The notes below the pieces were generated by a model, which saw nothing but the letters and a program-made list of their open reading frames with translations, was not told the origin of the DNA and ran no database searches. Both the position numbers and the translations under genes were made by a program. From Sandarakinorhabdus sp. AAP62 (GTDB taxonomy: Bacteria; Pseudomonadota; Alphaproteobacteria; Sphingomonadales; Sphingomonadaceae), in contig NZ_ANFY01000007.1 of NCBI RefSeq assembly GCF_000331225.1, forward strand, positions 1 to 64,000: a stretch of 64,000 bases of DNA, read 5' to 3'. How positions within the stretch are numbered: position 1 is the first letter of the stretch; the number at the start of each line of letters is the position of its first letter. Shown here piece after piece: positions 1-64,000 of the stretch.

Positions 1-32
1 CCCCTCTCCCGCCGCGCGTGCCGCGCGAGTCG

Positions 33-55
33 ACCTCTCCCCGGCGGGGAGAGGT
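33..55. repeat. Perfect inverted repeat, possible weak terminator
   Basis: The arms ACCTCTCCCC and GGGGAGAGGT pair perfectly around a GGC loop. The hairpin lies 17 bases beyond the stop of the minus-strand racemase gene, so it could end that transcript, but no T-run follows. It could also be a copy of a dispersed palindrome; a related CCCTCTCCC run begins at position 2. Confidence 0.5.
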
Positions 56-72
56 GAAGTACAGGTCTCGCC

Positions 73-1197
73 TCACTTCACCACCCCACCCGCCTTCAAC
101 GCCTCCACACGGCCGCCGTCATAACCCAGCTCCGCCAAAATCGCGTCGGTATCGGCCGCCTTGGTCATCCGCGGTGCATCGCTCACCGTCGCCGAATAGC
201 GCGGGGCCGGGGCTGGCTGCATCACGCCATCAGCTTCCACAAAGGTGCCGCGCGCGGCGTTGTGCGGATGATGCGGCGCTTCGCTCATGCTCAGTACGGG
301 CGCAAAGCACACGTCGGTCATTTCCATGTCCGCACACCATTCGTCGCGCGTGCGGGTCTTGAACAGCGCGGTCAGCCGCTCTTTCAACGCCGGCCACTGC
401 GCCGAATTCATCTGTGCCGCGAAATCTTCATCGTCCTTCAGCCCGGTCTTTTCCAGCAGCAGCGCATAGAATTGCGGTTCCAGGCTGCCGATGCTGATCC
501 ACTTGCCGTCGGCGCATTCATAGGTGTCATACATGTGGGCGCCGGTATCGAGCAGGTTCACCCCGCGCTCGTCCTTCCAGATGCCGTTGGCGCGGAAGCC
601 CCAGATCATCGCCATCAGCGCCGCTGCGCCATCGGTCATGGCGCAATCGATCACCTGTCCCTGGCCGGTGGTCCTGGCGTGCAGCAGCGCCGAAACCATG
701 CCAAACGCCAGCATCATGCCGCCGCCGCCGAAATCACCCACCATGTTGATCGGCGGCGTCGGCTTGTCGCCGGCGCGGCCATAGGCGTGCAGCGCGCCGG
801 CCAGCGCGATATAGTTGATGTCGTGGCCCGCCGCCTGGGCATAAGGCCCGAACTGCCCCCAACCCGTCATCCGGCCATAAACCAGCTTCGGATTGACCGC
901 ATGGCACTCCGCCGGACCCAGCCCAAGCCGCTCGGTCACGCCGGGGCGGAAGCCTTCGAACAACGCATCGGCGCTCTTCACCAGATCGAGCACCAGCGCT
1001 TTGCCTTCCGCGCTCTTCAGATCAACGCCAATCACCCGCCGACCCCTCAAGAGCGGATCGCGCGCATCGATGCGCGCGCCCGGCCGATCGACCCGGATCA
1101 CCTCCGCGCCATGATCGGCCAGCATCATGCCGGCAAACGGCCCCGGCCCGATCCCGGCCAGTTCGATGATCCTGATTCCCTGCAGCGGCCCGGCCAT
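73..1197 (-). CDS. Alpha-methylacyl-CoA racemase (CaiB/BaiF family)
   Basis: This 374-residue cytoplasmic enzyme is predicted to epimerise 2-methylacyl-CoA thioesters, as needed for beta-oxidation of branched chains such as sterol or isoprenoid side chains. The N-terminus ([20 protein letters not shown]) is typical of the racemase branch. The catalytic residues known from Mycobacterium MCR have counterparts here at His125 (GHDINY), Asp155 (VGDFGGGG) and Glu240 (GSLEPQ), which favours racemase over CoA-transferase. The ATG at 1197 is chosen because GGGGAG sits 8 bases upstream; a longer reading frame to 1245 lacks such a site. It stands alone on minus, facing away from the PEP-CTERM gene. Family assignment is firm; the substrate is not known. 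Confidence 0.88.
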
Positions 1198-1372
1198 ATT
1201 CGTCACTCCCCTTGGCTGTATGCCCCACCCGTGCCACGGCGGCACAGAAGGTCAAGCTGTCGGGGGTGGCAGGGGCCGCAGCCCGTCAGGCCGTCCGGCA
1301 GAGATCGCCGTTTGACGCAACCAAGATTAACGCTTAGCTGCCAATGAGTAAACGTTGCATCAGGGGGACATC

Positions 1373-2041
1373 ATGCGCTTCACTCTTCTTGCCGCCGCCA
1401 TCGGCATTGCCGCGGCGGCACCGGCCACCGCCACCGTCCACACGCTCACCTATTCCGCCGCGTCCTGCGACGGCGGCTGCGTCAACGATGGTGACCCGAT
1501 CAGCGAATTGTTCGGCAGCAATACCGACGTCACGGTCCAAAATTTGCGTCTGGCACCCGGATATGTCCCCGCTGGTGGATTGAACTATTTCAATCGGGAT
1601 TACAGCGGCAGTTCGGTGGCCTATGTCGAGGATTCGTCGGGGGGCACCCGCGGCGCGGTGGCGCTCTTCGTCAATCGCCCTGGCACCATCACCCTGCTGT
1701 CGGCCGATTTCGGCGGCTGGCCCAATGCCGCGGTCCCGATTGACTGGGAAGTGTTCGGTCGGTTCAATAATAGCGTCACCTTCGCCACGGGTACGGTCAT
1801 CACACAAGTCTCGGGCCTGACGACGGTGAATTTCAACATCAGCGCCGGGTTTAACCAACCGATCGTCCTGATCTTTGGCCCGGATGCGTATAATGGCGGC
1901 GTTCAGAACGTGCGCTACAGCTTTGTTGGCGAAGGCGAAGGCACCGGCGTGCCCGAACCCGCCAGCTGGGCCATGCTGATCGTCGGATTCGGCCTGATCG
2001 GCGCTGCCAAACGCCGTCGGCGCGATCACATTACCGCCTGA
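1373..2041 (+). CDS. PEP-CTERM sorting-domain exported protein
   Basis: The 222-residue protein begins with a signal peptide (MRFTLLAAAIGIAAAAPATA) and ends with the sphingomonad PEP-CTERM signal: VPEPASWAM, a hydrophobic stretch and the basic RRRR tail. Such proteins are exported, processed by an exosortase/archaeosortase-type enzyme and anchored or released at the surface. No exosortase is in this window. The middle is beta-rich and contains two early cysteines (CDGGC) likely to pair; I do not recognise its fold. The ATG at 1373 follows CAGGGGGA. Its stop is directly followed, in the same frame, by a cyclase-domain remnant. Confidence 0.85.
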   Translation: MRFTLLAAAIGIAAAAPATATVHTLTYSAASCDGGCVNDGDPISELFGSNTDVTVQNLRLAPGYVPAGGLNYFNRDYSGSSVAYVEDSSGGTRGAVALFVNRPGTITLLSADFGGWPNAAVPIDWEVFGRFNNSVTFATGTVITQVSGLTTVNFNISAGFNQPIVLIFGPDAYNGGVQNVRYSFVGEGEGTGVPEPASWAMLIVGFGLIGAAKRRRRDHITA

Positions 2042-2383
2042 CATACCGGCAGCGCGGAACAGTTGCCGGCGTCCGCCGTGCGCTGCGCCCGCGAGATCCA
2101 GATCGCCCTCGCCCACCGCCGCGACGAACCGGGCGTTGATCCGTTGCAGGTGCGCATCGGTGCAGCTGCGGGAGAACCGGTGGAGCGCAACCAGGATCTG
2201 TTCGGATCAACAGTGCAACTGGCCGCCCGGCTATGCGCTCGCGCCGCGCCCGATGAAGTGCTGGTATCGGCGGTGCTGGCCGATTTGTGCATCGGCAAGG
2301 GCCTGCGCTTCGACGATCTGGGCGAAGACAATCTGAAAGGCTTCCCCGATCCGGTGCGCATGCGGCGCGTGCGGTTGGATTGA
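2042..2383 (+). pseudogene. Remnant of class III adenylate/guanylate cyclase domain
   Basis: Reading on from the preceding stop gives HTGSAEQL, then AVRCAREIQIAL, VRIGAAAGEPV, DLFGSTVQLAARLCA and LKGFPDPVRM. This order matches the C-terminal half of class III nucleotide cyclase domains of the soluble type: an HTGDG-like start, the helix, the GEPV strand, the N/Q-xAAR helix and the closing GF-x-P motif. The N-terminal half with the metal aspartates is absent, so it cannot be catalytic. A TTG at 2063 could be a start codon, but no ribosome site stands out. It is probably a decayed, 5'-truncated gene; a short translated protein cannot be excluded. Confidence 0.6.
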
Positions 2384-2393
2384 GCCGCCCCGC

Positions 2394-4394
2394 TCAGCCC
2401 GGCCGCTGTGCGGCGCTGATCATGCGCGGCACGAACGGGAAGGTCTGCCGCTCCACGATCTCGCTCACGGCGCGGTGGGCTTCCTCGAAGGCGGCATCGG
2501 TGTGCGGGCTGGCGGCGGCATCGGCGTTGGCGATGGCCACCAGGCCGAAGGGCTGGCGGCCGATCACGCACGGGCGGGTCGGGCTCTGGGCATAGACCCA
2601 TTCCACCGGATCGGTGAGGCTGTTGTAGGTATAGCTGTAACCATGCGGCCAGCGGTTGACGGTGATGGCGGCAATGTCGCGCGCCGGATCAAAGCCGCCG
2701 GGGCCGAGCAGACGGGCGAGCTGCTTGCGCGTCTCGCGCTCGAAGGTTTCAAAGCTGGTGGCGAGCAGGCGGGCGCGTCCCACCTTGTGCTGATCGCGGC
2801 GTGGCAGGCCGGGTTCGGCGGGAAATTGCGTCAGGTGCAGCGCCACCGGTTCATCGGGGCTCTGGGCGTGCGCCACCCCGCCCAGGCTGGCAGCCTCGGT
2901 CAATGCCACCGTGTCGTGAAACATGGTCGGGCAGTAGAAGCTCGACACGCCCAGCCGCTGGAACGCCCGCCAGTTCCGCAGCACGACATTGGTGTAGACC
3001 AGCGGCCCCTTGGTGCCATAGCGCAGCGCCTCTTTCTGGGCGGCGGGCAATTCCGGCATGATGTGCGGGATCACCTCGTTCCAGCAGGCGAGCAGCACCG
3101 CCTTGGCCCGCACCGCTAGCAGCGTGCCATCCTTCACATAACGCACGGTGGCGCTGCTGGCGGTGGCTGCATCGCCATCGTGGCCGACGTTGAGGACGAG
3201 GCTCGAAAGGCGGATCCGCACAGCATTGGCCGGCCTGTCGAGCGCTGGATAATCGATGCGGGCGGTCGCCATGTCTTCCTGCGTGCGCGCGGGCGTCGCC
3301 CCAGGCACCAGGTGCGCCACCAGCAGCCGGGCCAGCGTGGCATTGCCGTCGGGGAAGTGGATGGACTCCTTGCCCTCGCGTTGGCGGCCATGGTGGCCAC
3401 CGTGCAGATCGGCGAACAGGCCATCGGGCACCTCGCCGAGGCCGAGGCCCGAAAAGCCGGGATAATTCTGCACCCAGCCAAACAGCGCCGGCGTCGCATC
3501 GGCGCCGACGCAGAAGCTGGCACGGCCCATCGTCATGAAGAACCACATGGCTTCCGGCGCGATGCCAATGGTCTTCGTGTAATAATCCTGCAGCGACGTG
3601 CGGGCGAGGAAGGCCTTCTTCGCCGTCACGTCCATGCCGGCGAGATAATCGGGCTGATCGGCGCTGAGCAGCCGCGCCATGTCGGCCTTCGCCTTGGGCG
3701 AAAGCGGCGTGCGGGCGAGGAAATCGGCACCGAAGCGCGGCCCGCGCATGCCGCGCTGGGCCGGATCGGCGACCACCAGTTGATCCTTGCCCCAGCCCTC
3801 CTTGTCGAAGAAATAGCCGCGCCGCAGGCCCAGCCCGGCATAGAGGCGGCTGTTGGCATCATTGGCGCGCTTGTAGCGTTCCAGATCGATGCCGAGATCA
3901 TCGAGGATGGATTGCGCCCACTTGTTGTAGCGTTCCGGCGATTCGATGTTGAGCGTGCCGCCATTGATGACGATCAGCTTGCCATCCACCACATATTCGT
4001 TGCGCTTGGCGTGGCCGCCGAAATCATCGTGATTGTCGAGGATCAGGATGCGCGCCTGTGGCCCGACCGCCTTCAAGTAGAAATGCGCCGCCGCCAGCCC
4101 GGAAAGGCCGCCACCAACGATCACCAGGTCATAGGCCTCGCCTGTATCCTGCGCATCGCCGGGCTTCATGCCGTCGCGCAGGGCGTGCGCCATCTCGAAC
4201 GAACCGGGGTGGCTGCCGCGCATCCCGGTGCGGGACGGGGGGTAAGTCTCGTCCTGCGGGATCAGGCCCCCGGCTCGCGCTGCGCCCAGTGCCGGCACCC
4301 CGGCCCCGAGCGCGCCGACCGCCACCGCGACTCCGTTCACGAAATCGCGACGGCTGATGCGGGCGTTCATGCCCAGTGCGTCATCATCCAGCAT
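2394..4394 (-). CDS. Tat-exported FAD-dependent oxidoreductase, spermidine dehydrogenase-like
   Basis: The 666-residue protein has a twin-arginine signal (SRRDFVNG followed by a hydrophobic segment ending GVPALGAA), so it is probably folded with FAD and exported to the periplasm. A dinucleotide-binding motif follows (DLVIVGGGLSGLAAAHFY) with acidic ILDNHDDFGGHAKRNE, and GMRGSHPGSFEMAHALRDG precedes it, as in the SpdH spermidine dehydrogenases (about 620 residues). The C-terminal NRWPHGYSYTY and ANADAAAS blocks are shared with the paralogue at 5074-6936. The ATG at 4394 is preferred because GGGGG lies just upstream and the N-terminus then aligns with the paralogue. It follows the small secreted gene 4428-4970 by 33 bases, so the two are probably cotranscribed. 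Amine specificity is inferred only. Confidence 0.8.
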   Translation of the reverse strand: MLDDDALGMNARISRRDFVNGVAVAVGALGAGVPALGAARAGGLIPQDETYPPSRTGMRGSHPGSFEMAHALRDGMKPGDAQDTGEAYDLVIVGGGLSGLAAAHFYLKAVGPQARILILDNHDDFGGHAKRNEYVVDGKLIVINGGTLNIESPERYNKWAQSILDDLGIDLERYKRANDANSRLYAGLGLRRGYFFDKEGWGKDQLVVADPAQRGMRGPRFGADFLARTPLSPKAKADMARLLSADQPDYLAGMDVTAKKAFLARTSLQDYYTKTIGIAPEAMWFFMTMGRASFCVGADATPALFGWVQNYPGFSGLGLGEVPDGLFADLHGGHHGRQREGKESIHFPDGNATLARLLVAHLVPGATPARTQEDMATARIDYPALDRPANAVRIRLSSLVLNVGHDGDAATASSATVRYVKDGTLLAVRAKAVLLACWNEVIPHIMPELPAAQKEALRYGTKGPLVYTNVVLRNWRAFQRLGVSSFYCPTMFHDTVALTEAASLGGVAHAQSPDEPVALHLTQFPAEPGLPRRDQHKVGRARLLATSFETFERETRKQLARLLGPGGFDPARDIAAITVNRWPHGYSYTYNSLTDPVEWVYAQSPTRPCVIGRQPFGLVAIANADAAASPHTDAAFEEAHRAVSEIVERQTFPFVPRMISAAQRPG

Positions 4395-4427
4395 CGGCCA
4401 GCCCCCGCCGTTTTGCATCCACCGTCG

Positions 4428-4970
4428 TTATTTCCGCCGCACCCACTTCAGATCATATTCGGTCGTCCAGGTCGTGCCGCCATCCTCGGTGCCCACCGAA
4501 AGTTCGCGGATGGTGCCATCGGGATTGGCAAACAATGTCCAGTGCCGCAGCCGCACCTTGCCGTTCGGCAGCGGCCGTTCGGTGACATAGCGCATCTCGC
4601 CGGGCTTGATCAGGCTGCCGCGGAAACTGGTGGTCGCCCCGGTATCCGTCGCCCAGTAATAGCCCCAGTTCTTCAAGAGCGGTGAATAGTTGAACAGGCC
4701 GACGCCATTGCCGCCGCGCGCCGCGTCGAGCACCGTCCAGCGTTCCTCGATCACGCAATCGTTCAGGATCAGCTTCATGGAGACTTCGGCGGTCTTCTTG
4801 TCGCCGGCAAACACATCCCATTCGCCCACGGTGAAATCCTGTTGGCGAAACAGGCTGTCGGCCCGGCAGGTTTCGGTGGGTTTGACTGAAGGCGGCGCTG
4901 CCGGGGTCTGGGCGGCAACCGGCACGGCGGCAGCCAGCATGATGGCGATCAACGGGATGGTCTGGCGCAT
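4428..4970 (-). CDS. Small secreted protein of unknown function
   Basis: The 180-residue product starts with a Sec signal peptide (MRQTIPLIAIMLAAAVPVAA) and then has a beta-rich domain with FTVGEWDVF, RWTVLDAA, YYWATDTG, RHWTLFANPDG and WTTEYDLKWVRRK, resembling the lipocalin-like DUF1579-type proteins. The two cysteines (ETCRAD and NDCVIE) may form a disulfide. The ATG at 4970 has GGAGGGG 4-5 bases upstream; a longer frame to 5135 has no signal peptide. It leads a two-gene unit with the flavoprotein downstream and is divergent from the second flavoprotein gene, so it may serve the same periplasmic pathway. No specific function can be assigned. Confidence 0.75.
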   Translation of the reverse strand: MRQTIPLIAIMLAAAVPVAAQTPAAPPSVKPTETCRADSLFRQQDFTVGEWDVFAGDKKTAEVSMKLILNDCVIEERWTVLDAARGGNGVGLFNYSPLLKNWGYYWATDTGATTSFRGSLIKPGEMRYVTERPLPNGKVRLRHWTLFANPDGTIRELSVGTEDGGTTWTTEYDLKWVRRK

Positions 4971-5073
4971 CGGCCCCTCCTTGCACTGCGATGCCGGGAT
5001 GCTAGCCTGTGTGCAGGGCCTTGTCTCGCTCGTCGGATGACGGAGGGGCAGCGCCGGCAGGGGGAACCAGGTG

Positions 5074-6936
5074 ATGCGCGATTGGTCTGATCGGACGTTG
5101 GGGATGAACCGGCCGATTGCACGGCGGGATTTCATCAGCGGCGTGGCGGTTGGTGTCGCGGCGTCTGGCCTGTCGCTGCCGGCATGGGCGGCAGCGACAC
5201 CCGACTATCCGCCACAGAAAACCGGCCTGCGCGGGCAATATCCCGGCAGTTTCGAAACCGCCCACATGGCCCGCGATGGCCAGTTTGGCGGCGCGATTGC
5301 GGCGGATGACAGCGGCGAACATTATGATCTGGTGATCGTGGGCGGCGGCATTTCCGGCCTGTCGGCGGCCCATTTCTACCGGCAGGCACTGGGCGACGAC
5401 CGCAAGATCCTGATTCTCGACAATCACGATGATTTCGGCGGCCACGCCAAGCGCAACGAGTTCAACCACAACGGGCGCACCATCCTTGCCTATGGCGGCA
5501 CGATGAGCATTGAATCGCCCTTTCCCTACAGCTTCACGTCGAAAAAGCTGCTGGCCGATTTGGGTGTCGATCTGACGAGTTACGAACGCTTCGAGACCAA
5601 GGCCTATGCCGGGCTGGGCAACGCCACCTTCTTCGACCGGCAACATTTCCTGAGCGACAAGCTGGTCACCGGCACCGGCAAGAAGCCGTGGGCGCAGTTC
5701 TTCGCCGAAGCGCCGCTGTCGCCGGCGGTGCGGGCTGACCTCACGCGCCTGCACACCGAGGTGAAGGATCATCTCCCCGGCCTTGATCCCGACGCCAAGG
5801 CCGCCGCGCTGAAGGCGATGAGCTATCAGGATTATCTGCTCAAACACGCCGGGATGCTGCCGGAAAGCCTGCCCTTCTTCACCGGCCAGGGCTATCGCAA
5901 CAACAAGCGGGTGGACACGCTGCCGGCGTGGGAAGCGGCGCTTTCCAGGCGCGCGCCGGGCTTTGCCGGCATGGCCCTGCCCGGCCAGATCCATGCCGAG
6001 GCGCAGCATTTCCACTGGCCCGATGGCAATGCCTCCGTGGCACGGTTGCTGGTGTCGGCGCTGGTGCCGGGTGTGTTCCCGGGGCGTCTCGATCAGGAAA
6101 GCGTGGTGCTGGCCCCGGCCAATTATGCCGCGCTCGACAATGCGAAGAATGCGGTGCGCATCCGGCTGAACAGCATGGTGATCCGCGCCGAACATCTGGG
6201 GCCGGTGACGCGCAGCACCGAAAAGGCAGCGCGTGTCGTCTATGTGAAGGATGGCAAGCGCGTGAGCGTGACGGCGGCCAATGTGATCCTCGCCTGTTTC
6301 AACAACATCATTCCGTTCATCGTGCCCAGCCTGCCGCAGGCGCAGAAGGCGGCGTTGCTCTATCCGTCGAAGGTGCCGATGCAATATACCAACGTGCTGC
6401 TGCGCGACTGGCGGGCGTGGGCAAAGCTGGGCATCAAGGCCATCCACGCCCCCAATGGTTATCACACCACCACCGCGCTCGACACGCCGATGGCGATCGG
6501 CGGGTACAAGAGCGCGCAGAGCCCCGATGAGCCCGTGGTGCTGCACATGGTGCGCAATCCCAACAGCCCCGGCCTGCCGAGGAAGGAACAGAACCGCATC
6601 GGCCGCGCCGACATGCTGGCCACCGATTATGCCACCATCGAGCGCGAGATCAGGAGCCAGTTGCAGCGCATGCTGGGCCCGGCCGGCTTCGAAGCGGCGC
6701 GCGACATTGCCGGCATCACTGTCAACCGCTGGCCGCATGGGTACAGCTACACCTATGACACGCTGGGCGATCCGGATGTGCCCGATGAACAGCGCCCGCA
6801 CATCCTCGGCCGGCAAAGCTTTGGCCGCATGGCCATCGCCAATGCCGATGCAGCGGCTTCGGCCTTCACCAACACCGCCATCGACATGGGCGCGCGGGCG
6901 GTGGACGAGTGCCTGATCAGCCGCGGGCTGATCTAG
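5074..6936 (+). CDS. Tat-exported FAD-dependent oxidoreductase, spermidine dehydrogenase-like (second copy)
   Basis: The 620-residue paralogue of 2394-4394 has the length of known SpdH proteins. It carries a twin-arginine signal (ARRDFISG, then a hydrophobic region ending SLPAWAA), the FAD motif DLVIVGGGISGLSAAHFY, the ILDNHDDFGGHAKRNE block and the C-terminal NRWPHGYSYTY and ANADAAAS blocks. The ATG at 5074 is 8 bases from GGGGA; a GTG at 5071 is the alternative. The gene is divergent from the secreted-protein/flavoprotein pair, with about 100 bases between, so the two oxidoreductases may share a promoter region. Periplasmic amine oxidation is a family-based guess; the natural substrate could be another amine or a different ring compound. 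Confidence 0.82.
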   Translation: MRDWSDRTLGMNRPIARRDFISGVAVGVAASGLSLPAWAAATPDYPPQKTGLRGQYPGSFETAHMARDGQFGGAIAADDSGEHYDLVIVGGGISGLSAAHFYRQALGDDRKILILDNHDDFGGHAKRNEFNHNGRTILAYGGTMSIESPFPYSFTSKKLLADLGVDLTSYERFETKAYAGLGNATFFDRQHFLSDKLVTGTGKKPWAQFFAEAPLSPAVRADLTRLHTEVKDHLPGLDPDAKAAALKAMSYQDYLLKHAGMLPESLPFFTGQGYRNNKRVDTLPAWEAALSRRAPGFAGMALPGQIHAEAQHFHWPDGNASVARLLVSALVPGVFPGRLDQESVVLAPANYAALDNAKNAVRIRLNSMVIRAEHLGPVTRSTEKAARVVYVKDGKRVSVTAANVILACFNNIIPFIVPSLPQAQKAALLYPSKVPMQYTNVLLRDWRAWAKLGIKAIHAPNGYHTTTALDTPMAIGGYKSAQSPDEPVVLHMVRNPNSPGLPRKEQNRIGRADMLATDYATIEREIRSQLQRMLGPAGFEAARDIAGITVNRWPHGYSYTYDTLGDPDVPDEQRPHILGRQSFGRMAIANADAAASAFTNTAIDMGARAVDECLISRGLI

Positions 6937-7049
6937 CAAAATTCACCGGCTCTGCCCGCTGGACTTCGCCCGCCACCCCATGTCAGACTATTGAAAACAC
7001 GGCAGCCAATCCATGGCGGCCAAGGGGTTGGCAGCGGAAAACACGGCAT

Positions 7050-7391
7050 ATGTCCACGATCACCATCTGGCACAATCCCAAGTGCGGTACCTCGCGGGGC
7101 GCCTTGGCCCTGCTGCAGGATCAGGGCCATGATGTGCGCGTGATCGAATATCTGAAAAGCCCGCCCGATGCCGCTACGCTGGCCAGCGTGGCCACAGCCG
7201 TGGGCGGCGCCAAGGCCCTGCTGCGCACCCGCGGCACCGATGCGGAAGAACGCGGCCTGCCCGATGCCGATGACGCCACCATCCTGGCCGCCATGCTGGC
7301 CGATCCCATCCTGATCAACCGCCCGGTGGTGATCGGCCCCGGCGGCACCCTGCTCGCCCGCCCATCGGAACGGGCGCTGGAGGCGGCATGA
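7050..7391 (+). CDS. arsC: Arsenate reductase, glutaredoxin-dependent (ArsC family)
   Basis: This 113-residue cytoplasmic protein has the family's usual length. The catalytic cysteine is Cys12 in NPKCGTSR, with the C-x2-S-R anion loop. The three arginines that form the arsenate pocket in plasmid R773 ArsC have counterparts in LLRTRG, INRPVV and RPSERA. It would reduce arsenate to arsenite with glutathione and glutaredoxin. No arsR, arsB or acr3 is nearby, so it may be a housekeeping ArsC/YfgD-type member rather than part of a resistance operon. The stop overlaps the next start (ATGA), so the two are translationally coupled. Confidence 0.9.
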   Translation: MSTITIWHNPKCGTSRGALALLQDQGHDVRVIEYLKSPPDAATLASVATAVGGAKALLRTRGTDAEERGLPDADDATILAAMLADPILINRPVVIGPGGTLLARPSERALEAA

Positions 7392-7885
7392 GCATTCGCC
7401 CCGCCCGCATGGAGGACGCGCCGGCTCTGGCGGCCATCTATGCGCCCGCCGTGTTGACCGGCACCGCCAGTTACGAAGTCGAGCCGCCTTCGGCGGCCGA
7501 GATGGCGCAGCGACTGATGAAGGTGAAATCCCACGGCTGGCCGTGGCTGGTGCATGTCACGATGGGCACGGTGGACGGCTATGCCTATGTGACCCAGTTC
7601 CGGGATCGCCCGGCCTACCGATTCAGCGGCGAAACCAGCGTCTATGTGGCGCCCAACGCCCAGCGCACCGGCATCGGACAGGCGCTGCTGATGGCGGTGA
7701 GCAGCGCCGCGCGCACGGCCGGGTTCCGGCAATTGATCGCGGTGATCGGCGATTCCGGCAACAATGCCTCCATCAACCTGCATGCCGCCTGCGGCTTCGA
7801 ACGCGCCGGCCTGCTGAAACAGATTGGCGAGAAATTTGGCAAGCCGCTCGATATCGTGATGATGCAGCGCAGCCTGATCGGCTGA
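7388..7885 (+). CDS. GNAT N-acetyltransferase, phosphinothricin acetyltransferase-like
   Basis: The 165-residue protein is a GCN5-type acetyltransferase of the PAT/Bar group: IRPARMEDAPALAAIYAP at the start, SVYVAPNAQRTGIGQALL as the acetyl-CoA loop (Q/R-x2-G-x-G), and NNASINLHAACGFERAG near the end, which is diagnostic of this group. It would transfer an acetyl group from acetyl-CoA to the amine of phosphinothricin, methionine sulfoximine or a related amino acid. It overlaps arsC by four bases, an order common for this pair in proteobacteria. Its stop lies two bases from the stop of the convergent gene. Confidence 0.88.
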   Translation: MSIRPARMEDAPALAAIYAPAVLTGTASYEVEPPSAAEMAQRLMKVKSHGWPWLVHVTMGTVDGYAYVTQFRDRPAYRFSGETSVYVAPNAQRTGIGQALLMAVSSAARTAGFRQLIAVIGDSGNNASINLHAACGFERAGLLKQIGEKFGKPLDIVMMQRSLIG

Positions 7886-9061
7886 TCAGGCCGCCACCCA
7901 CTTCGGCCCACTGCTCTGCCGCTGACGCAGGCGCAACTGACGACCCACTGCCAAGAAGCCCAACCACAGCATCAACCAACTGGCCGGTTCCGGAACGGCG
8001 GCACTGGACCCACCGCCTTCCCCCAGATCCAACCGGAAACCGAAACTACGATCATCCCATCTGCTGCCTACCAGCCCGGCGATATTCGGCACGAAAGAGG
8101 TCCAGGTTGGCGGTGGCAACCAGCCATCGGTACGTCCGCGGAGGTCGTAGGACATGTTGGTGCCAATGGTATTTGTTGGCGATGTACCAACCTTCAGAGT
8201 GCCGGCAGCACGAGCAGCGTCAGGCAGATTGGCCAGCACATTGTCAAAGAACGAACTGTGGGTGCAGTTCCCGCAAGATATCGTATGCGTGAACAACACG
8301 GCCGCATAGTTCCCGGCAAATGTAAGCTGCGTACCAGGCCCACCGAAGAACGCCTGCATGTTCCCGATCGCACTATTGTTCAGAACAAATATCTCAGATA
8401 CCAATGGTCGGCCTCCAACACTCCAGAATTGAATACAGTCTGGGTGATTGTTACCTACGCGAACCGACCAATTGCAGGTGTTCGCAGATACAATCGAACG
8501 ATGACTGTCAACGATCTGGATACCATCACTGGCAGATGCCGTCATATGATTCCGAGCGATAAGCGAATTTGTAGACGACAACAGCATGATCGCCCCAAGA
8601 TGGCCCGAAAGATTGTTGTCCCGTACCGTAACATAGTCGGATCTCGCTATGCGTATGCCTGCGCCCAGCGAATTTCCATTGCCAACAACTGTCGCACCAG
8701 AAACGCTGACATGCGAACTATTATCGATTCGCAGCGTGCCCCAATCTCTCGTATCCCGGTCGGTGCGGCCAAAAACACCTCCGATAACGCTAATGTTCTG
8801 CACGTTCTGCAAGAAGGCACCTTCACGCATGACAGCATTGCGCCCATCAACAGTCACGCCACCAAAATCACGATTTCGAAACCGAACTGGTGTTTCGAAC
8901 GTGCCTACCAGACGCAGCGTATCGCCTGGCCGCAGTGCTGCGATAACCGCGTCTTGATTGCTGGTCGGCAACAGATCGATCACGCGCTGCGCAGCTGCTG
9001 GCGCCGCGTTGACCAAGGAAGCCATTCCCAGCAGCATCAGGCGCGTCTTGATTGGCATCAT
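7886..9061 (-). CDS. Exported right-handed beta-helix protein with PEP-CTERM anchor
   Basis: The protein of about 391 residues has a signal peptide (MMPIKTRLMLLGMASLV to AAPAAA) and a long run of parallel beta-helix coils resembling pectate-lyase/NosD folds: VTVDGRNAVM, ISVIGGVFG, VSVSGATVVG, VTVRDNNLSG, SLIARNHMTA and SIVSANTCNW. It ends in VPEPASWLMLWLGF with a basic tail, the PEP-CTERM sorting signal. It is probably a surface carbohydrate-binding or carbohydrate-cleaving protein; catalytic residues cannot be named. The ATG at 9061 lies 7 bases from GGGAG; ATGs at 9067 and 9058 are alternatives. Base composition is less GC-rich than its neighbours (many AA/TT steps), which may mean recent acquisition. 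Confidence 0.75.
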   Translation of the reverse strand: MMPIKTRLMLLGMASLVNAAPAAAQRVIDLLPTSNQDAVIAALRPGDTLRLVGTFETPVRFRNRDFGGVTVDGRNAVMREGAFLQNVQNISVIGGVFGRTDRDTRDWGTLRIDNSSHVSVSGATVVGNGNSLGAGIRIARSDYVTVRDNNLSGHLGAIMLLSSTNSLIARNHMTASASDGIQIVDSHRSIVSANTCNWSVRVGNNHPDCIQFWSVGGRPLVSEIFVLNNSAIGNMQAFFGGPGTQLTFAGNYAAVLFTHTISCGNCTHSSFFDNVLANLPDAARAAGTLKVGTSPTNTIGTNMSYDLRGRTDGWLPPPTWTSFVPNIAGLVGSRWDDRSFGFRLDLGEGGGSSAAVPEPASWLMLWLGFLAVGRQLRLRQRQSSGPKWVAA

Positions 9062-9221
9062 TGTCATTCTCCCGATTGGCGAGCCGGAGGCGGGCTTCGC
9101 GTTCAGGAGCGATAACGGCGGTGGATTTGGCATTTTGCGCGCAGCAATCGCGTTGCTGCCAATTTGGATACTATTATCCCGACGCTTGCCGACGCCACAT
9201 GAAGCCGGCATGGGGTGGCCC

Positions 9222-9824
9222 ATGGCAATTCAATACCTGTTCCCTACTGCGCTGTGGAAAAGCCACCTCAATGATGCGGCCCTGCTGGCGGAACTGGCAG
9301 CCAGTTCTCACCAGTTGGCATTGGATGATGCCGCCGGCCGCAGATGGAGCCGGGCCCAGAATTATCGCGGGTATACCAGCTATGCTTCGTTGAATGATCT
9401 GCCGGTACGGGACCCTGCATTCGCCAGTCTCGCCCGGTGGCTGCAACGCCAGGCCACCACCTTTGCAGTCGCCGCCCATCTCGATCTGGATGGTCGCAAG
9501 CCAAGGCTGGACAGCCTGTGGGTCAACATCCTCAAACCTGGCGGCGGCCACAGCGGGCATATTCACCCGCACAGCATAATTTCTGGCACGCTCTACGTGG
9601 AGGTGCCCGCCGGCGCAGGCAACATCCGTTTTGAAGACCCGCGCCTACCGATGCTGATGCACGCCCCGCCCCGCAGCGCCGACGCCCCGGCCGAAAGCCG
9701 CAATTTCTTCCACATCGAACCGGCCGCTGGCGATCTTCTGCTCTGGGAAAGCTGGCTGCGCCACGAAGTCATGCCCAGCGCCGCCAAGTCGGAGCGGGTG
9801 TCGATCAGCTTCAACTTTGCTTGA
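9222..9824 (+). CDS. Putative 2OG-Fe(II) oxygenase (TIGR02466-type)
   Basis: The 200-residue protein starts LFPTALWKS and has the family's core: LWVNILKPGGGHSGHIHPHS, SGTLYVEVP, NIRFEDPR, GDLLLWESWLRHEV and RVSISFNF. By analogy to the family, the His of HIHPHS and the distal His of LRHEV would bind iron, and the Arg of RVSISF would hold 2-oxoglutarate. The partners and substrate are unknown. The ATG at 9222 follows GGGGTGG; an in-frame ATG at 9210 adds four residues. It is divergent from the beta-helix gene, with about 160 bases between. Confidence 0.75.
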   Translation: MAIQYLFPTALWKSHLNDAALLAELAASSHQLALDDAAGRRWSRAQNYRGYTSYASLNDLPVRDPAFASLARWLQRQATTFAVAAHLDLDGRKPRLDSLWVNILKPGGGHSGHIHPHSIISGTLYVEVPAGAGNIRFEDPRLPMLMHAPPRSADAPAESRNFFHIEPAAGDLLLWESWLRHEVMPSAAKSERVSISFNFA

Positions 9825-9867
9825 GAATATGTAATGCCTCTGACGTGAATACCGCTTTTATCTGCGG

Positions 9868-11361
9868 TCAGGATGCAATCCACGCAACTGGCCAAACCTG
9901 AGGCGCCGAAGCACGCAGCAAGGCGGCGGCTTCGTCGATATGGCTGCCAGATGTGGCAACATCATCAATCAGGATCACTGGCTGCTGGACCCGCTGCTGC
10001 AACTTCATCGCCGGTCGGCGGATGTTACGGCGGGGATGCGAGGTGCCGCGAGGGGTTGCAATCGGGGCGAAGGCTTCGACCATGGCGATTCCCAACTGGG
10101 CAGCCACCGCAGCTGCCAGGCGGCATGCCAGACAATTAGGACCGGAACTGCCGCACGGGACAGGCACCACCACACAGGAATCAACCATGCCGTAAACCGA
10201 GCGGATAGCGCCGGCCATTTCGGCAGCAACTGTTGTGACAAAAGCATCTGTTGGTTCAGTTTTCAGCGCGCGCAATGCGGCGATTTGATGGGGCTTGATT
10301 GCAGTCCGCCACTTGCGCAAGCCAATATAGTTTGTCTCATAGTGTCGATAGAGACGTTGAGCACTGATCAATGTTTCCAGCAGGAACTGGCTTACCGGAC
10401 CCACAGCGTCGGTTCCGGCCGGGGCTGCGACAGGCGGACCATCCCGAACCATGAAAACGCCTTGCTGCTCAGCCGCGGCAATGGCTTTGGCGCCGTCGTG
10501 GAACGCCAGAACGGCGAATTTGCCCAGTTCAGGGAACGTAAACGGGAACACGTCGAGCAATTGCCTGTCCCACTCAAGCTGCGCTACGGCCAACCATTGT
10601 TTGGGGATATCCGTCGCAAAGCCATCCCGAATTGATTGCCGCAATGCCGGCGTCAACCAGGGTCCAATCAAGGTCTGACCCGTGTGAAGGGTATCGCTGC
10701 CCAGTGTGGCGACCTTGCGGGCGAATGATTCTGAAAGTGCAACCAGTCTGAACTGGTCATCGATAATGCCCACGGGGATGTTGATCCGGGACAAGCCGGC
10801 CTGCAACACAGCCTTGATCACCCCGCTCGCATCGATTGTAACCGCAGCACGCTCGATTTGGCTGCTCAACCAGATCAGATCGCTGATCATGTCAGCATAT
10901 CCACGCAGGATGCTCAGTACAGAGCCGCGCATCTCCCGCAGTTTCGTATCAGCACACGAAAGCGCGAGCACGCCATCATCATCCGGGAGTTGTTGCAGGC
11001 GAACCGGCACATTGGCGCCATAACGCCAGGATTTGGCGATCGGCACGATACTCAGCGCCGTCCATCCCGTCTGTTTCCGCAGATCGTCAACTTCTACTTC
11101 CCGGGCAAACAACGATGGCGCGAGCAATGTGGTTGGCACCCTATCCGTGTAGTGGGTCAGCGGAAATCCGTGAGTTGCGATGAACTCGTAGGTTTGGCCA
11201 TATCTGATGCCCAGTACCATGAAGGGGATGCCGGTGGCATCTGCCGCACTCCTGACGATTCGATCGAGAATAGGCCGAATTGGTCCTGTTCGAAGGCTGG
11301 CTGCAAGTGACGCACTGCTCGTTCCGGCAGCACCCTGTTGAGGACCTTGTGAAAAGAACAT
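9868..11361 (-). CDS. GAF-like sensor fused to a ComF-type phosphoribosyltransferase domain
   Basis: In this 497-residue cytoplasmic protein, residues about 25-160 resemble a GAF sensor (ILDRIVRSAADATGIPF, FIATHGFPLTHYTDRVP, FAREVEVDDL, GALALSCAD-like strand). Residues about 165-280 resemble a PAS-like segment (VGIIDDQFRLVALSESFARK). The C-terminal 150 residues form a type I phosphoribosyltransferase domain with CVVVPVPCG, CLACRLAAAVAAQLG and the PRPP-binding loop ILIDDVATSGSHID near residues 463-476, as in ComF. This suggests a sensor that uses or binds PRPP. The role is unknown and no partner is evident; the gene stands alone between a 424-base gap and the oxygenase gene. Confidence 0.6.
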   Translation of the reverse strand: MFFSQGPQQGAAGTSSASLAASLRTGPIRPILDRIVRSAADATGIPFMVLGIRYGQTYEFIATHGFPLTHYTDRVPTTLLAPSLFAREVEVDDLRKQTGWTALSIVPIAKSWRYGANVPVRLQQLPDDDGVLALSCADTKLREMRGSVLSILRGYADMISDLIWLSSQIERAAVTIDASGVIKAVLQAGLSRINIPVGIIDDQFRLVALSESFARKVATLGSDTLHTGQTLIGPWLTPALRQSIRDGFATDIPKQWLAVAQLEWDRQLLDVFPFTFPELGKFAVLAFHDGAKAIAAAEQQGVFMVRDGPPVAAPAGTDAVGPVSQFLLETLISAQRLYRHYETNYIGLRKWRTAIKPHQIAALRALKTEPTDAFVTTVAAEMAGAIRSVYGMVDSCVVVPVPCGSSGPNCLACRLAAAVAAQLGIAMVEAFAPIATPRGTSHPRRNIRRPAMKLQQRVQQPVILIDDVATSGSHIDEAAALLRASAPQVWPVAWIAS

Positions 11362-11683
11362 TGGTCGAATTTGCCTCGCATCCGCGACCCTAGATTCGGC
11401 TCCTCTCCAGCCTCGTCAATATCGATGTAGCGCCCGATAACCGCCGTCAAGCGTTGGTTACAGCAATGCTGGGTTAATTTTACTATAGCGGCGATTTGTC
11501 CACACGAACGACATCGCACGGGAGGTGAACGCGCGCAATCAGAATGGCACACATATCTGACTGGCAGAGTCTTGGTGTAAGATTCGCGCTCGCTGGGTAA
11601 GCAGCGCCCTGTCAGGGCTTAGTTCGGAGACCATCGAGAAGCCGGCTGCTCGCGCCAAAAAATGACCGTCCACAGGAATCAAA
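11362..11683. other. Intergenic gap upstream of the sensor-phosphoribosyltransferase gene
   Basis: No credible coding region is seen here. It must hold the promoter of the minus-strand sensor gene; a minus-strand TATAGT near 11485 could be a -10 box, but no convincing -35 box is at the right distance. It is visibly less GC-rich around 11460-11500. Confidence 0.4.
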
Positions 11684-11722
11684 CGGCCCGTCGCTCCTGG
11701 GTGGGGGTGGAGCGACGGGCCG
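11684..11722 (-). terminator. Strong hairpin downstream of the TonB receptor
   Basis: The 14-base arms CGGCCCGTCGCTCC (11684-11697) and GGAGCGACGGGCCG (11709-11722) pair perfectly around an 11-base loop. Read on the minus strand it lies 64 bases beyond the receptor stop and is followed by TTTGATT, then by a T-run at about 11656-11662. It is the likely transcription terminator of the receptor gene. Confidence 0.75.
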
Positions 11723-11785
11723 GGCGGGCCCTCCCCGCCAAGTGGGCCGACCCCGGGGGGAGGCGGCCCATGACTCGCGTTGATA

Positions 11786-14419
11786 TCAGAACTTGAAGCT
11801 GACTTCACCGCCAATAATGCGACGTTGACCGGGCGAAATGAACGATCCACCGAACTCGATCGCCGGAATCACCTCGTTCAGCCACAATTTGTCGAGCAGA
11901 TTATTGGCAAACACGGAAACCTGCCAGTTCTTGCCTTCGATGCCGGCACGCAGATTGACGACGCCGAACGCATCACGGCGTGTCACGTCATAGCGCGCGT
12001 TGCCCACCACCGCCGGCAGCGCCAGCGCCGAAATCGGCAGCAGGCCGCTGAACAGGGTCGGCTTTTCCTGATCCTGCACACTGTGGAACCAGGTCGGCCC
12101 GGTCAGGCGGTAATCGGCACGGAAATTGGCCTTCAGGCCATCGCTCACCGGGACGCTCACCTGCGTGCCAACGTTCAGCGTGTAATCGGCAGTATAAGGG
12201 CTCTTGTTGCCCAGCGTATCGGGCCGGCTGCGATTCGCCTTGATTTCGCTGTCGGTGATGTTGCCGCTGGCAAACACCGTCCAGCCATCGACGATCTTGG
12301 CATTCAGGTTCAATTCGGCGCCCCACAGATCGACCTTGTCGATGTTCGACACCACGCGCAACAAGCCGAAGCCGCCGACGAAGAATTCGAAGAACTGCAT
12401 GTCGCGAACCTGGGTGTAATAACCCGCCAGATCATAGCTGATGCGGCCATCGAACAGATTGCCCTTGATGCCGGCTTCAAACGCCGAAGAGCGTTCCAGG
12501 CGATATTGATCGTTGATCGTCACCCCGGCGTTGATGGTGCCCGGCGTCACGCCATCGTTGAAATTGTTGTTCACGATCGCGGCCGAACCCTGGTTGTTGA
12601 AGCCACCGGCCTTGAAACCCACACCCCAGTTGGCGAACAGATTGGTATCGTCGTTCACCTTGTAGGACAGGGTGATCTTGGGCTGCAGCTGCTTGAAGGT
12701 GTTGGCCGACGGCGGGATAGGTCCGCCCACCTGGCCGGGGTTGATCTGCCCGCCGGTGATCGGATCGAGCACGAAGGGCACCAGATTCTCGGCGCGGCGG
12801 CGCTCGATGTCATACCGCAGGGCGAGACCCACGGTGAACTGCTCCACCGGCTTCCAGTCCAGCGAGCCGAAGGCGGCATAGACATCGGTGCGGAAGCGAT
12901 CGTTGAACAACTGACTGGTCGGGTTCGACGAACCGGGCGCGTTGTACAGCGTGGGCGACACGCCGCGGCCGAGATCGGCGCCCAGGCTGATGCCGGTTTC
13001 GCGATCAATGTTGAGATAATAGAGGCCCACCGACCAGTTGATCGGGCCATCCAGCGTGGAGGCATAACGGATTTCCGCCGAGATGTCCTTCTGGCTGCGC
13101 GTCTGCAACTGGGTGCCGTCGCAGGTCGTCGGGCTATAGGCACCGAAGGTGGAGCCGTTGGCTGGCGCGAAGATGAACGGTGCCGGGATCTGGCCGATGA
13201 ACGTGGGCGCCGCCAGCGGATAGCCGGTGAGGGCCGCCGTGGTGGAGAAGCACTGGTTCGACGCAGCCACACTGGTCGGCGTCGCGCCGGGGAAGGTGTA
13301 GCGGGCGAAATCGGCCGAGGTGCCATCGGCGGTCAGCGCCTGATCGACATCGGAATAGAGCGCCCAGGCCGAAAGCTTGCCGGGGCCGAAATCATGTTCG
13401 ACGCGGGCCGAAAGCTCGAAGGTTTCCTGCTCGTTGGTGGGGCGGATATTGCCATAATAGCGGAACTGACGCTGGTTGACGTTCTCGTAGAAGGCCGGGT
13501 TGACGCCCGCGAAATTGGGCAGGTGGAAGCTGGCGTTGAAGTTGATCGAGGCGCCCGACAATTTGGCGTAACGGCTCTTCACGTCCAGCGTGGTGGCATC
13601 GCCGAGCTTGGCGACGACGCGGCCATCGATGCCATAATTTTCCTGATCATCGACCACCTTGGCATTGCCCAGGAACTCGTTGCGCCAGAAACCATCGGTG
13701 GTCTGGTAATTGGCCGACAGCACGAAGCCGACGCCATCCGTGACAGGCCCGGCGACATAGCCAAAGGCCTGGCCGGTGGCGAGCTCGCCGTAATTGGCGC
13801 GGAAGGCGCCTTCCAGCACATCACCCGGCTTCACCGTGGTCATCACGATGGCGCCGGCCGCAGCGTTGCGGCCATAGATGGCGCCCTGCGGCCCCTTCAG
13901 CACTTCCACCTGGCGCAGCGTGCCCTGCACCTGGTTCAGCTGCGCCGTGTTGGTTTTCAGGATGCCATCGACCACCAGCGCGACACTCGATTCGGCGTCG
14001 CGGGCGCCATTGAGGCCGCGGATGTTGATCTGGGTGTCGCCGGCTTCGGCCGAGCCCGAGACGATGGTCACACCTGGGGTGAGCTGCAATATTTCCTGGC
14101 TGCGGAAGGTGCCGGTGGCGGCCAGCGTTTCGGCGGTGACCACCGACACGGTGGCCGGCACATCAATCAGGCGTTCGCTGTTGCGGCGCGCCGTCACGAG
14201 GATTTCGCCGGCCTCGTCGTCAGCCGCGGCGGCCTGCTGGGCCATGGCCGGGGCGGTGGCCAGCATCAGGCCGGAAACGCCGATCAGCAGCTGCGCGAGG
14301 CGCGACGGCAGCCGATCGCCAGCGGGCGGCACCGCGCCGTCAGCCACCGGACCCGCACCGGCACGCACCGGCAGCGCCCGGATGCAATTGGCCTGCGTCT
14401 GGCTGCAAATCTGCGTCAT
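11786..14419 (-). CDS. TonB-dependent outer-membrane receptor
   Basis: The 877-residue receptor has a signal peptide with hydrophobic core LLIGVSGLMLATAPAMA (cleavage near 61), a TonB-box-like EILVTARR, a plug domain (ILQLTPGVTIV, INIRGLNGAR, VEVLKGPQGAIYGRNAAAGA) and a long barrel ending FISPGQRRIIGGEVSFKF with the terminal Phe of outer-membrane proteins. It would import a bulky nutrient with energy from TonB/ExbBD. The N-region before the hydrophobic core is unusually long (about 40 residues); GGGGAAAC precedes the ATG. It is divergent from the GntR-regulator gene and shares the TGTATACAAAA site, so the ligand is probably the substrate of the hydantoinase/CoA-transferase locus. Confidence 0.92.
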   Translation of the reverse strand: MTQICSQTQANCIRALPVRAGAGPVADGAVPPAGDRLPSRLAQLLIGVSGLMLATAPAMAQQAAAADDEAGEILVTARRNSERLIDVPATVSVVTAETLAATGTFRSQEILQLTPGVTIVSGSAEAGDTQINIRGLNGARDAESSVALVVDGILKTNTAQLNQVQGTLRQVEVLKGPQGAIYGRNAAAGAIVMTTVKPGDVLEGAFRANYGELATGQAFGYVAGPVTDGVGFVLSANYQTTDGFWRNEFLGNAKVVDDQENYGIDGRVVAKLGDATTLDVKSRYAKLSGASINFNASFHLPNFAGVNPAFYENVNQRQFRYYGNIRPTNEQETFELSARVEHDFGPGKLSAWALYSDVDQALTADGTSADFARYTFPGATPTSVAASNQCFSTTAALTGYPLAAPTFIGQIPAPFIFAPANGSTFGAYSPTTCDGTQLQTRSQKDISAEIRYASTLDGPINWSVGLYYLNIDRETGISLGADLGRGVSPTLYNAPGSSNPTSQLFNDRFRTDVYAAFGSLDWKPVEQFTVGLALRYDIERRRAENLVPFVLDPITGGQINPGQVGGPIPPSANTFKQLQPKITLSYKVNDDTNLFANWGVGFKAGGFNNQGSAAIVNNNFNDGVTPGTINAGVTINDQYRLERSSAFEAGIKGNLFDGRISYDLAGYYTQVRDMQFFEFFVGGFGLLRVVSNIDKVDLWGAELNLNAKIVDGWTVFASGNITDSEIKANRSRPDTLGNKSPYTADYTLNVGTQVSVPVSDGLKANFRADYRLTGPTWFHSVQDQEKPTLFSGLLPISALALPAVVGNARYDVTRRDAFGVVNLRAGIEGKNWQVSVFANNLLDKLWLNEVIPAIEFGGSFISPGQRRIIGGEVSFKF

Positions 14420-14476
14420 GTTTCCCCGCTCCCGCCCGCTATGGCATCAGTTTCGTGACAAATGCGTTGCTGCTAA

Positions 14477-14487
14477 TGTATACAAAA
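14477..14487. promoter_or_regulatory. Predicted GntR operator, copy 1 (TGTATACAAAA)
   Basis: The palindrome TGTATACA with an AAA extension lies between the divergent TonB receptor (58 bases away) and the GntR-regulator gene (77 bases away). The same 11 bases recur at 15896-15906 in the other divergent promoter of the locus. FCD-type GntR regulators commonly bind short palindromes of this kind, so autoregulation and receptor control are inferred. Confidence 0.65.
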
Positions 14488-14563
14488 TCGTCCATATGCA
14501 AGCGGGCTTTCGTCCGTTTCGCCGCAATCACCGAGGGCGCGACCATTTTGCCACAGGGGGATC

Positions 14564-15241
14564 ATGCCGGGTAACGCCACCAGTGCCAGCCATGCCGCGG
14601 CCAGCGCTGCCGATCGCGCCTATGCCGAGATCCGCGGCCTGATTCTGGCCGGCGACGCCAGCCCTGGCACGCCGCTCAGGGAAGAGGCGCTGGCTGATAT
14701 CGTTGGCGTGTCGCGCACGCCGATACGCGATGCCTTGCGCAGGCTGGAAGCCGAACTCTACGCCGTGCGCACGCCAGGAGGCCGCCTGGTGGTGGCGGAT
14801 TGGAATATAGACGATGTCGTTGAAATATTTGCCTTGCGCGCCATGCTGGAAGGCCATGCCGCCGCCCGCGCCGCACGCCGCATAACAGCGTCGCAACTGG
14901 CCGAGCTGAGGAGTTGCAACGCGGCGATCGAGGCCGCGGTGGCCAATCCGGAGCCAGACATCGCCGGCTTCCTGGCGGGAAATCGCCGCTTTCATGACCT
15001 GGTGCTCGCCGCATCGGCATCGGTGCGCCTTGCCACGATGCTGACGGGACTGGTGGAACAGCCGATCGTGCGCCGTACGGCCACCCGCTATGATCGATCC
15101 GATCTGGCAAGATCAGCGCACGAGCATGGCCAATTGATTCAAGCCTTTGCCGCCCGCGATGAAGATTGGGCCCGCGCCGTGATGACCGCCCACATCCGCC
15201 GCGCCCTGCATGCCTTTCAGGACGCAAGCCCTTCGAAATAA
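14564..15241 (+). CDS. GntR-family transcriptional regulator, FadR/FCD type
   Basis: The 225-residue regulator has an N-terminal winged helix (about 18-75: AYAEIRGLILAGDASPGTPL, EEALADIVGVSRTPIRDALR) and a C-terminal FCD ligand-binding domain (about 88-215: EIFALRAMLEGHAAARAA, FHDLVLAASASVRL, EHGQLIQAFAARD). FCD domains bind small carboxylates with a metal held by Asp/His residues; the FHDLV and HEHGQL segments fit. The ATG follows AGGGGGATC. It is divergent from the TonB receptor, overlaps the convergent isochorismatase gene by 25 bases, and probably controls both TGTATACAAAA promoters. The ligand is unknown, presumably an intermediate of the locus. Confidence 0.88.
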   Translation: MPGNATSASHAAASAADRAYAEIRGLILAGDASPGTPLREEALADIVGVSRTPIRDALRRLEAELYAVRTPGGRLVVADWNIDDVVEIFALRAMLEGHAAARAARRITASQLAELRSCNAAIEAAVANPEPDIAGFLAGNRRFHDLVLAASASVRLATMLTGLVEQPIVRRTATRYDRSDLARSAHEHGQLIQAFAARDEDWARAVMTAHIRRALHAFQDASPSK

Positions 15242-15852
15242 GACATTATTTCGTCCACCCCGCGCAGCTCCGCCGATTTGGCCGCAAGGTCGAACAGATT
15301 GGCTTCATGCACGGCGGCCAAACGATCCCCAACGCCTTCGCGCACGATCACCGGAATGAAGCCGTGGCAGATGGCGTCCACAGCCGAAGCCCGCACGCAA
15401 CCCGACGTGGACAGGCCGCAGATCACCAGCGTGTCGATGCCTGCGCTGTTCAGTCGCACCGCCAGATCCGTGCCAAAAAACGCCGACGGGAATTTCTTGG
15501 TGATCACCGTTTCGCCCGAAGCCGGCTCCAGCGGCGGCTCGAAATCCCCCATCGGGCTGCCAGCATCAAACAGCTTCAGCGCCGCGATCTTGCGGTAGAA
15601 CATGCCGCCATCGGCGCCGCCGGGCTGATATTCCACCCTTGTGTGGAACACCGGCACGCCATGGGCGCGGGCTGCGACCAGCACCTGCGCGGCGGCATCG
15701 CGCGCCGATTCAACGCCGGCATAGAGCGGCGACCCCGCCGCGAAATAGGCACGGGCAAAATCGATCATCAACAGGGCCGGCCGCGGCCCCGGCTGCAGGC
15801 CCTGGCCGAACCCGGCGGCTGCATAGTCGCTATCCGCGCTGTGGTGATTCAC
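15217..15852 (-). CDS. Isochorismatase-family cysteine hydrolase
   Basis: The 211-residue enzyme has the cysteine-hydrolase fold with its Asp-Lys-Cys triad: Asp in ALLMIDFARAYF, Lys in VITKKFPSAFFGTDL and Cys in CGLSTSGCVRASA. The preceding SGC with a cis-peptide-like VICGLSTSG is typical. Members near hydantoinase subunits include N-carbamoylsarcosine amidase, which cleaves carbamoyl-amino acids to CO2, ammonia and an amino acid; the GGADGGMFYRKI insertion also fits that branch. It is transcribed against the regulator gene and divergently from the HMG-CoA-lyase-like gene, with a predicted operator between. The exact substrate is inferred from context only. Confidence 0.8.
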   Translation of the reverse strand: MNHHSADSDYAAAGFGQGLQPGPRPALLMIDFARAYFAAGSPLYAGVESARDAAAQVLVAARAHGVPVFHTRVEYQPGGADGGMFYRKIAALKLFDAGSPMGDFEPPLEPASGETVITKKFPSAFFGTDLAVRLNSAGIDTLVICGLSTSGCVRASAVDAICHGFIPVIVREGVGDRLAAVHEANLFDLAAKSAELRGVDEIMSYFEGLAS

Positions 15853-15871
15853 GATTGTCCTCCGCGCGGCC

Positions 15872-15906
15872 GTCTATACAGACAGCAGGCATATTTGTAT
15901 ACAAAA
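15872..15906. promoter_or_regulatory. Predicted GntR operator, copy 2, with an adjacent imperfect copy
   Basis: TGTATACAAAA at 15896-15906 repeats the site at 14477-14487 exactly and sits within the perfect palindrome TTGTATACAA (15895-15904). A looser palindrome GTCTATACAGAC lies at 15872-15883, 23-24 bases away. Both are in the 57-base gap between the divergent isochorismatase and lyase genes. The main site ends only three bases before the lyase ATG, so binding would block initiation directly. Confidence 0.65.
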
Positions 15907-15909
15907 CCC

Positions 15910-16869
15910 ATGATCCCTTTCCGCCCTTCCTGCACCGATCCGGTGTCCATCGTCGAGGTTTCGCCCCGCGACGGCCTCCAGAACGAGTCCGTGCTGGTCT
16001 CCAGTGACCACAAGCTGGCATTGATTGACCATCTGGTGACAATGGGTGCCAAACGTGTCGAAGTGGTGTCCTTCGTCAATCCGCGCCGCGTGCCCCAGAT
16101 GGGCGACGCCGAACAAGTGGCACTTGGCCTGCCAGAAGCGCCCGGTGTGCGCTTCATCGGCCTGTGCCTGAACGAACGCGGTGTCACCCGTGCCATCGCC
16201 ACGCAGGACAATCCACGCCCGCTGGATGAAGCCGGCTGCGTGCTCGTCGCCAGCGACACGTTCGGCGTCGTCAACCAGGGCCAGACCATCGCCGACGGCG
16301 TCACCGCCAACAGCACCATGCTGAAGATGGCCCGGGATGCCGGCCTGTTCGCGCAGGTGACGATCAGCGCCGCCTTTGGCTGCCCTTATGAAGGCCCGGT
16401 GCCGGCCGACCGTGTGGTCGATCTGGCCAAGCGCATGGCGGATGCCGGTGCACAGGAGATTGCACTGGCTGATACCATCGGCGTTGGCGTTCCGGCCCAG
16501 GTTGGCGATCTCACCGCCCGCGTGATCGAAGCCATCGCGCCCATCCCGATCCGCCTGCACCTGCACGATACCCGCGGTCTGGCCCCGGCCAACGCCTGGG
16601 CCGCATACCAGGCTGGCTGCCGCACCTTCGATTCGGCGCTTGGCGGCCTCGGTGGTTGCCCGTTCGCGCCGGGCGCGGCCGGCAATGTCGGCACGGAGGA
16701 GCTTCTCTATCTTTTTGGCCGGTCGGGCATTGCCACCGGCTATGATCTTGAAACGACCTTGGACGCCAATCGCTGGTTTGCCACCATCATGGGCCGGGCC
16801 CTGCCCAGCCGGGCCGGCAAGGCCGGGGACTTCGTGGCGCGGCCCATTCCCACCGGAGCAAACACGTGA
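15910..16869 (+). CDS. Hydroxymethylglutaryl-CoA lyase-family protein
   Basis: The 319-residue protein is a DRE-TIM barrel lyase: VEVSPRDGLQNE near residue 14 (the DRE-type motif with metal Asp), VEVVSFVNPRRVPQMGD, HLHDTRG and the catalytic-loop cysteine Cys250 in GGLGGCPFAPGAAGN. HMG-CoA lyases cleave a 3-hydroxy-3-methylacyl-CoA to acetyl-CoA plus a keto acid. Next to a CoA-transferase it could cleave a related tertiary hydroxyacyl-CoA. No ribosome-binding site precedes the ATG at 15910, which abuts the operator; a leaderless or weakly translated message is possible. It overlaps the next gene by four bases (GTGA). Confidence 0.85.
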   Translation: MIPFRPSCTDPVSIVEVSPRDGLQNESVLVSSDHKLALIDHLVTMGAKRVEVVSFVNPRRVPQMGDAEQVALGLPEAPGVRFIGLCLNERGVTRAIATQDNPRPLDEAGCVLVASDTFGVVNQGQTIADGVTANSTMLKMARDAGLFAQVTISAAFGCPYEGPVPADRVVDLAKRMADAGAQEIALADTIGVGVPAQVGDLTARVIEAIAPIPIRLHLHDTRGLAPANAWAAYQAGCRTFDSALGGLGGCPFAPGAAGNVGTEELLYLFGRSGIATGYDLETTLDANRWFATIMGRALPSRAGKAGDFVARPIPTGANT

Positions 16870-18905
16870 GCTATCGCCTTGGAGTTGATGTCGGTGGGAC
16901 CTTCACCGATCTGATCGTCATTGACGAAGCCACGGGCCGCGCCGTGCGCGACAAGGTGCCATCAACCCCGCATGATCCGTCCGAAGCGGTGATCGCCGGC
17001 GCCCGCCAGCTGTGCGAGAAGGCCGGGATTTCGGCGGCTGACCTTTCACTGTTCCTGCACGGCACCACGGTCGCCACCAATGCCGTGCTGGAGCACAAGA
17101 TCGCCCGCGTCGGCCTGATCGTCACCGAAGGCTATCGCCACATCTTGCAGATCGCCCGCAGCCTCGTGCCGGGCGGCCTCGCTGCCTGGATCGTCTGGCC
17201 CAAGCCCACCCCGATGGCACCGCTGGAAGCCACGATCGAAGCCCCGGAACGCATCGGCGCCGATGGTGCGATCGTGCGCCCGCTCGATGAAGCCGCGCTG
17301 CGCAAGAACCTCAAGCAGCTGGCTGACGAGAAGGTGGAGGCCATCACCATCTGCCTGATCAACAGCTACATGAACGACGCGCACGAACGACGCGTCGCCG
17401 CAATCTGTGCCGAGGAACTGCCCGGCATCCCGGTCTCGCTGTCGGCCGACATCCTGCCCGAAATGCAGGAGTATGAGCGGGCGCTGACCACTGTGGCCAA
17501 CAGCGCCGTGCGACCGACCGTGTCGCGCTATGTCGGCAATCTGGAAGCCGCGCTCAACGATTGGGGCACGCCGGCCAAACTCTCCCTGCTGCGTTCCGAT
17601 GGCGGGCTGATGTCGGCCGAAAAGAGCCGCACCGCGCCGGTGAACCTGCTGATGTCCGGCCCGGCCGGCGGCGTGGCGGGCGCCGTGTGGATCGCCAAGA
17701 ATGCCGGGCTGCCCAACGTGCTGACGCTCGACATGGGCGGCACCTCCACCGATGTCGCCCTGATCGAGGATTATCAGGCCCGCCTGCGCCGCGAAACCAG
17801 CGTGGGGCACCTCACGGTGCGCGCCTCCTCGCTCGACGTTAAGACAGTGGGCGCCGGCGGCGGCTCGATCGCTTCGGTGCCCGAACTTACCAAGGCGCTG
17901 CGCGTCGGCCCGCAATCCGCCGGTGCCGTGCCCGGCCCGGCCGCTTATGGCCGCGGCGGCGAACTGCCGACGGTGACCGATGCCAATGTGGTGCTCGGCT
18001 ATCTGCCCGAAAACCTGCTCGGCGGCGCGTTCAAGCTCGACCGCGAAGCCTCCAGGCGCGCCGTGCAGACCGTGGCCGATGCGCTGGGCCTTTCGTTGCT
18101 GGAAGCCGCCGCCGGCATCATCGCCATCGTCAACGAAACCATGTTTGGCGCGCTGCGGCTGGTTTCGGTGCAGCAGGGTTATGACCCGCGCGATTTCGCG
18201 CTGATGGCCTTTGGGGGCGCTGGCCCGCTGCATGGCAATGCCATGGGCATGCTGATGGGATCGTGGCCGGTGGTCATTCCGCCCTCGCCCGGCGTTCTGT
18301 GCGCCTATGGCGATGCCACCACCCGCCTGCGCATTGATGCCCAGCGCAGCTTCAACAAATTGGTGACGCAGACCAATGATGCCGAGGTTGGCGCGGTGAT
18401 CGAGGAGCTGATTGCCCAGACCAGCGCCGAACTGGCCGCCGAGGGCGTTACCGCCAGCGATATCGAGATCCGCGTCGAGATCGACGTGCGCTATGCCGGC
18501 CAGGCCTTCGAGGTACCGCTCTTCTCACCGCCCGGCTCCACCATCGCCAGCCTCGCCGCACGCTTCGATGCCGAGCACAAGCGGCTGTTCACCTTCAACC
18601 TCCGTGTGCCGCAGGAACTGGTCAACATCCGCGTCGTCGCGCTGGGCAAGGCCGCCAATGTGTCGGCCGAACGCATCGCCAGGGGTGATGGCAACCCCGC
18701 CTCCGCCCGCGTGCGCGATCATGAAGTGTGGATGGACGGCCAGGCCCGCGCCGCCGGCATCTACGACCGCGCGAAGCTGCGCGCCGGCGATATCGTGGCG
18801 GGCCCGGCGGTGATCACCGAAATGGACTCCACCACCCTCGTCCACAATGGCCACATCGCCACCGTCGATGATTTCGGCAATCTGCTGATCACGCCGGAGG
18901 GGTGA
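16866..18905 (+). CDS. hyuA: Hydantoinase/oxoprolinase family subunit A
   Basis: The 679-residue protein is a member of the ASKHA-fold HyuA/oxoprolinase-A/ketone-carboxylase-beta family: LGVDVGGTFTDLIVID (phosphate loop), HGTTVATNAVLEHK, SLSADILPEMQEYERALTTV, LTLDMGGTSTDVALI and GAGGGSIA. It would use ATP to phosphorylate the substrate, opening a cyclic amide (hydantoin or 5-oxoproline type) or activating a ketone for carboxylation. The GTG start overlaps the lyase stop. The B subunit is 530 bases downstream, separated by a small SRPBCC gene. Which of the two chemistries applies cannot be decided from sequence alone. Confidence 0.88.
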   Translation: MSYRLGVDVGGTFTDLIVIDEATGRAVRDKVPSTPHDPSEAVIAGARQLCEKAGISAADLSLFLHGTTVATNAVLEHKIARVGLIVTEGYRHILQIARSLVPGGLAAWIVWPKPTPMAPLEATIEAPERIGADGAIVRPLDEAALRKNLKQLADEKVEAITICLINSYMNDAHERRVAAICAEELPGIPVSLSADILPEMQEYERALTTVANSAVRPTVSRYVGNLEAALNDWGTPAKLSLLRSDGGLMSAEKSRTAPVNLLMSGPAGGVAGAVWIAKNAGLPNVLTLDMGGTSTDVALIEDYQARLRRETSVGHLTVRASSLDVKTVGAGGGSIASVPELTKALRVGPQSAGAVPGPAAYGRGGELPTVTDANVVLGYLPENLLGGAFKLDREASRRAVQTVADALGLSLLEAAAGIIAIVNETMFGALRLVSVQQGYDPRDFALMAFGGAGPLHGNAMGMLMGSWPVVIPPSPGVLCAYGDATTRLRIDAQRSFNKLVTQTNDAEVGAVIEELIAQTSAELAAEGVTASDIEIRVEIDVRYAGQAFEVPLFSPPGSTIASLAARFDAEHKRLFTFNLRVPQELVNIRVVALGKAANVSAERIARGDGNPASARVRDHEVWMDGQARAAGIYDRAKLRAGDIVAGPAVITEMDSTTLVHNGHIATVDDFGNLLITPEG

Positions 18906-19420
18906 TGCGCGCCATCGCCCTTGCCTTGCTGCTCGCCGCCGCACCGGCCGGCGCCGCTGTCACCAGCAGCGCGCCCGATGGCTTCGTCTCGCGCAGCGAA
19001 GCGGTGGTGCCGCAGCCGCCGGCCGCGATGTGGGCGGCGCTGGTCAACTGGGGCGCCTGGTGGGACCCGGCGCACAGCTACAGCGGCAAGCCGGGTGTGC
19101 TGACGCTGGAAATCAAGCCCGGCGGGCTGCTCCATGAACAATGGCCGGGCGGCAATGTCTGGCATGCCCAGGTCGTCAATGCGCTGCCGCCGGCATTGCT
19201 GCGCCTGCAGGGCGGCTTTGGCCCGCTGCAGGCGCTGCCGGTCAACGCTGTTCTGGATTTCACCCTGAAACCCGAAGGCAGCGGCACCCGCCTGACCATG
19301 ACCTACCGCGTTGCCGGCTCGTCAGCATCGAAGCTCGACACGCTGGCTGCCCCGGTCGACGCCGTGATGAGCGCCGGCTTCGCCCGGCTCGTGAATTTTG
19401 CCACCACTGGCAAGCCCTGA
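18905..19420 (+). CDS. Exported SRPBCC-fold protein
   Basis: The 171-residue product has a signal peptide (MRAIALALLLAAAPAGAA) and then a START/Bet v 1-like ligand-binding domain: FVSRSEAVVPQPPAAMWAAL, WWDPAHSYSG, LHEQWPGGNVWHAQVV and a long C-terminal helix. It probably binds a hydrophobic small molecule in the periplasm. The ATG overlaps the hyuA stop by one base (TGATG). The gene is placed between hyuA and hyuB, whose products normally form one enzyme, so it belongs to the same transcript; a role in substrate carriage is a guess. Confidence 0.7.
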   Translation: MRAIALALLLAAAPAGAAVTSSAPDGFVSRSEAVVPQPPAAMWAALVNWGAWWDPAHSYSGKPGVLTLEIKPGGLLHEQWPGGNVWHAQVVNALPPALLRLQGGFGPLQALPVNAVLDFTLKPEGSGTRLTMTYRVAGSSASKLDTLAAPVDAVMSAGFARLVNFATTGKP

Positions 19421-19432
19421 AGGACCCTCCAT

Positions 19433-21325
19433 ATGCCCGCCCGCATCATCGAGACCAATCCGCGCCCGTTCGAGTCCAGGGCCATCGATCCGGTCACGCT
19501 CGACATCATCGAGAATGCGCTGCGCAACGCCCGCATCGAGATGGACGCCACGCTGGTGCGCACCGCCATGTCGCCCGGCATCCGCGAGCAGGGCGACGCC
19601 TTCCCGATGATCGCCAACCCGGCGGGCAAGATGATCGTCGGCCAGTTCGGCAGCTTCATCGATGGCTTCCTGAAGGGCTGGGACGGCAGCATCGAGGAAG
19701 GCGACATGATCTTCCTGTCTGACCCCTACAGCTGCGAGGGCGCCATCAGCCATAGCAACGACTGGCTGGTGCTGCTGCCGGTCTATCGCTCCGGGCGCCT
19801 GGTGGCCTGGACCGCCATGTTTGGCCACCAGAGCGATATCGGCGGCAAGGTCGCCGGCTCGATGCCGATCGATGCCCGCGCCATCTTCGAGGAAGGCGTG
19901 CGCATCCCGCCGGTGAAGATCTGGCGCAAGGGCGAGTATAACGAAGATCTGATCAAGCTGGTGATGCACCAGACCCGCAAGCCGGACTGGTGCGCGGCCG
20001 ATCTGAATGCGCTGATCGCCTCGTGCCGGGTGGCGGCGCGGCGCATCGACGAGATGTGCGGCCGCTTTGGCGAGGACGAAGTGGTGGCCGCCATGGACGC
20101 GCTGCTGGCCCGCAACCACCGTGCCATGAAGGCGCTGATCGCCTCGTCGGTGTCGACCGACCAGGTGAGCTTTGAGGATTTCGTCTGCGACGACGGCGTG
20201 GGCTATGGCCCCTACAAGATCAAGTGCACGATGCAGCGCGTTGGCGACAAGGTGGTGCTGGATTTCGACGGCACCGATCCGCAGAGCGACGCCGCCATCA
20301 ATTTCTATCTCAACGAGAACATGTTCAAGATGTTCTTCGGCATCTACATGATCATGGTCTTCGATCCGCAGATCATGTTCAACGATGGCTTCTACGATCT
20401 GATCGAGGTGAAGATCCCGGAAGGCTCGCTGTTGAAGCCGCGCTATCCCGCCGCCTTGTCGGGCCGCACCCATGCGCTGGGCCGCATCTTCGATCTGCTC
20501 GGCGCACTGCTCGGCCAGCGTACGCCGGAATTCCTCTGCGCCGCCGGTTTCTCGTCCAGCCCGCACCTGATGTACTCCGGCCGCGATCAACGCCCCGGCA
20601 AGAACGGTGAATGGTTCCAGCTGTTCCAGATCGGCTTTGGCGGCATCCCCGGCAAGCCGTTCGGCGACGGGCCCGATGGCCACTCGCTGTGGCCGGGTTT
20701 CACCAACGTCCCCAACGAGTTTCTGGAACGCTATTTCCCGCTGCGCATCGAACGCTATGAGGCGCTGGCCGATACTGGCGGCGCCGGCAAGTTCCGCGGC
20801 GGCAATGGTATCCTGATGACCTATCGCTTCCTGTCGGCCGGCACGGTTTCGATCCACGATGATCGCTGGTTCACCTATCCGTGGGGCGTGAACGGCGGCG
20901 CGCCCGGCAGCCGCGCCCGCAAGATCCTCGAAAAGGCCGATGGCACCCAGACCATTGTTGCCAACAAGCTCGACAGCCTCGATGTCGAAGCCGGTGATCA
21001 GCTGCACTTCATCACCTGGGGTGGCGGCGGCTGGGGCAACCCGCTGGAGCGTGATCCGGCGCTGGTGGGCCTGGAAATCCGCCAGGGGCTGGTGAGTGCG
21101 GCCGGTGCCCGCGCCTATGGTGTCGTCGCGGATGGCCATGGCGTGGTGGACGCGGCTGCAACGGCTGCCCTGCGCGCCGAACTGGCGGCGGCCCAGCCGG
21201 CACAAGCGGTGATCTTCAATCGCGGTGGCACCGTCGAGGAATTGCGCGCGGCCTGCGAAGCCGAAACCGGCCTGCCGGCGCCCAAGCCGCCCGTGTGGCA
21301 CCACATGGCCATCGCGGCCGAATAA
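19433..21325 (+). CDS. hyuB: Hydantoinase/oxoprolinase family subunit B
   Basis: The 630-residue partner of HyuA has the full HyuB/oxoprolinase-B architecture: DPVTLDIIENALRNARIEMD near the start, REQGDAFPMI, MIFLSDPYSCEGAISHSNDW, MFGHQSDIGGKVAGSMP with the metal-binding His-x-x-Asp pattern, VLDFDGTDPQSDAAIN, and the late ERYFPLRIERYEALADTGGAGKFRG. It carries the ring-opening or carboxylation site. AAGGACC precedes the ATG closely. It is followed by the CoA-transferase gene 11 bases later, so one operon runs from the lyase to that gene. Confidence 0.88.
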   Translation: MPARIIETNPRPFESRAIDPVTLDIIENALRNARIEMDATLVRTAMSPGIREQGDAFPMIANPAGKMIVGQFGSFIDGFLKGWDGSIEEGDMIFLSDPYSCEGAISHSNDWLVLLPVYRSGRLVAWTAMFGHQSDIGGKVAGSMPIDARAIFEEGVRIPPVKIWRKGEYNEDLIKLVMHQTRKPDWCAADLNALIASCRVAARRIDEMCGRFGEDEVVAAMDALLARNHRAMKALIASSVSTDQVSFEDFVCDDGVGYGPYKIKCTMQRVGDKVVLDFDGTDPQSDAAINFYLNENMFKMFFGIYMIMVFDPQIMFNDGFYDLIEVKIPEGSLLKPRYPAALSGRTHALGRIFDLLGALLGQRTPEFLCAAGFSSSPHLMYSGRDQRPGKNGEWFQLFQIGFGGIPGKPFGDGPDGHSLWPGFTNVPNEFLERYFPLRIERYEALADTGGAGKFRGGNGILMTYRFLSAGTVSIHDDRWFTYPWGVNGGAPGSRARKILEKADGTQTIVANKLDSLDVEAGDQLHFITWGGGGWGNPLERDPALVGLEIRQGLVSAAGARAYGVVADGHGVVDAAATAALRAELAAAQPAQAVIFNRGGTVEELRAACEAETGLPAPKPPVWHHMAIAAE

Positions 21326-21336
21326 GGACGCCAGCG

Positions 21337-22548
21337 ATGAATATCGAAGCCACCGGGCCGCTTGCCGGCATCAAAGTCGTGGAAATGGGCCAGCTGATTG
21401 CCGGGCCATTTTGCGGACAATTGCTGGGCGACATGGGCGCCGACGTGATCAAGCTGGAGCCGCCCGGCGAAGTCGGAAAGGGTGGGGGTGACCCAATGCG
21501 CGTCTGGGGCCGCGGCGATTTCCCGCTGTGGTGGGAAGTTGTCGCCCGCAACAAGCGCGCCGTATCCTGCAACCTGCGCCTTCCCGAAGGCCAGGCGCTG
21601 GCCCGCAGCCTGATTGCCAAGGCCGATATCCTGATCGAGAATTTCCGCCCCGGCACGCTGGAAAAGTGGGGCCTCTCACCTGAAACGCTGCTGGCCGCAA
21701 ACCCTGGCCTGATCATCGTGCGTGTATCGGGCTATGGCCAGTCTGGCCCCTATTCGGAACGCGCCGGCTTTGGCGGCATCGGCGAAGCCATGGGCGGCTG
21801 GCGGGCGATTGTCGGCGATCCTGACCGCCCGGCGAGCCGCATGGGCGTCTCGATCGGCGACACGCTGGCAGCAACCTATGGCGCGATGGGCGCGCTGGCG
21901 GCGCTCAATCACCGCCACGCCACGGGCAAGGGCCAGGTGGTCGATTCCGCCCTGTATGAAGCCGTGCTGCAGGTGATGGAATCGCTGGTGCCGGAATATG
22001 TTGCATCTGGCTATGTGCGCGAACGCTCAGGCTCCGTGCTGCCCGGCATTGCACCGTCCAACGTCTATCCCTGCAAGGACGGTGAGTATCTGATCGGCGC
22101 CAATCAGGACACGGTGTTCGGCCGCCTGTGCGAAGCCATGGGCCGCCCGGAACTGGCAAGGGACCCGCGCTATGTGAACCATGTCGCGCGCGGCAAGCAT
22201 CAGGAAGAGCTGGACAATCTGATCGGCGAATGGACCAGGACACTGACCATCGACGAACTGGAAGCCAAGATGGTGGCCGCCGGCGTGCCCGCCGGCAGAT
22301 TGTACCGCCCGGCCGACATGCTGGCCGATCCGCATTTCCAGGCGCGCGAGGCCATCATCGGCGTGCCGCACCCGCGCTGGGGCGAAGTGAAGATGCAGAA
22401 TGTCTTCCCCAAGCTGTCGGCCACGCCCGGCAATGTTCGCCGCCGCGCGCCCGAAACCATCGGGCAGGACAATGACGCGGTTTACGGCGAAATGCTGGGG
22501 CTGGACGCCGCCGCGCTGGCCGACCTGAAGGCGCGCAATATCATCTGA
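21337..22548 (+). CDS. CaiB/BaiF-family CoA-transferase
   Basis: The 403-residue enzyme is a type III CoA-transferase: GIKVVEMGQLIAGPFCGQLL, ADVIKLEPP, RNKRAVSCNLR, ADILIENFRPGTLEKWGL and SGYGQSGPYSERAGF. The position corresponding to the catalytic Asp of formyl-CoA transferase lies in the GVSIGDTLAATYG segment, where the Asp is present. It would load a carboxylate made by the upstream enzymes with CoA from a donor such as succinyl-CoA, giving the substrate for the HMG-CoA-lyase-like enzyme. It ends the operon; its last 8 bases overlap the convergent transporter gene. Confidence 0.87.
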   Translation: MNIEATGPLAGIKVVEMGQLIAGPFCGQLLGDMGADVIKLEPPGEVGKGGGDPMRVWGRGDFPLWWEVVARNKRAVSCNLRLPEGQALARSLIAKADILIENFRPGTLEKWGLSPETLLAANPGLIIVRVSGYGQSGPYSERAGFGGIGEAMGGWRAIVGDPDRPASRMGVSIGDTLAATYGAMGALAALNHRHATGKGQVVDSALYEAVLQVMESLVPEYVASGYVRERSGSVLPGIAPSNVYPCKDGEYLIGANQDTVFGRLCEAMGRPELARDPRYVNHVARGKHQEELDNLIGEWTRTLTIDELEAKMVAAGVPAGRLYRPADMLADPHFQAREAIIGVPHPRWGEVKMQNVFPKLSATPGNVRRRAPETIGQDNDAVYGEMLGLDAAALADLKARNII

Positions 22549-23128
22549 ACAGCTGCGGCCATACGGCCACAAGTGCTGCCACCCCCACAGCGGCCAGCAG
22601 CACCGCCGCGCCGATGCGCACCGCCTTCAAAGGCACGCGCGCCAGCAATTTGTCGCCCAGCAGCACGGCCGGCACATTGGCCATCAACATGCCCAGCGTG
22701 GTGCCGATGGTGACGGCCAGCACATCATGATAGCGCGCGCCTAGTCCGATGGTGGCGATCTGCGTCTTGTCGCCGATTTCCGCCATGAAAAAGGCCACGC
22801 TGGTTGCCGCGAACGCCTGCGCGCTGCTGGCCACGGAGGGCAACTCGTCCATCTTGTCAGGCACGAGGGTCCACGCCGCCATGGCGATGAAGCCCAGCGC
22901 CACCGCCAGTTGAAACCACGGTCCGTCAAGCCAACCCGCGAGCGCTGCACCGGCCCAGGCGGCCAGCGCATGATTGGCCAGGGTTGCCACCAATATGCCG
23001 GCAATCACGGCGCCCGGCTGGCGAAACCGCGCGCTGAGCAGCAGCGCCAGCAGCATGGTCTTGTCGCCAATCTCGGCAAGCGCAACGACGCCGGTGGCGG
23101 TGGCGATGATGGCAAGACTGCTGGTCAC
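22541..23128 (-). CDS. TMEM165/GDT1 (UPF0016) family cation transporter
   Basis: The inner-membrane protein of about 195 residues has six predicted helices in two related halves, each with the family signature E-x-G-D-K-T: VALAEIGDKTMLL and FFMAEIGDKTQIA. These acidic clusters bind Mn2+ or Ca2+, and bacterial members (MneA-type) export manganese. The GTG at 23128 is chosen because translation from there starts directly into the first helix; longer frames up to 23254 add a non-membrane leader of low plausibility. I see no yybP-ykoY-like manganese riboswitch in the upstream sequence. Confidence 0.8.
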   Translation of the reverse strand: MTSSLAIIATATGVVALAEIGDKTMLLALLLSARFRQPGAVIAGILVATLANHALAAWAGAALAGWLDGPWFQLAVALGFIAMAAWTLVPDKMDELPSVASSAQAFAATSVAFFMAEIGDKTQIATIGLGARYHDVLAVTIGTTLGMLMANVPAVLLGDKLLARVPLKAVRIGAAVLLAAVGVAALVAVWPQLFR

Positions 23129-23205
23129 CGCGCCGGCATAGGCTCCCAGCGGGGCGATGCAAGCTGCCTCTTGCGCCCGCCGTCCATCAGGCAGACAATG
23201 AAGCC

Positions 23206-24132
23206 ATGCCCCTGTTTCCCCTTTTGCTGGCGGCTGCTGCTGCCAGCGTGACACCGCCAGCCATTGCCGTGCCCGGCCAGCCCCTGATCGCCCCGGCCAC
23301 CATCGACAATGGTCTCGAGATTATTGGCGATCCGCTCGAAGCCGAGCAGCTGAAAAAGCGCATGTTTGTCGATGTGAAGGTGAACGGCGTCGGCCCGCAC
23401 CGTTTCCTCGTCGATTCCGGCGCGGATCGCTCGGTGGTGAGCGATGGCCTGGCGACCCGGCTCAATCTGCCCGCCGGCGAATCGGTGCGGCTGCAGGGCA
23501 TGGCGGGCTCCGTCAGCGTCGGCACGGTCGAGGTGGCCATGCTGACCATCGGCAAATCCGAGATCGGGCCGATCACGGCGCCGGCGCTATCGGCCAAGCA
23601 TCTGGGTGCCGATGGCCTGATCGGCATCGACGCGCTGGCCGATCAGCGCCTGCTGCTGGATTTCGACAAGCGCACCATCACCGTGCAGGATTCGCGCAGC
23701 CCGTTTCTGGCCAGTGGTCAGGAAATCGTGGTCACCGCCCGCCGTCGCAAGGGCCAGCTGATCATCACCCAGGCATCGATCAACGATCGCGGCGTATCGG
23801 CCGTGATCGATACCGGCAGCGAAATCACCTTGGGCAACCGCGCCTTGCGCGAGCGCCTGTTTGGCAAGGGCCGGCCGGCCAAGATGATCGATATCGAGCT
23901 GATGTCGGTGACGGGCCAGGTGCTGAAGGCCGAAGCCATGGTTCTGAACAATGTGCGGGTCGGTGGCCTGATCCTCAACAATGTCGTGGTGGCCTTTGCC
24001 GATGCGCCGCCGTTCGCACTGTTCGGCCTGAGCAAGCAGCCGGCGATCTTCCTGGGATCCGATCTGCTGGCCAGTTTCCGCCGCGTTGCGCTGGATTTCG
24101 GCAACCGCAGGGTGCGCTTCACCATGAGGTGA
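23206..24132 (+). CDS. Exported retropepsin-like aspartyl protease
   Basis: The 308-residue protein has a signal peptide (MPLFPLLLAAAAASVTPPA) and two aspartyl-protease half-domains, each with the active Asp: FLVDSGADRSVV (Asp70) and AVIDTGSEITLG (Asp202). The flap- and loop-like segments GADGLIGIDAL and AIFLGSDLLASFRRVALDFG are typical of the tandem PF13650/PF13975 proteins common in alphaproteobacteria. It probably works in the periplasm on an unknown protein. Both aspartates are present in a single chain, so it can form one active site without dimerising. It stands alone. Confidence 0.82.
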   Translation: MPLFPLLLAAAAASVTPPAIAVPGQPLIAPATIDNGLEIIGDPLEAEQLKKRMFVDVKVNGVGPHRFLVDSGADRSVVSDGLATRLNLPAGESVRLQGMAGSVSVGTVEVAMLTIGKSEIGPITAPALSAKHLGADGLIGIDALADQRLLLDFDKRTITVQDSRSPFLASGQEIVVTARRRKGQLIITQASINDRGVSAVIDTGSEITLGNRALRERLFGKGRPAKMIDIELMSVTGQVLKAEAMVLNNVRVGGLILNNVVVAFADAPPFALFGLSKQPAIFLGSDLLASFRRVALDFGNRRVRFTMR

Positions 24133-24168
24133 AGATTGGGCGGTGAAGCGCTGCCCTGCCCGTCCGCC

Positions 24169-24867
24169 TCAATCCTGAAGCGTGTTGACCGCCAGCCGCT
24201 GGAACTGGCTCTGGCAACCGGCGTCAACCAGGGCCATGCCAAGGGCTTCGACATTGGTTGGTGCGGCCACCTGCTTGATGGTGAGTGTCACCGGCGCCTT
24301 GCCGCCCATGATCTTCAGTGCCCCTGCCTTGCCGGCCACTTCGGCGGGCAGATTGGCCAGCGCCTGGCCCGGGCCAAAGGTGAGCGAAGCCGTGGCGCCA
24401 TCTTCGCGCGTGATGTTGTAGGTCTGTGCGGCCGTCGTATCGGCCCGCCACAGGGCAATGTTTGCCGGATCGATGGCGCACACCGTGTCGGACTGGCGGG
24501 TATCCAGCGCCCACACGCCGGGCGGCGTCGGCGGGCCCTGATCCTGACCAGCCGATCGCACGGCCCCGATGCGGGCACGGCGGGCGGGCTTCTGCACCAG
24601 CAGATCGGAGAAGGCGACTTGCGCTGCTTCGGCGCTGGCCGCCGTCAGGCTGAAGGTGCCGGGGCCGGAGAAGCTGCGCGTGCCCTTGGCATCCAGCACC
24701 ACGATCGAATCGCCAGCCTTCAGCGTGACCGGCGCATCGGCAAGACGCTGGCCGGGCTTGAACTGGGCAGCAGAGGGGCCAGCGGCGCGCACCACCAGCG
24801 GGCCAGCCATGGCTGTGGTGGCGGCAAGCGCCAAAAATGCGGCTGCTATGGGCTTAATCGAGATCAT
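24169..24867 (-). CDS. Small exported FecR-like protein, last gene of the secretion operon
   Basis: The 232-residue protein has a signal peptide (MISIKPIAAAFLALAATTAMA) and then a beta-rich segment, FKPGQRLADAPVTLKAGDSI followed by RSFSGPGTFSL, that resembles the FecR domain found with CHASE2 cyclases. A WALDTRQSDTVCAIDP and a C-terminal Cys (DAGCQS) could form a disulfide. The ATG at 24867 lies inside the end of the cyclase gene (14-base overlap), so it is translationally coupled to it. By analogy it may sense the envelope and signal to the CHASE2 domain; this is inference. The function is otherwise unknown. Confidence 0.7.
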   Translation of the reverse strand: MISIKPIAAAFLALAATTAMAGPLVVRAAGPSAAQFKPGQRLADAPVTLKAGDSIVVLDAKGTRSFSGPGTFSLTAASAEAAQVAFSDLLVQKPARRARIGAVRSAGQDQGPPTPPGVWALDTRQSDTVCAIDPANIALWRADTTAAQTYNITREDGATASLTFGPGQALANLPAEVAGKAGALKIMGGKAPVTLTIKQVAAPTNVEALGMALVDAGCQSQFQRLAVNTLQD

Positions 24868-26830
24868 AAACGCCTCCGGGTCCAATCTGTTCCAATCGCT
24901 TTACCAGATACGCAAGTGCGATGTCTTGCGGTGCAGCAGCTGAACGCGCCCTGAGCGAATCCAGTGCGCCGACATCGCCGCGATCAAACGCAGCATAGTC
25001 CGCTGCCAGTTCCTTGTCGTCCACTGCTGTGCCGGCACCGATCGGTTCAAACACCTCGATCGGCTTTTGCCGGCCACGCACGCGCACGCGGCCCATCGCG
25101 CGGAAGTTTTCCAGCCCCATTTGCGACGCCGCTTCATGGCTGACCAACGCTGCGGTCTTCAACGTCTTGTTGGCGCCTTCCAGTCGGGCAGCAACATTCA
25201 TCGAATCGCCCAGTGCCGTATATTGAATGCGGCCTTCGCCGCCGAAATTGCCCACGACCACGTCGCCCCAGTGCATGCCGACACGGGTGCGGCCCATCGC
25301 CGGGCGCTCGGGCGTTGCCACCTTGAAGCGTTCGCCGGCCTGGGCCATTTCCACCGCGCAGGCCAGCGCGCGTGCCGCATCATCGGGCCGGGCCAGCGGT
25401 GCGCCCCAGAAGGCAACGACGGCATCAGCGACGAACTTGTCGATGGTGCCGCCGTGTTTCAGCACCACGTCGCTCATCGTGTCGAGATATTCGTTGAGCG
25501 TGGAGGCCACCACTTCCGGCGGCTGGCTCTGGCACATCGAGGTGAAGCCCTCGATATCGGTGAACAGCGCGAAGATCGGACGGCGCTCACCCTGCAGGGC
25601 CAGACGTTCGGGATTGGCCAAAATCTGCTCGGCCACATCACGCGGCAGATATTTGCCCAATGCGCCTTGCGCAAACTTGCGTTGCTCGGCGCCCACAATA
25701 CGGGCCAGAGTCCCCGACGACATCAGCGACAACAGCCAGGCCACGCCCAGGCCGGCACAAGGCAGGCCATAGGTATCAAAGCCTTGCCCCTGCAGGCCGT
25801 AAGGCAACCAACCGAGCAGGAAAATCTCGCCAACCACCAACGGGCCGAGCAAACGTGCGCCGGAATCAAGTCCGCCGGTGACGGCTCCCATTGCGACCGC
25901 CAGCAGGGCCAGCAGCCACAGCACGATGGGCGGCAGCAGATCCAGCCGCTTGCCGTCCAATGCCTGCGCGATCAGCACGGCGTGCAGTTCCACCCCAGGG
26001 GTCGTGACGCCCGAAATACGCGTGAACGGCGTGATGAAACGGTCGACTTCTGGCAGATCGGCGCCAACCAACACGATCTTGCCGGCAATGGCGTCCTTCA
26101 ACGCCGCCGCCGTATCGGGATCGCCAAACAGATCAACCGGTAGCGAGGCAAAGACCGGCCGATCGGCCAGCTGCGGTTTGCGGAACATCGCCGAGCCGCG
26201 ATAACGCTCATACCCGGTTACGCCCGTGATGGCGTTGACCAGCAATTTGGGCGCGCTGCGGGCCGGGTTGGGCCATTGCCGCCACGTGTTGTCGTTGTCC
26301 ACGTCCAGCCGGATATTGGCGGTGCGCACCGGCGCGCTGGCCACGCTGCCGAAAAATTCGCGCATGTGCGCTTCCTGCCACGGCATCACGAACTCGCCGT
26401 TTTCGGCATTGCTGGAAAAGCCGAAATAGGTCGGCGTCTTCATGCTCAGCAGGGCCTGCTTCAGCACCGGGTCTTCCGGTTGCGGCTGATCGATCAGGAT
26501 GTCGACGCCGATGGCGCGCGGCCCCAAACTGTCGAGATTGGTCAGCGCGCGCGCCAGCATGGTGCGATCGAGGGGTGATCGCTTGCCGGTGGCGGCCAAA
26601 GTCTCCTCGGTAAATACCACCAGCACGATGCGACCATCCTGATCGATGCGTGGCGCCGTCAGATCAACCCGCACGTCATACAGGCCGCGTTCTGCCGCCA
26701 GGGCAAAGGGCATGTTCCAACTGTAACGGCCAACCAGCAATGCCAGCACCAGCACCATGCCGGTGACCAGCAGACGCATCGGGCCGGCAAGGCCGATGGC
26801 ACGCTTCAGATTGGCAAGACCAGCGCCCAC
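24854..26830 (-). CDS. CHASE2-domain membrane adenylate cyclase
   Basis: The 658-residue protein has an N-terminal membrane helix (about 19-36), a periplasmic CHASE2 sensor domain (about 45-285: YDVRVDLTAP, VFTEETLAATGKRSPLDRTM, ILIDQPQPED), three more helices (about 290-375) and a C-terminal class III cyclase. Metal aspartates are Asp425 in FTDIEGFT and that of KFVADAVVAFWGAP; the Lys of IDKF and Asp of LGDSMNVAARL are the adenine-selecting pair, and Asn/Arg of NVAARL are the transition-state residues. All are present, so cAMP synthesis is predicted. The GTG start uses an AAGG site lying over the end of the CHAT gene, six bases after its stop. Confidence 0.85.
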   Translation of the reverse strand: MGAGLANLKRAIGLAGPMRLLVTGMVLVLALLVGRYSWNMPFALAAERGLYDVRVDLTAPRIDQDGRIVLVVFTEETLAATGKRSPLDRTMLARALTNLDSLGPRAIGVDILIDQPQPEDPVLKQALLSMKTPTYFGFSSNAENGEFVMPWQEAHMREFFGSVASAPVRTANIRLDVDNDNTWRQWPNPARSAPKLLVNAITGVTGYERYRGSAMFRKPQLADRPVFASLPVDLFGDPDTAAALKDAIAGKIVLVGADLPEVDRFITPFTRISGVTTPGVELHAVLIAQALDGKRLDLLPPIVLWLLALLAVAMGAVTGGLDSGARLLGPLVVGEIFLLGWLPYGLQGQGFDTYGLPCAGLGVAWLLSLMSSGTLARIVGAEQRKFAQGALGKYLPRDVAEQILANPERLALQGERRPIFALFTDIEGFTSMCQSQPPEVVASTLNEYLDTMSDVVLKHGGTIDKFVADAVVAFWGAPLARPDDAARALACAVEMAQAGERFKVATPERPAMGRTRVGMHWGDVVVGNFGGEGRIQYTALGDSMNVAARLEGANKTLKTAALVSHEAASQMGLENFRAMGRVRVRGRQKPIEVFEPIGAGTAVDDKELAADYAAFDRGDVGALDSLRARSAAAPQDIALAYLVKRLEQIGPGGVYDLD

Positions 26831-26836
26831 GAGCCT

Positions 26837-29800
26837 TCAGCGACCTGGACGCCCGCCGGGCACCTTGCCCATCAACGGCTTCGCCGCATCGCCGATGATG
26901 GCAAAGCCCGACCAGTAATAAGGATGCGACGTCTCGGCGACATCCATCATCTTGACCTGGCTGCGCCGCAACGCTTCGCCCACGCTGAGTTGCCCGGCAT
27001 CAGCAAACAGCCCGGTGATCAGCGTCTTGGTGGCATCGAAACTGTCGGGCACCGGCCAGTGGCTGGCAATCACCGCACGGGCACCGGCGCCAACGAAGGC
27101 ACGCACCAGCCCGTCGAGGGCGAAATTGCCCCCCGTGGTGATGCCGGCTTCCCGCGTGGCCGACGCCGTGGCGGCGCCAGCCGTATCGCAGGCCGACAGG
27201 ATAATGGTGTCGGCATCAAGGCTGAGATCGAAGATGTCGCGGAAGCTGAGCAGGCCATCGGTCTGCGGGCCGCCAAAGCTGGTCAGCAAGGCAGGACGGG
27301 CCGGGCACTCCGGACGCGGTGCCGTGACCAGGCCATGGGTGGCGAAGTGGATGACGCGATAATCCTTCAGGTCGCGGCGTTCCATCAGTGCGGTATCGGT
27401 GAATTCCGCACCGGTGCTGACCTTTGAGCCGCCCGCCTTGAGGAGATCGGCGGCCAGCTTGAGCTCGGCCGACGAAATCGGACGGCTCCATTCCGCCAGC
27501 GGCCAGTCGCAATCGCTGCGCACGGGCAGGCTGCTGGCCGGAATCGGCGAGGCCGGCGCAGCGAGGCCAAAGCCACCGCCGCTATCGGCACCAGCGCCAC
27601 GGACGGTGCCGGTTTGCGCCATCTTGTTGCCTTTTCCGCGCGATGCTGCCGGGATCGGCGGCGGTAGTGGCGGCAGGCTGGGCGGCACGGCTTCGGCTGG
27701 CACGGCATTTTCGCCGAGGCCCAGATAGGCATTGGCAGCGCGGCTGCCGGCCAGGCTGCGCACGTCCATGAACGCCCGCGCCGATGTGGCGGTGGAGATC
27801 ATGCGTTCGCGGCCCAGCCAGGCAATGCCGCGGGCATCGAAGGGGTCTGCGTTCGGATCATCCTGGCGCGCCTGATATTCGGCCAGCCGGTCATCCGTGG
27901 TAACCAGCAGGTTGAACGGCAATTGCAGCAGTGCGCCATCGGGTTCCACGACTAGATGGCGGCTGGCCAGCACCAGCTTGGCTGCCGTGCCATCGGCGGG
28001 GCCGGCGAGCAGCGTGTACAGCCGGCGCGCCGCAGCAACATCAAAGGGATAGGTGGTGGGCCGGCCATTTTCAAACAGCACCACGGAATCGCGGATGGTC
28101 TTCACCATCTGGCCAAGGTCGCTGGCTGTAGCGGCCACCTTGACGACCGCCGCGCTGTCGCGGCTCACCGTCAGGGCATAGGCTTCTTCACCGAGCAGGA
28201 TGAGCTTGAAATAGGCTTCATCGGGCTTCAGCGCCTGCTGCAGGTTGGCCAGCGTGACCGTGCTGTTGCTGATGCTGCGATAACGCGGGAACTCGGCCAG
28301 CTTGGCCAGCACCGCGGTCTGGTCACGGCCGAGCTGCGCCAATTTTTCGCGCAGGGCAGCAGCCTGCTCCTGTTCGATCGACGTTGGCGATTCGATCTGC
28401 GCCAGCCGCGCGACATCGCCTTCGGTGCGCACGATATCGCGGGACAGGGTGATCGACTGGCGGAACAGCGCCGCCGATTCGTCGCTGCCGCCCGACAGTT
28501 CACGCGCCAGCACGGCCTGGGTCTGCGCGACGCCGGGGCGCACCAGGATCTGCGACGCATCAAACACGTCGGAGGCCGCCGCAGCGTCGCCCTGCTGGGC
28601 CAATTGCGCAAACCAGGCGCCCATCAAGGGCCGCAGCACCTGGCCCGCACCCGGCGTTTCCGGAGCGGCCTTGATGATCGCGCGGAACAGGGTGGCCGAA
28701 CCCGCCGCATCGCCCTGACGGGCCAGCAACGCTGCCAGTTGCGCCCTGGCCGCCAGCAGCGCCGCGCTCTGCGGGAACTGCGCTTCGGTCAGCGTGACCG
28801 CCTGTTCCAGCGCCGCACGGGCGCCAGCCGCCTTGCCCAGCCGCTCGCCCACCCGGGCCAGTTCATTGGCGACGGAGGCCCGCAACCACAGAATGGAGAG
28901 CACCCGGCCACCGCGCAGCCGTGCCAGCTGATTGTCGGCAGCGATCAGCGCCGATTCCGCAGCCGCCAGTTCGCCCAGCCCGGCGCGAGCCGCAGCGGCC
29001 AGATATTGTGCCTGGGCATCCAGAATCGTCACCCGTTCTTCAAGCGTCAGCGCCGCACTGCCAGCGCCCAGCGCCCGCATGGCGGCATCATCGGTGTTCA
29101 ACCGTTGCGACAAGGGCGTATCGATGAAGCCACTGGACAGGCGGCTGACGTCGGTGGTGCCGACATTGCCGCTGACCGAGCGACCCAGCATTTCCAGCGC
29201 CTCGGTGTTGCGGCGCTGGTTGAGCAAATGTTGGGCGCGGTGGTTGCGCAGCAGGCGGCTGGCGACCGGGTCGCTGCTGTCCAGCACCTGGGCGGCACGG
29301 GCAAACAGGCGATCCGCATCGGCAAATTGCATCAGGTTGGATTGCTGCAGGCCCTGGTTGGTCAGATATTCGGCGCTGCGGGTGAAGCCCGGCGCGCCCT
29401 GCCGGCTGCGTTCCACCAGCAGATCGAAAAACTCGGCCGATTCAGCAAAGCTGGCGCTGTTGTTGCGGATATAGGCTTCGGCCAGCGCCTGGCCCGGCTC
29501 CAGGCTGCCGGCCTGCAGGCGAGCAAAGGCCACCGGATCGCCGGCTTCGGTTGCCGCCACTTCCACCGTGCCCACCACTGCGCTATCCGCCAGCAACGAT
29601 TGCAGCCCCAGTTCCAGCGCCGAACCATAGCCGGCAAGACCATCGGCCACATACAGGGTGCGCCCGCGCATCACCTGATAACGCACATGGCCAAGCCCAT
29701 CGATCGTGCAGCGCGAGACTTGCACACCGGGCAGCCCCTTCACGCTGGCCGCCGCCGGCACCGGGCAGCCGGCCGGCAACGCAGGCGCACCGCTGCGCAG

Positions 29801-30025
29801 CGCATAGATATTGCCCACCGGCGCCGCCGCATCGCGGCAAATGATGCGATAACCGCGATCGAACAGGCCCTTCAGCGCCGGATCGGCAGCCTGGCTTTGC
29901 GCGGTGCACAGCACGCCGGCATTGCCGATGCGGAAACTGTCGACCAGCGACAGGCCATCGGCAGCAAGAGCCGGCGGCGCGGTCGCAGCACTGGCCAACA
30001 ACATCAGGGAGAGGATCCGGCGCAT
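26837..30025 (-). CDS. Exported CHAT-domain caspase-like protease
   Basis: The 1062-residue protein has a signal peptide (MRRILSLMLLASAATAPPALA), a central helical repeat region of TPR type (about 190-600), and a C-terminal CHAT domain with the caspase dyad: His897 in HFATHG and Cys946 in ILSACDTAG, followed by GLVRAFVGAGARAVIASHW and YYWSGFAIIGD. CHAT proteins are cysteine proteases of the separase/caspase clan. The ATG at 30025 shares one base with the adhesin stop (TGATG), so it is made with the adhesin. Export would place it in the periplasm or beyond, where it could process the adhesin; that role is inferred from linkage only. Confidence 0.85.
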   Translation of the reverse strand: MRRILSLMLLASAATAPPALAADGLSLVDSFRIGNAGVLCTAQSQAADPALKGLFDRGYRIICRDAAAPVGNIYALRSGAPALPAGCPVPAAASVKGLPGVQVSRCTIDGLGHVRYQVMRGRTLYVADGLAGYGSALELGLQSLLADSAVVGTVEVAATEAGDPVAFARLQAGSLEPGQALAEAYIRNNSASFAESAEFFDLLVERSRQGAPGFTRSAEYLTNQGLQQSNLMQFADADRLFARAAQVLDSSDPVASRLLRNHRAQHLLNQRRNTEALEMLGRSVSGNVGTTDVSRLSSGFIDTPLSQRLNTDDAAMRALGAGSAALTLEERVTILDAQAQYLAAAARAGLGELAAAESALIAADNQLARLRGGRVLSILWLRASVANELARVGERLGKAAGARAALEQAVTLTEAQFPQSAALLAARAQLAALLARQGDAAGSATLFRAIIKAAPETPGAGQVLRPLMGAWFAQLAQQGDAAAASDVFDASQILVRPGVAQTQAVLARELSGGSDESAALFRQSITLSRDIVRTEGDVARLAQIESPTSIEQEQAAALREKLAQLGRDQTAVLAKLAEFPRYRSISNSTVTLANLQQALKPDEAYFKLILLGEEAYALTVSRDSAAVVKVAATASDLGQMVKTIRDSVVLFENGRPTTYPFDVAAARRLYTLLAGPADGTAAKLVLASRHLVVEPDGALLQLPFNLLVTTDDRLAEYQARQDDPNADPFDARGIAWLGRERMISTATSARAFMDVRSLAGSRAANAYLGLGENAVPAEAVPPSLPPLPPPIPAASRGKGNKMAQTGTVRGAGADSGGGFGLAAPASPIPASSLPVRSDCDWPLAEWSRPISSAELKLAADLLKAGGSKVSTGAEFTDTALMERRDLKDYRVIHFATHGLVTAPRPECPARPALLTSFGGPQTDGLLSFRDIFDLSLDADTIILSACDTAGAATASATREAGITTGGNFALDGLVRAFVGAGARAVIASHWPVPDSFDATKTLITGLFADAGQLSVGEALRRSQVKMMDVAETSHPYYWSGFAIIGDAAKPLMGKVPGGRPGR

Positions 30026-33000
30026 CAGTTCAGCCCTCCCGGCGTACGCACGCCTCTTGGCATCGGGTCCATCCACAAGGCGGGGTTGCCGCCGCTGGTC
30101 ACCGGATCGGTGGCATCGGGATCGACAAACAGCGGGCTGAAATCGATCAGCCGCTGCAGCAGCACGATCGGCAGCTTCTCGGCGGCCTCTTGGGCGGCCT
30201 CGCGCTGTTCTTCCTGCTCCGGTGTCAGTTCCTCGACGTTGTTGATGATGGTCACCACCGGCTGGAACAGTTCGTCCAGCAGCAGGCCCGGGCAAGTCGC
30301 CGTGGTGATGATGCAGCCGTTCACCGTGCTGCCAGCGGTCACCAGGCTGATGCCCGGATCCAGCTGCACCAGCGACAGCGTGTCGGCATTGACAGCGAAG
30401 CTGTTGTCGGCACGCTGGATGCGGCCGTTGATGACCACCTCCATGGGGTTGTTGCCTTCGAAGGCGCGGCGGATGCGCAGGCCGCCGCTGCCCGCGGTGA
30501 AGCCAGCCTTCAGCTGATCGGTGCCACTGTTCTGGATCAGCACCTCGCGGTCGGCGCCAATCAGGATGGTGCCGGCGCCGATGGAGCCGCCCACCACAGC
30601 CGGCGCGCCAGCAGCATTCACTGCATCAATGCGAGCCTGCCCAACCAGCGTGCTGCCGGCCAGTTCGGTGAGCAGGCTGTCGCTCGCCACCCAGACGCGC
30701 GGTGCCGTGATGGCCAAAGTGCCCGCCGGCGTGTCCACGCCCGCTCCCAGCCGCACGCTGCCGCTGCCCTGCACCACTTCAATGCGGTTGCCGGCGATCA
30801 GGTTCAGGCGGTTGTCTGCCCCCGCCTGCGCCATGGTAACTGCACCCGTTACCCGCAACGTGCCGTCGGTCCGCAGCGTCACGCCCGGATTGGCGGCCTG
30901 GCCCGGCGCAACCGCCGGCAACGCCAGCTGATCGACGGTCATGCCAGCTGCAAAACTTCTGACCGTGATGCTGCTGGCCCGCAGCGCGCCGAACTCGCCA
31001 TTAGACAGGCGGTAGGTGCCTGGCACCGCTGCCGCGCTGGCGCCGCCGACGATGACCGTGGTGGCCCCCGTGGTGTTGAAGACGATGCTGCCGCCAGCCG
31101 CGCCGACCGCCGCCAGCGGGTCGATCCCGATGTCGCTGGAGGTGACCGTGAGGCTGGGCGTGTTGATGTTGAAATCAAGCGTGGCGAAGCCGCCCACATC
31201 CACCAGCATGCTGGTGGCCGCAGTGGCGTTGTTGACAAAGAAATTGCCAGTGGCCGCCGCGATGAAGCGTCCGGTCGTCGCGTCGCCCAAATTGATGTCG
31301 CCCACCAGCCGAATCGGCGTCGAGGCCAGCAGCTGGGCAAACAGCGGATTGCCGGCCTGATCGAACGTGATCTGCGGCAACAGATCATGCGCTGCGATGT
31401 AGACGAAACCGCTCGGCGAAGTGGTGAGATTGCGCGCATCGATGCCGCCGGTGTCGAGCAGCACGATGCCGCCCGGCGCCGCGATATTGCCTGTCGTCAC
31501 GCCCAGCACGCCGGACAGCGTGGCGCTGCCCGAAACGTTGATCGGCCCGGTACGGATGGTGGCCGGCGAGGTGGCAAACAGCACACCCGAAGCGCCCGCC
31601 TGTGGATTGACCGTGCCGGCATCGATGGCGCCAGACAGGATCGCGCCGCCCGCCGTGAGGAAGATGCGATTGCCCGAAGACAAGATGCCGGTGGTCAACG
31701 TGGTGTTGGACGACAGGCGGATTTCGCCATCGGCGCGCACATTGCCGGTAGTAAGCGTCGCGCCCGGCCGGTTGGCGGCGAGCACCAGCGACTGGCCAGT
31801 GGTGACATTGCCGGCTGTGATGCTGCCATCGCTGGCCAGGCTGATCTGGCCTTGTGCATCAAGATCGGCGAGCACCAGGCTATCCACAGCGGACAGATCG
31901 AGGAAACCCTGGCTTGCCGTGCTGCCGATCTGCAGCGAGCCGACCCCCAGCCGCGCGCCGATGGCGGCGTTGATGGTGCCCGTGACCCGCAGCAGGCCGG
32001 TGGACCGCGCCTCGAACAGGCCAGTCGTCAGATTGCCATTGATGACGGTGTCGCCCGCCCGCGCCGTGGCCGCAGCGGCAAACAGCGCCGTATAATCCGC
32101 CACGCCACCCGGGAAGGTGACCAGGCTGCGCTGGGCGAAATCATCGATGCGGATGCGCCCGGTGGCCGGCGTCGCGAGCGCGCCGGTGGTGATGGTGCCA
32201 CCCGACAGCAGCACCAGATCGCGACCGCTGGTGAGCGCGCCGCTGCTGATCGCACCCGGCGCCAGCAGGCCGACATTGCGCGTGGCTTCGATATTGCCCA
32301 CCTGCACGCCGCCATTGGCGCTGTCCATCAGCACATCGCCGCTGCCGGCGATGTTGGTCGTCAGATCGATCCCGGTAGCGGCTGCAACCGCCAGCGTATT
32401 GGCCGTGACGGTGCCGGTCGCGCCGGGCGTGGGTGTGCCAAAGCTGGACAGCACCTGCTGCCCCGACGAAACAGCCAGAAGGCCGCCGGCGGTGATGGTA
32501 CCGCCATCGTTCAGACCAAGGCTGTGTGGCGACACCACACTGGCACTGCCGGCAATGGCAATGGTGGAACCGACATCGGCCACCAGGCCACCCCGTTCAG
32601 GCGAGGCCGACGGCGTTGTGCCGTTGGCGAAAGATTCCAGACTCGCCATGGCGAGGCGGCTGCCATCCAGCGCGAACACGCGCACCGCGCCAGCCTGGGT
32701 GGTGGCACCAGTGGTGCGGCTTTCAGCAACCACATTGCCGGTGATGGCGAAATCACCGCCGACGCCGCTACCGCCGCCTTCGCTGCTCAATTCAATCACG
32801 CCGCCACGCGCGGTTCCAAGCGAGATGGCATCGGCAACCAGATCAACATTGCCGGCAACACTGCCGCTGGCGCCGCGGACCGCCAACTGTACCGATCCAG
32901 CCGTGGCGTCACCACTGACGCCCGGCGTCTGCTGGCCGCTGCCGCCATTGCCACTGCGGGCGCTGGCATCAAGATCGGCGCTGGCCATGGTGAAATCGCC

Positions 33001-36000
33001 CGCCGGGCCCTGGGTGTTGCCAGCCATGCCGACAGACAAGAACCCGCCCTGCGCCGAGCCGCCGTTGCCGCCATCCAGGCCATTGCCGCCCGTGCCGCCT
33101 TCGGCAAAGACGCTGGCCTGAAGATTGCCCAGGGCAATCGTGCCGGTGCTGCCGATGGCACCCAGTTCGATGGTGCCGCCGGTGGCCGCACCGCCGGCGC
33201 CGCCGCCTTCACCGCCGCCGCCAGTGCCGCCTCTGGAAATCGCGTTGATCTCGACTGAGCCTGAAGATGACAGCTGCAGGCGGCTGTTGTTGTCCGGCCC
33301 GGTCAGCTGCAAGCGGACATCGGCGCCGCCGGCGCTGCCGCCGCTGCCACCCTGGCCGTTGCTACCGGCACCAAAGCCGCCGTTGCTATCCGCCCTGATC
33401 GCGGTGTTGCCGTCGATGACGAGTGCGCCGCTGTCAACGAACAGATCAAATTGCCCCCCGAACGCCGCACCGCCGCCAAGACCGCTTCCGCCGCGGCTGT
33501 CCATGGCCACATTGAGGCCAGCGCCTCCGATATTGACCGTGGAGGCATTGACCGTGGTGACAAAGCGCGCACCCGTACCAGCGCCGCCACCGCCGCTGGA
33601 GCTTGAGCCGCCATTTGCATTCATGGTCAGCGCTGCGCCGCCCACCAGATCGATCGCGGCGCCCGCTGTCGCATTCAGGGTCAGGTTCGTACCGTTGGCA
33701 CTGCCGCCTCCGCCCTGCGCCTGCGGATCGACATTGCCGCCAGCGGCATTGGCCACCACCGAGAATATGCCGTCAACGGTGATCAGACCGCCGCCCAGAT
33801 TGGGATCGGCGATCGCCCTGATCCCGATACTGCCGCCCGTGGCCGAACCGCCGTTACCCGTTCCGCTCAGGAAATTCCCGCCACTGCGCGACTGCCGGAT
33901 CGCCAGATCGCTGCGCACGCGGATCGAGCCGCCATCGGTCGAAACGCTGAACGTCCCGCCGCTGGCATTGCCGGCTCGCGCCAAACCCTGCGGCGGCACC
34001 ACGCCGCCATTGCCGGCAGCCGCGTTGCCAAGGATATCCAGCCCACCCACGTCTATCGATGAGCCCGGCTGGGTCGTAATCAGCCTTATGCTGGCGCCAG
34101 TGGCGTCGCCGCCAGATGCACCATTGCCCCCTGCAACATCGGCCGCAATTCCAACAAAGTCCGCAATGCGCATGGCTTCGCCATTGGCTGCCAGCAACTC
34201 CGCCGAACCCCCGGTGACCCGACCACCGGCGCCGCTGGCCAGGGCATTGCCGCCCGCTGCCGTGATGAAGCCGTCGAGATTGGCCTGCAGATCAAGGTTG
34301 CCGCGCAAGTCGATGCGACCGCCAAAGGCCTCACCGCCGCCGCTTTCGCCGTTGCCGCCTGCCGTGCCGGCATCCATCAGCACGCTGCCGGCAACGGTGA
34401 TATTGCCGAGCAGGCCAAAGCCACCGCCAGCTGCCAATCCGCCAATGCCGGCAAATGATTCACCACCAATGGCAGTCGCCGACCAGCCAATCTGGCCGTT
34501 GATCAACGACACGCCTTCCAGCGAGCGCAATTCGATGCCGCCAGCACGGCCCTCGCCGCCGATCGCGCCTGAACCGCCTTCGCCATCAACCGAAACCTGC
34601 TGGCGACCGCTTTCAAACTGGCCCAGCTGACCGCCGGCCTGCAGATTGGCGAAACTGCCCATATTGGCTTCGCCGCCAAAGCCGCCGCCGCCATTGCCGC
34701 CGATCAGGCCGCTGCCGCCGGCGCCGCCGCGGCCACTGACTGTGGCGATCAACCCCGGTTGAATGGTGCTGGCCGGGGCCACACGCAACGTGCCGCCAAA
34801 GGCGAAAACATTGACGCCGCCGGCCGACGCCTGACCGCCGTTGCCACCCGCGCCATCCACGCTGCTGCCGGCACCGCCGTCGCCGCCAACGGCGCTGGCA
34901 TTGGCATCGACGATCCCGGTGGTGATGGTGCCAGCATCCGGCCCGCCGAAATCGGAGTTCAGAAAGCCAATGCGGATGCCGCCGGCAATGGCATCACCAC
35001 CCCTGCCGCCATCGGTGGTCAGGCCATCGCCGCCGCGCCCGCCCGTGGCCGCCACGGTGGCGGTGATGGTGCCGGTGGTCATGGTGCCGCGATTGTTGGT
35101 CGAACCGATGAACACGCCCGACGCCAGCGCCAGATCGGCACTGCCGCCGCGGCCCTGAAGGCCGCCGCCATTGCCGCCATTGCCAGCCGTTGCCGCCGCC
35201 AGCACGGTGATATCCCCTGCCGTGATCGCCGTCGTCGCGACCGCCTGTTTCATGGAGAGCGTGACTTGGCCGGCCAGCGCATTGCCGCCCAGCACTTGCG
35301 AAGCATTGCCGCCAACGCCTTCGCCGACCAGTTCCACCTGGCCCAGCAGGCTGAGCTGGGCATCGCCCGATGTACCGGCGCGCACCTGGCCGCCAGTGCC
35401 GGTGCCGCCACTGGCCCCGGTGCCACCAATACCGCGGGCGCGCAGCGACACCTGGATATTGCTGGCCGCCTGGCCATCCAGCGTGATCTGGCTGCCGCCG
35501 CTGGCATCAACCGTGACGGTGCCGCCAAGGCCATTGCCGCCGCGCCCATCCACCGCGTTGCCACCAGCGCCGGCCGCTGTTAGGCTGACGCCAACCGTGC
35601 CGCCAGTGGCAACGATGTTGATGCTGCTGCCGTTGCTGGCCAGCACGCTGGGCGATCCGGCAAAGGCATCGCCGCCATTGCCGCTGCCCGCCGCGTTGCC
35701 GCCCACGGCCGAAGCTGTGAACAATTCGATGCCGGCAATATCGATGGTGCCATTGTCGGCCGAAATCTGCAGCGTACCCGATTGCGCCACACCGCCATTG
35801 CCCGCCCCAGCGGCGTTGCCGCCCGTCGCCCCGGCAGCCACAAGCCGCATCCGGCCCAGCGCCAGGCTGCCGCCGGTTTCAGCACGGACCAGAACGGTGC
35901 CGCCGTCCGCACGACCGCCGTCGCCATCCGCGCCATTGCCGCCAAGCCCGCCAGCAACCAGATTATCGACAAAAGCATTGCCGAGCAGTTGCCCGCCAGA

Positions 36001-39000
36001 CCGGGTGATGATCGTGGTGCTGCCGCCGATGCCTTGCCCGCCAATCAGGCCAGCGCCGCCGGTGCCAGAGGCCCGTTGCGCCAGAGTGCCCGTGATCGTG
36101 GCCTGCGCGCCGGTTCGCAATTCGAACAGGGCGGCTCCGCCCTCGCCAATGCCGCCGGCCCCGCCAATGCCCTGGCCCCCAGTCCCTTGCGTGTTGAAGG
36201 TCAGATTCGTCGCCGTCAGGCTGGTGCCCGCTGCTTCGAGATCGAGCGTGGCACTGCCGCCGGTTGCAGCGCCGCCAGCACCGGCATTGCCAACGCCGCC
36301 CGTGGCAACGGCACTCAGCAGCACGCCACCGGAGAAGGAGGCCGTTGCGCCCCGGAACAGGTCGATGGTGGCATCACCGCCCTGGGCAGAGCCGCCAACG
36401 CTGGCGCCATCAGCACCCGTGGCGTTGGCCAGGAAGCGGGCACTGGTCGCCACCAATGGACCACGATCCCCCGCGGCACTGACCGAACCACCGATGGCAT
36501 CAATGCCGGTGGCCGATGCATCGAGCAGCAGCTCGCCCGCCAGTGTTACCGGCCCGATTTCCCAATCGAACGTGGCGTTGCCGCCTTCCGCCCCGCCGGT
36601 GCCAGCCGCGCCAACACCGCCGGTCGCGTTGACTCTCAGGCTCAGGCCTCCGGGCAAGGACAGGCTTCTGCCCTGCACCAGAACATCGGGAAACACGTCG
36701 ATCGAACCGCCAGAGGCGAAACCGCCGACACCGCCGCTGGAGGCGCCACCCGTGGCAGTGGCTTCAAGGGCCGTTTCCACTGGAACCGTGGACGTGACGG
36801 TCAGGTCGCCTGGCCCGAAAATGATGTCGCCGCCAAAGCCGTCGCCGCCGGGACCCAAGGCGCCATCGCCACCAAGCCCATTGGCGGTGATCAGCAGGCG
36901 CTGGCCCAACTGATTGATGGAGCCGTTGTCAATGACGGCCAGGATGTCACCGCCAATGCCCTCGCCGCCGGTATCGCCAGCGCCGCCAAAACCGTTCGCC
37001 GCAATCGACAGCGGTGCGCTCAAGGTCAATACGGCCGGATCACCAATGCTCAGAGTGACGGTGCCGCCAAAGCCGAAACCGCCAATGCCGCCCGGATTGA
37101 CGCCGCCCCCGGCGTTGGCCTCCATCGTGAGCGACGTGGTCTCGAACGTTCCATCGTCGGCAAACAGTTCGACCACGCCGCCCTGGGCACTCCCGCCCAG
37201 TCCACCAGACCCCGTCCAGAAGGCGTTGCCAAACATGGAGAGGCCGGTGCCACCAATCTGGACACGACCGTTCGACTGGAAGAAGACGACGCCGGCACTG
37301 GCTTCGACGCCAAACGCGGGGGCAGAGCCGGCGCCCGTAACATCGATTGTCATGCCCCCGGCACTGCGCAATTCGCCGGCAGCGCCAACATCGATCAGGA
37401 CCGTCCCTGCCTCAATAACAGTGTTGGCATTTGCCGTGTCGTTGAAGCTGACGGCGGACAGCGTGGTGGAGCCGCCCACATCCAGCAGGCCGCTGCCGAC
37501 ATTCACGCCAATGGTGCCGCCAATGTTGGCCGTGCCATCGCCATCGGCCCGCATCGTCAGCGCGCCCGCCACGTTCAGCGTGCCGGCTGAAACGTCCACG
37601 TCCAGCAGCCCGCCTGTGCCATCCCCTTCCACGGAACCGCCAGCAACGACTGCATTGCCATCAAACAGCAGATCGCCGCCAATGCTCGTCAGACCGCCGC
37701 CCACGAACATCTCGGCCCGGCCCGCACTGGCATTGCCACTGATGGTGCCCAGCCCGCCTTCACCGCGTACATTGAGGGTGAGCGACGACGTGGCCATATT
37801 GCCACCGTCCGAACTGATGAAGATACCGCCACCCCTGCCTTCGCCGCCTTGGGGCTGGCCGTCACCGCCGATGCCGTTGGCCTTCAGCTCGATCACGGGC
37901 GTGATGGGATTGACGATGTTCAGCGTCCCGACGGCGCCCACGTTGAAATCGATGCCACCGCCGAAGCCGTTGCCAGCAAAATCACCGCTGAGGCTGGAGC
38001 CGCCATAGCCGATGGCTTCGGCAACAAACGTGCCGCTGCCACCCATGTCCAGTTCCAGCGTGCCATCGGCGCCCAGGCTGACAGTACCGGCCGCGCCGTC
38101 GCCGCCGGGGCCATCGTTGTTGGAGAAACCGCGGCCATTGGCAACCAGGCTGACACTGCCGCCAATGGAGCTGAAGCTGGCGCCGGCATCGGCGCGCAAC
38201 AGGACAGCGCCGCCAAATGCCGAAGTGAGCACGCCGCCAGTCACGTCGCCACCTTCAGCCGAAGCCGAGAACGACAGACCGCCGGTCACGAAAGAGCCGG
38301 CCTCGGCTGTGACAGAGATATCGCCGCCGGTGGCATCGCCGCCCGCACCATCACCAAAAATGGCGCTGGCATCCAGTGACAGGACGCCGCCAATGCTGGT
38401 CGTGCCGCGATGGTTCACGGCAACCGAGCCACCCAGCATTTCCGCATTGGGCATCGGGCTGAAGGAATTGGCCGAGGCGCTGGCGCTCAGATCACCGGCG
38501 ACGGTGAAACTGTTGCCATCATCCGTGTTGATCGTGACAGTGCCGCCCGCACTGGGAAGCCCGGGCAGGCCGCTGATCAATTCCGCAGAGGCGCTGAATT
38601 GCGCATCACCGCCCACCGTCAGGCTGCCGCTGCCAACCCCGGTAACGGTCACCTGGCCACCATTGGCGACGGGACCTCGGGCGTTGGCAATCAGCACCAG
38701 CTGATCGCTCACCCCAAGGCTGCTGGCATCATCAAAGCGCAGATCGAGCGTGCCGCCCGTCGCAGTGGCAAAAATACCATCAAAGCCGGTAAAGCCTTCG
38801 GCCACCATCACCAGATCGCCGTTCACCTGCAGGTTGGCGTTGCTCACCTCGGTCAGAATGCTGCCGGCAAAGCCGCTGTTGCCCAAGCCGCCATCAAAGG
38901 CGTCGCCGCCATAACCATCGGCCACCAATTGCACCGGCGCGATGCGCGTGCCCAGCGTGACATCAGCGCCATCAAGAATGCGGAACACAACGCTGCCGGC

Positions 39001-42000
39001 ACGGCCGATGCCGCCCGTGCCGGAAATGGTATCGCCGCCCTGGCCGATGGCGCTCAGGCGGACATAACCCAGGCTGGTGGTGCCGCCGGAAATGACCAGC
39101 TCGGCCGAACCCGCCTGGGCATCGCCAGCCTGCGCATTGGAGCTGAACGCCCCATCAGCATCGGCCGAAAGATCGATCCCCGGCGCGGTGAGATTGGCGT
39201 TGAACAGCAAGACCTGAAGGTTCCCACCCGTGCCAAAGCCAGCGAAGGATTCAAAGCCGAACAGGCCAAAGCTACCATTGGCTCCCGGCGTGCCGGCCAC
39301 ACCGGGAGGCAAGCCAGCCGCGCCGCCGGCGCCGCCCAGACCCGGCGCACCGCCCTGCCCGCTGACACCACTGCTGCCGGCCGAAGCCGTCAGGATCGGG
39401 CTGATCAAGGGCACGTTCAGGCTCCAGGCGGTGCCTTGATCATTGCTCGTCGCACCGATCAGCACGCTGCCGCCGGTCGCGTTGCCGCCAGCACCAGCAT
39501 TGCCGCCCTGGCCGCCGTTGCCGCCAGCGCCGCCATTGCCGCCGTTGATGTTGATGGAATCGCCATCGAGACCAGGCGCACCATTGGCCCCGGCGCCGCC
39601 GATGCCGCCGCCGCCGCCAACACCGGCCAGTGCATCGCTGCGCAGGCCCAGGCTGGTGATCGTTATGCTGCCGCCGCTGTTGGCCGCATCGGTGCCGATG
39701 GTGATATTGCCACCCAGCGCTTCCCCGCCGGTGCCGCCAGCGCCGCCCGCCTGGCCATTGCCGCCGGGGTTGCCATCGCGTTGCCCCGGCAGCGGAATGC
39801 CGGGAGGCGTGCCGGCCTGACCCGTACCGCCGTCGCCACCCAGACCGGCCAGCGCCGACACGTCCACGTTGAGGAACGGCATGGTCAGAATGCCGCCGGG
39901 CCGCACGATCACGCTGGCCGATCCACCTATGGCCGCACCGCCGTCGCCGCCGGAAAGGCCGGTATTGCCTGTTGTGCCAGACTGGCCTCTGCCAATGGCC
40001 GTCAACTGCGCACCGCCGGGCAGATCGAACGCGCCGCCTTCGGCAATCAGTTCGACATCGCCGCCAATGCCGTCACCGCCTCTCGCGCCATTGCCCATTG
40101 CTGCGCCGCCCACGCCGCCGGCATCGGCCGAAAGGCTGGCGATCGACATGCTGCCCACCAGCGTTACGGGGGCCGCGCCGGCTGCTTCATGGCGTTGCAG
40201 ATAGGCCGCTGCCGTGCCGCCAATGCCTTCGCCGCCCTGCACATGCGAGCTGCCGCCGAGCGCCGATGCGATCAGCGTCACCGGCCCCGAGATAGTCACA
40301 TCAACCGGCAGACCGGCCGTGAAATGCGGCGTCGCCAGAACAAGGGCCTCGCCACCAACGGCATCACCGCCGCCGAAATCGCTATTGCCGCCGCCACCGC
40401 CATTGCCGCCAGAGGCCGACGTGAGAATGCTGACCGCGCCTGCCGTGACCACGGCACCGCGCGCCAGCAGGGATGCACTGCCACCGGTCGCATCACCGCC
40501 GCGCCCACCGATGCCATCGCCATCGATACCGCCGCCATTGCCGCCCGTCACCCGGCCATCGACAAAGTAGATCGTGCCGAAATCGAAGCTTGAGCGGTTG
40601 GACACCGGTGTGACGGGGCCGCTGGTCGTGCCGACGTTGACCACGCCGCCCACCGCATTGCCGCCACGGCCGCCATTGGCCGTGCCAAGGCCACCACCGC
40701 CTTCGCCGCCGACAACGCTGTTGTCGATGGCGACCTGCGTGGCGATGAAGGTTGACCGCGCCGGCCGCGACGCGATCACCAACTGCGGTTCGGTCGCATT
40801 CGGATCAACGCCAAAGGCATCGCCGCCCGCTCCGGCCGTACCCGCCGTGGCGCCGCCACCAGCACCGCCTTGCGCTGCCGCCAGCATCAGGACAGAGCCG
40901 CCGTTGACGGTGGAGCCCGGCCCGGCTTCCAGAGACGACAGGACGAAGAATGCCTGGCCAACCGTGGCATTGCCGCCCCGGCCACCATTGCTGGCATCGC
41001 CGCCGGTGGCGTCCACATCCAGCGTCAATTGGCCCGTGGTGAGATTGGCATCATTAAAGCCGCCAAACAGCCGGCCTGAGCGGGCGGCACCGCCACCCAC
41101 GCCCTGCCCGCCGGTAGCATCGGCCAGCAACGAGACCGACGGCGCCGTGATGGTGCCTGACTGCCCCAGCAGTACGACAAAGCCGCCGGTGGCATTGCCG
41201 CCAACGCCGGTGCTGCCATCGCCGCCGAACGCCCCGGCCGAACCGAACAGGCTGCCAGACACGCGGATGCCCTGATCGTTTACGCCAACATTGGGCCCCA
41301 GCCGCACGAACACCGCCGGCGCGTTGGCATCGCCCTCATCCCAACCCACGGCATTGCCGCCCACCGTGCCCGAGCCGCCGGTCGCATCGGCAATCACGTC
41401 GAGATTGGCACCGATCAGCAGGCTGCCGCCGTTCTGCATGTCGACATGGGCACGACCGCCATTGGCATTGCCGCCCACACCGCCGTCCCCATTGCCGCCG
41501 CGGGCCTCAGCCGCCACGCGGGTGCCATCCCCGCCCAGGGTGAGCAATGGATTGCCCAGGCCGAGCAGGATGGCAAAGCCGCCGGTGGCCGTGCCACCGT
41601 TGGTGTTACCCCCGGCAATACCGTTCGAGGCAAGCGCGGAGGCATCGATGGTGAGATCGCCGTTGACGGTGATGCTCACCGGACCGCCGCCGATCTGGGC
41701 ATGGAGCCGCGCCGTACCGCCAACAAAGCTGTTGTTGCCAACCGTCAGGCCACCATCAGCAACAGCATTGATGGTGACGCTGGATGCCGTGAAGGCAGCG
41801 CCATTGTTGACGAACAGGCTGGCCGTGCCACCGGTCGCCGTGCCGCCGCCGGCATGGCCATCATCGCCAACTTCGGCATAGGCGGCATTGGTAGAGACCG
41901 TGACGATGCCGGACGTGGCGAACGTGCCGCCAGTGATATTGGCCGTCGCTGTCCCGCCCTGGGCATTGCCCGACGTTCGCCCGGCACTGCCAACGATACC

Positions 42001-43593
42001 AACGCCATTGGCCGAGATCACCAGATCGCCACTGATGGCCACGCTGCCCAATGCATCGGATTCGAAAAATGCCGTACCGCCGATGCCGCTGCCGCCGGTG
42101 CCGTCTATTGCTGCGCCGCCAAAGCCATCGGCACGGATAGACAGATTCGTGGCCTGCACGCTGCCACCGTTGGGGTTGACGGTCGCCGAGCCGCCGGTAC
42201 CGGTGCCCCCAGCGACGCCCGGGCTGCTGGCATCGTCGCCAGCGCCATTTGCCCACGCCAGGATGTTGCCGCTCACCTGCACGCTGCCGGTGCCATTGGT
42301 GAAGATCTGGGCCGTGCCTGCCGTACGATTGGCGCCGGCGCTCTGGCCGGTGAATTGTGTGGAAGCATCAACGAGAAGATTGCCGGCCACCGTTATCGAC
42401 AGGCCATCACCATTCACCACGGCCAAGCTGTCGGAATAGACCTCGAGGTCGCTGGCGAAGCTCAGCGCGCCCGCCGTCGAGGACACGCGCGCCTCATTCC
42501 TCGATCGCATCGTCAGGCTGGACGTGATGGTCTTGTTCTCCACCCGCACCAGCGCATCTGCATTGCTGCCCGCCACCGGCAGCAGGCCAAATTGCGACAC
42601 ACCCTGGCCCGCTGGCGTGCCGACGATGTCATACCCGCCCGACAGCACGACGGCATTGCCATCGACATCGGCGGCATTGGCAACGGCAAAGCCCAGTTGC
42701 GCGCCGCCAGTGATCAGCATCGTCATCGCGTTGTTGCGCGGCACCGCCATCGCGTAGATGCGGCTGTAGATGCCCTGGCCGCCGAGGCCACCCGGGCCGG
42801 TGATGCTGCCGCCCACCTGGCTGGTACCGCCAGCGGTGGTGCCGACATTGGCCGTGATGTCGAACAGGCCACCGTTGAGGGTGAAGCTGACATCTTCCGC
42901 TGCAACCAGCGCGGCCGAACGGCCCACCGTGGCCGCACCGTTCATGTCGAAGCGCGGCGCCACCATGATCATGTAATTGCTGGTATTGATGGTCGCACCG
43001 CTATTGACGACCACCCCGGCCGTGCTGCCGCTGGCGGCCCGCAGCTGGAACTGGTTGGCATTGAGATAGGTCTGGCCGGCAGCGGCACCCACCGGATCAT
43101 TGGCGGTGAGCAACAGGCTGCCAACGTTGAACTGCGCGCCGGCATTGAGCAGCAGGCCGCCGGGTGCATAGAACCAGATGCTGCCCAGCGCATCGCTGCT
43201 CACGGTGCCGGAAAAGGCAATGGCGCGCGACTGATCGGCAGCGATGATGCGGTTGAGCACGGTGTAGGGCAGGCCGGCGCCGCTGGTGAAGCTGGCCGTG
43301 GCACCGGCCGGCAGGAAATCGATCGGCCCGCCACCAATCGCCGTGTCGGTGGGAGCCCAGTTGATGGTGTTCTGCGCCGCGTTGACAGTGAAGAAATCAG
43401 TGTTGCCACTGGTGCCGCGCGTCACGTTGCCCAGGATCACCGTTTCGGTGCCCTGGAAGGCCTGCGCCTGCGCCATTTGCGGCTGCAGCGCCAACATGGC
43501 CGCCAGCACGGTAGGCGAAGCGCCCAGCGACAGGCGGATGGCCGCTCGGGCAGCAGAACTGCGGGCCGGGGCGCTTTCGTCAAACAGGCGCAT
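30025..43593 (-). CDS. Giant TpsA-type filamentous-haemagglutinin-like exoprotein
   Basis: The 4522-residue protein is the passenger of a two-partner secretion system. It has an extended signal peptide (about 1-45, ending MAQAQA), a TPS/haemagglutination-activity domain (about 46-330: TVILGNVTRGTSGNTDFFTV, FLPAGATASFTSGAGLPYTV, IWFYAPGGLLLN) and then thousands of residues of Gly/Ala/Asn-rich beta-helical repeats with GGxAxGG and GGxGGxG motifs. The C-terminal 100 residues carry the only cysteine pair I saw (NGCIITTATC) and a Glu-rich helix. It would be exported to the surface for adhesion or biofilm. It overlaps both neighbours by one base. There is no evident toxin domain or immunity gene. 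Confidence 0.88.
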   Translation of the reverse strand: MRLFDESAPARSSAARAAIRLSLGASPTVLAAMLALQPQMAQAQAFQGTETVILGNVTRGTSGNTDFFTVNAAQNTINWAPTDTAIGGGPIDFLPAGATASFTSGAGLPYTVLNRIIAADQSRAIAFSGTVSSDALGSIWFYAPGGLLLNAGAQFNVGSLLLTANDPVGAAAGQTYLNANQFQLRAASGSTAGVVVNSGATINTSNYMIMVAPRFDMNGAATVGRSAALVAAEDVSFTLNGGLFDITANVGTTAGGTSQVGGSITGPGGLGGQGIYSRIYAMAVPRNNAMTMLITGGAQLGFAVANAADVDGNAVVLSGGYDIVGTPAGQGVSQFGLLPVAGSNADALVRVENKTITSSLTMRSRNEARVSSTAGALSFASDLEVYSDSLAVVNGDGLSITVAGNLLVDASTQFTGQSAGANRTAGTAQIFTNGTGSVQVSGNILAWANGAGDDASSPGVAGGTGTGGSATVNPNGGSVQATNLSIRADGFGGAAIDGTGGSGIGGTAFFESDALGSVAISGDLVISANGVGIVGSAGRTSGNAQGGTATANITGGTFATSGIVTVSTNAAYAEVGDDGHAGGGTATGGTASLFVNNGAAFTASSVTINAVADGGLTVGNNSFVGGTARLHAQIGGGPVSITVNGDLTIDASALASNGIAGGNTNGGTATGGFAILLGLGNPLLTLGGDGTRVAAEARGGNGDGGVGGNANGGRAHVDMQNGGSLLIGANLDVIADATGGSGTVGGNAVGWDEGDANAPAVFVRLGPNVGVNDQGIRVSGSLFGSAGAFGGDGSTGVGGNATGGFVVLLGQSGTITAPSVSLLADATGGQGVGGGAARSGRLFGGFNDANLTTGQLTLDVDATGGDASNGGRGGNATVGQAFFVLSSLEAGPGSTVNGGSVLMLAAAQGGAGGGATAGTAGAGGDAFGVDPNATEPQLVIASRPARSTFIATQVAIDNSVVGGEGGGGLGTANGGRGGNAVGGVVNVGTTSGPVTPVSNRSSFDFGTIYFVDGRVTGGNGGGIDGDGIGGRGGDATGGSASLLARGAVVTAGAVSILTSASGGNGGGGGNSDFGGGDAVGGEALVLATPHFTAGLPVDVTISGPVTLIASALGGSSHVQGGEGIGGTAAAYLQRHEAAGAAPVTLVGSMSIASLSADAGGVGGAAMGNGARGGDGIGGDVELIAEGGAFDLPGGAQLTAIGRGQSGTTGNTGLSGGDGGAAIGGSASVIVRPGGILTMPFLNVDVSALAGLGGDGGTGQAGTPPGIPLPGQRDGNPGGNGQAGGAGGTGGEALGGNITIGTDAANSGGSITITSLGLRSDALAGVGGGGGIGGAGANGAPGLDGDSININGGNGGAGGNGGQGGNAGAGGNATGGSVLIGATSNDQGTAWSLNVPLISPILTASAGSSGVSGQGGAPGLGGAGGAAGLPPGVAGTPGANGSFGLFGFESFAGFGTGGNLQVLLFNANLTAPGIDLSADADGAFSSNAQAGDAQAGSAELVISGGTTSLGYVRLSAIGQGGDTISGTGGIGRAGSVVFRILDGADVTLGTRIAPVQLVADGYGGDAFDGGLGNSGFAGSILTEVSNANLQVNGDLVMVAEGFTGFDGIFATATGGTLDLRFDDASSLGVSDQLVLIANARGPVANGGQVTVTGVGSGSLTVGGDAQFSASAELISGLPGLPSAGGTVTINTDDGNSFTVAGDLSASASANSFSPMPNAEMLGGSVAVNHRGTTSIGGVLSLDASAIFGDGAGGDATGGDISVTAEAGSFVTGGLSFSASAEGGDVTGGVLTSAFGGAVLLRADAGASFSSIGGSVSLVANGRGFSNNDGPGGDGAAGTVSLGADGTLELDMGGSGTFVAEAIGYGGSSLSGDFAGNGFGGGIDFNVGAVGTLNIVNPITPVIELKANGIGGDGQPQGGEGRGGGIFISSDGGNMATSSLTLNVRGEGGLGTISGNASAGRAEMFVGGGLTSIGGDLLFDGNAVVAGGSVEGDGTGGLLDVDVSAGTLNVAGALTMRADGDGTANIGGTIGVNVGSGLLDVGGSTTLSAVSFNDTANANTVIEAGTVLIDVGAAGELRSAGGMTIDVTGAGSAPAFGVEASAGVVFFQSNGRVQIGGTGLSMFGNAFWTGSGGLGGSAQGGVVELFADDGTFETTSLTMEANAGGGVNPGGIGGFGFGGTVTLSIGDPAVLTLSAPLSIAANGFGGAGDTGGEGIGGDILAVIDNGSINQLGQRLLITANGLGGDGALGPGGDGFGGDIIFGPGDLTVTSTVPVETALEATATGGASSGGVGGFASGGSIDVFPDVLVQGRSLSLPGGLSLRVNATGGVGAAGTGGAEGGNATFDWEIGPVTLAGELLLDASATGIDAIGGSVSAAGDRGPLVATSARFLANATGADGASVGGSAQGGDATIDLFRGATASFSGGVLLSAVATGGVGNAGAGGAATGGSATLDLEAAGTSLTATNLTFNTQGTGGQGIGGAGGIGEGGAALFELRTGAQATITGTLAQRASGTGGAGLIGGQGIGGSTTIITRSGGQLLGNAFVDNLVAGGLGGNGADGDGGRADGGTVLVRAETGGSLALGRMRLVAAGATGGNAAGAGNGGVAQSGTLQISADNGTIDIAGIELFTASAVGGNAAGSGNGGDAFAGSPSVLASNGSSINIVATGGTVGVSLTAAGAGGNAVDGRGGNGLGGTVTVDASGGSQITLDGQAASNIQVSLRARGIGGTGASGGTGTGGQVRAGTSGDAQLSLLGQVELVGEGVGGNASQVLGGNALAGQVTLSMKQAVATTAITAGDITVLAAATAGNGGNGGGLQGRGGSADLALASGVFIGSTNNRGTMTTGTITATVAATGGRGGDGLTTDGGRGGDAIAGGIRIGFLNSDFGGPDAGTITTGIVDANASAVGGDGGAGSSVDGAGGNGGQASAGGVNVFAFGGTLRVAPASTIQPGLIATVSGRGGAGGSGLIGGNGGGGFGGEANMGSFANLQAGGQLGQFESGRQQVSVDGEGGSGAIGGEGRAGGIELRSLEGVSLINGQIGWSATAIGGESFAGIGGLAAGGGFGLLGNITVAGSVLMDAGTAGGNGESGGGEAFGGRIDLRGNLDLQANLDGFITAAGGNALASGAGGRVTGGSAELLAANGEAMRIADFVGIAADVAGGNGASGGDATGASIRLITTQPGSSIDVGGLDILGNAAAGNGGVVPPQGLARAGNASGGTFSVSTDGGSIRVRSDLAIRQSRSGGNFLSGTGNGGSATGGSIGIRAIADPNLGGGLITVDGIFSVVANAAGGNVDPQAQGGGGSANGTNLTLNATAGAAIDLVGGAALTMNANGGSSSSGGGGAGTGARFVTTVNASTVNIGGAGLNVAMDSRGGSGLGGGAAFGGQFDLFVDSGALVIDGNTAIRADSNGGFGAGSNGQGGSGGSAGGADVRLQLTGPDNNSRLQLSSSGSVEINAISRGGTGGGGEGGGAGGAATGGTIELGAIGSTGTIALGNLQASVFAEGGTGGNGLDGGNGGSAQGGFLSVGMAGNTQGPAGDFTMASADLDASARSGNGGSGQQTPGVSGDATAGSVQLAVRGASGSVAGNVDLVADAISLGTARGGVIELSSEGGGSGVGGDFAITGNVVAESRTTGATTQAGAVRVFALDGSRLAMASLESFANGTTPSASPERGGLVADVGSTIAIAGSASVVSPHSLGLNDGGTITAGGLLAVSSGQQVLSSFGTPTPGATGTVTANTLAVAAATGIDLTTNIAGSGDVLMDSANGGVQVGNIEATRNVGLLAPGAISSGALTSGRDLVLLSGGTITTGALATPATGRIRIDDFAQRSLVTFPGGVADYTALFAAAATARAGDTVINGNLTTGLFEARSTGLLRVTGTINAAIGARLGVGSLQIGSTASQGFLDLSAVDSLVLADLDAQGQISLASDGSITAGNVTTGQSLVLAANRPGATLTTGNVRADGEIRLSSNTTLTTGILSSGNRIFLTAGGAILSGAIDAGTVNPQAGASGVLFATSPATIRTGPINVSGSATLSGVLGVTTGNIAAPGGIVLLDTGGIDARNLTTSPSGFVYIAAHDLLPQITFDQAGNPLFAQLLASTPIRLVGDINLGDATTGRFIAAATGNFFVNNATAATSMLVDVGGFATLDFNINTPSLTVTSSDIGIDPLAAVGAAGGSIVFNTTGATTVIVGGASAAAVPGTYRLSNGEFGALRASSITVRSFAAGMTVDQLALPAVAPGQAANPGVTLRTDGTLRVTGAVTMAQAGADNRLNLIAGNRIEVVQGSGSVRLGAGVDTPAGTLAITAPRVWVASDSLLTELAGSTLVGQARIDAVNAAGAPAVVGGSIGAGTILIGADREVLIQNSGTDQLKAGFTAGSGGLRIRRAFEGNNPMEVVINGRIQRADNSFAVNADTLSLVQLDPGISLVTAGSTVNGCIITTATCPGLLLDELFQPVVTIINNVEELTPEQEEQREAAQEAAEKLPIVLLQRLIDFSPLFVDPDATDPVTSGGNPALWMDPMPRGVRTPGGLN

Positions 43594-45413
43594 CAGCGGG
43601 TCCTCCAGGGCAGCAGGCGGGTGGTCAACGTCACCAGCATTCGCACATCACCGGCACGGGTGGGGCCGGCATCCTTCAGGGCAATCGCACCGCCGATATC
43701 CAGCCGGGCGCGATCGCTGATCACCAGTCGCGTCCCGCCGCCAATCGAGAACAGGCTGACCGGATTGGCAGCGCCCGCGCCTACTCCCCGCGACCAGGCC
43801 CAGCCGGCATCCACGAATGCATAGGGCTGCGCTGCCAGCTTCCAGTCTTCCGACAGGGTGATGGCGTCATGACGCACTTCGGTATTGAAGGCCGCGCCGT
43901 CATCACCGGTCAACACGCCGGGATCATAGCCGCGACCCACCGTGTAGTTGCCCAGCGCAAAGCGTTCGAAGCCGAACAGGGCGCCGCTGGCGATCTGGCC
44001 GCGTGGCTGCACCGCAACCGTGAGCTTCCTGGCGACCCGCAGTTCAGCTAGGCCCGTGAAGCGCAGCACGGTGGCCGTGGGGCTGCCGCTGATCAGGCTG
44101 GGCGGCACCACGCCGGCGCCGGCGCACAAGGCCGGATTGGCCAGGCAATCCGGGCTGGCGCCAAACACATCGAGGCCCTGCCGCAACTCCAGGCTGGCCC
44201 CCAGTCGCCAGGCCGTGGTACCGCCGGGGCCGCGGCCCCGCATGTCCTGCCATTCGCCATCGAAACGCGCATAAGCCACCCGCAGCCGATCGCGTGACAG
44301 CGGGTTGGCGTTGAACTCCACCCGCTGGTTGACCAGATCAAAGCCGGCACGGCCCACCAGCGTGGCGGCCTGGCTGCGCTTGAACGGATAGCTCGCCTCG
44401 ATATTGGCAAAGAAGGTTTCGGCATCGATCGGCGGCACAGAAGCGCCGAGGCTGGGCCGGGTCCAGGCCTGGGTGACACGGCCGCCAAAGCGCAGCCCTT
44501 CGCCGCCGATGGCGAAATCATGCCCGGCCTGCAGCACCTGCTGCTCATCGAAATCAGATGTGGCGTAATAGGAAATGAAACTGTGGTCGCCAAGGCCAGT
44601 CAGGCCATGGGCCTGCACGCGCACCTGGCCGCCGTACGGCCCGGTCTGCGACGGCGCGAGGTTGCTCAGCACCAGATCGGCCTCGATCGGGCGACGGCGC
44701 ACGCTGATTTCGCCCACCATGTCTCCCGCCACGCCGCCGGCCGGCTTCAGCGCCAGTCGTACATCCATGCCCGGCATGTCGCGCGCCAGCAGCAGATAGC
44801 GTTCGGCCTCGATGCGGTTGAACGGCTGGCCAGTGGCCAGTTTCTTCACATAGCGTGCCACCTGGCCTTCGTTGCGGCCCGCTTCGCCACGCAGCCGCAC
44901 CGCCGTCAGCCGGGCATAGAGCACTTCAAAGCGCACCACGCCGCCTTCGATGCGCTGGGCCGGCACCTGCACGGCCGCCAGATAGCCCATGCGGCGCAAA
45001 TGGGTGGCGGCCGCATCGCGAATCTCGCACAGCGCCGACACCGGCACTTCCTTGCCGGCCAGCGGTTTCCAATAAGCTTCCAGATCACCAGCCGGCACCG
45101 GGCCCAGATTGTTGAACTCGGCGCGGGTGATGGTCAGCTTGACATTGGCATAGGCCGGATCGGCGAGCGCGCACGGGCTACGCTCGATATCGCCATCCAC
45201 GATCAGCCGGCTGGGCTGAGTGAATGTCTGACGCCGAGTCGGATCGATTTCTTCGCGTGTTGGCGCGCCCGTGCTGGCAACTTGCGCGACTGCGGTGCTG
45301 GCCGAGATCACAGCCAACGGCAACGCGAGCAGCGCCAATTGCAAACGCCCCGAACGCAAACGCACATGTCGCATCGGCGACAGCGGCGTCGCTGACGAGC
45401 CCCGGTCCATCAT
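43593..45413 (-). CDS. TpsB outer-membrane transporter (ShlB/FhaC/HecB family)
   Basis: The 606-residue protein has a signal peptide (hydrophobic core LQLALLALPLAVISASTAVA), a ShlB-type POTRA region (about 90-240: LGPVPAGDLEAYWKPLAGKE, RRMGYLAAVQVPAQRIEGGV, PFNRIEAERYLLLARDMPGM) and a 16-strand barrel containing YTVGRGYDPG, the counterpart of the conserved VRGY plug-loop motif. It would thread the giant exoprotein across the outer membrane. Being first in the operon and overlapping tpsA (TGATG) is the usual TPS arrangement. The ATG at 45413 follows GGGGGA by 8 bases; 45410 and a GTG at 45416 are alternatives. Confidence 0.9.
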   Translation of the reverse strand: MMDRGSSATPLSPMRHVRLRSGRLQLALLALPLAVISASTAVAQVASTGAPTREEIDPTRRQTFTQPSRLIVDGDIERSPCALADPAYANVKLTITRAEFNNLGPVPAGDLEAYWKPLAGKEVPVSALCEIRDAAATHLRRMGYLAAVQVPAQRIEGGVVRFEVLYARLTAVRLRGEAGRNEGQVARYVKKLATGQPFNRIEAERYLLLARDMPGMDVRLALKPAGGVAGDMVGEISVRRRPIEADLVLSNLAPSQTGPYGGQVRVQAHGLTGLGDHSFISYYATSDFDEQQVLQAGHDFAIGGEGLRFGGRVTQAWTRPSLGASVPPIDAETFFANIEASYPFKRSQAATLVGRAGFDLVNQRVEFNANPLSRDRLRVAYARFDGEWQDMRGRGPGGTTAWRLGASLELRQGLDVFGASPDCLANPALCAGAGVVPPSLISGSPTATVLRFTGLAELRVARKLTVAVQPRGQIASGALFGFERFALGNYTVGRGYDPGVLTGDDGAAFNTEVRHDAITLSEDWKLAAQPYAFVDAGWAWSRGVGAGAANPVSLFSIGGGTRLVISDRARLDIGGAIALKDAGPTRAGDVRMLVTLTTRLLPWRTR

Positions 45414-45762
45414 CACGCCATTCCCCCGGCAACGAGTGTGTTGCGACCTTTATCTTGCTACATACCATCTAAGCCGATTTTGAACCGATACGCCAGTCGC
45501 TTGTGCAACCAGTTACGAAGGTGAAATATTGCGGTTGCAGCCGCTTGGCTGACCCGGCGCATGCAGCAAGAAGGTGAGCCGCGCCGAAAGCGGACCAAAC
45601 CAACGTGGGCAACATGGACTGGCAGACGAGCGGTCAATCGGATCGATGCTGGCCTTGGCACCCAACTGCCCGCCGGCGACAGACGACGGCTCGCCGTGAA
45701 GTCAATCTGATTTCAATCGAGAACAGGCGATTCGAAGCAGATTTCGCCGTCTTGCAGGCTGG
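45414..45762. other. Gap between the secretion operon and cobT
   Basis: No credible gene lies in these 349 bases; short frames lack ribosome sites and family features. The part next to 45414 must contain the promoter of the 21-kb secretion operon, and it is distinctly AT-richer (45460-45540). A near-palindrome GCGGTTGCAGCCGC at 45530-45543 could bind a regulator, but nothing supports this further. No clear terminator is seen after cobT. Confidence 0.4.
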
Positions 45763-47637
45763 TCAGCGGCGACTTCTGCCCTTGCGCGAGCCGCCGCCCG
45801 CTTTTCCGCCGCCCTCCTCGAACAGCGCGGCCAGGCTGTCGATGATGGTGCCGCCCAGCTGTTCGGCATCCATGATGGTGACGGCGCGGCGATAATAGCG
45901 CGTCACGTCGTGGCCGATGCCGATGGCAATCAGTTCGACCGGGCTCTTGGTTTCGATATGACGGATCACGGCGCGCAGGTGGCGTTCAAGATAATTGCCG
46001 CTGTTCACGCTCAGGGTGGAATCATCCACCGGCGCGCCATCGGAAATCACCATCAGGATGCGGCGGTCTTCGTTGCGCGCCACCAGCCGATCATGCGCCC
46101 ACAGCAGCGCCTCGCCGTCGATATTTTCCTTCAGCAGGCCTTCGCGCATCATCAGGCCCAGATTCTTGCGCGCCCGCCGCCACGGCGCATCAGCCTGCTT
46201 GTACACGATGTGCCTGAGATCATTCAGCCGCCCCGGCTTGGCCGGACGGCCGGCCTGCAGCCAGGCTTCGCGGCTCTGCCCGCCTTTCCAGGCGCGGGTG
46301 GTGAAACCCAATATCTCGGTCTTCACGGCGCAGCGTTCCAGCGTGCGCGCCAAAATGTCGGCGCAGATCGCGGCGATGGAAATCGGCCGACCGCGCATCG
46401 ATCCCGAATTGTCGATCAGCAGCGTCACCACCGTGTCGCGGAACTCGGTGTCGCGTTCGATCTTGTAGCTCAGCGCATGGGCCGGATTGGTGACGATGCG
46501 CACCAGCCGCGCGGCATCCAGAATCCCTTCTTCCTGATCGAAATCCCAACTGCGATTCTGTTGCGCCATCAGGCGGCGTTGCAGCCGGTTGGCCAGCTTG
46601 GTCACCGCCGATTGCAGCGGAATCAATTGCTGGTCGAGATAGTTGCGCAGCCGGGTCAGTTCCTCGTCGTCGCACAGTTCGGCGGCGCCAACCACTTCAT
46701 CGTGCTTCGTCGTATAGGCCTTGTATTCGAAGTCGGGCGGCAGGTCCGAAAGCGGCAGGTTGGGCCGCCACGGCATCATGCCTTCCTCGCCCTCCTCCCC
46801 CATTTCGGCGTCCGAAACTTCGTCGGTGTCCATCTCGACTTCGCGCTGTTCGGAATCCTCGGGCGCGTCGCTGCTGTCTTCGGCACGGGTTTCAGTCGAC
46901 TGCTCGGAGCCGCCGCCGTCGTCCTGCTCCTGGTCTTCGCTGTCCTCGCCGGGCTGTTCCTCTTCCTGGCCGTCAGCACCTTCCTCGGTTTCGTCGCTGG
47001 CTTCGTCGGGATCGGCGGCCAGGCCCAGATCGGCGAGCACGTGGCGAATCAGCTGCGCAAACTCGGCCTGATCTTCCATATTCGCGGCCAGCGCATCGAG
47101 ATGCTTGCCGGCCTGGGCTTCGATATGGCCGCGCACCATGTCCACGGCTTGCTGCGCCGCGCGCGGCACATCGGCACCGGTCAACCGTTCGCGCACCAGC
47201 AGGCCCAGGGCCGTGGCCAGCGGCACTTCCTCGGCCGTGCGCGCCCGCACGATCGGATCGGTGCGCACGCGCATTTCGGTCATGCGATCGAGATTGCGTG
47301 CGACACCAGCCATTTCGGCGGCACCCAGCGATTCAAAGCGCGCCTGTTCCAGAGCATTCCAGATATCGCGGGCAAGGCCGGAATCCGGCTGATCCGCACC
47401 ATGCAGTTTCGGATCGTGGAAGCGGCGTTTCAGCGCGAAACTGTCCGCCCAGCCGCGCACTTCGGCCACCTGTTCCGGCGGCAATGCGCGCGCCGGCTGC
47501 GGCACCCGCGCCTGATCACCGAAACAGCCCGGCTTGTCGGCCGTATAGGCCAGCTCCATATCCGGCGCATGGCCCAGCGCACGCATGGACGCGGCCACCG
47601 CCTGGCGGAAATCCTCGATGGGGCTCGTTTCAGCCAT
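45763..47637 (-). CDS. cobT: Cobaltochelatase subunit CobT
   Basis: The 624-residue protein matches CobT of aerobic cobalamin synthesis. It has an N-terminal helical region, a very acidic linker (about 210-285, Glu/Asp/Ser/Gln-rich, as usual) and a C-terminal von Willebrand A domain with the MIDAS motif DNSGSMRG near residue 410 and [12 protein letters not shown]. CobT and the AAA+ protein CobS form the motor that helps CobN insert cobalt into hydrogenobyrinate a,c-diamide. CobN is not in this window. The gene overlaps the DUF3291 gene upstream by one base (TGATG) and ends the unit dnaJ-like/cobS/DUF3291/cobT. Confidence 0.93.
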
Positions 47638-48098
47638 CAGCAGCCTTCCATCACTGGCGCCGGAAAGGCGGACTTGAACCCAAAAGCCTGCGGTGTGGGG
47701 CCATAGCGATCAAGCAGCCACAGCCGGCCAAAGCCTTCCACAGCATCGGGACGATGCCCGGCCGGCACCCACCAAAGCGCCTGAAAACTGCCCTTGAACG
47801 GCAGAAACCACTGTTTGCGCTGTCGCATTAAATCGCTGTGATTGCTGCGATAGACAAAGGCCGACAGGCTTTCGACATCGGCCCATACCGACATGTTGAT
47901 CAGCAGATCCGGATCGGCTGTTGGCCGCAGGTCGGTGGCGTTGCCGCTTTCATCCTGCAGCCGCCAGACAAAGCCCGGGCTGGAATCGGCAATGGCGTTG
48001 ACGGCATCAAGCGCATCAAAGAACCCGGCCACCGCGGTGTCACCTTTCGGTGCCACCATGGTGCCGATATTGATCTGCGCCAGTTGCCATGTCGCCAT
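47637..48098 (-). CDS. DUF3291-domain protein
   Basis: The 153-residue protein matches the DUF3291 family, related to antibiotic-biosynthesis-monooxygenase-like ferredoxin folds: [14 protein letters not shown] at the start, [33 protein letters not shown] and [14 protein letters not shown]. Function is unknown. It is set between cobS (three bases after it) and cobT (one-base overlap), so it is made together with the chelatase motor; a heme/tetrapyrrole-related role would fit the fold and the neighbours but is not shown. Confidence 0.8.
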
Positions 48099-48101
48099 GG
48101 C

Positions 48102-49097
48102 TTATTTCTTCGCCTTCACCGCCACGCTTTCCGGCAAATCCTCGCCGAACACGCGCTGATAATATTCGGCCACGATGCTGCGTTCGGCTTCGTCGCACTT
48201 GTTGAGGAACGACAGGCGAAAAGCGAAACCGACATTGTTGAAGATGACGGCATTCTGCGCCCAGGTTATGACCGTGCGCGGGCTCATCACCGTGGAGATG
48301 TCGCCACCCATGAAGCCGGCGCGGGTCATGTCGGCGACGCGCACCATGTTGGAAACCGTCTTGCGGCCGGCCTCGGTATCGAATTCCTTCACCTTGGCGG
48401 TGACGATGGCGCTTTCGGTGTGGTGCGGCAGGTAATTCAGCGTGGTGACGATGCTCCAGCGGTCCATCTGGCCCTGGTTGATCTGCTGCGTGCCATGATA
48501 GAGGCCGGTCGTATCGCCCAGGCCCACGGTGTTGGCGGTGGCAAACAGCCGGAACCACGGATTGGGCCGGATCACCCGGTTCTGATCCAGCAATGTCAGC
48601 TTGCCTTCCACTTCCAGCACGCGCTGGATCACGAACATCACGTCTGGCCGGCCGGCATCATATTCGTCGAACACCAGCGCCGTCGGCGTCTGCAGCGCCC
48701 ACGGCAGCAGGCCTTCGCGGAATTCGGTCACCTGCGCGCCGTTGCGCAGCACGATGGCATCCTTGCCGATCAGATCGATGCGGCTGATGTGGCTATCAAG
48801 GTTGATGCGAACACATGGCCAATTGAGGCGGGCGGCGACCTGCTCGATATGGGTGGATTTGCCGGTGCCGTGATAGCCCTGCACCATCACGCGGCGATTG
48901 AAGGCAAAGCCGGCAAGGATGGCCAGCGTGGTATCGGGGTCGAACACATAGGCCGGATCCAGATCCGGCACGCGATCGTCCTTCACCGAAAAGGCCGGCA
49001 CCTTCATGTCGATATCGACACCGAACACCTCGCGGGCGTCCACCGTCGTATCCGGGGCGTTCATCGCGACCGGCGGGGTTTCATGCATATCGCTCAC
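48102..49097 (-). CDS. cobS: Cobaltochelatase subunit CobS
   Basis: The 331-residue AAA+ ATPase matches CobS: Walker [10 protein letters not shown] (74-82), a Walker-B-like [12 protein letters not shown], a sensor segment [12 protein letters not shown] and the C-terminal [20 protein letters not shown]. It drives cobalt insertion together with CobT and CobN. The GTG at 49097 overlaps the stop of the DnaJ-domain gene (GTGA); an in-frame ATG at 49088 is possible. A J-domain gene directly upstream of cobS is a recurring arrangement in alphaproteobacteria. Confidence 0.93.
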
Positions 49098-49672
49098 GTG
49101 TTGTTCGACTCCGTCTTGTATCCGGCTGCTGACTTGAGGTGCGTAAAGGCGTTGACCACCGCCTGCAACTTCCCTTCGTGACTTCTGTCCCCCCCATTGC
49201 TGTCAGGGTGGTAGCGGCGCACGAGGCCGCGATAGGCGCGGCGGATGTCGGCCGGGGTGGCATTGCGGTCGAGCCCGAGCGCCCCCAGCGCCTGCGCATC
49301 GCCCTTTTCACCCCAGCGGCCTGGCGGCGCCTTTGCCCGCAGCGGCTCCTCGAACAGGCCGTGCGGATCGCCAAAGGTGAAGGCCATGCGGCCGCCGCGC
49401 ACCACATCCTTCTCCCAACCGGCAATGGGCGACTGCGCGGCGTGGATCTCGTCGGGCGTCAGGCCGTCGAAATAATTGTAGCCGGCGTTGAAGGCGCGGA
49501 CATGATCGAGGCACAGATATTGCCAGCCCCCGACGTCGCCCGGCACCCGGTTCGACCTTGGCGCGCGAAACTCGCCATGCGCGGCGCACCCCGGCCAGGC
49601 ACAGGCCTGCTCGGCGGGGGTTTCCACCCGCCCATGCCACCGGCTGTGGCGAGGTTGGCTCTGGCTTGAAAT
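49094..49672 (-). CDS. DnaJ-domain protein upstream of cobS
   Basis: The protein has a zinc-like N-terminal part ([49 protein letters not shown]) and a C-terminal J domain with the HPD motif ([19 protein letters not shown]). It would recruit an Hsp70 chaperone, perhaps to the cobalt chelatase. No ATG, GTG or TTG lies in frame between the divergent bolA start and the conserved HGRVE segment. The best start is an ATT at 49672 with AAAGGA about 8 bases upstream, giving 192 residues; the alternative GTG inside HGRVE would cut into the conserved segment. It overlaps cobS by four bases. Confidence 0.7.
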
Positions 49673-49726
49673 TGCTGTCGTCCTTTGCTCTGGCTCCGGT
49701 CTATAAACGGCGCCAAAGGAGAAGAT

Positions 49727-50005
49727 ATGGGCAAGGTTGCCGCAGAAATCCAATCCCGTCTGGCCGAGGCCCTGCGCCCCACCAGCCTGGAAGTGATCGA
49801 CGACAGTCATCACCACCGCGGCCATGCCGGCCATCGCGGCGACGATGCCGAATCGCATTTCACCGTCAGGATCAGCGCGGCCAGCTTTGCCGGCCAAAGC
49901 CGCATCGCCCGCCAGCGCGCGGTCTATGCGGCGCTTGGCGATCTGGTTGCGCCTGATCGCGTCCATGCCCTGCGCATCGTGGCTTCGGCGCCGGGCGAGG
50001 CCTGA
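49727..50005 (+). CDS. BolA-family protein
   Basis: The 92-residue protein has the BolA fold: IQSRLAEALRPTSLEVIDDS, a His-rich loop, SHFTVRISAASFAGQSRIAR and RAVYAALGDLVAPDRVHALR. BolA proteins partner monothiol glutaredoxins in Fe-S and iron handling, or act as regulators. The start has a strong AAAGGAGA site 5-6 bases upstream. It is divergent from the J-domain gene, with only 54 bases between, and its stop overlaps the next start by one base (TGATG). Confidence 0.88.
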   Translation: MGKVAAEIQSRLAEALRPTSLEVIDDSHHHRGHAGHRGDDAESHFTVRISAASFAGQSRIARQRAVYAALGDLVAPDRVHALRIVASAPGEA

Positions 50006-51078
50006 TGCGCGCCCTGCTTGCCGCCGCCGCCCTGCTGGCGGCCCAGCCGGCGCTGGCCGCCACCGAAGCCGCTGGCAGCCTGGATGGCGTCACCATCATC
50101 GATCGGCTGGATGTGAATGATCTGGCGGCGGGCGCGGCCCAGCGCTTCTGGTTTCGCGCCGGGGCCAGCCCCATCGGCCAGCCCTGGCTGGTGCCGGTGG
50201 TGGTGGTGAAGGGTGCGCAGCCCGGTCCACGTCTGCTGCTCACCGCCGGCATCCATGGCGATGAACTGAACGGCATCGCCGTGCTGCACCGGCTGGCTGC
50301 CACGGTGGACCCGGCGAAACTCGCCGGCACGCTCACGCTTGTCCCCGGGCTCAACCCGCCCGGCCTGCTGCAATCCACCCGGCAATGGACGCCGGACTGG
50401 TCGCGCAGCGCGCCCAATCTCAACCGCGAGTTGCCCGGCAAGGAAGGCGGCAGAGCCATCGCCGATTTCGCCGGTCGGCTGTGGAGCCGCCTCATCCGCC
50501 CCAATGCCGACAGTGCGGTAGACCTGCACACCCAGTCACGCGGCACCGCCTACATGATGTATGCCTTTGCCTCCACACCGCGCACCCGCCGCATGGCCGA
50601 ACTGGTGGCGCCCGATATCATCAAGATGGACAAGGGCGAGCGTGGTACGTTGGAAAACACGCTGACCGACGATGGCGTGCCGGCCATCACCCTGGAACTT
50701 GGCCGGCCCGAAATGTTCGACGACACCATGATTGCCCGCGCCGAAGCCGGCCTGAACAACCTGATGCGCGAAATGAAGATGCTGCCCGGCAAGGTAACGC
50801 CGCCGCCCGCCAGCCTGACCGTGGCCAACGATATTGTCGCCGTGCGCGCGCGCCTGCCCGGCTGGGCCCGCCTGCTGCTGCCGATCGGCAGCGCGGTGAA
50901 GAAAGACCAGGCGATTGCGGAAGTGCGCGATGCCTTTGGCCGCAGCCTGGAAACGGTTATGGCGCCAGCCGATGGCCGTATCAACATGATCACCACCGAT
51001 CCCCGCGTCGCCGCCGGCGACACCATTGCCCGCATCGTCTGGTGGTCTCCCGATCCGGCCTGCGTGAACGGCTGTTGA
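50005..51078 (+). CDS. Exported succinylglutamate desuccinylase/aspartoacylase-family zinc hydrolase
   Basis: The 357-residue protein has a signal peptide (MRALLAAAALLAAQPALAA) and an M14-like amidohydrolase domain with zinc ligands His84 and Glu87 (AGIHGDELNG) and His175 (DLHTQ), plus a likely catalytic Glu in ITLELGRPEMF. The C-terminal 80 residues form a biotinyl-like domain (GSAVKKDQAIAEV, MAPADGRINM). The family cleaves amide bonds of N-acyl amino acids. Export makes it different from the cytoplasmic AstE enzymes; the periplasmic substrate is unknown. It is coupled to bolA by TGATG. Confidence 0.8.
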   Translation: MRALLAAAALLAAQPALAATEAAGSLDGVTIIDRLDVNDLAAGAAQRFWFRAGASPIGQPWLVPVVVVKGAQPGPRLLLTAGIHGDELNGIAVLHRLAATVDPAKLAGTLTLVPGLNPPGLLQSTRQWTPDWSRSAPNLNRELPGKEGGRAIADFAGRLWSRLIRPNADSAVDLHTQSRGTAYMMYAFASTPRTRRMAELVAPDIIKMDKGERGTLENTLTDDGVPAITLELGRPEMFDDTMIARAEAGLNNLMREMKMLPGKVTPPPASLTVANDIVAVRARLPGWARLLLPIGSAVKKDQAIAEVRDAFGRSLETVMAPADGRINMITTDPRVAAGDTIARIVWWSPDPACVNGC

Positions 51079-51137
51079 AACGCGGGTGTTGAGTTGGGCG
51101 GGCGCAGCGGCTATCCGCAGCGTCTCAGCACTTGGGG

Positions 51138-51199
<62 letters not shown>

Positions 51200-51212
<13 letters not shown>

Positions 51213-51517
51213 GTTCCCGGTTTTCGTCGCCGGCTGATCACGACGGCCACCAGCATTGTCGCCAGGATTGGGCCAAGCCAGTCCGCCACTTGCGCCAGCT
51301 GGGTCCATAGCCGGGCATCGGCGGCGCCCCACCACGGCAGATTGGCCCGCAATCCATCGCCAAACTGTTCGATCCAGCGATATTCCGCCTGCGCCGCCTC
51401 TCGCCCGAGGAAATAACCGGAGGCAAGTGCTGCTCCGATCCACCAGTTGCGGCTGATGAGTGCGATCACGGCCTGAATTGCGACAGCGGCCAGTGCATGT
51501 TCGACAAGATTGATCAT
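51200..51517 (-). CDS. Small membrane protein opposite tRNA-Thr
   Basis: The protein of about 105 residues has a hydrophobic N-terminus ([17 protein letters not shown]), then [40 protein letters not shown] and a C-terminal helix ([14 protein letters not shown]) with a basic tail. It resembles small membrane proteins seen in phage and prophage gene sets; this is from memory of the sequence style. The last codons overlap the 3' end of tRNA-Thr on the other strand by 13 bases. The start at 51517 is taken because it leads straight into the helix. Confidence 0.5.
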
Positions 51518-51692
51518 TGGCTCATCGGCTTCCTGTGCTGAACCGACAGTTTGCCCGATGCAACGCGCCATCGAAAGCGGCTGGTCCTACGCAATCGTCC
51601 GCTCTTTCCTTTTTGCCAGTGGCCAAGCAGGGTCAGGCGTGACAGCCTTTGTGCTGCACCATGCAATAGACCGCCAAAAGGGAAGCTCTGCC

Positions 51693-52913
51693 ATGCATTT
51701 CGATCACAGCGACAAGACCAAGGCCCTGCTGGAAAAGCTGCGCGGCTTCATGGACGAGCATATCTACCCCAATGAAGAGCGCTACCACCGGGAAGTTCAG
51801 GAAGGCGATCGCTGGAAGGTGCTGCCGGTCATCGAGGAACTGAAGCCCAAGGCACGCGCCGCCGGCCTGTGGAACCTGTTCCTCAACATCTGCGATCACG
51901 ACGTGGGCGAATGGAAGGGCCCCGGCCTTACCAACCTCGAATATGCCACGCTGGCCGAGGAAATGGGCCGCGCCGGCTGGTCGTCGGAAGTGTTCAACTG
52001 CTCCGCGCCCGATACCGGCAACATGGAAGTGCTGCGCACCTATGGCACCGAAGCGCAGAAGCAGACCTGGCTGAAGCCGCTGATGGCGGGCGAAATCCGT
52101 TCCGCCTTCCTGATGACCGAGCCAGCCGTGGCTTCGTCAGACGCGACCAACATCGAAACCTCCATTCGCCGCGAGGGCGATGAATATGTGATCAACGGCC
52201 GCAAATGGTGGTCGTCGGGCGTGGGCGATCCGCGCTGCAAGATCGCCATCGTGATGGGCAAGACCGACCCCGGCGCTCCGCGCCACCAGCAGCAGAGTCA
52301 GATCCTGGTGCCGCTTGACGCTCCCGGCATCACCAAGCTGCGGCCCTTGAACGTGTTCGGCTTCGACGATGCCCCGCACGGCCATTTCGAGGTGATCCTC
52401 GACAATGTCCGCGTGCCGGTCTCCAACATGATCCTGGGCGAAGGCCGCGGCTTTGAAATCGCGCAGGGGCGCCTGGGGCCGGGCCGCATCCACCATTGCA
52501 TGCGCTCCATCGGCGCTGCCGAGCGCGCGCTGGAAAAGATGGTGAAGCGCCTGAAGAGCCGCGTTGCCTTTGGCAAGCCGATTTCCGAACACAGCCTGTG
52601 GCATGAGCGTATCGCCGATTCGCGCATCGCCATCGAACAGGCCCGCCTGCTCACGCTGAAGGCCGCCTACATGATGGACACGGTGGGCAACAAGGCGGCG
52701 GCCAACGAGATCGCGATGATCAAGGTGGTGGCGCCCAACATGAGCTGCCTGATCCACGATCACGCCATCCAGGCCCATGGCGGCGGCGGCGTGTGCCAGG
52801 ATTATGGCCTGGCCAGCGGCTATGCCGGCCAGCGCACCCTGCGTCTTGCCGACGGCCCGGATGAAGTGCACCGTCAGGCGATCGCCAAGAACGAACTGCG
52901 CAAATACAACTGA
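51693..52913 (+). CDS. Acyl-CoA dehydrogenase
   Basis: The 406-residue flavoenzyme has the three-part acyl-CoA dehydrogenase layout: an N-terminal helical domain, a middle beta domain with [20 protein letters not shown] and the RKWWSSG FAD-binding segment, and a C-terminal helical domain ([57 protein letters not shown]). It oxidises an acyl-CoA to the enoyl-CoA and passes electrons to ETF. The long N-terminal segment and ending suggest the ACAD11-like subgroup. AAAAGGGAA precedes the ATG. It is alone between two tRNA genes. Confidence 0.92.
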
Positions 52914-53010
52914 GGCGGGTGAATTGCGGGGAAGGGCTTGCACGTGCAGCCCTCCCCTGCTACCCGCGCCACCTGCCGATCGGGCGCGCAAGCGCCCACT
53001 TCCCTGGTGT

Positions 53011-53097
53011 GCGGCCATGGCGGAATTGGTAGACGCGCAACGTTGAGGTCGTTGTGGCCGAAAGGCCGTGGAAGTTCGAGTCTTCTTGGCCGCACCA
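53011..53097 (+). tRNA. tRNA-Leu (GAG)
   Basis: This 87-base class II tRNA has acceptor arms GCGGCCA and TGGCCGC, a variable arm, the T-loop TTCGAGT, and the anticodon GAG in the loop TTGAGGT. The CCA end is encoded (53095-53097). It marks the left edge of the second catabolic locus. Confidence 0.93.
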
Positions 53098-53448
53098 CCC
53101 AGTTAAGTGGTTCAAATTGAACGACTTTTTTGATTTTCGGATTGCCATTTTTAAGGCCGGAAAAATTCCTTCGAGAAGCTGGAAACCTGGCCCGATTTCG
53201 GGGCCGCCGAGCCCGGTTGTCCAAAAGTTATCCACGCCGATCATGAAATGACAAAGCTGTGGCCAATTTTGTCACTTTGTTCGAGTCTTGTTGCGAAGCA
53301 CCACGCAGTTTCAGGGTTGACCGTTTATCGGAGCCCGGGCTGCGCTCTTTCCAAAAACTGCCCATTCTCCGTGGGTTTGCGGCAAGGCCGCGCCCGGCTT
53401 GTGGTCAGAGACCCTGTTCTTAGCTGACGTGCTCCCCTGAAATGTGAC
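53098..53448. other. Gene-free, AT-richer stretch after tRNA-Leu
   Basis: No gene is seen here. The first part (53110-53160) is clearly AT-richer than the rest of the window. An inverted repeat TGACAAA/TTTGTCA (53249-53255 and 53268-53274) with a 12-base spacer may be a terminator or a protein site. TTATCCACG at 53228 is close to a DnaA box but isolated. The right part appears to be disordered transposon debris. Confidence 0.45.
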
Positions 53449-53541
53449 CGCTTTTTGCCAGACCTCGCCGATGCCCGTCCCATCCTCCGCCTGCTTCAGC
53501 ACAAAGGCAATCTGCGCCTCCGACAACTTCGATCGCTTCAT
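53449..53541 (-). pseudogene. IS3-family transposase OrfA fragment
   Basis: About 31 codons starting at 53541 read MKRSKLSEAQIAFVLKQ followed by AEDGTGIGEVWQKA, which matches the N-terminal helix-turn-helix of OrfA of IS3-family elements of the IS407 type (usual form FSEAQIAFVLRQAEEGT). After this the frame runs into unrelated sequence and stops at 53311. No OrfB, right end or terminal repeats were found, so only a short remnant is present. It lies between tRNA-Leu and the sulfatase locus. Confidence 0.75.
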
Positions 53542-53654
53542 CGCCTCCTGCGTCTCCCGGCCATCATCCTGAACTGGAATCTTCCAGCTCAAAACGGTCC
53601 GGGAAACAGGAAGCCGGTCAAACGCCCAAACGGCAGCTTGAAAACGCAGCCGTT

Positions 53655-53669
53655 TAATGGAAGTAATTA
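53655..53669. promoter_or_regulatory. TAAT-N7-ATTA palindrome, copy 1
   Basis: TAATGGAAGTAATTA lies 29 bases upstream of the metallo-beta-lactamase-fold gene, the right place for repressor binding. It is one of six 15-base elements of this form in the locus; the likely reader is the TetR regulator at 62364. Confidence 0.6.
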
Positions 53670-53698
53670 GACCAATGGATCGGAAAGGGGAAGCAGCG

Positions 53699-54766
53699 AT
53701 GAAGCGAATCGCCGTTGGGCTTTTGGCGGTTGTGGCGATCGGCGTGGCTGCGGCCGTTACGTTTCAGAAGCAGATCGGCGCGGCCATATTCGAGCGCGCG
53801 GCGCAGGGGGGGCAGGGGCGCGATGAATTGGCGAGCCTGCCAGACGGGCTTCATGTCGGATTGTGCGGCACCGGCTCGCCGATGCCCAATCCCCGGCGCG
53901 CCGGGCCCTGCAATGTCGTCATCGCCGGCCGGCAGGTGTTCGTGGTCGACATGGGCGAGAACGGCAATCGCAACCTCAACCTCATGGGCATCAGCGCCGG
54001 CGATGTCGATGCCTTGCTGCTCACCCACTTCCATTCGGACCATATCGACGGCATTGGCCCGCTGATGCTGTACCACTGGACCCGCGGCACACGCACCGCG
54101 CCGCTGCCGGTCCATGGCCCCGAAGGGGTCGAGCAGGTCGTGGCGGGCTTCAACGCCGCCTACGCGCTCGATCACAGCTACCGGATTGCGCATCACGGTG
54201 AACAGGTCGTACCGCGCAGCGGCGGAGGGGCGGCGGCACGGCCCTTCGCAATTCCGGACAACTCGGCCACCGTGATGCAGGGCGGCGGCCTCACCGTGAC
54301 GGCGTTCAAGGTCGATCACGATCCGATCAAGCCCGCGGTCGGCTATCGCTTCGACTACAAGGGGCGCGCGCTGTGCATCAGCGGCGACGCCGCCAAATCG
54401 GCCAACCTGATTGCCACCTGCAAGGGCGCTGACCTGATTGTTCATGATGCCTTGCAGCCGCGGTTGCTCGCGCATGTGGAGGCGGCCTTCGCCGCGCAAG
54501 GCAGTGCCAACACTGCCAAGATCTTCCGCGACATCCAGGATTATCACGCCTCCCCCGAACAGGCGGCAGAGAGCGCGCAGGAGGCAGGGGCGCGGATGCT
54601 GGTGCTTTCGCACCTGGTGCCGCCGCTGCCGTTCGCCTATCTCTACCCTGCTTTCCTCGGCGATGCGCCGGCGCGGTTTGATGGCACGGTCGTGGTGGGC
54701 GAGGATGGCATGCTGTTCTCGCTCCCGCCGCAGAGCACAGCTATTGATCGCCGCACGCTGATGTGA
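53699..54766 (+). CDS. Membrane-anchored metallo-beta-lactamase-fold hydrolase
   Basis: The 355-residue protein has an N-terminal signal or anchor (MKRIAVGLLAVVAIGVAAAV) and an MBL hydrolase domain with the metal motif LLLTHFHSDHIDG (HxHxDH), then GYRFDYKGRALCISGDAA with its bridging Asp, and LVLSHLVPPL with the last His. It resembles the AtsA-like arylsulfatase/ribonuclease-Z branch (GTGSPMPNPRRAGPC). An alkyl- or arylsulfatase or lactonase role would fit the sulfatase neighbours. GGGGAAG sits 7 bases before the ATG at 53699. The palindrome at 53655-53669 precedes it and the GST-like gene follows after 24 bases. Confidence 0.82.
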   Translation: MKRIAVGLLAVVAIGVAAAVTFQKQIGAAIFERAAQGGQGRDELASLPDGLHVGLCGTGSPMPNPRRAGPCNVVIAGRQVFVVDMGENGNRNLNLMGISAGDVDALLLTHFHSDHIDGIGPLMLYHWTRGTRTAPLPVHGPEGVEQVVAGFNAAYALDHSYRIAHHGEQVVPRSGGGAAARPFAIPDNSATVMQGGGLTVTAFKVDHDPIKPAVGYRFDYKGRALCISGDAAKSANLIATCKGADLIVHDALQPRLLAHVEAAFAAQGSANTAKIFRDIQDYHASPEQAAESAQEAGARMLVLSHLVPPLPFAYLYPAFLGDAPARFDGTVVVGEDGMLFSLPPQSTAIDRRTLM

Positions 54767-54790
54767 GGTGCCGTTGTGAGGCAAGATGCA

Positions 54791-55771
54791 ATGTACAAGC
54801 TCCACGGCGCGCTGGCGTCACCCTATTCGATGAAGATGCGGGCGATCCTGCGCTATCGCCGGATCCCGCATATCTGGTCGCAAGGCCCGGCGGTACGCGC
54901 GGCGCAGGCACATGTGAAGGCACCGGTCATCCCGGTGCTGGAATATCCCGAAGGGCATTTCGCCAACGACAGCACGCCGCTGATCCACGATCTCGAAGCC
55001 CGGCACGCCGAGCGTTCGATCGTCCCCGAGGATCCGGCGCAGGCCTTCATCGCGCAGCTGATCGAGGATTTTGCCGATGAATGGCTGACCAAGGCGATGT
55101 TCGGCTATCGCTGGCTTGAGGCCGTGGATCAGGACCAGATGAGCCACTGGCTCGCCTTCGATCTGTTCCAGGGCGGCGGCTTGGCGCAGATCGATGCCTT
55201 TGCCAACGTCTTCCGCGACCGGCAGGTCGGACGCATGGCGCTGGTTGGCTGCACCGCTGAAAATTTTCCGCTGATCGAGGCCTCGACCCGCCGGGTGCTC
55301 GCCGCGCTGGAAGCGCATGTGACGACGGGCCACTGGCTGTTCGGCACCCGTCCGTCGCTGGCGGAGTTCGGGATCTACGGACAGGTCTCGCAGCTCGGCG
55401 TCGATCCGACCGCGCAAGCGATGATGCGCCGCGATTATCCCTACACCTATCGCTGGCTGGCCCATGTCGACGATGCCTCGGGCGTAGAGGGCGACTGGGC
55501 GCCGGGCTGGCCGGCCGTGGTCGAGGCGCTGGTCGGCGAAGTGGGCCGCATCTACGCGCCGTTTCTGCTCGCCAACGAAGCTGCCCTGGCGGCAGGGCAG
55601 AGCCGCTTCCGGATCAAGATTGACGGGTTGCCCTACGAACAGGGAAGCTTTGGCTATCAGGTGAAGTGCCTGCTCGCCTTGCGCCGCAGCCATGCCGAGC
55701 TGCCCCCGGCGGCGCGCGCCGAGGTCGATGCGTTGCTGGCGCGCTGCGATTGCCTGGCGCTGTTCGCCTAG
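54791..55771 (+). CDS. Glutathione S-transferase-like protein
   Basis: The 326-residue protein has an N-terminal thioredoxin-like part (YKLHGALASPYSMKMRAILR, VIPVLEYPEGHFANDSTPLI with the cis-Pro and Asp-Ser-Thr glutathione contacts) and a C-terminal helical domain (ATSR-like TRRVLAALEAHVTTGHWLFG, PSLAEFGIYGQVSQLG). It is longer than typical GSTs (200-230). It may conjugate or reduce an intermediate with glutathione. The ATG at 54791 has GAGG 9 bases upstream; a GTG at 54776 is possible. Its stop overlaps the convergent formylglycine-enzyme stop over the shared CTAG. Confidence 0.78.
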   Translation: MYKLHGALASPYSMKMRAILRYRRIPHIWSQGPAVRAAQAHVKAPVIPVLEYPEGHFANDSTPLIHDLEARHAERSIVPEDPAQAFIAQLIEDFADEWLTKAMFGYRWLEAVDQDQMSHWLAFDLFQGGGLAQIDAFANVFRDRQVGRMALVGCTAENFPLIEASTRRVLAALEAHVTTGHWLFGTRPSLAEFGIYGQVSQLGVDPTAQAMMRRDYPYTYRWLAHVDDASGVEGDWAPGWPAVVEALVGEVGRIYAPFLLANEAALAAGQSRFRIKIDGLPYEQGSFGYQVKCLLALRRSHAELPPAARAEVDALLARCDCLALFA

Positions 55772-56703
55772 CCCGGCGCAGGCCGCTGATTGTCGACAAG
55801 GCGGAAGCCGATATGATCGGTGCCGAGATCGCGTTCCTGGTACTGGCGGGCGGCGGGGCGGTAGCGGGCGCAATAATTGGCCGCACACAGATAGGAACCG
55901 CCCTTGATCACATTGGCCGGCTGGCCCGGGCGGGCGGCATTGCTGGTCCATTCCCAGACATTGCCGATCATGTCGTGCAAGCCGAAGCCATTGGCAGGGA
56001 AGCAGCCGACCGGCGCGCGCGCCGTATAGCCATCATCGCCCATGTCGCGAACCGGGAAGACGCCCTGATACGTGTTGGCCGTCGGTTTTCCCGCCGCATC
56101 CACAGGCTCCGGCACGGCAGCCGCGCCGGCGCGCGCCGCATATTCCCATTGCGCCTCGCTCGGCAGGTTCAGCCCCGCCCAGCGGGCATAGGCACGTGCG
56201 TCATCATAGGTGACCTGCACCACTGGATCATGGTCGCGCCCGGTGATCGTGCTCTGCGGGCCTGACGGGTGTCGCCAGTTGGCACCGGGCACCCAACCCC
56301 ACCAGTTGAGATTGTCGGGCGTGGGCACACGGAACACCGCCGAGCCCGGCTGGCGCATGGCGGGCGGGGCACCAGCCAGCGCGGGCGGATCGCGCTCGGC
56401 TTCGGTGTGATAGCCAGTGGCGGCGACGAAGGCGGCAAACTGGGCATTGGTGACTTCGGTCCGGCTCATCCAGAAGCCGGCGACCTCGACCACGCGCGCC
56501 GGTCCTTCCTCGGGGTAGCGGGCGCCCTCGCCCATCGTGAAGCGGCCACCGGGGATCCAGACCATGTCGGGCCTGGCAAGCCCCGTGCAGGCCGCGGCGG
56601 CCGGTCCGGGCGCGCGCTGCTGGGGAGCCTCGCCGCAGGCGGAGACAGCCAGCAGCCCCGCTGCCAGGAAAACGCGCCTGATGTCCGCCGCCGATTGGAT
56701 CAT
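55768..56703 (-). CDS. Formylglycine-generating enzyme, lipoprotein form
   Basis: The 311-residue SUMF1/FGE-family protein has a lipoprotein signal (LAAGLLAVSAC), then the FGE fold: MVWIPGGRFTMGEG, GFWMSRTEVTNAQFAAFV, LPSEAQWEYAARAG, GLHDMIGNVWEWTS and GGSYLCAANYCARYRP. The active pair Cys273 and Cys278 (C-x4-C, as in human C336/C341) is kept, so it should oxidise the sulfatase cysteine to formylglycine with O2 and Cu. Both sulfatases beside it have the required CxPSR motif. It is divergent from sulfatase 1 and shares the palindrome at 56782. Confidence 0.87.
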   Translation of the reverse strand: MIQSAADIRRVFLAAGLLAVSACGEAPQQRAPGPAAAACTGLARPDMVWIPGGRFTMGEGARYPEEGPARVVEVAGFWMSRTEVTNAQFAAFVAATGYHTEAERDPPALAGAPPAMRQPGSAVFRVPTPDNLNWWGWVPGANWRHPSGPQSTITGRDHDPVVQVTYDDARAYARWAGLNLPSEAQWEYAARAGAAAVPEPVDAAGKPTANTYQGVFPVRDMGDDGYTARAPVGCFPANGFGLHDMIGNVWEWTSNAARPGQPANVIKGGSYLCAANYCARYRPAARQYQERDLGTDHIGFRLVDNQRPAPG

Positions 56704-56781
56704 GCCTGCTGGTCCCGCCTTTCATCGCCCATTGCAATCGACAACAATGGCCTGCCAATTCGTTGACAACAACCTTGCGTG

Positions 56782-56796
56782 TAATATAGCCGATTA
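56782..56796. promoter_or_regulatory. TAAT-N7-ATTA palindrome, copy 2
   Basis: TAATATAGCCGATTA lies in the 113-base gap between the divergent formylglycine-enzyme and sulfatase 1 genes, 20 bases before the sulfatase start. It is less symmetrical in the centre than copies 4-6. Confidence 0.5.
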
Positions 56797-56816
56797 ACGC
56801 CATGGAGGTCGAGCAG

Positions 56817-58670
56817 ATGCAATTGGGTCGATCGATGCTGCCGGGCCCCTCTCCGGCCGCGCCCTCCCCGGCGCCGCCGATGCCGGCTCGGCGCAAGCGA
56901 CTGCTGCTGTCTCTCCTGGCCTTCACCGCACTGGTGGGCGCCGGCCGGCCGGCGGACACCGCCGATCAGCGCCCCAATGTCGTCATCATCCTCGCCGACG
57001 ATGTCGGATTGATGGATTTCGGCGTCTATGGCGGCGAGGCGCGCACGCCGAACATCGACGCGCTGGCGGCGCGCGGGGCCTTGTTCACCCAGTATCGCGC
57101 CTCGCCGCTGTGTTCGCCGTCACGGGCGATGCTGCTGACCGGGATGGATGCGCACCAGACCGGTATCGCGACCATTCCCGAAGTTCTGCCCGGCGAACAG
57201 CGCGGCCGGCCGGGCTATGCAATGGCGCTGGAGCCAGGCGTGCTGACGCTGGCCGACCGCTTGCGCGCGCAAGGCTATCGCACGGTGATGGCGGGCAAGT
57301 GGCACATGGGCGAAGCGGCCGGTGAGATGCCGCAAGCGCACGGGTTTGATCGCAGTTTTGCACTGGCCGCTTCGGGTGCGGACAATTGGGACGACCGTTC
57401 CTACATGCCCTATTACAAGGATGCGCCCTGGTATGAGGATGGGGTCGAGGCCAGCCTGCCCGAGGATCATTATTCCTCGCGCTTCATCGTCGACAAGGTC
57501 ATCGCCTATCTCGGCAAGACCGATCCGGGCAAGCCGTTCCTGGCCTACCTGCCCTTTCAGGCCGTCCATATTCCCGTGCAGGCCCCGCGGTCGTTCATCG
57601 ACCACTACAAGGGCCGCTATGACAAGGGCTGGGAGGCGCTGCGCGCCGAGCGCCACCGCCGGGCGCAGGCGTTGGGCCTGATCCCGCAGGGCGTGCCGAT
57701 GGCCGCCTTGCCGCCGGGCCACCGCCGTTGGGACAGTCTCTCGCCCGCGGATCGGGCGCTTTATGCGGCGCGCATGGAAGTGAATGCGGCGATGCTGGAA
57801 GCGATGGATTTTCACATCGGACGGCTGATCCAGCACCTCAAGGCAAGCGGCGCCTATGACAATACGATCTTCGTCGTCTCCTCCGACAATGGCCCTGAAC
57901 CCTCGCGCGGGGACGATAACGCCAGCCTCACTGCCTATCATTGGCTGACCGGTTACGACATCGGCGCCGGAACCATGGGCGGCCCCGGCCATTGGGGGTT
58001 CATTGGCCCGGAATGGGCGGCTGCCGCCGCCACGCCGGGCGCCTGGTACAAATTCTATGCCACCGAAGGCGGGATCCGCGTGCCGCTGATCATGGCTGGC
58101 CCAGGCATCGCCCCGCAGCGCATCGCCAGCCCGGCGATGATCACCGATATTGCCCCGACACTTCTGGCCTGGCTCGGGATCGACCCACAGACGAGCGCAG
58201 GCAAGCCGATGACGGGGCGCAGCCTCACCCCGGTGCTGAGCGGCGAGGCGACCAGCGTCTATGGCCCGGACGAGGCCCGCGCCGTCGAGGTTTCAGGCAA
58301 CAGCGCGCTCTATCTGGGCGACTACAAGATCACCCGCAGCGTGCCCCCGGTCGGCGATGGCCAGTGGCGGCTCTACAATCTGGCACGCGATCCGGGCGAG
58401 ACGACCGACCTCAGTGCCAGCGCGCCGGCGATCAAGGCGCGGCTGCTGGCGGAATATGATGCCTATGCCAGGCGGATGGGCGTGCTCGAGATGCCGGAGG
58501 GCTATGATTCCACCGCCCAAATCGTCCGGAACAGCACCGTGCGGCTGCTCGGTAATTACCCCTGGCTCTACCTGGTGCTGGCGGGCACGCTGCTGGCGGT
58601 CGTTGCCGGTCTCTGGCTGGCGCTGCGCCTGATGCGGTCGCTGGTCCGCCAGCGCCGGACGGTGCGCTAG
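56817..58670 (+). CDS. Membrane-anchored type I sulfatase (1)
   Basis: The 617-residue sulfatase has a hydrophobic N-terminal segment (RKRLLLSLLAFTALVGAG), metal aspartates in VVIILADDVGL, and the formylglycine motif C-S-P-S-R-A-M-L-L-T-G at Cys99, with GKWHMG, VVSSDNGPEPS (metal Asp/Asn) and TRSVPPVGDGQWRLYNLARD. A C-terminal helix (WLYLVLAGTLLAVVAGLWLA) with a basic tail anchors it. It would cleave a sulfate ester in the periplasm. The ATG at 56817 is chosen because GGAGG lies 8 bases upstream; the ATG at 56802 has none and overlaps that site. It is divergent from the formylglycine enzyme that activates it. Confidence 0.87.
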   Translation: MQLGRSMLPGPSPAAPSPAPPMPARRKRLLLSLLAFTALVGAGRPADTADQRPNVVIILADDVGLMDFGVYGGEARTPNIDALAARGALFTQYRASPLCSPSRAMLLTGMDAHQTGIATIPEVLPGEQRGRPGYAMALEPGVLTLADRLRAQGYRTVMAGKWHMGEAAGEMPQAHGFDRSFALAASGADNWDDRSYMPYYKDAPWYEDGVEASLPEDHYSSRFIVDKVIAYLGKTDPGKPFLAYLPFQAVHIPVQAPRSFIDHYKGRYDKGWEALRAERHRRAQALGLIPQGVPMAALPPGHRRWDSLSPADRALYAARMEVNAAMLEAMDFHIGRLIQHLKASGAYDNTIFVVSSDNGPEPSRGDDNASLTAYHWLTGYDIGAGTMGGPGHWGFIGPEWAAAAATPGAWYKFYATEGGIRVPLIMAGPGIAPQRIASPAMITDIAPTLLAWLGIDPQTSAGKPMTGRSLTPVLSGEATSVYGPDEARAVEVSGNSALYLGDYKITRSVPPVGDGQWRLYNLARDPGETTDLSASAPAIKARLLAEYDAYARRMGVLEMPEGYDSTAQIVRNSTVRLLGNYPWLYLVLAGTLLAVVAGLWLALRLMRSLVRQRRTVR

Positions 58671-58684
58671 TCCGGCGCTCCGCT

Positions 58685-60358
58685 TCAGTTGGGCCAGAGG
58701 ATATATTCATCGCCCTTCGCGACGGCCTGGTTGATCGTCTTGTCGAGCAGGACCGGGCTGATCAGGCTGTGCGGCCACAGCGACGGCACCGCATTGGCGT
58801 GATGCGCCGCCAGCAGCGCCTTCAGCTGCGCGACCTTCTGCGGCTGGCTTGTCGCAAGGTTGGCCTTCTCGCCCGGATCGGATGCGAGGTTGAACAGCCA
58901 GAGCTTGTTCTGATTGCCGTCCACCTGCAGTTTCCAGTCGCCGGCGCGCACCACCCGATAGGCGCCTGATTGCCAGAAGATCGCATCATCCTTGCGCTTC
59001 ACCGGGGCGTTACCGAAGGCGGCGGGCATGATGTTGACTCCGTCGATCACGCGGTCGGCGGGCAAGGCCGCGCCAGCGGCCGAGGCCAGGCTGGGAAACA
59101 GATCGATATGCGCGACCGGCGTCTTGACGACCGTGCCCGGCGCGATCCGGCCCGGCCACCGGACGAACATCGGCACCCGGATGCCGCCTTCGAACAGGGT
59201 AATCTTCCAGCCCCTGAACGGCGCATTGACCTGGGGCAGCCCGACATAGCCGGCGCCGCCATTGTCGCTGCTGAGCACGACGATCGTGTTGTCGGCCAGC
59301 CCCTCGGCCTCGAGCTTGTCGAGCACCCGCCCGACGCTGCGATCGAGCGCGCGGATCATCGCGGCATAGACACGCTCGCGGTGCGGCGTGATATCGCCGA
59401 CCGCCTCAAAATCGGCCCGCGTCGCCTGCAGCGGCGTGTGCGGTGCCCAGTGCGCGAGATAAAGGAAGAAGGGACGGTTCTTGTTCGCCTCGATCACCCG
59501 CATCGTTTCGTCGGTCCACCAGTCGGTCAGATAGCCCGCCGGCTTGAACGGTTTGCCGCCATTGAAGGAGGCGGCATAGCTGAGCGCGGCCCACAGGAAC
59601 TTGTCGATCGGATCGAAATCCAGCCGCGCGTTGACCGCTTGCGGATCGTCCTCGGGCAGATACAGGCCGCTGTGCATCAACAGGCTTTCATCAAAGCCCT
59701 GCGCGTTGGGCAGGAACTCCCGGCGGTTGCCCAGATGCCATTTGCCGATGTGCACCGTGTGATAGCCACGCTGCTTGAGCAGTTCGGCGATGGTGATTTC
59801 CGATCCCGGCAGCCCCTTGTCGGCAAAGGGCACGCGATCATCATCGATCGCGGGATTGACCTGCAGGCCGGGCAGGTGGCTTTGCGGGCGCCCTGATGCA
59901 AACGCGGCCAGCGCGCTGGTCATGCCGTTGGGCGTGGGCGTGAATTCAAAGCCGGTGCGGGTGGGATAACGGCCGGTCATCAGCATGGCGCGCGACGGCG
60001 CGCAGGTGCCGGTGCCGGAATAGGCCTGGCTGAAGATGGCGCCTTGCGCGGCCAGCCGGTCGATGTTGGGGGTAGGAACCCGGCCCCCGGCAATGCCGCC
60101 GCCAAAGGTGGTGATGTCGTTGTAGCCCAGGTCATCGAGCAGGATGAAGACGATGTTGGGCGGCCGCTCGGCCTGCGGCGCGGCGGTTTCGGCAGGGCCC
60201 TGGTTCCAAGGGACGGTCTGCGTCGGTCCGGCGTCGATACGGTTCTTTGCTGCCTGGTTGAGCGCGATATATTGGACGATGGCCGCGCGATTGAACCAGC
60301 CGACGCCGGCGAGCAGCAGCACGGCGACCAGCCCGACGATCCCGATCCGCTTGAACAT
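58685..60358 (-). CDS. Membrane-anchored type I sulfatase (2)
   Basis: The 557-residue sulfatase has an N-terminal anchor (IGIVGLVAVLLLAGVGWF), metal aspartates in IVFILLDDLGYND, the formylglycine motif C-A-P-S-R-A-M-L-M-T-G-R at Cys119, HIGKWHLGNRREF, VVLSSDNGGAGYVGLP and a C-terminal WKLQVDGNQNKLWLFNL block. It is distinct from sulfatase 1, so the two may act on different sulfate esters of one compound. AGAGGGG precedes the ATG at 60358. It is convergent with sulfatase 1 and has a palindrome at 60451-60465, 93 bases upstream. Confidence 0.88.
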   Translation of the reverse strand: MFKRIGIVGLVAVLLLAGVGWFNRAAIVQYIALNQAAKNRIDAGPTQTVPWNQGPAETAAPQAERPPNIVFILLDDLGYNDITTFGGGIAGGRVPTPNIDRLAAQGAIFSQAYSGTGTCAPSRAMLMTGRYPTRTGFEFTPTPNGMTSALAAFASGRPQSHLPGLQVNPAIDDDRVPFADKGLPGSEITIAELLKQRGYHTVHIGKWHLGNRREFLPNAQGFDESLLMHSGLYLPEDDPQAVNARLDFDPIDKFLWAALSYAASFNGGKPFKPAGYLTDWWTDETMRVIEANKNRPFFLYLAHWAPHTPLQATRADFEAVGDITPHRERVYAAMIRALDRSVGRVLDKLEAEGLADNTIVVLSSDNGGAGYVGLPQVNAPFRGWKITLFEGGIRVPMFVRWPGRIAPGTVVKTPVAHIDLFPSLASAAGAALPADRVIDGVNIMPAAFGNAPVKRKDDAIFWQSGAYRVVRAGDWKLQVDGNQNKLWLFNLASDPGEKANLATSQPQKVAQLKALLAAHHANAVPSLWPHSLISPVLLDKTINQAVAKGDEYILWPN

Positions 60359-60450
60359 TCCGGATGCCCCTCTTGCGCGCCGCACTGGTGCCCGCAATCC
60401 GGAGTGCAATCCCGGGCCTGCGGCCTTGCTGGCTCATTCGGGGCGCAGAT

Positions 60451-60465
60451 TAATATAATCAATTA
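60451..60465. promoter_or_regulatory. TAAT-N7-ATTA palindrome, copy 3
   Basis: TAATATAATCAATTA lies 93 bases upstream of sulfatase 2, in the 302-base gap before the divergent small membrane-protein gene. It is set in an AT-rich run. Nothing else of note is seen in this gap apart from copy 4. Confidence 0.5.
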
Positions 60466-60549
60466 GTCGACGCAAGGTGCAGCAAGCGGGACAGGCGCCG
60501 CGTCCGCCGTCGGGCGTCCTCGACACGTCTGCGCTTGCCGACGGGAAAA

Positions 60550-60564
60550 TAATGTATAGCATTA
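60550..60564. promoter_or_regulatory. TAAT-N7-ATTA palindrome, copy 4
   Basis: TAATGTATAGCATTA lies 97 bases upstream of the small membrane-protein gene. It has full TAATG/CATTA arms and differs from copy 5 at only one position, so it is among the best matches to the consensus. Confidence 0.65.
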
Positions 60565-60660
60565 GGTCATCCGTCGGCGTGCGCGGACAGAGGCACCTGG
60601 ACGCTGTCCGGGCAAATCGGCCTGTCACGCATCCTTCTGGCGAACACAGGAGTCAGCACA

Positions 60661-61059
60661 ATGGCCAGCATTCTGAAGCGACTCGTGCGACTGCCGCCCT
60701 TGCTGCTGGCGCTGATCTTTGGTGCCCAAGGGATAATGTGGCTGGTCGATCCCGTGCGTGCAGCCCGATTCTGGGGCTTTGCGGTTCCCGAAAACGGTAT
60801 GGGATTGAGCTCGATGATCGGGGCCATGGCGGGTTGGGGCCTGACTATTGCCATCTGCCTGGCGCTCGCGCTGATCCGCAGGGAGCGGTTCTGGTATTAT
60901 CCGCCGATGATGATCTTCGCCTGTCTGGCGCTCGGCCGGTTGGTTGCCGGTGCCGCGCACGGGGCACCGCCGTTGCCGGAGCGCATCGTGCCCGAACTGG
61001 CATTTGCCGGGCTGCTGTTTCTTGCTGCTCGGTTCGCTGGCACAGTGCGTGAACCTTGA
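60661..61059 (+). CDS. Small four-helix membrane protein
   Basis: The 132-residue protein has four predicted helices (LLLALIFGAQGIMWLV, MIGAMAGWGLTIAICLALAL, YYPPMMIFACLALGRLVAGA, LAFAGLLFLAARFAG) and resembles DUF4345-type membrane proteins. I know of no function. AGGAG is placed 8 bases before the ATG. It lies downstream of palindrome copy 4 and upstream of copy 5. Confidence 0.7.
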   Translation: MASILKRLVRLPPLLLALIFGAQGIMWLVDPVRAARFWGFAVPENGMGLSSMIGAMAGWGLTIAICLALALIRRERFWYYPPMMIFACLALGRLVAGAAHGAPPLPERIVPELAFAGLLFLAARFAGTVREP

Positions 61060-61090
61060 TCCGTACGCGGCGTTGTGCCAAGCCCACGCC

Positions 61091-61105
61091 TAATGTATCG
61101 CATTA
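61091..61105. promoter_or_regulatory. TAAT-N7-ATTA palindrome, copy 5
   Basis: TAATGTATCGCATTA lies 46 bases upstream of the dehalogenase-like gene in the short gap after the small membrane-protein gene. It has full TAATG/CATTA arms. Confidence 0.65.
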
Positions 61106-61151
61106 TCATATGTTGGTCGGTGAGCCGCTGACGGCCATAGGAGCGCTGAAC

Positions 61152-62219
61152 ATGTTGACGAAGTTGCTGATCGGGCTTGCTCTGCTGCTGGTGTCTGCAC
61201 TGGTCGCCATGTTCTGGATGACCAGGGACGGATCGGTTGTCACGCCGCAGGGGTCGGGAACCGTCGCCACTGCGTCTGGCCAATTCGAGGCCTTCCCGCT
61301 CCCCGACTATGCGGACAAGGCCCTGCCCGGGGGCTACAAAAGCTATCTGGTCGAAGTCGAACCGGGCATAAAGATCCATGTGCTGGAAGCCGGGTCAGGC
61401 ATTCCGATCTATCTTCAGCACGGCAACCCGACCAATGGCCTCTTGTATCGCAAGGTCTGGCAGGCGCTCCCGACCGACCGGATGCGGCTGATCATGCCGA
61501 CGATGGTTGGTCTCGGCTTTTCCAGCAAGATCCCGGCGAGCCAGCACACACTGGAGAACCACATACGCTGGATGAACACGGCGCTGCGCCAGTTGAAGCT
61601 GGGCGGGGTGGTCTATGTTGGCCAGGATTGGGGCGGTGCCGTGGGGCTTGGCGCGTTGATGCGCTCGCCCGAACTGCTCAGGGGGATGGTCGTTCTCAAC
61701 ACCGGATGGACTGCGCCAAAGGAAAAATTCGAACTGTCGCGCCCTCATGCCATTGCCGCCACGCCGATCGTTGGCGAAATCCTGCTGGAGAATGTCGTCT
61801 CGCTGTTCGACCGACTGCACGAGACACAGGGCGATCCGGCATCGATCCCGCCTGACGTTGCTGCGCTTTACGGGCGGCCGGTAATTGAGAGCGGCAACCG
61901 GAAAGGCCCGCTGGCGCTGATGCGGATGGTCCCCACCGGCCCCGATCACCCCACGTCCAAACCGATGGCGGCGATCGAACATTATGCCGGCACATTGAAC
62001 ATCCCGACAGAGATAGTCTGGGGCATGCGTGACCCGATCCTGGCCCGCGCGCTGCCGACGATGAAGGCCATGTACCCCACGGCGCACGTCACCGAAACCC
62101 AGGCCGGCCATTTCCTGCAGGAAGAGGTGCCGGTTGAAATTGCCGATGCGATCACGCGTGTGGTCGCGGCCGTGCAGGCGGAACAACCAGCGTTGCGCGC
62201 AGCCGCCAAACCGGAATGA
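61152..62219 (+). CDS. Membrane-anchored alpha/beta hydrolase, haloalkane-dehalogenase-like
   Basis: The 355-residue protein has an N-terminal helix (LLIGLALLLVSALVAMFW) and an alpha/beta-hydrolase domain. The nucleophile elbow reads VGQDWGGAVG, an Asp in place of the usual Ser, and the following Trp matches the halide-holding Trp of DhlA/LinB-type haloalkane dehalogenases. HGNPTNG is the oxyanion loop, and QAGHFLQEE gives the catalytic His. A hydrolytic dehalogenase, or an epoxide or ester hydrolase with Asp nucleophile, is predicted. Family members are usually cytoplasmic; the anchor here is unusual. AGGAG lies 8 bases before the ATG at 61152. Confidence 0.78.
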   Translation: MLTKLLIGLALLLVSALVAMFWMTRDGSVVTPQGSGTVATASGQFEAFPLPDYADKALPGGYKSYLVEVEPGIKIHVLEAGSGIPIYLQHGNPTNGLLYRKVWQALPTDRMRLIMPTMVGLGFSSKIPASQHTLENHIRWMNTALRQLKLGGVVYVGQDWGGAVGLGALMRSPELLRGMVVLNTGWTAPKEKFELSRPHAIAATPIVGEILLENVVSLFDRLHETQGDPASIPPDVAALYGRPVIESGNRKGPLALMRMVPTGPDHPTSKPMAAIEHYAGTLNIPTEIVWGMRDPILARALPTMKAMYPTAHVTETQAGHFLQEEVPVEIADAITRVVAAVQAEQPALRAAAKPE

Positions 62220-62228
62220 GATCAGGCG

Positions 62229-62270
62229 CCCCCTGTTCGCTGCCCCCTGTTCGCTGCCACGGGTTCGCTG
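62229..62270. repeat. Tandem repeat, three units of 14 bases
   Basis: Two identical units CCCCCTGTTCGCTG (62229-62242, 62243-62256) are followed by a diverged third unit, CCACGGGTTCGCTG (62257-62270). It lies just after the dehalogenase-like gene and before the regulator gene. It could vary in copy number and affect the upstream region of the TetR gene. Confidence 0.8.
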
Positions 62271-62363
62271 CTACGGGGCGAATGGCCAGCGGCATCGTTT
62301 CCCCGCGCGTCACCGGACACCGACCTCGACTTGCTATCTTTCTGCGGGAGGATGATAGGTTTC

Positions 62364-63017
62364 ATGATGCCAATGCCTGGCATGACGAGCGGAACCATGG
62401 ACGTTTCACACCGAACTGACACCAAGGCCGAACTGCTGCGCTCGGCCGAGCGGCTGATTGCCGAGAAGGGCCTTGGTTCGGTATCGGTGAAGATGATCAC
62501 CACCGATGCCGGCGCGCGCAATCCCAGCGCGGTGCATTACCACTTCGGCAGCATCGAGAGCCTGATCGAGGAAGTTTTTGCCAAGCGCTTTCGCGAGATC
62601 GAGGCCGAGCGGGCGGTGCGGCTGGAACGGGTCACTCAAAGCGATCCCCAGGCACGGTTGGTGGCGCTGGTCGAAGCGGCGATCGGTCCCTTCATCGAAG
62701 CCTGCCTTGAAGACAATGGGCGCGTCTACGCCCGGTTCTGCCTTCAGTTCGTGTCGGATCCGCGGTTCGACTATGCCAAGCTGATTATCAACGCCGGGGC
62801 GCAGAGCTTTGTGCGACTGAGCGAGGAGATCATCGCCTGCCTGCCGCACATTCCGCTTGAAACGCTGGAGGCCCGGATGCGGCAGAGCTTCGTGATCGCG
62901 TTGGTGCAGGCCGTGAGCTTTGCCCGCGCGGTCGAAGCGGGGACGGCGCCGCCTGTGGACGCCGCGGTCAGGGAGGCGGCCACCTGCCTCGCGGCTTATC
63001 TGAGCGCGCCTGCCTGA
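62364..63017 (+). CDS. TetR-family transcriptional regulator
   Basis: The regulator of about 217 residues has the TetR helix-turn-helix (KAELLRSAERLIAEKGLGSV, VKMITTDAGARNPSAVHYHF, SIESLIEEVFAKRF) and a C-terminal helical ligand domain (RVYARFCLQFVSDPRFDYAK). It lies in the middle of genes carrying TAAT-N7-ATTA palindromes and is the only regulator among them, so it is their likely repressor. The start is uncertain: ATGs at 62352, 62364, 62382 and 62397 are in frame; GGGAGG lies 12 bases before 62364. No palindrome is seen before its own start. Confidence 0.82.
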   Translation: MMPMPGMTSGTMDVSHRTDTKAELLRSAERLIAEKGLGSVSVKMITTDAGARNPSAVHYHFGSIESLIEEVFAKRFREIEAERAVRLERVTQSDPQARLVALVEAAIGPFIEACLEDNGRVYARFCLQFVSDPRFDYAKLIINAGAQSFVRLSEEIIACLPHIPLETLEARMRQSFVIALVQAVSFARAVEAGTAPPVDAAVREAATCLAAYLSAPA

Positions 63018-63049
63018 CCAACAATGGTCAGCCTGCCAACTTGACAGAA

Positions 63050-63064
63050 TAATGTAATGCATTA
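63050..63064. promoter_or_regulatory. TAAT-N7-ATTA palindrome, copy 6
   Basis: TAATGTAATGCATTA lies 42 bases upstream of the monooxygenase start and 32 bases after the regulator stop. It has full TAATG/CATTA arms. Confidence 0.65.
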
Positions 63065-63106
63065 AATTCCTCGCATTGCAGCGCACCAGCCGCGTGAGGG
63101 GATTGC

Positions 63107-64000
63107 ATGATGACGACAGTGCTCGACAGGGCTGACATCAAGGCAAAATACGCCGCCGAGCGCGCCAAGCGGCTGCGCCCCGAAGGGAATGATCAATATC
63201 AGCGGCTTTCGGGCAAGTTCGCCGCCCTCGCCGCCGATCCTTATACCCCGTTCATCGAACGCGCGCCGGTTGCCGACCATGTCACCTTTGCCTTCGTCGG
63301 GGCCGGCATGTCCGGGCTGGTGGTCGGCGCGCGGCTCAAGGAAGCGGGGATCGACAGCTTTCGCCTGATCGACAAGGCCGGCGGCGTCGGCGGCACCTGG
63401 TACTGGAACCGCTATCCCGGTGCGCGCTGCGACACGGCGGCGATGATCTATCTGCCGCTGCTGGAAGAGACCGGCTATATCCCAAGCGAGAAATATGTCC
63501 GTGGCCCCGAAATCCTCGCCCATTGCGAGCGGATCGCCGCGCACTATGGCCTGTACGACAAGGCCCTGTTTCACACCGAGGTATCGAGCATCGAATGGCA
63601 GGAGGCCACGCGGGTCTGGCGGATCACCACCAACCGCGGCGACGATTTCACCGCCAAATATGTCGCGATCGGTACCGGGCCGCTGCACGTCGCCAAGCTG
63701 CCAGGGATAGCGGGGATCGAGACTTTCAAGGGCAAGTCGTTCCACACCAGCCGCTGGGACTATGATTATACCGGCGGCGATGCGAACGGCGCGCCGATGG
63801 ACAGGCTTGCCGACAAGCGGGTCGCGGTGATCGGTACCGGAGCAACCGGCGTGCAGTGCATCCCGCAACTGGCCAGGACGGCCAAGCAGCTTTTCGTCTT
63901 CCAGCGCACGCCGTCGTCCGTTGATGTGCGAGGCAACCACCCGATCGATCCGCAATGGTTCGACAGCATTGCAAGACCGGGCTGGCAGAAACGCTGGATG
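63107..64000 (+). CDS. Baeyer-Villiger-type flavin monooxygenase, 5' part
   Basis: The first 298 residues are present; the gene runs past the window end. They contain the FAD motif FVGAGMSGLVVGARL, GGVGGTWYWNRYPGARCD, the Baeyer-Villiger fingerprint F-K-G-K-S-F-H-T-S-R-W-D and the NADPH motif VAVIGTGATGVQCI. The enzyme would insert oxygen beside a ketone, giving an ester or lactone. It is probably the ring-opening step of this locus. GAGGGG lies 5 bases before the ATG at 63107; 63110 is equally possible. Palindrome copy 6 lies just upstream. Confidence 0.88.
   Translation, partial: MMTTVLDRADIKAKYAAERAKRLRPEGNDQYQRLSGKFAALAADPYTPFIERAPVADHVTFAFVGAGMSGLVVGARLKEAGIDSFRLIDKAGGVGGTWYWNRYPGARCDTAAMIYLPLLEETGYIPSEKYVRGPEILAHCERIAAHYGLYDKALFHTEVSSIEWQEATRVWRITTNRGDDFTAKYVAIGTGPLHVAKLPGIAGIETFKGKSFHTSRWDYDYTGGDANGAPMDRLADKRVAVIGTGATGVQCIPQLARTAKQLFVFQRTPSSVDVRGNHPIDPQWFDSIARPGWQKRWM

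Follow-up and report, generated by a model that had tools for sequence, protein, structure and literature searches.

A ComF-like phosphoribosyltransferase with a putative N-terminal GAF domain in Sandarakinorhabdus sp. AAP62, and its relatives in phages

The role of the ComF-like phosphoribosyltransferase (PRT) is described as open for competence ComFC, RqlH and phage PRTs in the accessible sections of PMC9005727, PMC4670107 and PMC5512222. ShosT is presented in excerpts of a review (PMC12593503) as both a PRT and a pyrophosphatase that disturbs purine metabolism. For PRTs of phages, the available text of Iyer et al. (PMC5512222) proposes that they make or sense a nucleotide. Pairing of the YpsA branch of SLOG proteins with a PRTase is already in print, mentioned in the portion of PMC6459960 at hand. 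Here we analyzed a 64,000-nucleotide stretch of Sandarakinorhabdus sp. AAP62 (contig NZ_ANFY01000007.1, positions 1–64 000; hereafter the window), which encodes a PRT-containing protein that a preliminary description, made from the sequence alone, had read as a sensor fused to a ComF-type PRT. We hypothesize, with a probability of roughly 0.4, that this protein is a one-protein signalling enzyme, a PRT gated by a GAF domain, in which the fused GAF substitutes for the SLOG partner seen with phage relatives.

The gene (positions 9868–11 361, minus strand) is genuine and encodes 497 residues comprising a GAF domain, a linker and a ComF-like PRT, with GAF and PRT as the two supported domains and homologues in four other genomes. 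On the same strand, the preceding gene, for a TonB receptor, stops 424 bases short of it, and the gene that follows is convergent; from this arrangement it is probably a solitary gene. The five neighbours tested encode a beta-helix protein, a 2OG-Fe(II) oxygenase, the TonB receptor, a GntR regulator and an isochorismatase-type protein; none is a competence gene, in line with the absence of such genes noted earlier. Among the Pfam, NCBIfam, PHROGs and PADLOC models that matched the protein, none covers the full architecture. No description of a GAF- or PAS-fused ComF-like PRT was met among the papers listed by the literature searches, outside which most subscription papers lie.

Taken by itself, the sequence of the window protein gives a weak PRT signal in Pfam (PF00156, E 0.2), and NCBIfam returned GntX (E 0.0011) and comF (E 0.0058). 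Structurally, the fold is nonetheless clear. From residue 321 onwards, the AlphaFold model has pLDDT values of 90–97 in 15 of 18 ten-residue blocks and 68–81 in the other three. Together with Foldseek and VIA alignments to Helicobacter pylori ComF and a family alignment, it delimits a ComF-like PRT domain with hood at residues 323–497 (9871–10 395, minus strand). The best PDB match was H. pylori ComF (7P0H; Foldseek E 2.5e-5), which VIA-align scored at Z 13.4 over 178 residues, the next entry reaching 10.6. Further structural matches included PurR (Z 10.3), ShosT (9.9) and many other PRTs (Z 9–10.6). The match extends across the domain, as for a type I phosphoribosyltransferase fold. In its nearest relative, encoded in genome G399, the PRT is 52% identical.

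Translation confirmed the PRPP-binding loop that had been reported near the end of the protein, IDDVATSGSH, at residues 465–474 (9940–9969, minus strand); residues 462–474 read VILIDDVATSGSH. The PRPP loop of type I phosphoribosyltransferases ends in Thr or Ser, whereas the window protein has His474 at the ComF Thr position. This column is Thr in 7/7 ComF and likewise in 11/11 further ComF. All 17 family members compared, a count that leaves out the phage MW202482 with its Thr at the loop end, share Arg349, Trp351, Ser441-His442-Pro443, Asp466, Asp467, Thr470, Gly472, His474 and Trp494; a further five phage members carry His at the last of these loop positions as well. The Ser-His-Pro motif lies in the flexible-loop region (10 033–10 041, minus strand). 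An arginine near the PPi loop is found in 7/7 ComF and 9/17 family members, and its position is Gly407 in the window protein. Three cysteines (residues 403, 410 and 413; PCGSSGPNCLAC) occur in the PPi-loop region of the window protein and of its G399 relative and could conceivably form a metal or redox site. In the accessible text of PMC9005727, H. pylori ComFC lost nucleotide binding when Thr165 was mutated; we aligned this residue with the His474 column via the shared DD....G motif. Ordinary PRPP binding by the window protein is questionable because His474 replaces Thr, and His474 and Gly407 may alter or abolish PRPP chemistry. The altered chemistry suggested by His474 and the missing arginine would suit a non-catalytic two-input sensor whose PRT gauges PRPP or nucleotides, like PurR and PyrR, and acts by binding nucleic acid or protein; structural matches to PurR and to ComF, which binds single-stranded DNA according to the same partial text (PMC9005727), point the same way. 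Pfam found no nucleic-acid-binding domain in the protein, however, and 17/17 members retain the acidic pair and Thr470; we regard a sensor of this kind as doubtful.

In the N-terminal part, GAF- and PAS-like segments had been described. BLASTP aligned window residues 31–163 with residues 29–161 of the G399 protein (E 3e-5, 23% identity). Through its N-terminus, the G399 protein retrieves seven further proteins from 80 genomes of the genus to which G399 belongs, and the two of these tested by Pfam are both GAF-PAS-histidine kinases. A two-row profile (window plus G399) matched the GAF of all seven kinases at an hhalign probability of 97%, compared with at most 1.9% for its column shuffles (n = 30) and, for the window sequence alone, 13% (residues 1–172) or 2.4% (residues 1–322), in single comparisons whose E-values are uncalibrated. 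Pfam gave no GAF match for the window sequence alone, and the G399 protein scored 18.2 bits (E 0.0037) against a gathering score of 22.4. A GAF domain is therefore supported by profile comparison at the N-terminus of two sequences, the window protein (residues 23–166; 10 864–11 295, minus strand) and its G399 relative, when the two are taken together. Searching PDB sequences with the N-terminal profile gave caspase matches at chance level only (E 1.7–2). The middle segment (residues 173–322; 10 396–10 845, minus strand) had been predicted to be PAS-like, a reading that is unsupported, though not disproved, for about residues 173–310, which had no Pfam PAS match, an hhalign probability of about 1% and a single-sequence model too poor to use (pLDDT 36). 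The GAF-PAS kinases belong to the same bacterial family and have a related N-terminal GAF, but the window protein differs from them in carrying a PRT output instead of a kinase. Pfam detected no DNA-binding or kinase domain in the chain, and the PRT is thus the likely output.

A tree built from 25 sequences separated the PRT family from seven ComF at 100/99 support, with the window and G399 proteins as sisters (98/97) and MW202482 on a long branch of unsure placement. On this phylogeny, the PRT is a distinct, unnamed family outside ComF. With ComF/ComFC (7P0H; TIGR00201), the window protein has in common the fold with hood, the acidic pair and the Thr and Gly of the PRPP loop; it differs in its R-x-W and S-H-P motifs, the His-for-Thr replacement, the N-terminal GAF and its clade, and Pfam found no N-terminal zinc ribbon at E values up to 10, although it did so in a ComF control (L003). 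Against TIGR00201 it scored 16.6 bits, the curated cut-off being 233.55, a value that the true ComF of the five genomes with PRT fusions also fail to reach (60–105 bits); the latter were named ComF by motif, length and tree. The window protein is not the competence ComF, because its genome has a separate ComF-like gene, as do all five fusion genomes. Contig 10 of this 3.13-Mb genome carries the best ComF and the sole DprA match, and the window gene is on contig 7. The label ComF-type, and with it the idea of a sensor fused to such a PRT, accordingly stood as to the fold and the GAF, fell as to the ComF lineage and found no support as to the PAS part. A second ComF that handles incoming single-stranded DNA in natural transformation would account for ComF being the best structural match, yet the separate ComF in 5/5 fusion genomes, the different clade, the lack of a Pfam zinc-ribbon match and the non-competence neighbours make this very improbable.

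A PRT of this family with an N-terminal extension was found in five sphingomonad genomes: that of the window and four further genomes (G399, G052, G173 and G582). The extension is a GAF domain in the window protein and the G399 relative; no GAF signal was obtained for G582, G052 and G173, in which the N-termini had no Pfam match and, compared with the GAFs of the kinases, hhalign probabilities no higher than 0.4%. The tree neither supports nor contradicts one origin for the five fusions. Scanning the taxonomic family matched 7 of 397 genomes, comprising four with this PRT family (own genome included), two with ComF (L003 by Pfam, L004 by sequence and tree) and a seventh match, G302 (L007). Matches were obtained in 5/396 genomes of the order, 3/385 of the class (G813, L054, among them), 3/24 of the genus (two being the same ComF-level matches) and 3/298 of a later draw. 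This PRT family is rare. By eye and with simple gene calls, no operon was shared among the fusion loci, and downstream genes were common only to the same-genus genomes G052 and G173. The single window protein as query against genome contigs found no relative, whereas an alignment query did; the whole protein found no plasmid record and one phage record. When the genome collection was scanned by pattern, 21 loci emerged, of which 10 belong to this PRT family (Methylobacteriaceae, Chelatococcus, Stella and Nitratireductor, plus the G052 and G173 fusions again); the other 11, with CxxC pairs and a loop ending in Thr, were taken as true ComF. Outside the fusions, the PRT mostly occurs as a solo protein and is frequently phage-borne: 14 members have 193–229 residues, and four phage members read 261–333. 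Solo PRT genes lay ~300 bases from prs (PRPP synthetase), on the opposite strand, in 3/3 Nitratireductor loci (L020, L021 and L022), and two stood in tandem on a Methylobacteriaceae MAG contig (L013, 4236–4868 and 5069–5728, plus strand). One phage PRT (L072, 62–889, plus strand) has an N-terminal stretch that is weakly ParB-like (phrog_620, E 0.0043).

Terminase homologues occurred in 9 of 17 non-fusion loci (L016, L019, L034, L035, L036, L070, L072, L073 and L074). The PRT adjoins an integrase at L036, with TerL on the same contig; at the Chelatococcus locus (L016), genes for a GpA terminase and a portal protein are close to it. An Azospirillum plasmid with a family member carries terminase, integrase, RepA, ParB and Gam genes, and phage MW202482 has an annotated terminase, an annotated 'prtase' and a MuF-like gene. 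These PRTs resemble the solo and polyvalent PRTases of phages and conjugative elements described by Iyer et al. (2017) in being phage-borne and ComF-like, a likeness drawn from the paper's text rather than from alignment; a text search of the available PMC5512222 gave no mention of a GAF or PAS domain.

In 5/17 non-fusion loci (L012, L016, L019, L071 and L073), the PRT is directly adjoined by a small SLOG/DprA-like gene; the DNA covered at the other 12 contains none. A SLOG query against viral contigs returned 54 loci. All 17 with a SLOG identity of at least 49% have the PRT next to the SLOG, either overlapping it or no more than 25 bp away, a count that is partly circular and overstates independence because the query SLOGs were chosen for adjoining this PRT; 15 of these 17 contigs were not used in building the query, and L091 and L094 are the contigs of L071 and L073. 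At identities of 43% or less, 0/37 loci had a PRT match in the fetched flanks. The two genes form a phage module, a PRT with a SLOG/DprA-like gene of ~117–125 residues, either overlapping on the same strand or tail-to-tail (L081–L097, L016, L019, L071, L073 and L012). Against Pfam DprA, one of the SLOGs scored E 8.8e-7, slightly below the cut-off. The loop of the 17 SLOG-paired PRTs ends in His in 15 (pattern matching for 13, visual inspection for L083 and L092) and in Thr in L096 and L097, whose PRT profile scores are weak (1.9e-9 and 2e-4). In L097 (1652–2593, plus strand), SLOG and a divergent PRT are fused in one 313-residue frame with the SLOG N-terminal, as is the GAF in the window protein. 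The pair is like the SLOG (YpsA)–PRTase pair in the consulted part of PMC6459960, whose PRT family may be different; the window protein, by contrast, has a fused GAF and no SLOG nearby. The SLOG profile detected no partner near the five fusions, in the window or in the fetched surroundings of the other four. Remaining SLOG matches in the fusion genomes had E values of 0.002 or weaker, two of them inside ordinary DprA genes; a G052 match lies on contig 10 (L080), and each genome has one DprA match, as in ordinary genomes.

The phage PRT and SLOG pairs resemble, in a smaller form, the PRT and DprA-like pairs of ShosTA and PsyrTA (RqlHI), which have the PRT domain in common with the window protein and, with its phage relatives, also the adjoining SLOG/DprA-like gene. 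PADLOC scored the window PRT at 4e-7 for PsyrT and 2.1e-4 for ShosT, and two phage SLOGs matched PsyrA and ShosA, with scores of 2.1e-7 and 8.5e-6. A ShosT or PsyrT identity of the window PRT was rejected, since two true ComF match the same toxin models better (1e-11), which marks its toxin-model matches as generic; this comparison covers the PRT scores only. The window gene further differs from ShosTA and PsyrTA in having no helicase, and neither it nor the four other fusions has an adjacent DprA-like antitoxin gene. These matches, and the purine disturbance ascribed to ShosT in the review excerpts (PMC12593503), would fit a stress or anti-phage effector akin in action to ShosT or RqlH, whose GAF-triggered PRT disturbs nucleotide pools or DNA until growth stops. 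With ComF closer to the toxin models, no antitoxin-like gene nearby and only the ordinary single DprA match per genome, we judge such an effector decidedly unlikely.

The window gene's GC3 of 0.61 is the sixth lowest among 36 long ORFs in the window, ranked on length-greedy ORFs that include false ones; its low GC3 and rarity are as in acquired genes. Both that value and the scattered occurrence would also be expected of a recently acquired phage remnant without cellular function. This is scarcely credible given the open frame, the identity to the G399 PRT, the intact motifs and the selection seen in another fusion pair: G052 and G173 have a dN/dS of 0.15 overall, 0.24 in the N-terminal part and 0.08 in the PRT, at a dS of 1.86, near saturation, which suggests that the fused form is maintained by purifying selection in these two genomes. 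For the window and G399 pair, saturation makes dN/dS uninformative. A fuller scenario, in which sphingomonads captured a phage-type PRT under a kinase-like GAF as a one-component, ligand-triggered PRPP or purine effector (growth arrest, dormancy or phage resistance), seems to us unlikely.

For the GAF-gated enzyme that we favor, the N-terminal GAF would bind a small ligand, and the ligand-bound GAF would switch the C-terminal PRT. The PRT would use PRPP or a nucleotide, either altering the nucleotide pool or marking an acceptor. Because the window protein has the PRT but no SLOG nearby, its GAF occupying the position that the SLOG has in L097, we infer that regulation is most likely provided in cis by the fused GAF, in place of the SLOG partner missing from the sphingomonad fusions. 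An output of the purine or nucleotide kind, after the proposals for ShosT and phage PRTs, is the most economical guess. The natural GAF-PRT fusion and the phage SLOG-PRT fusion are single proteins for assaying the PRT with or without its regulator. The SLOG pairing ties a phage gene family that PHROGs leaves undescribed to the PRT and DprA-like theme of ShosTA and PsyrTA.
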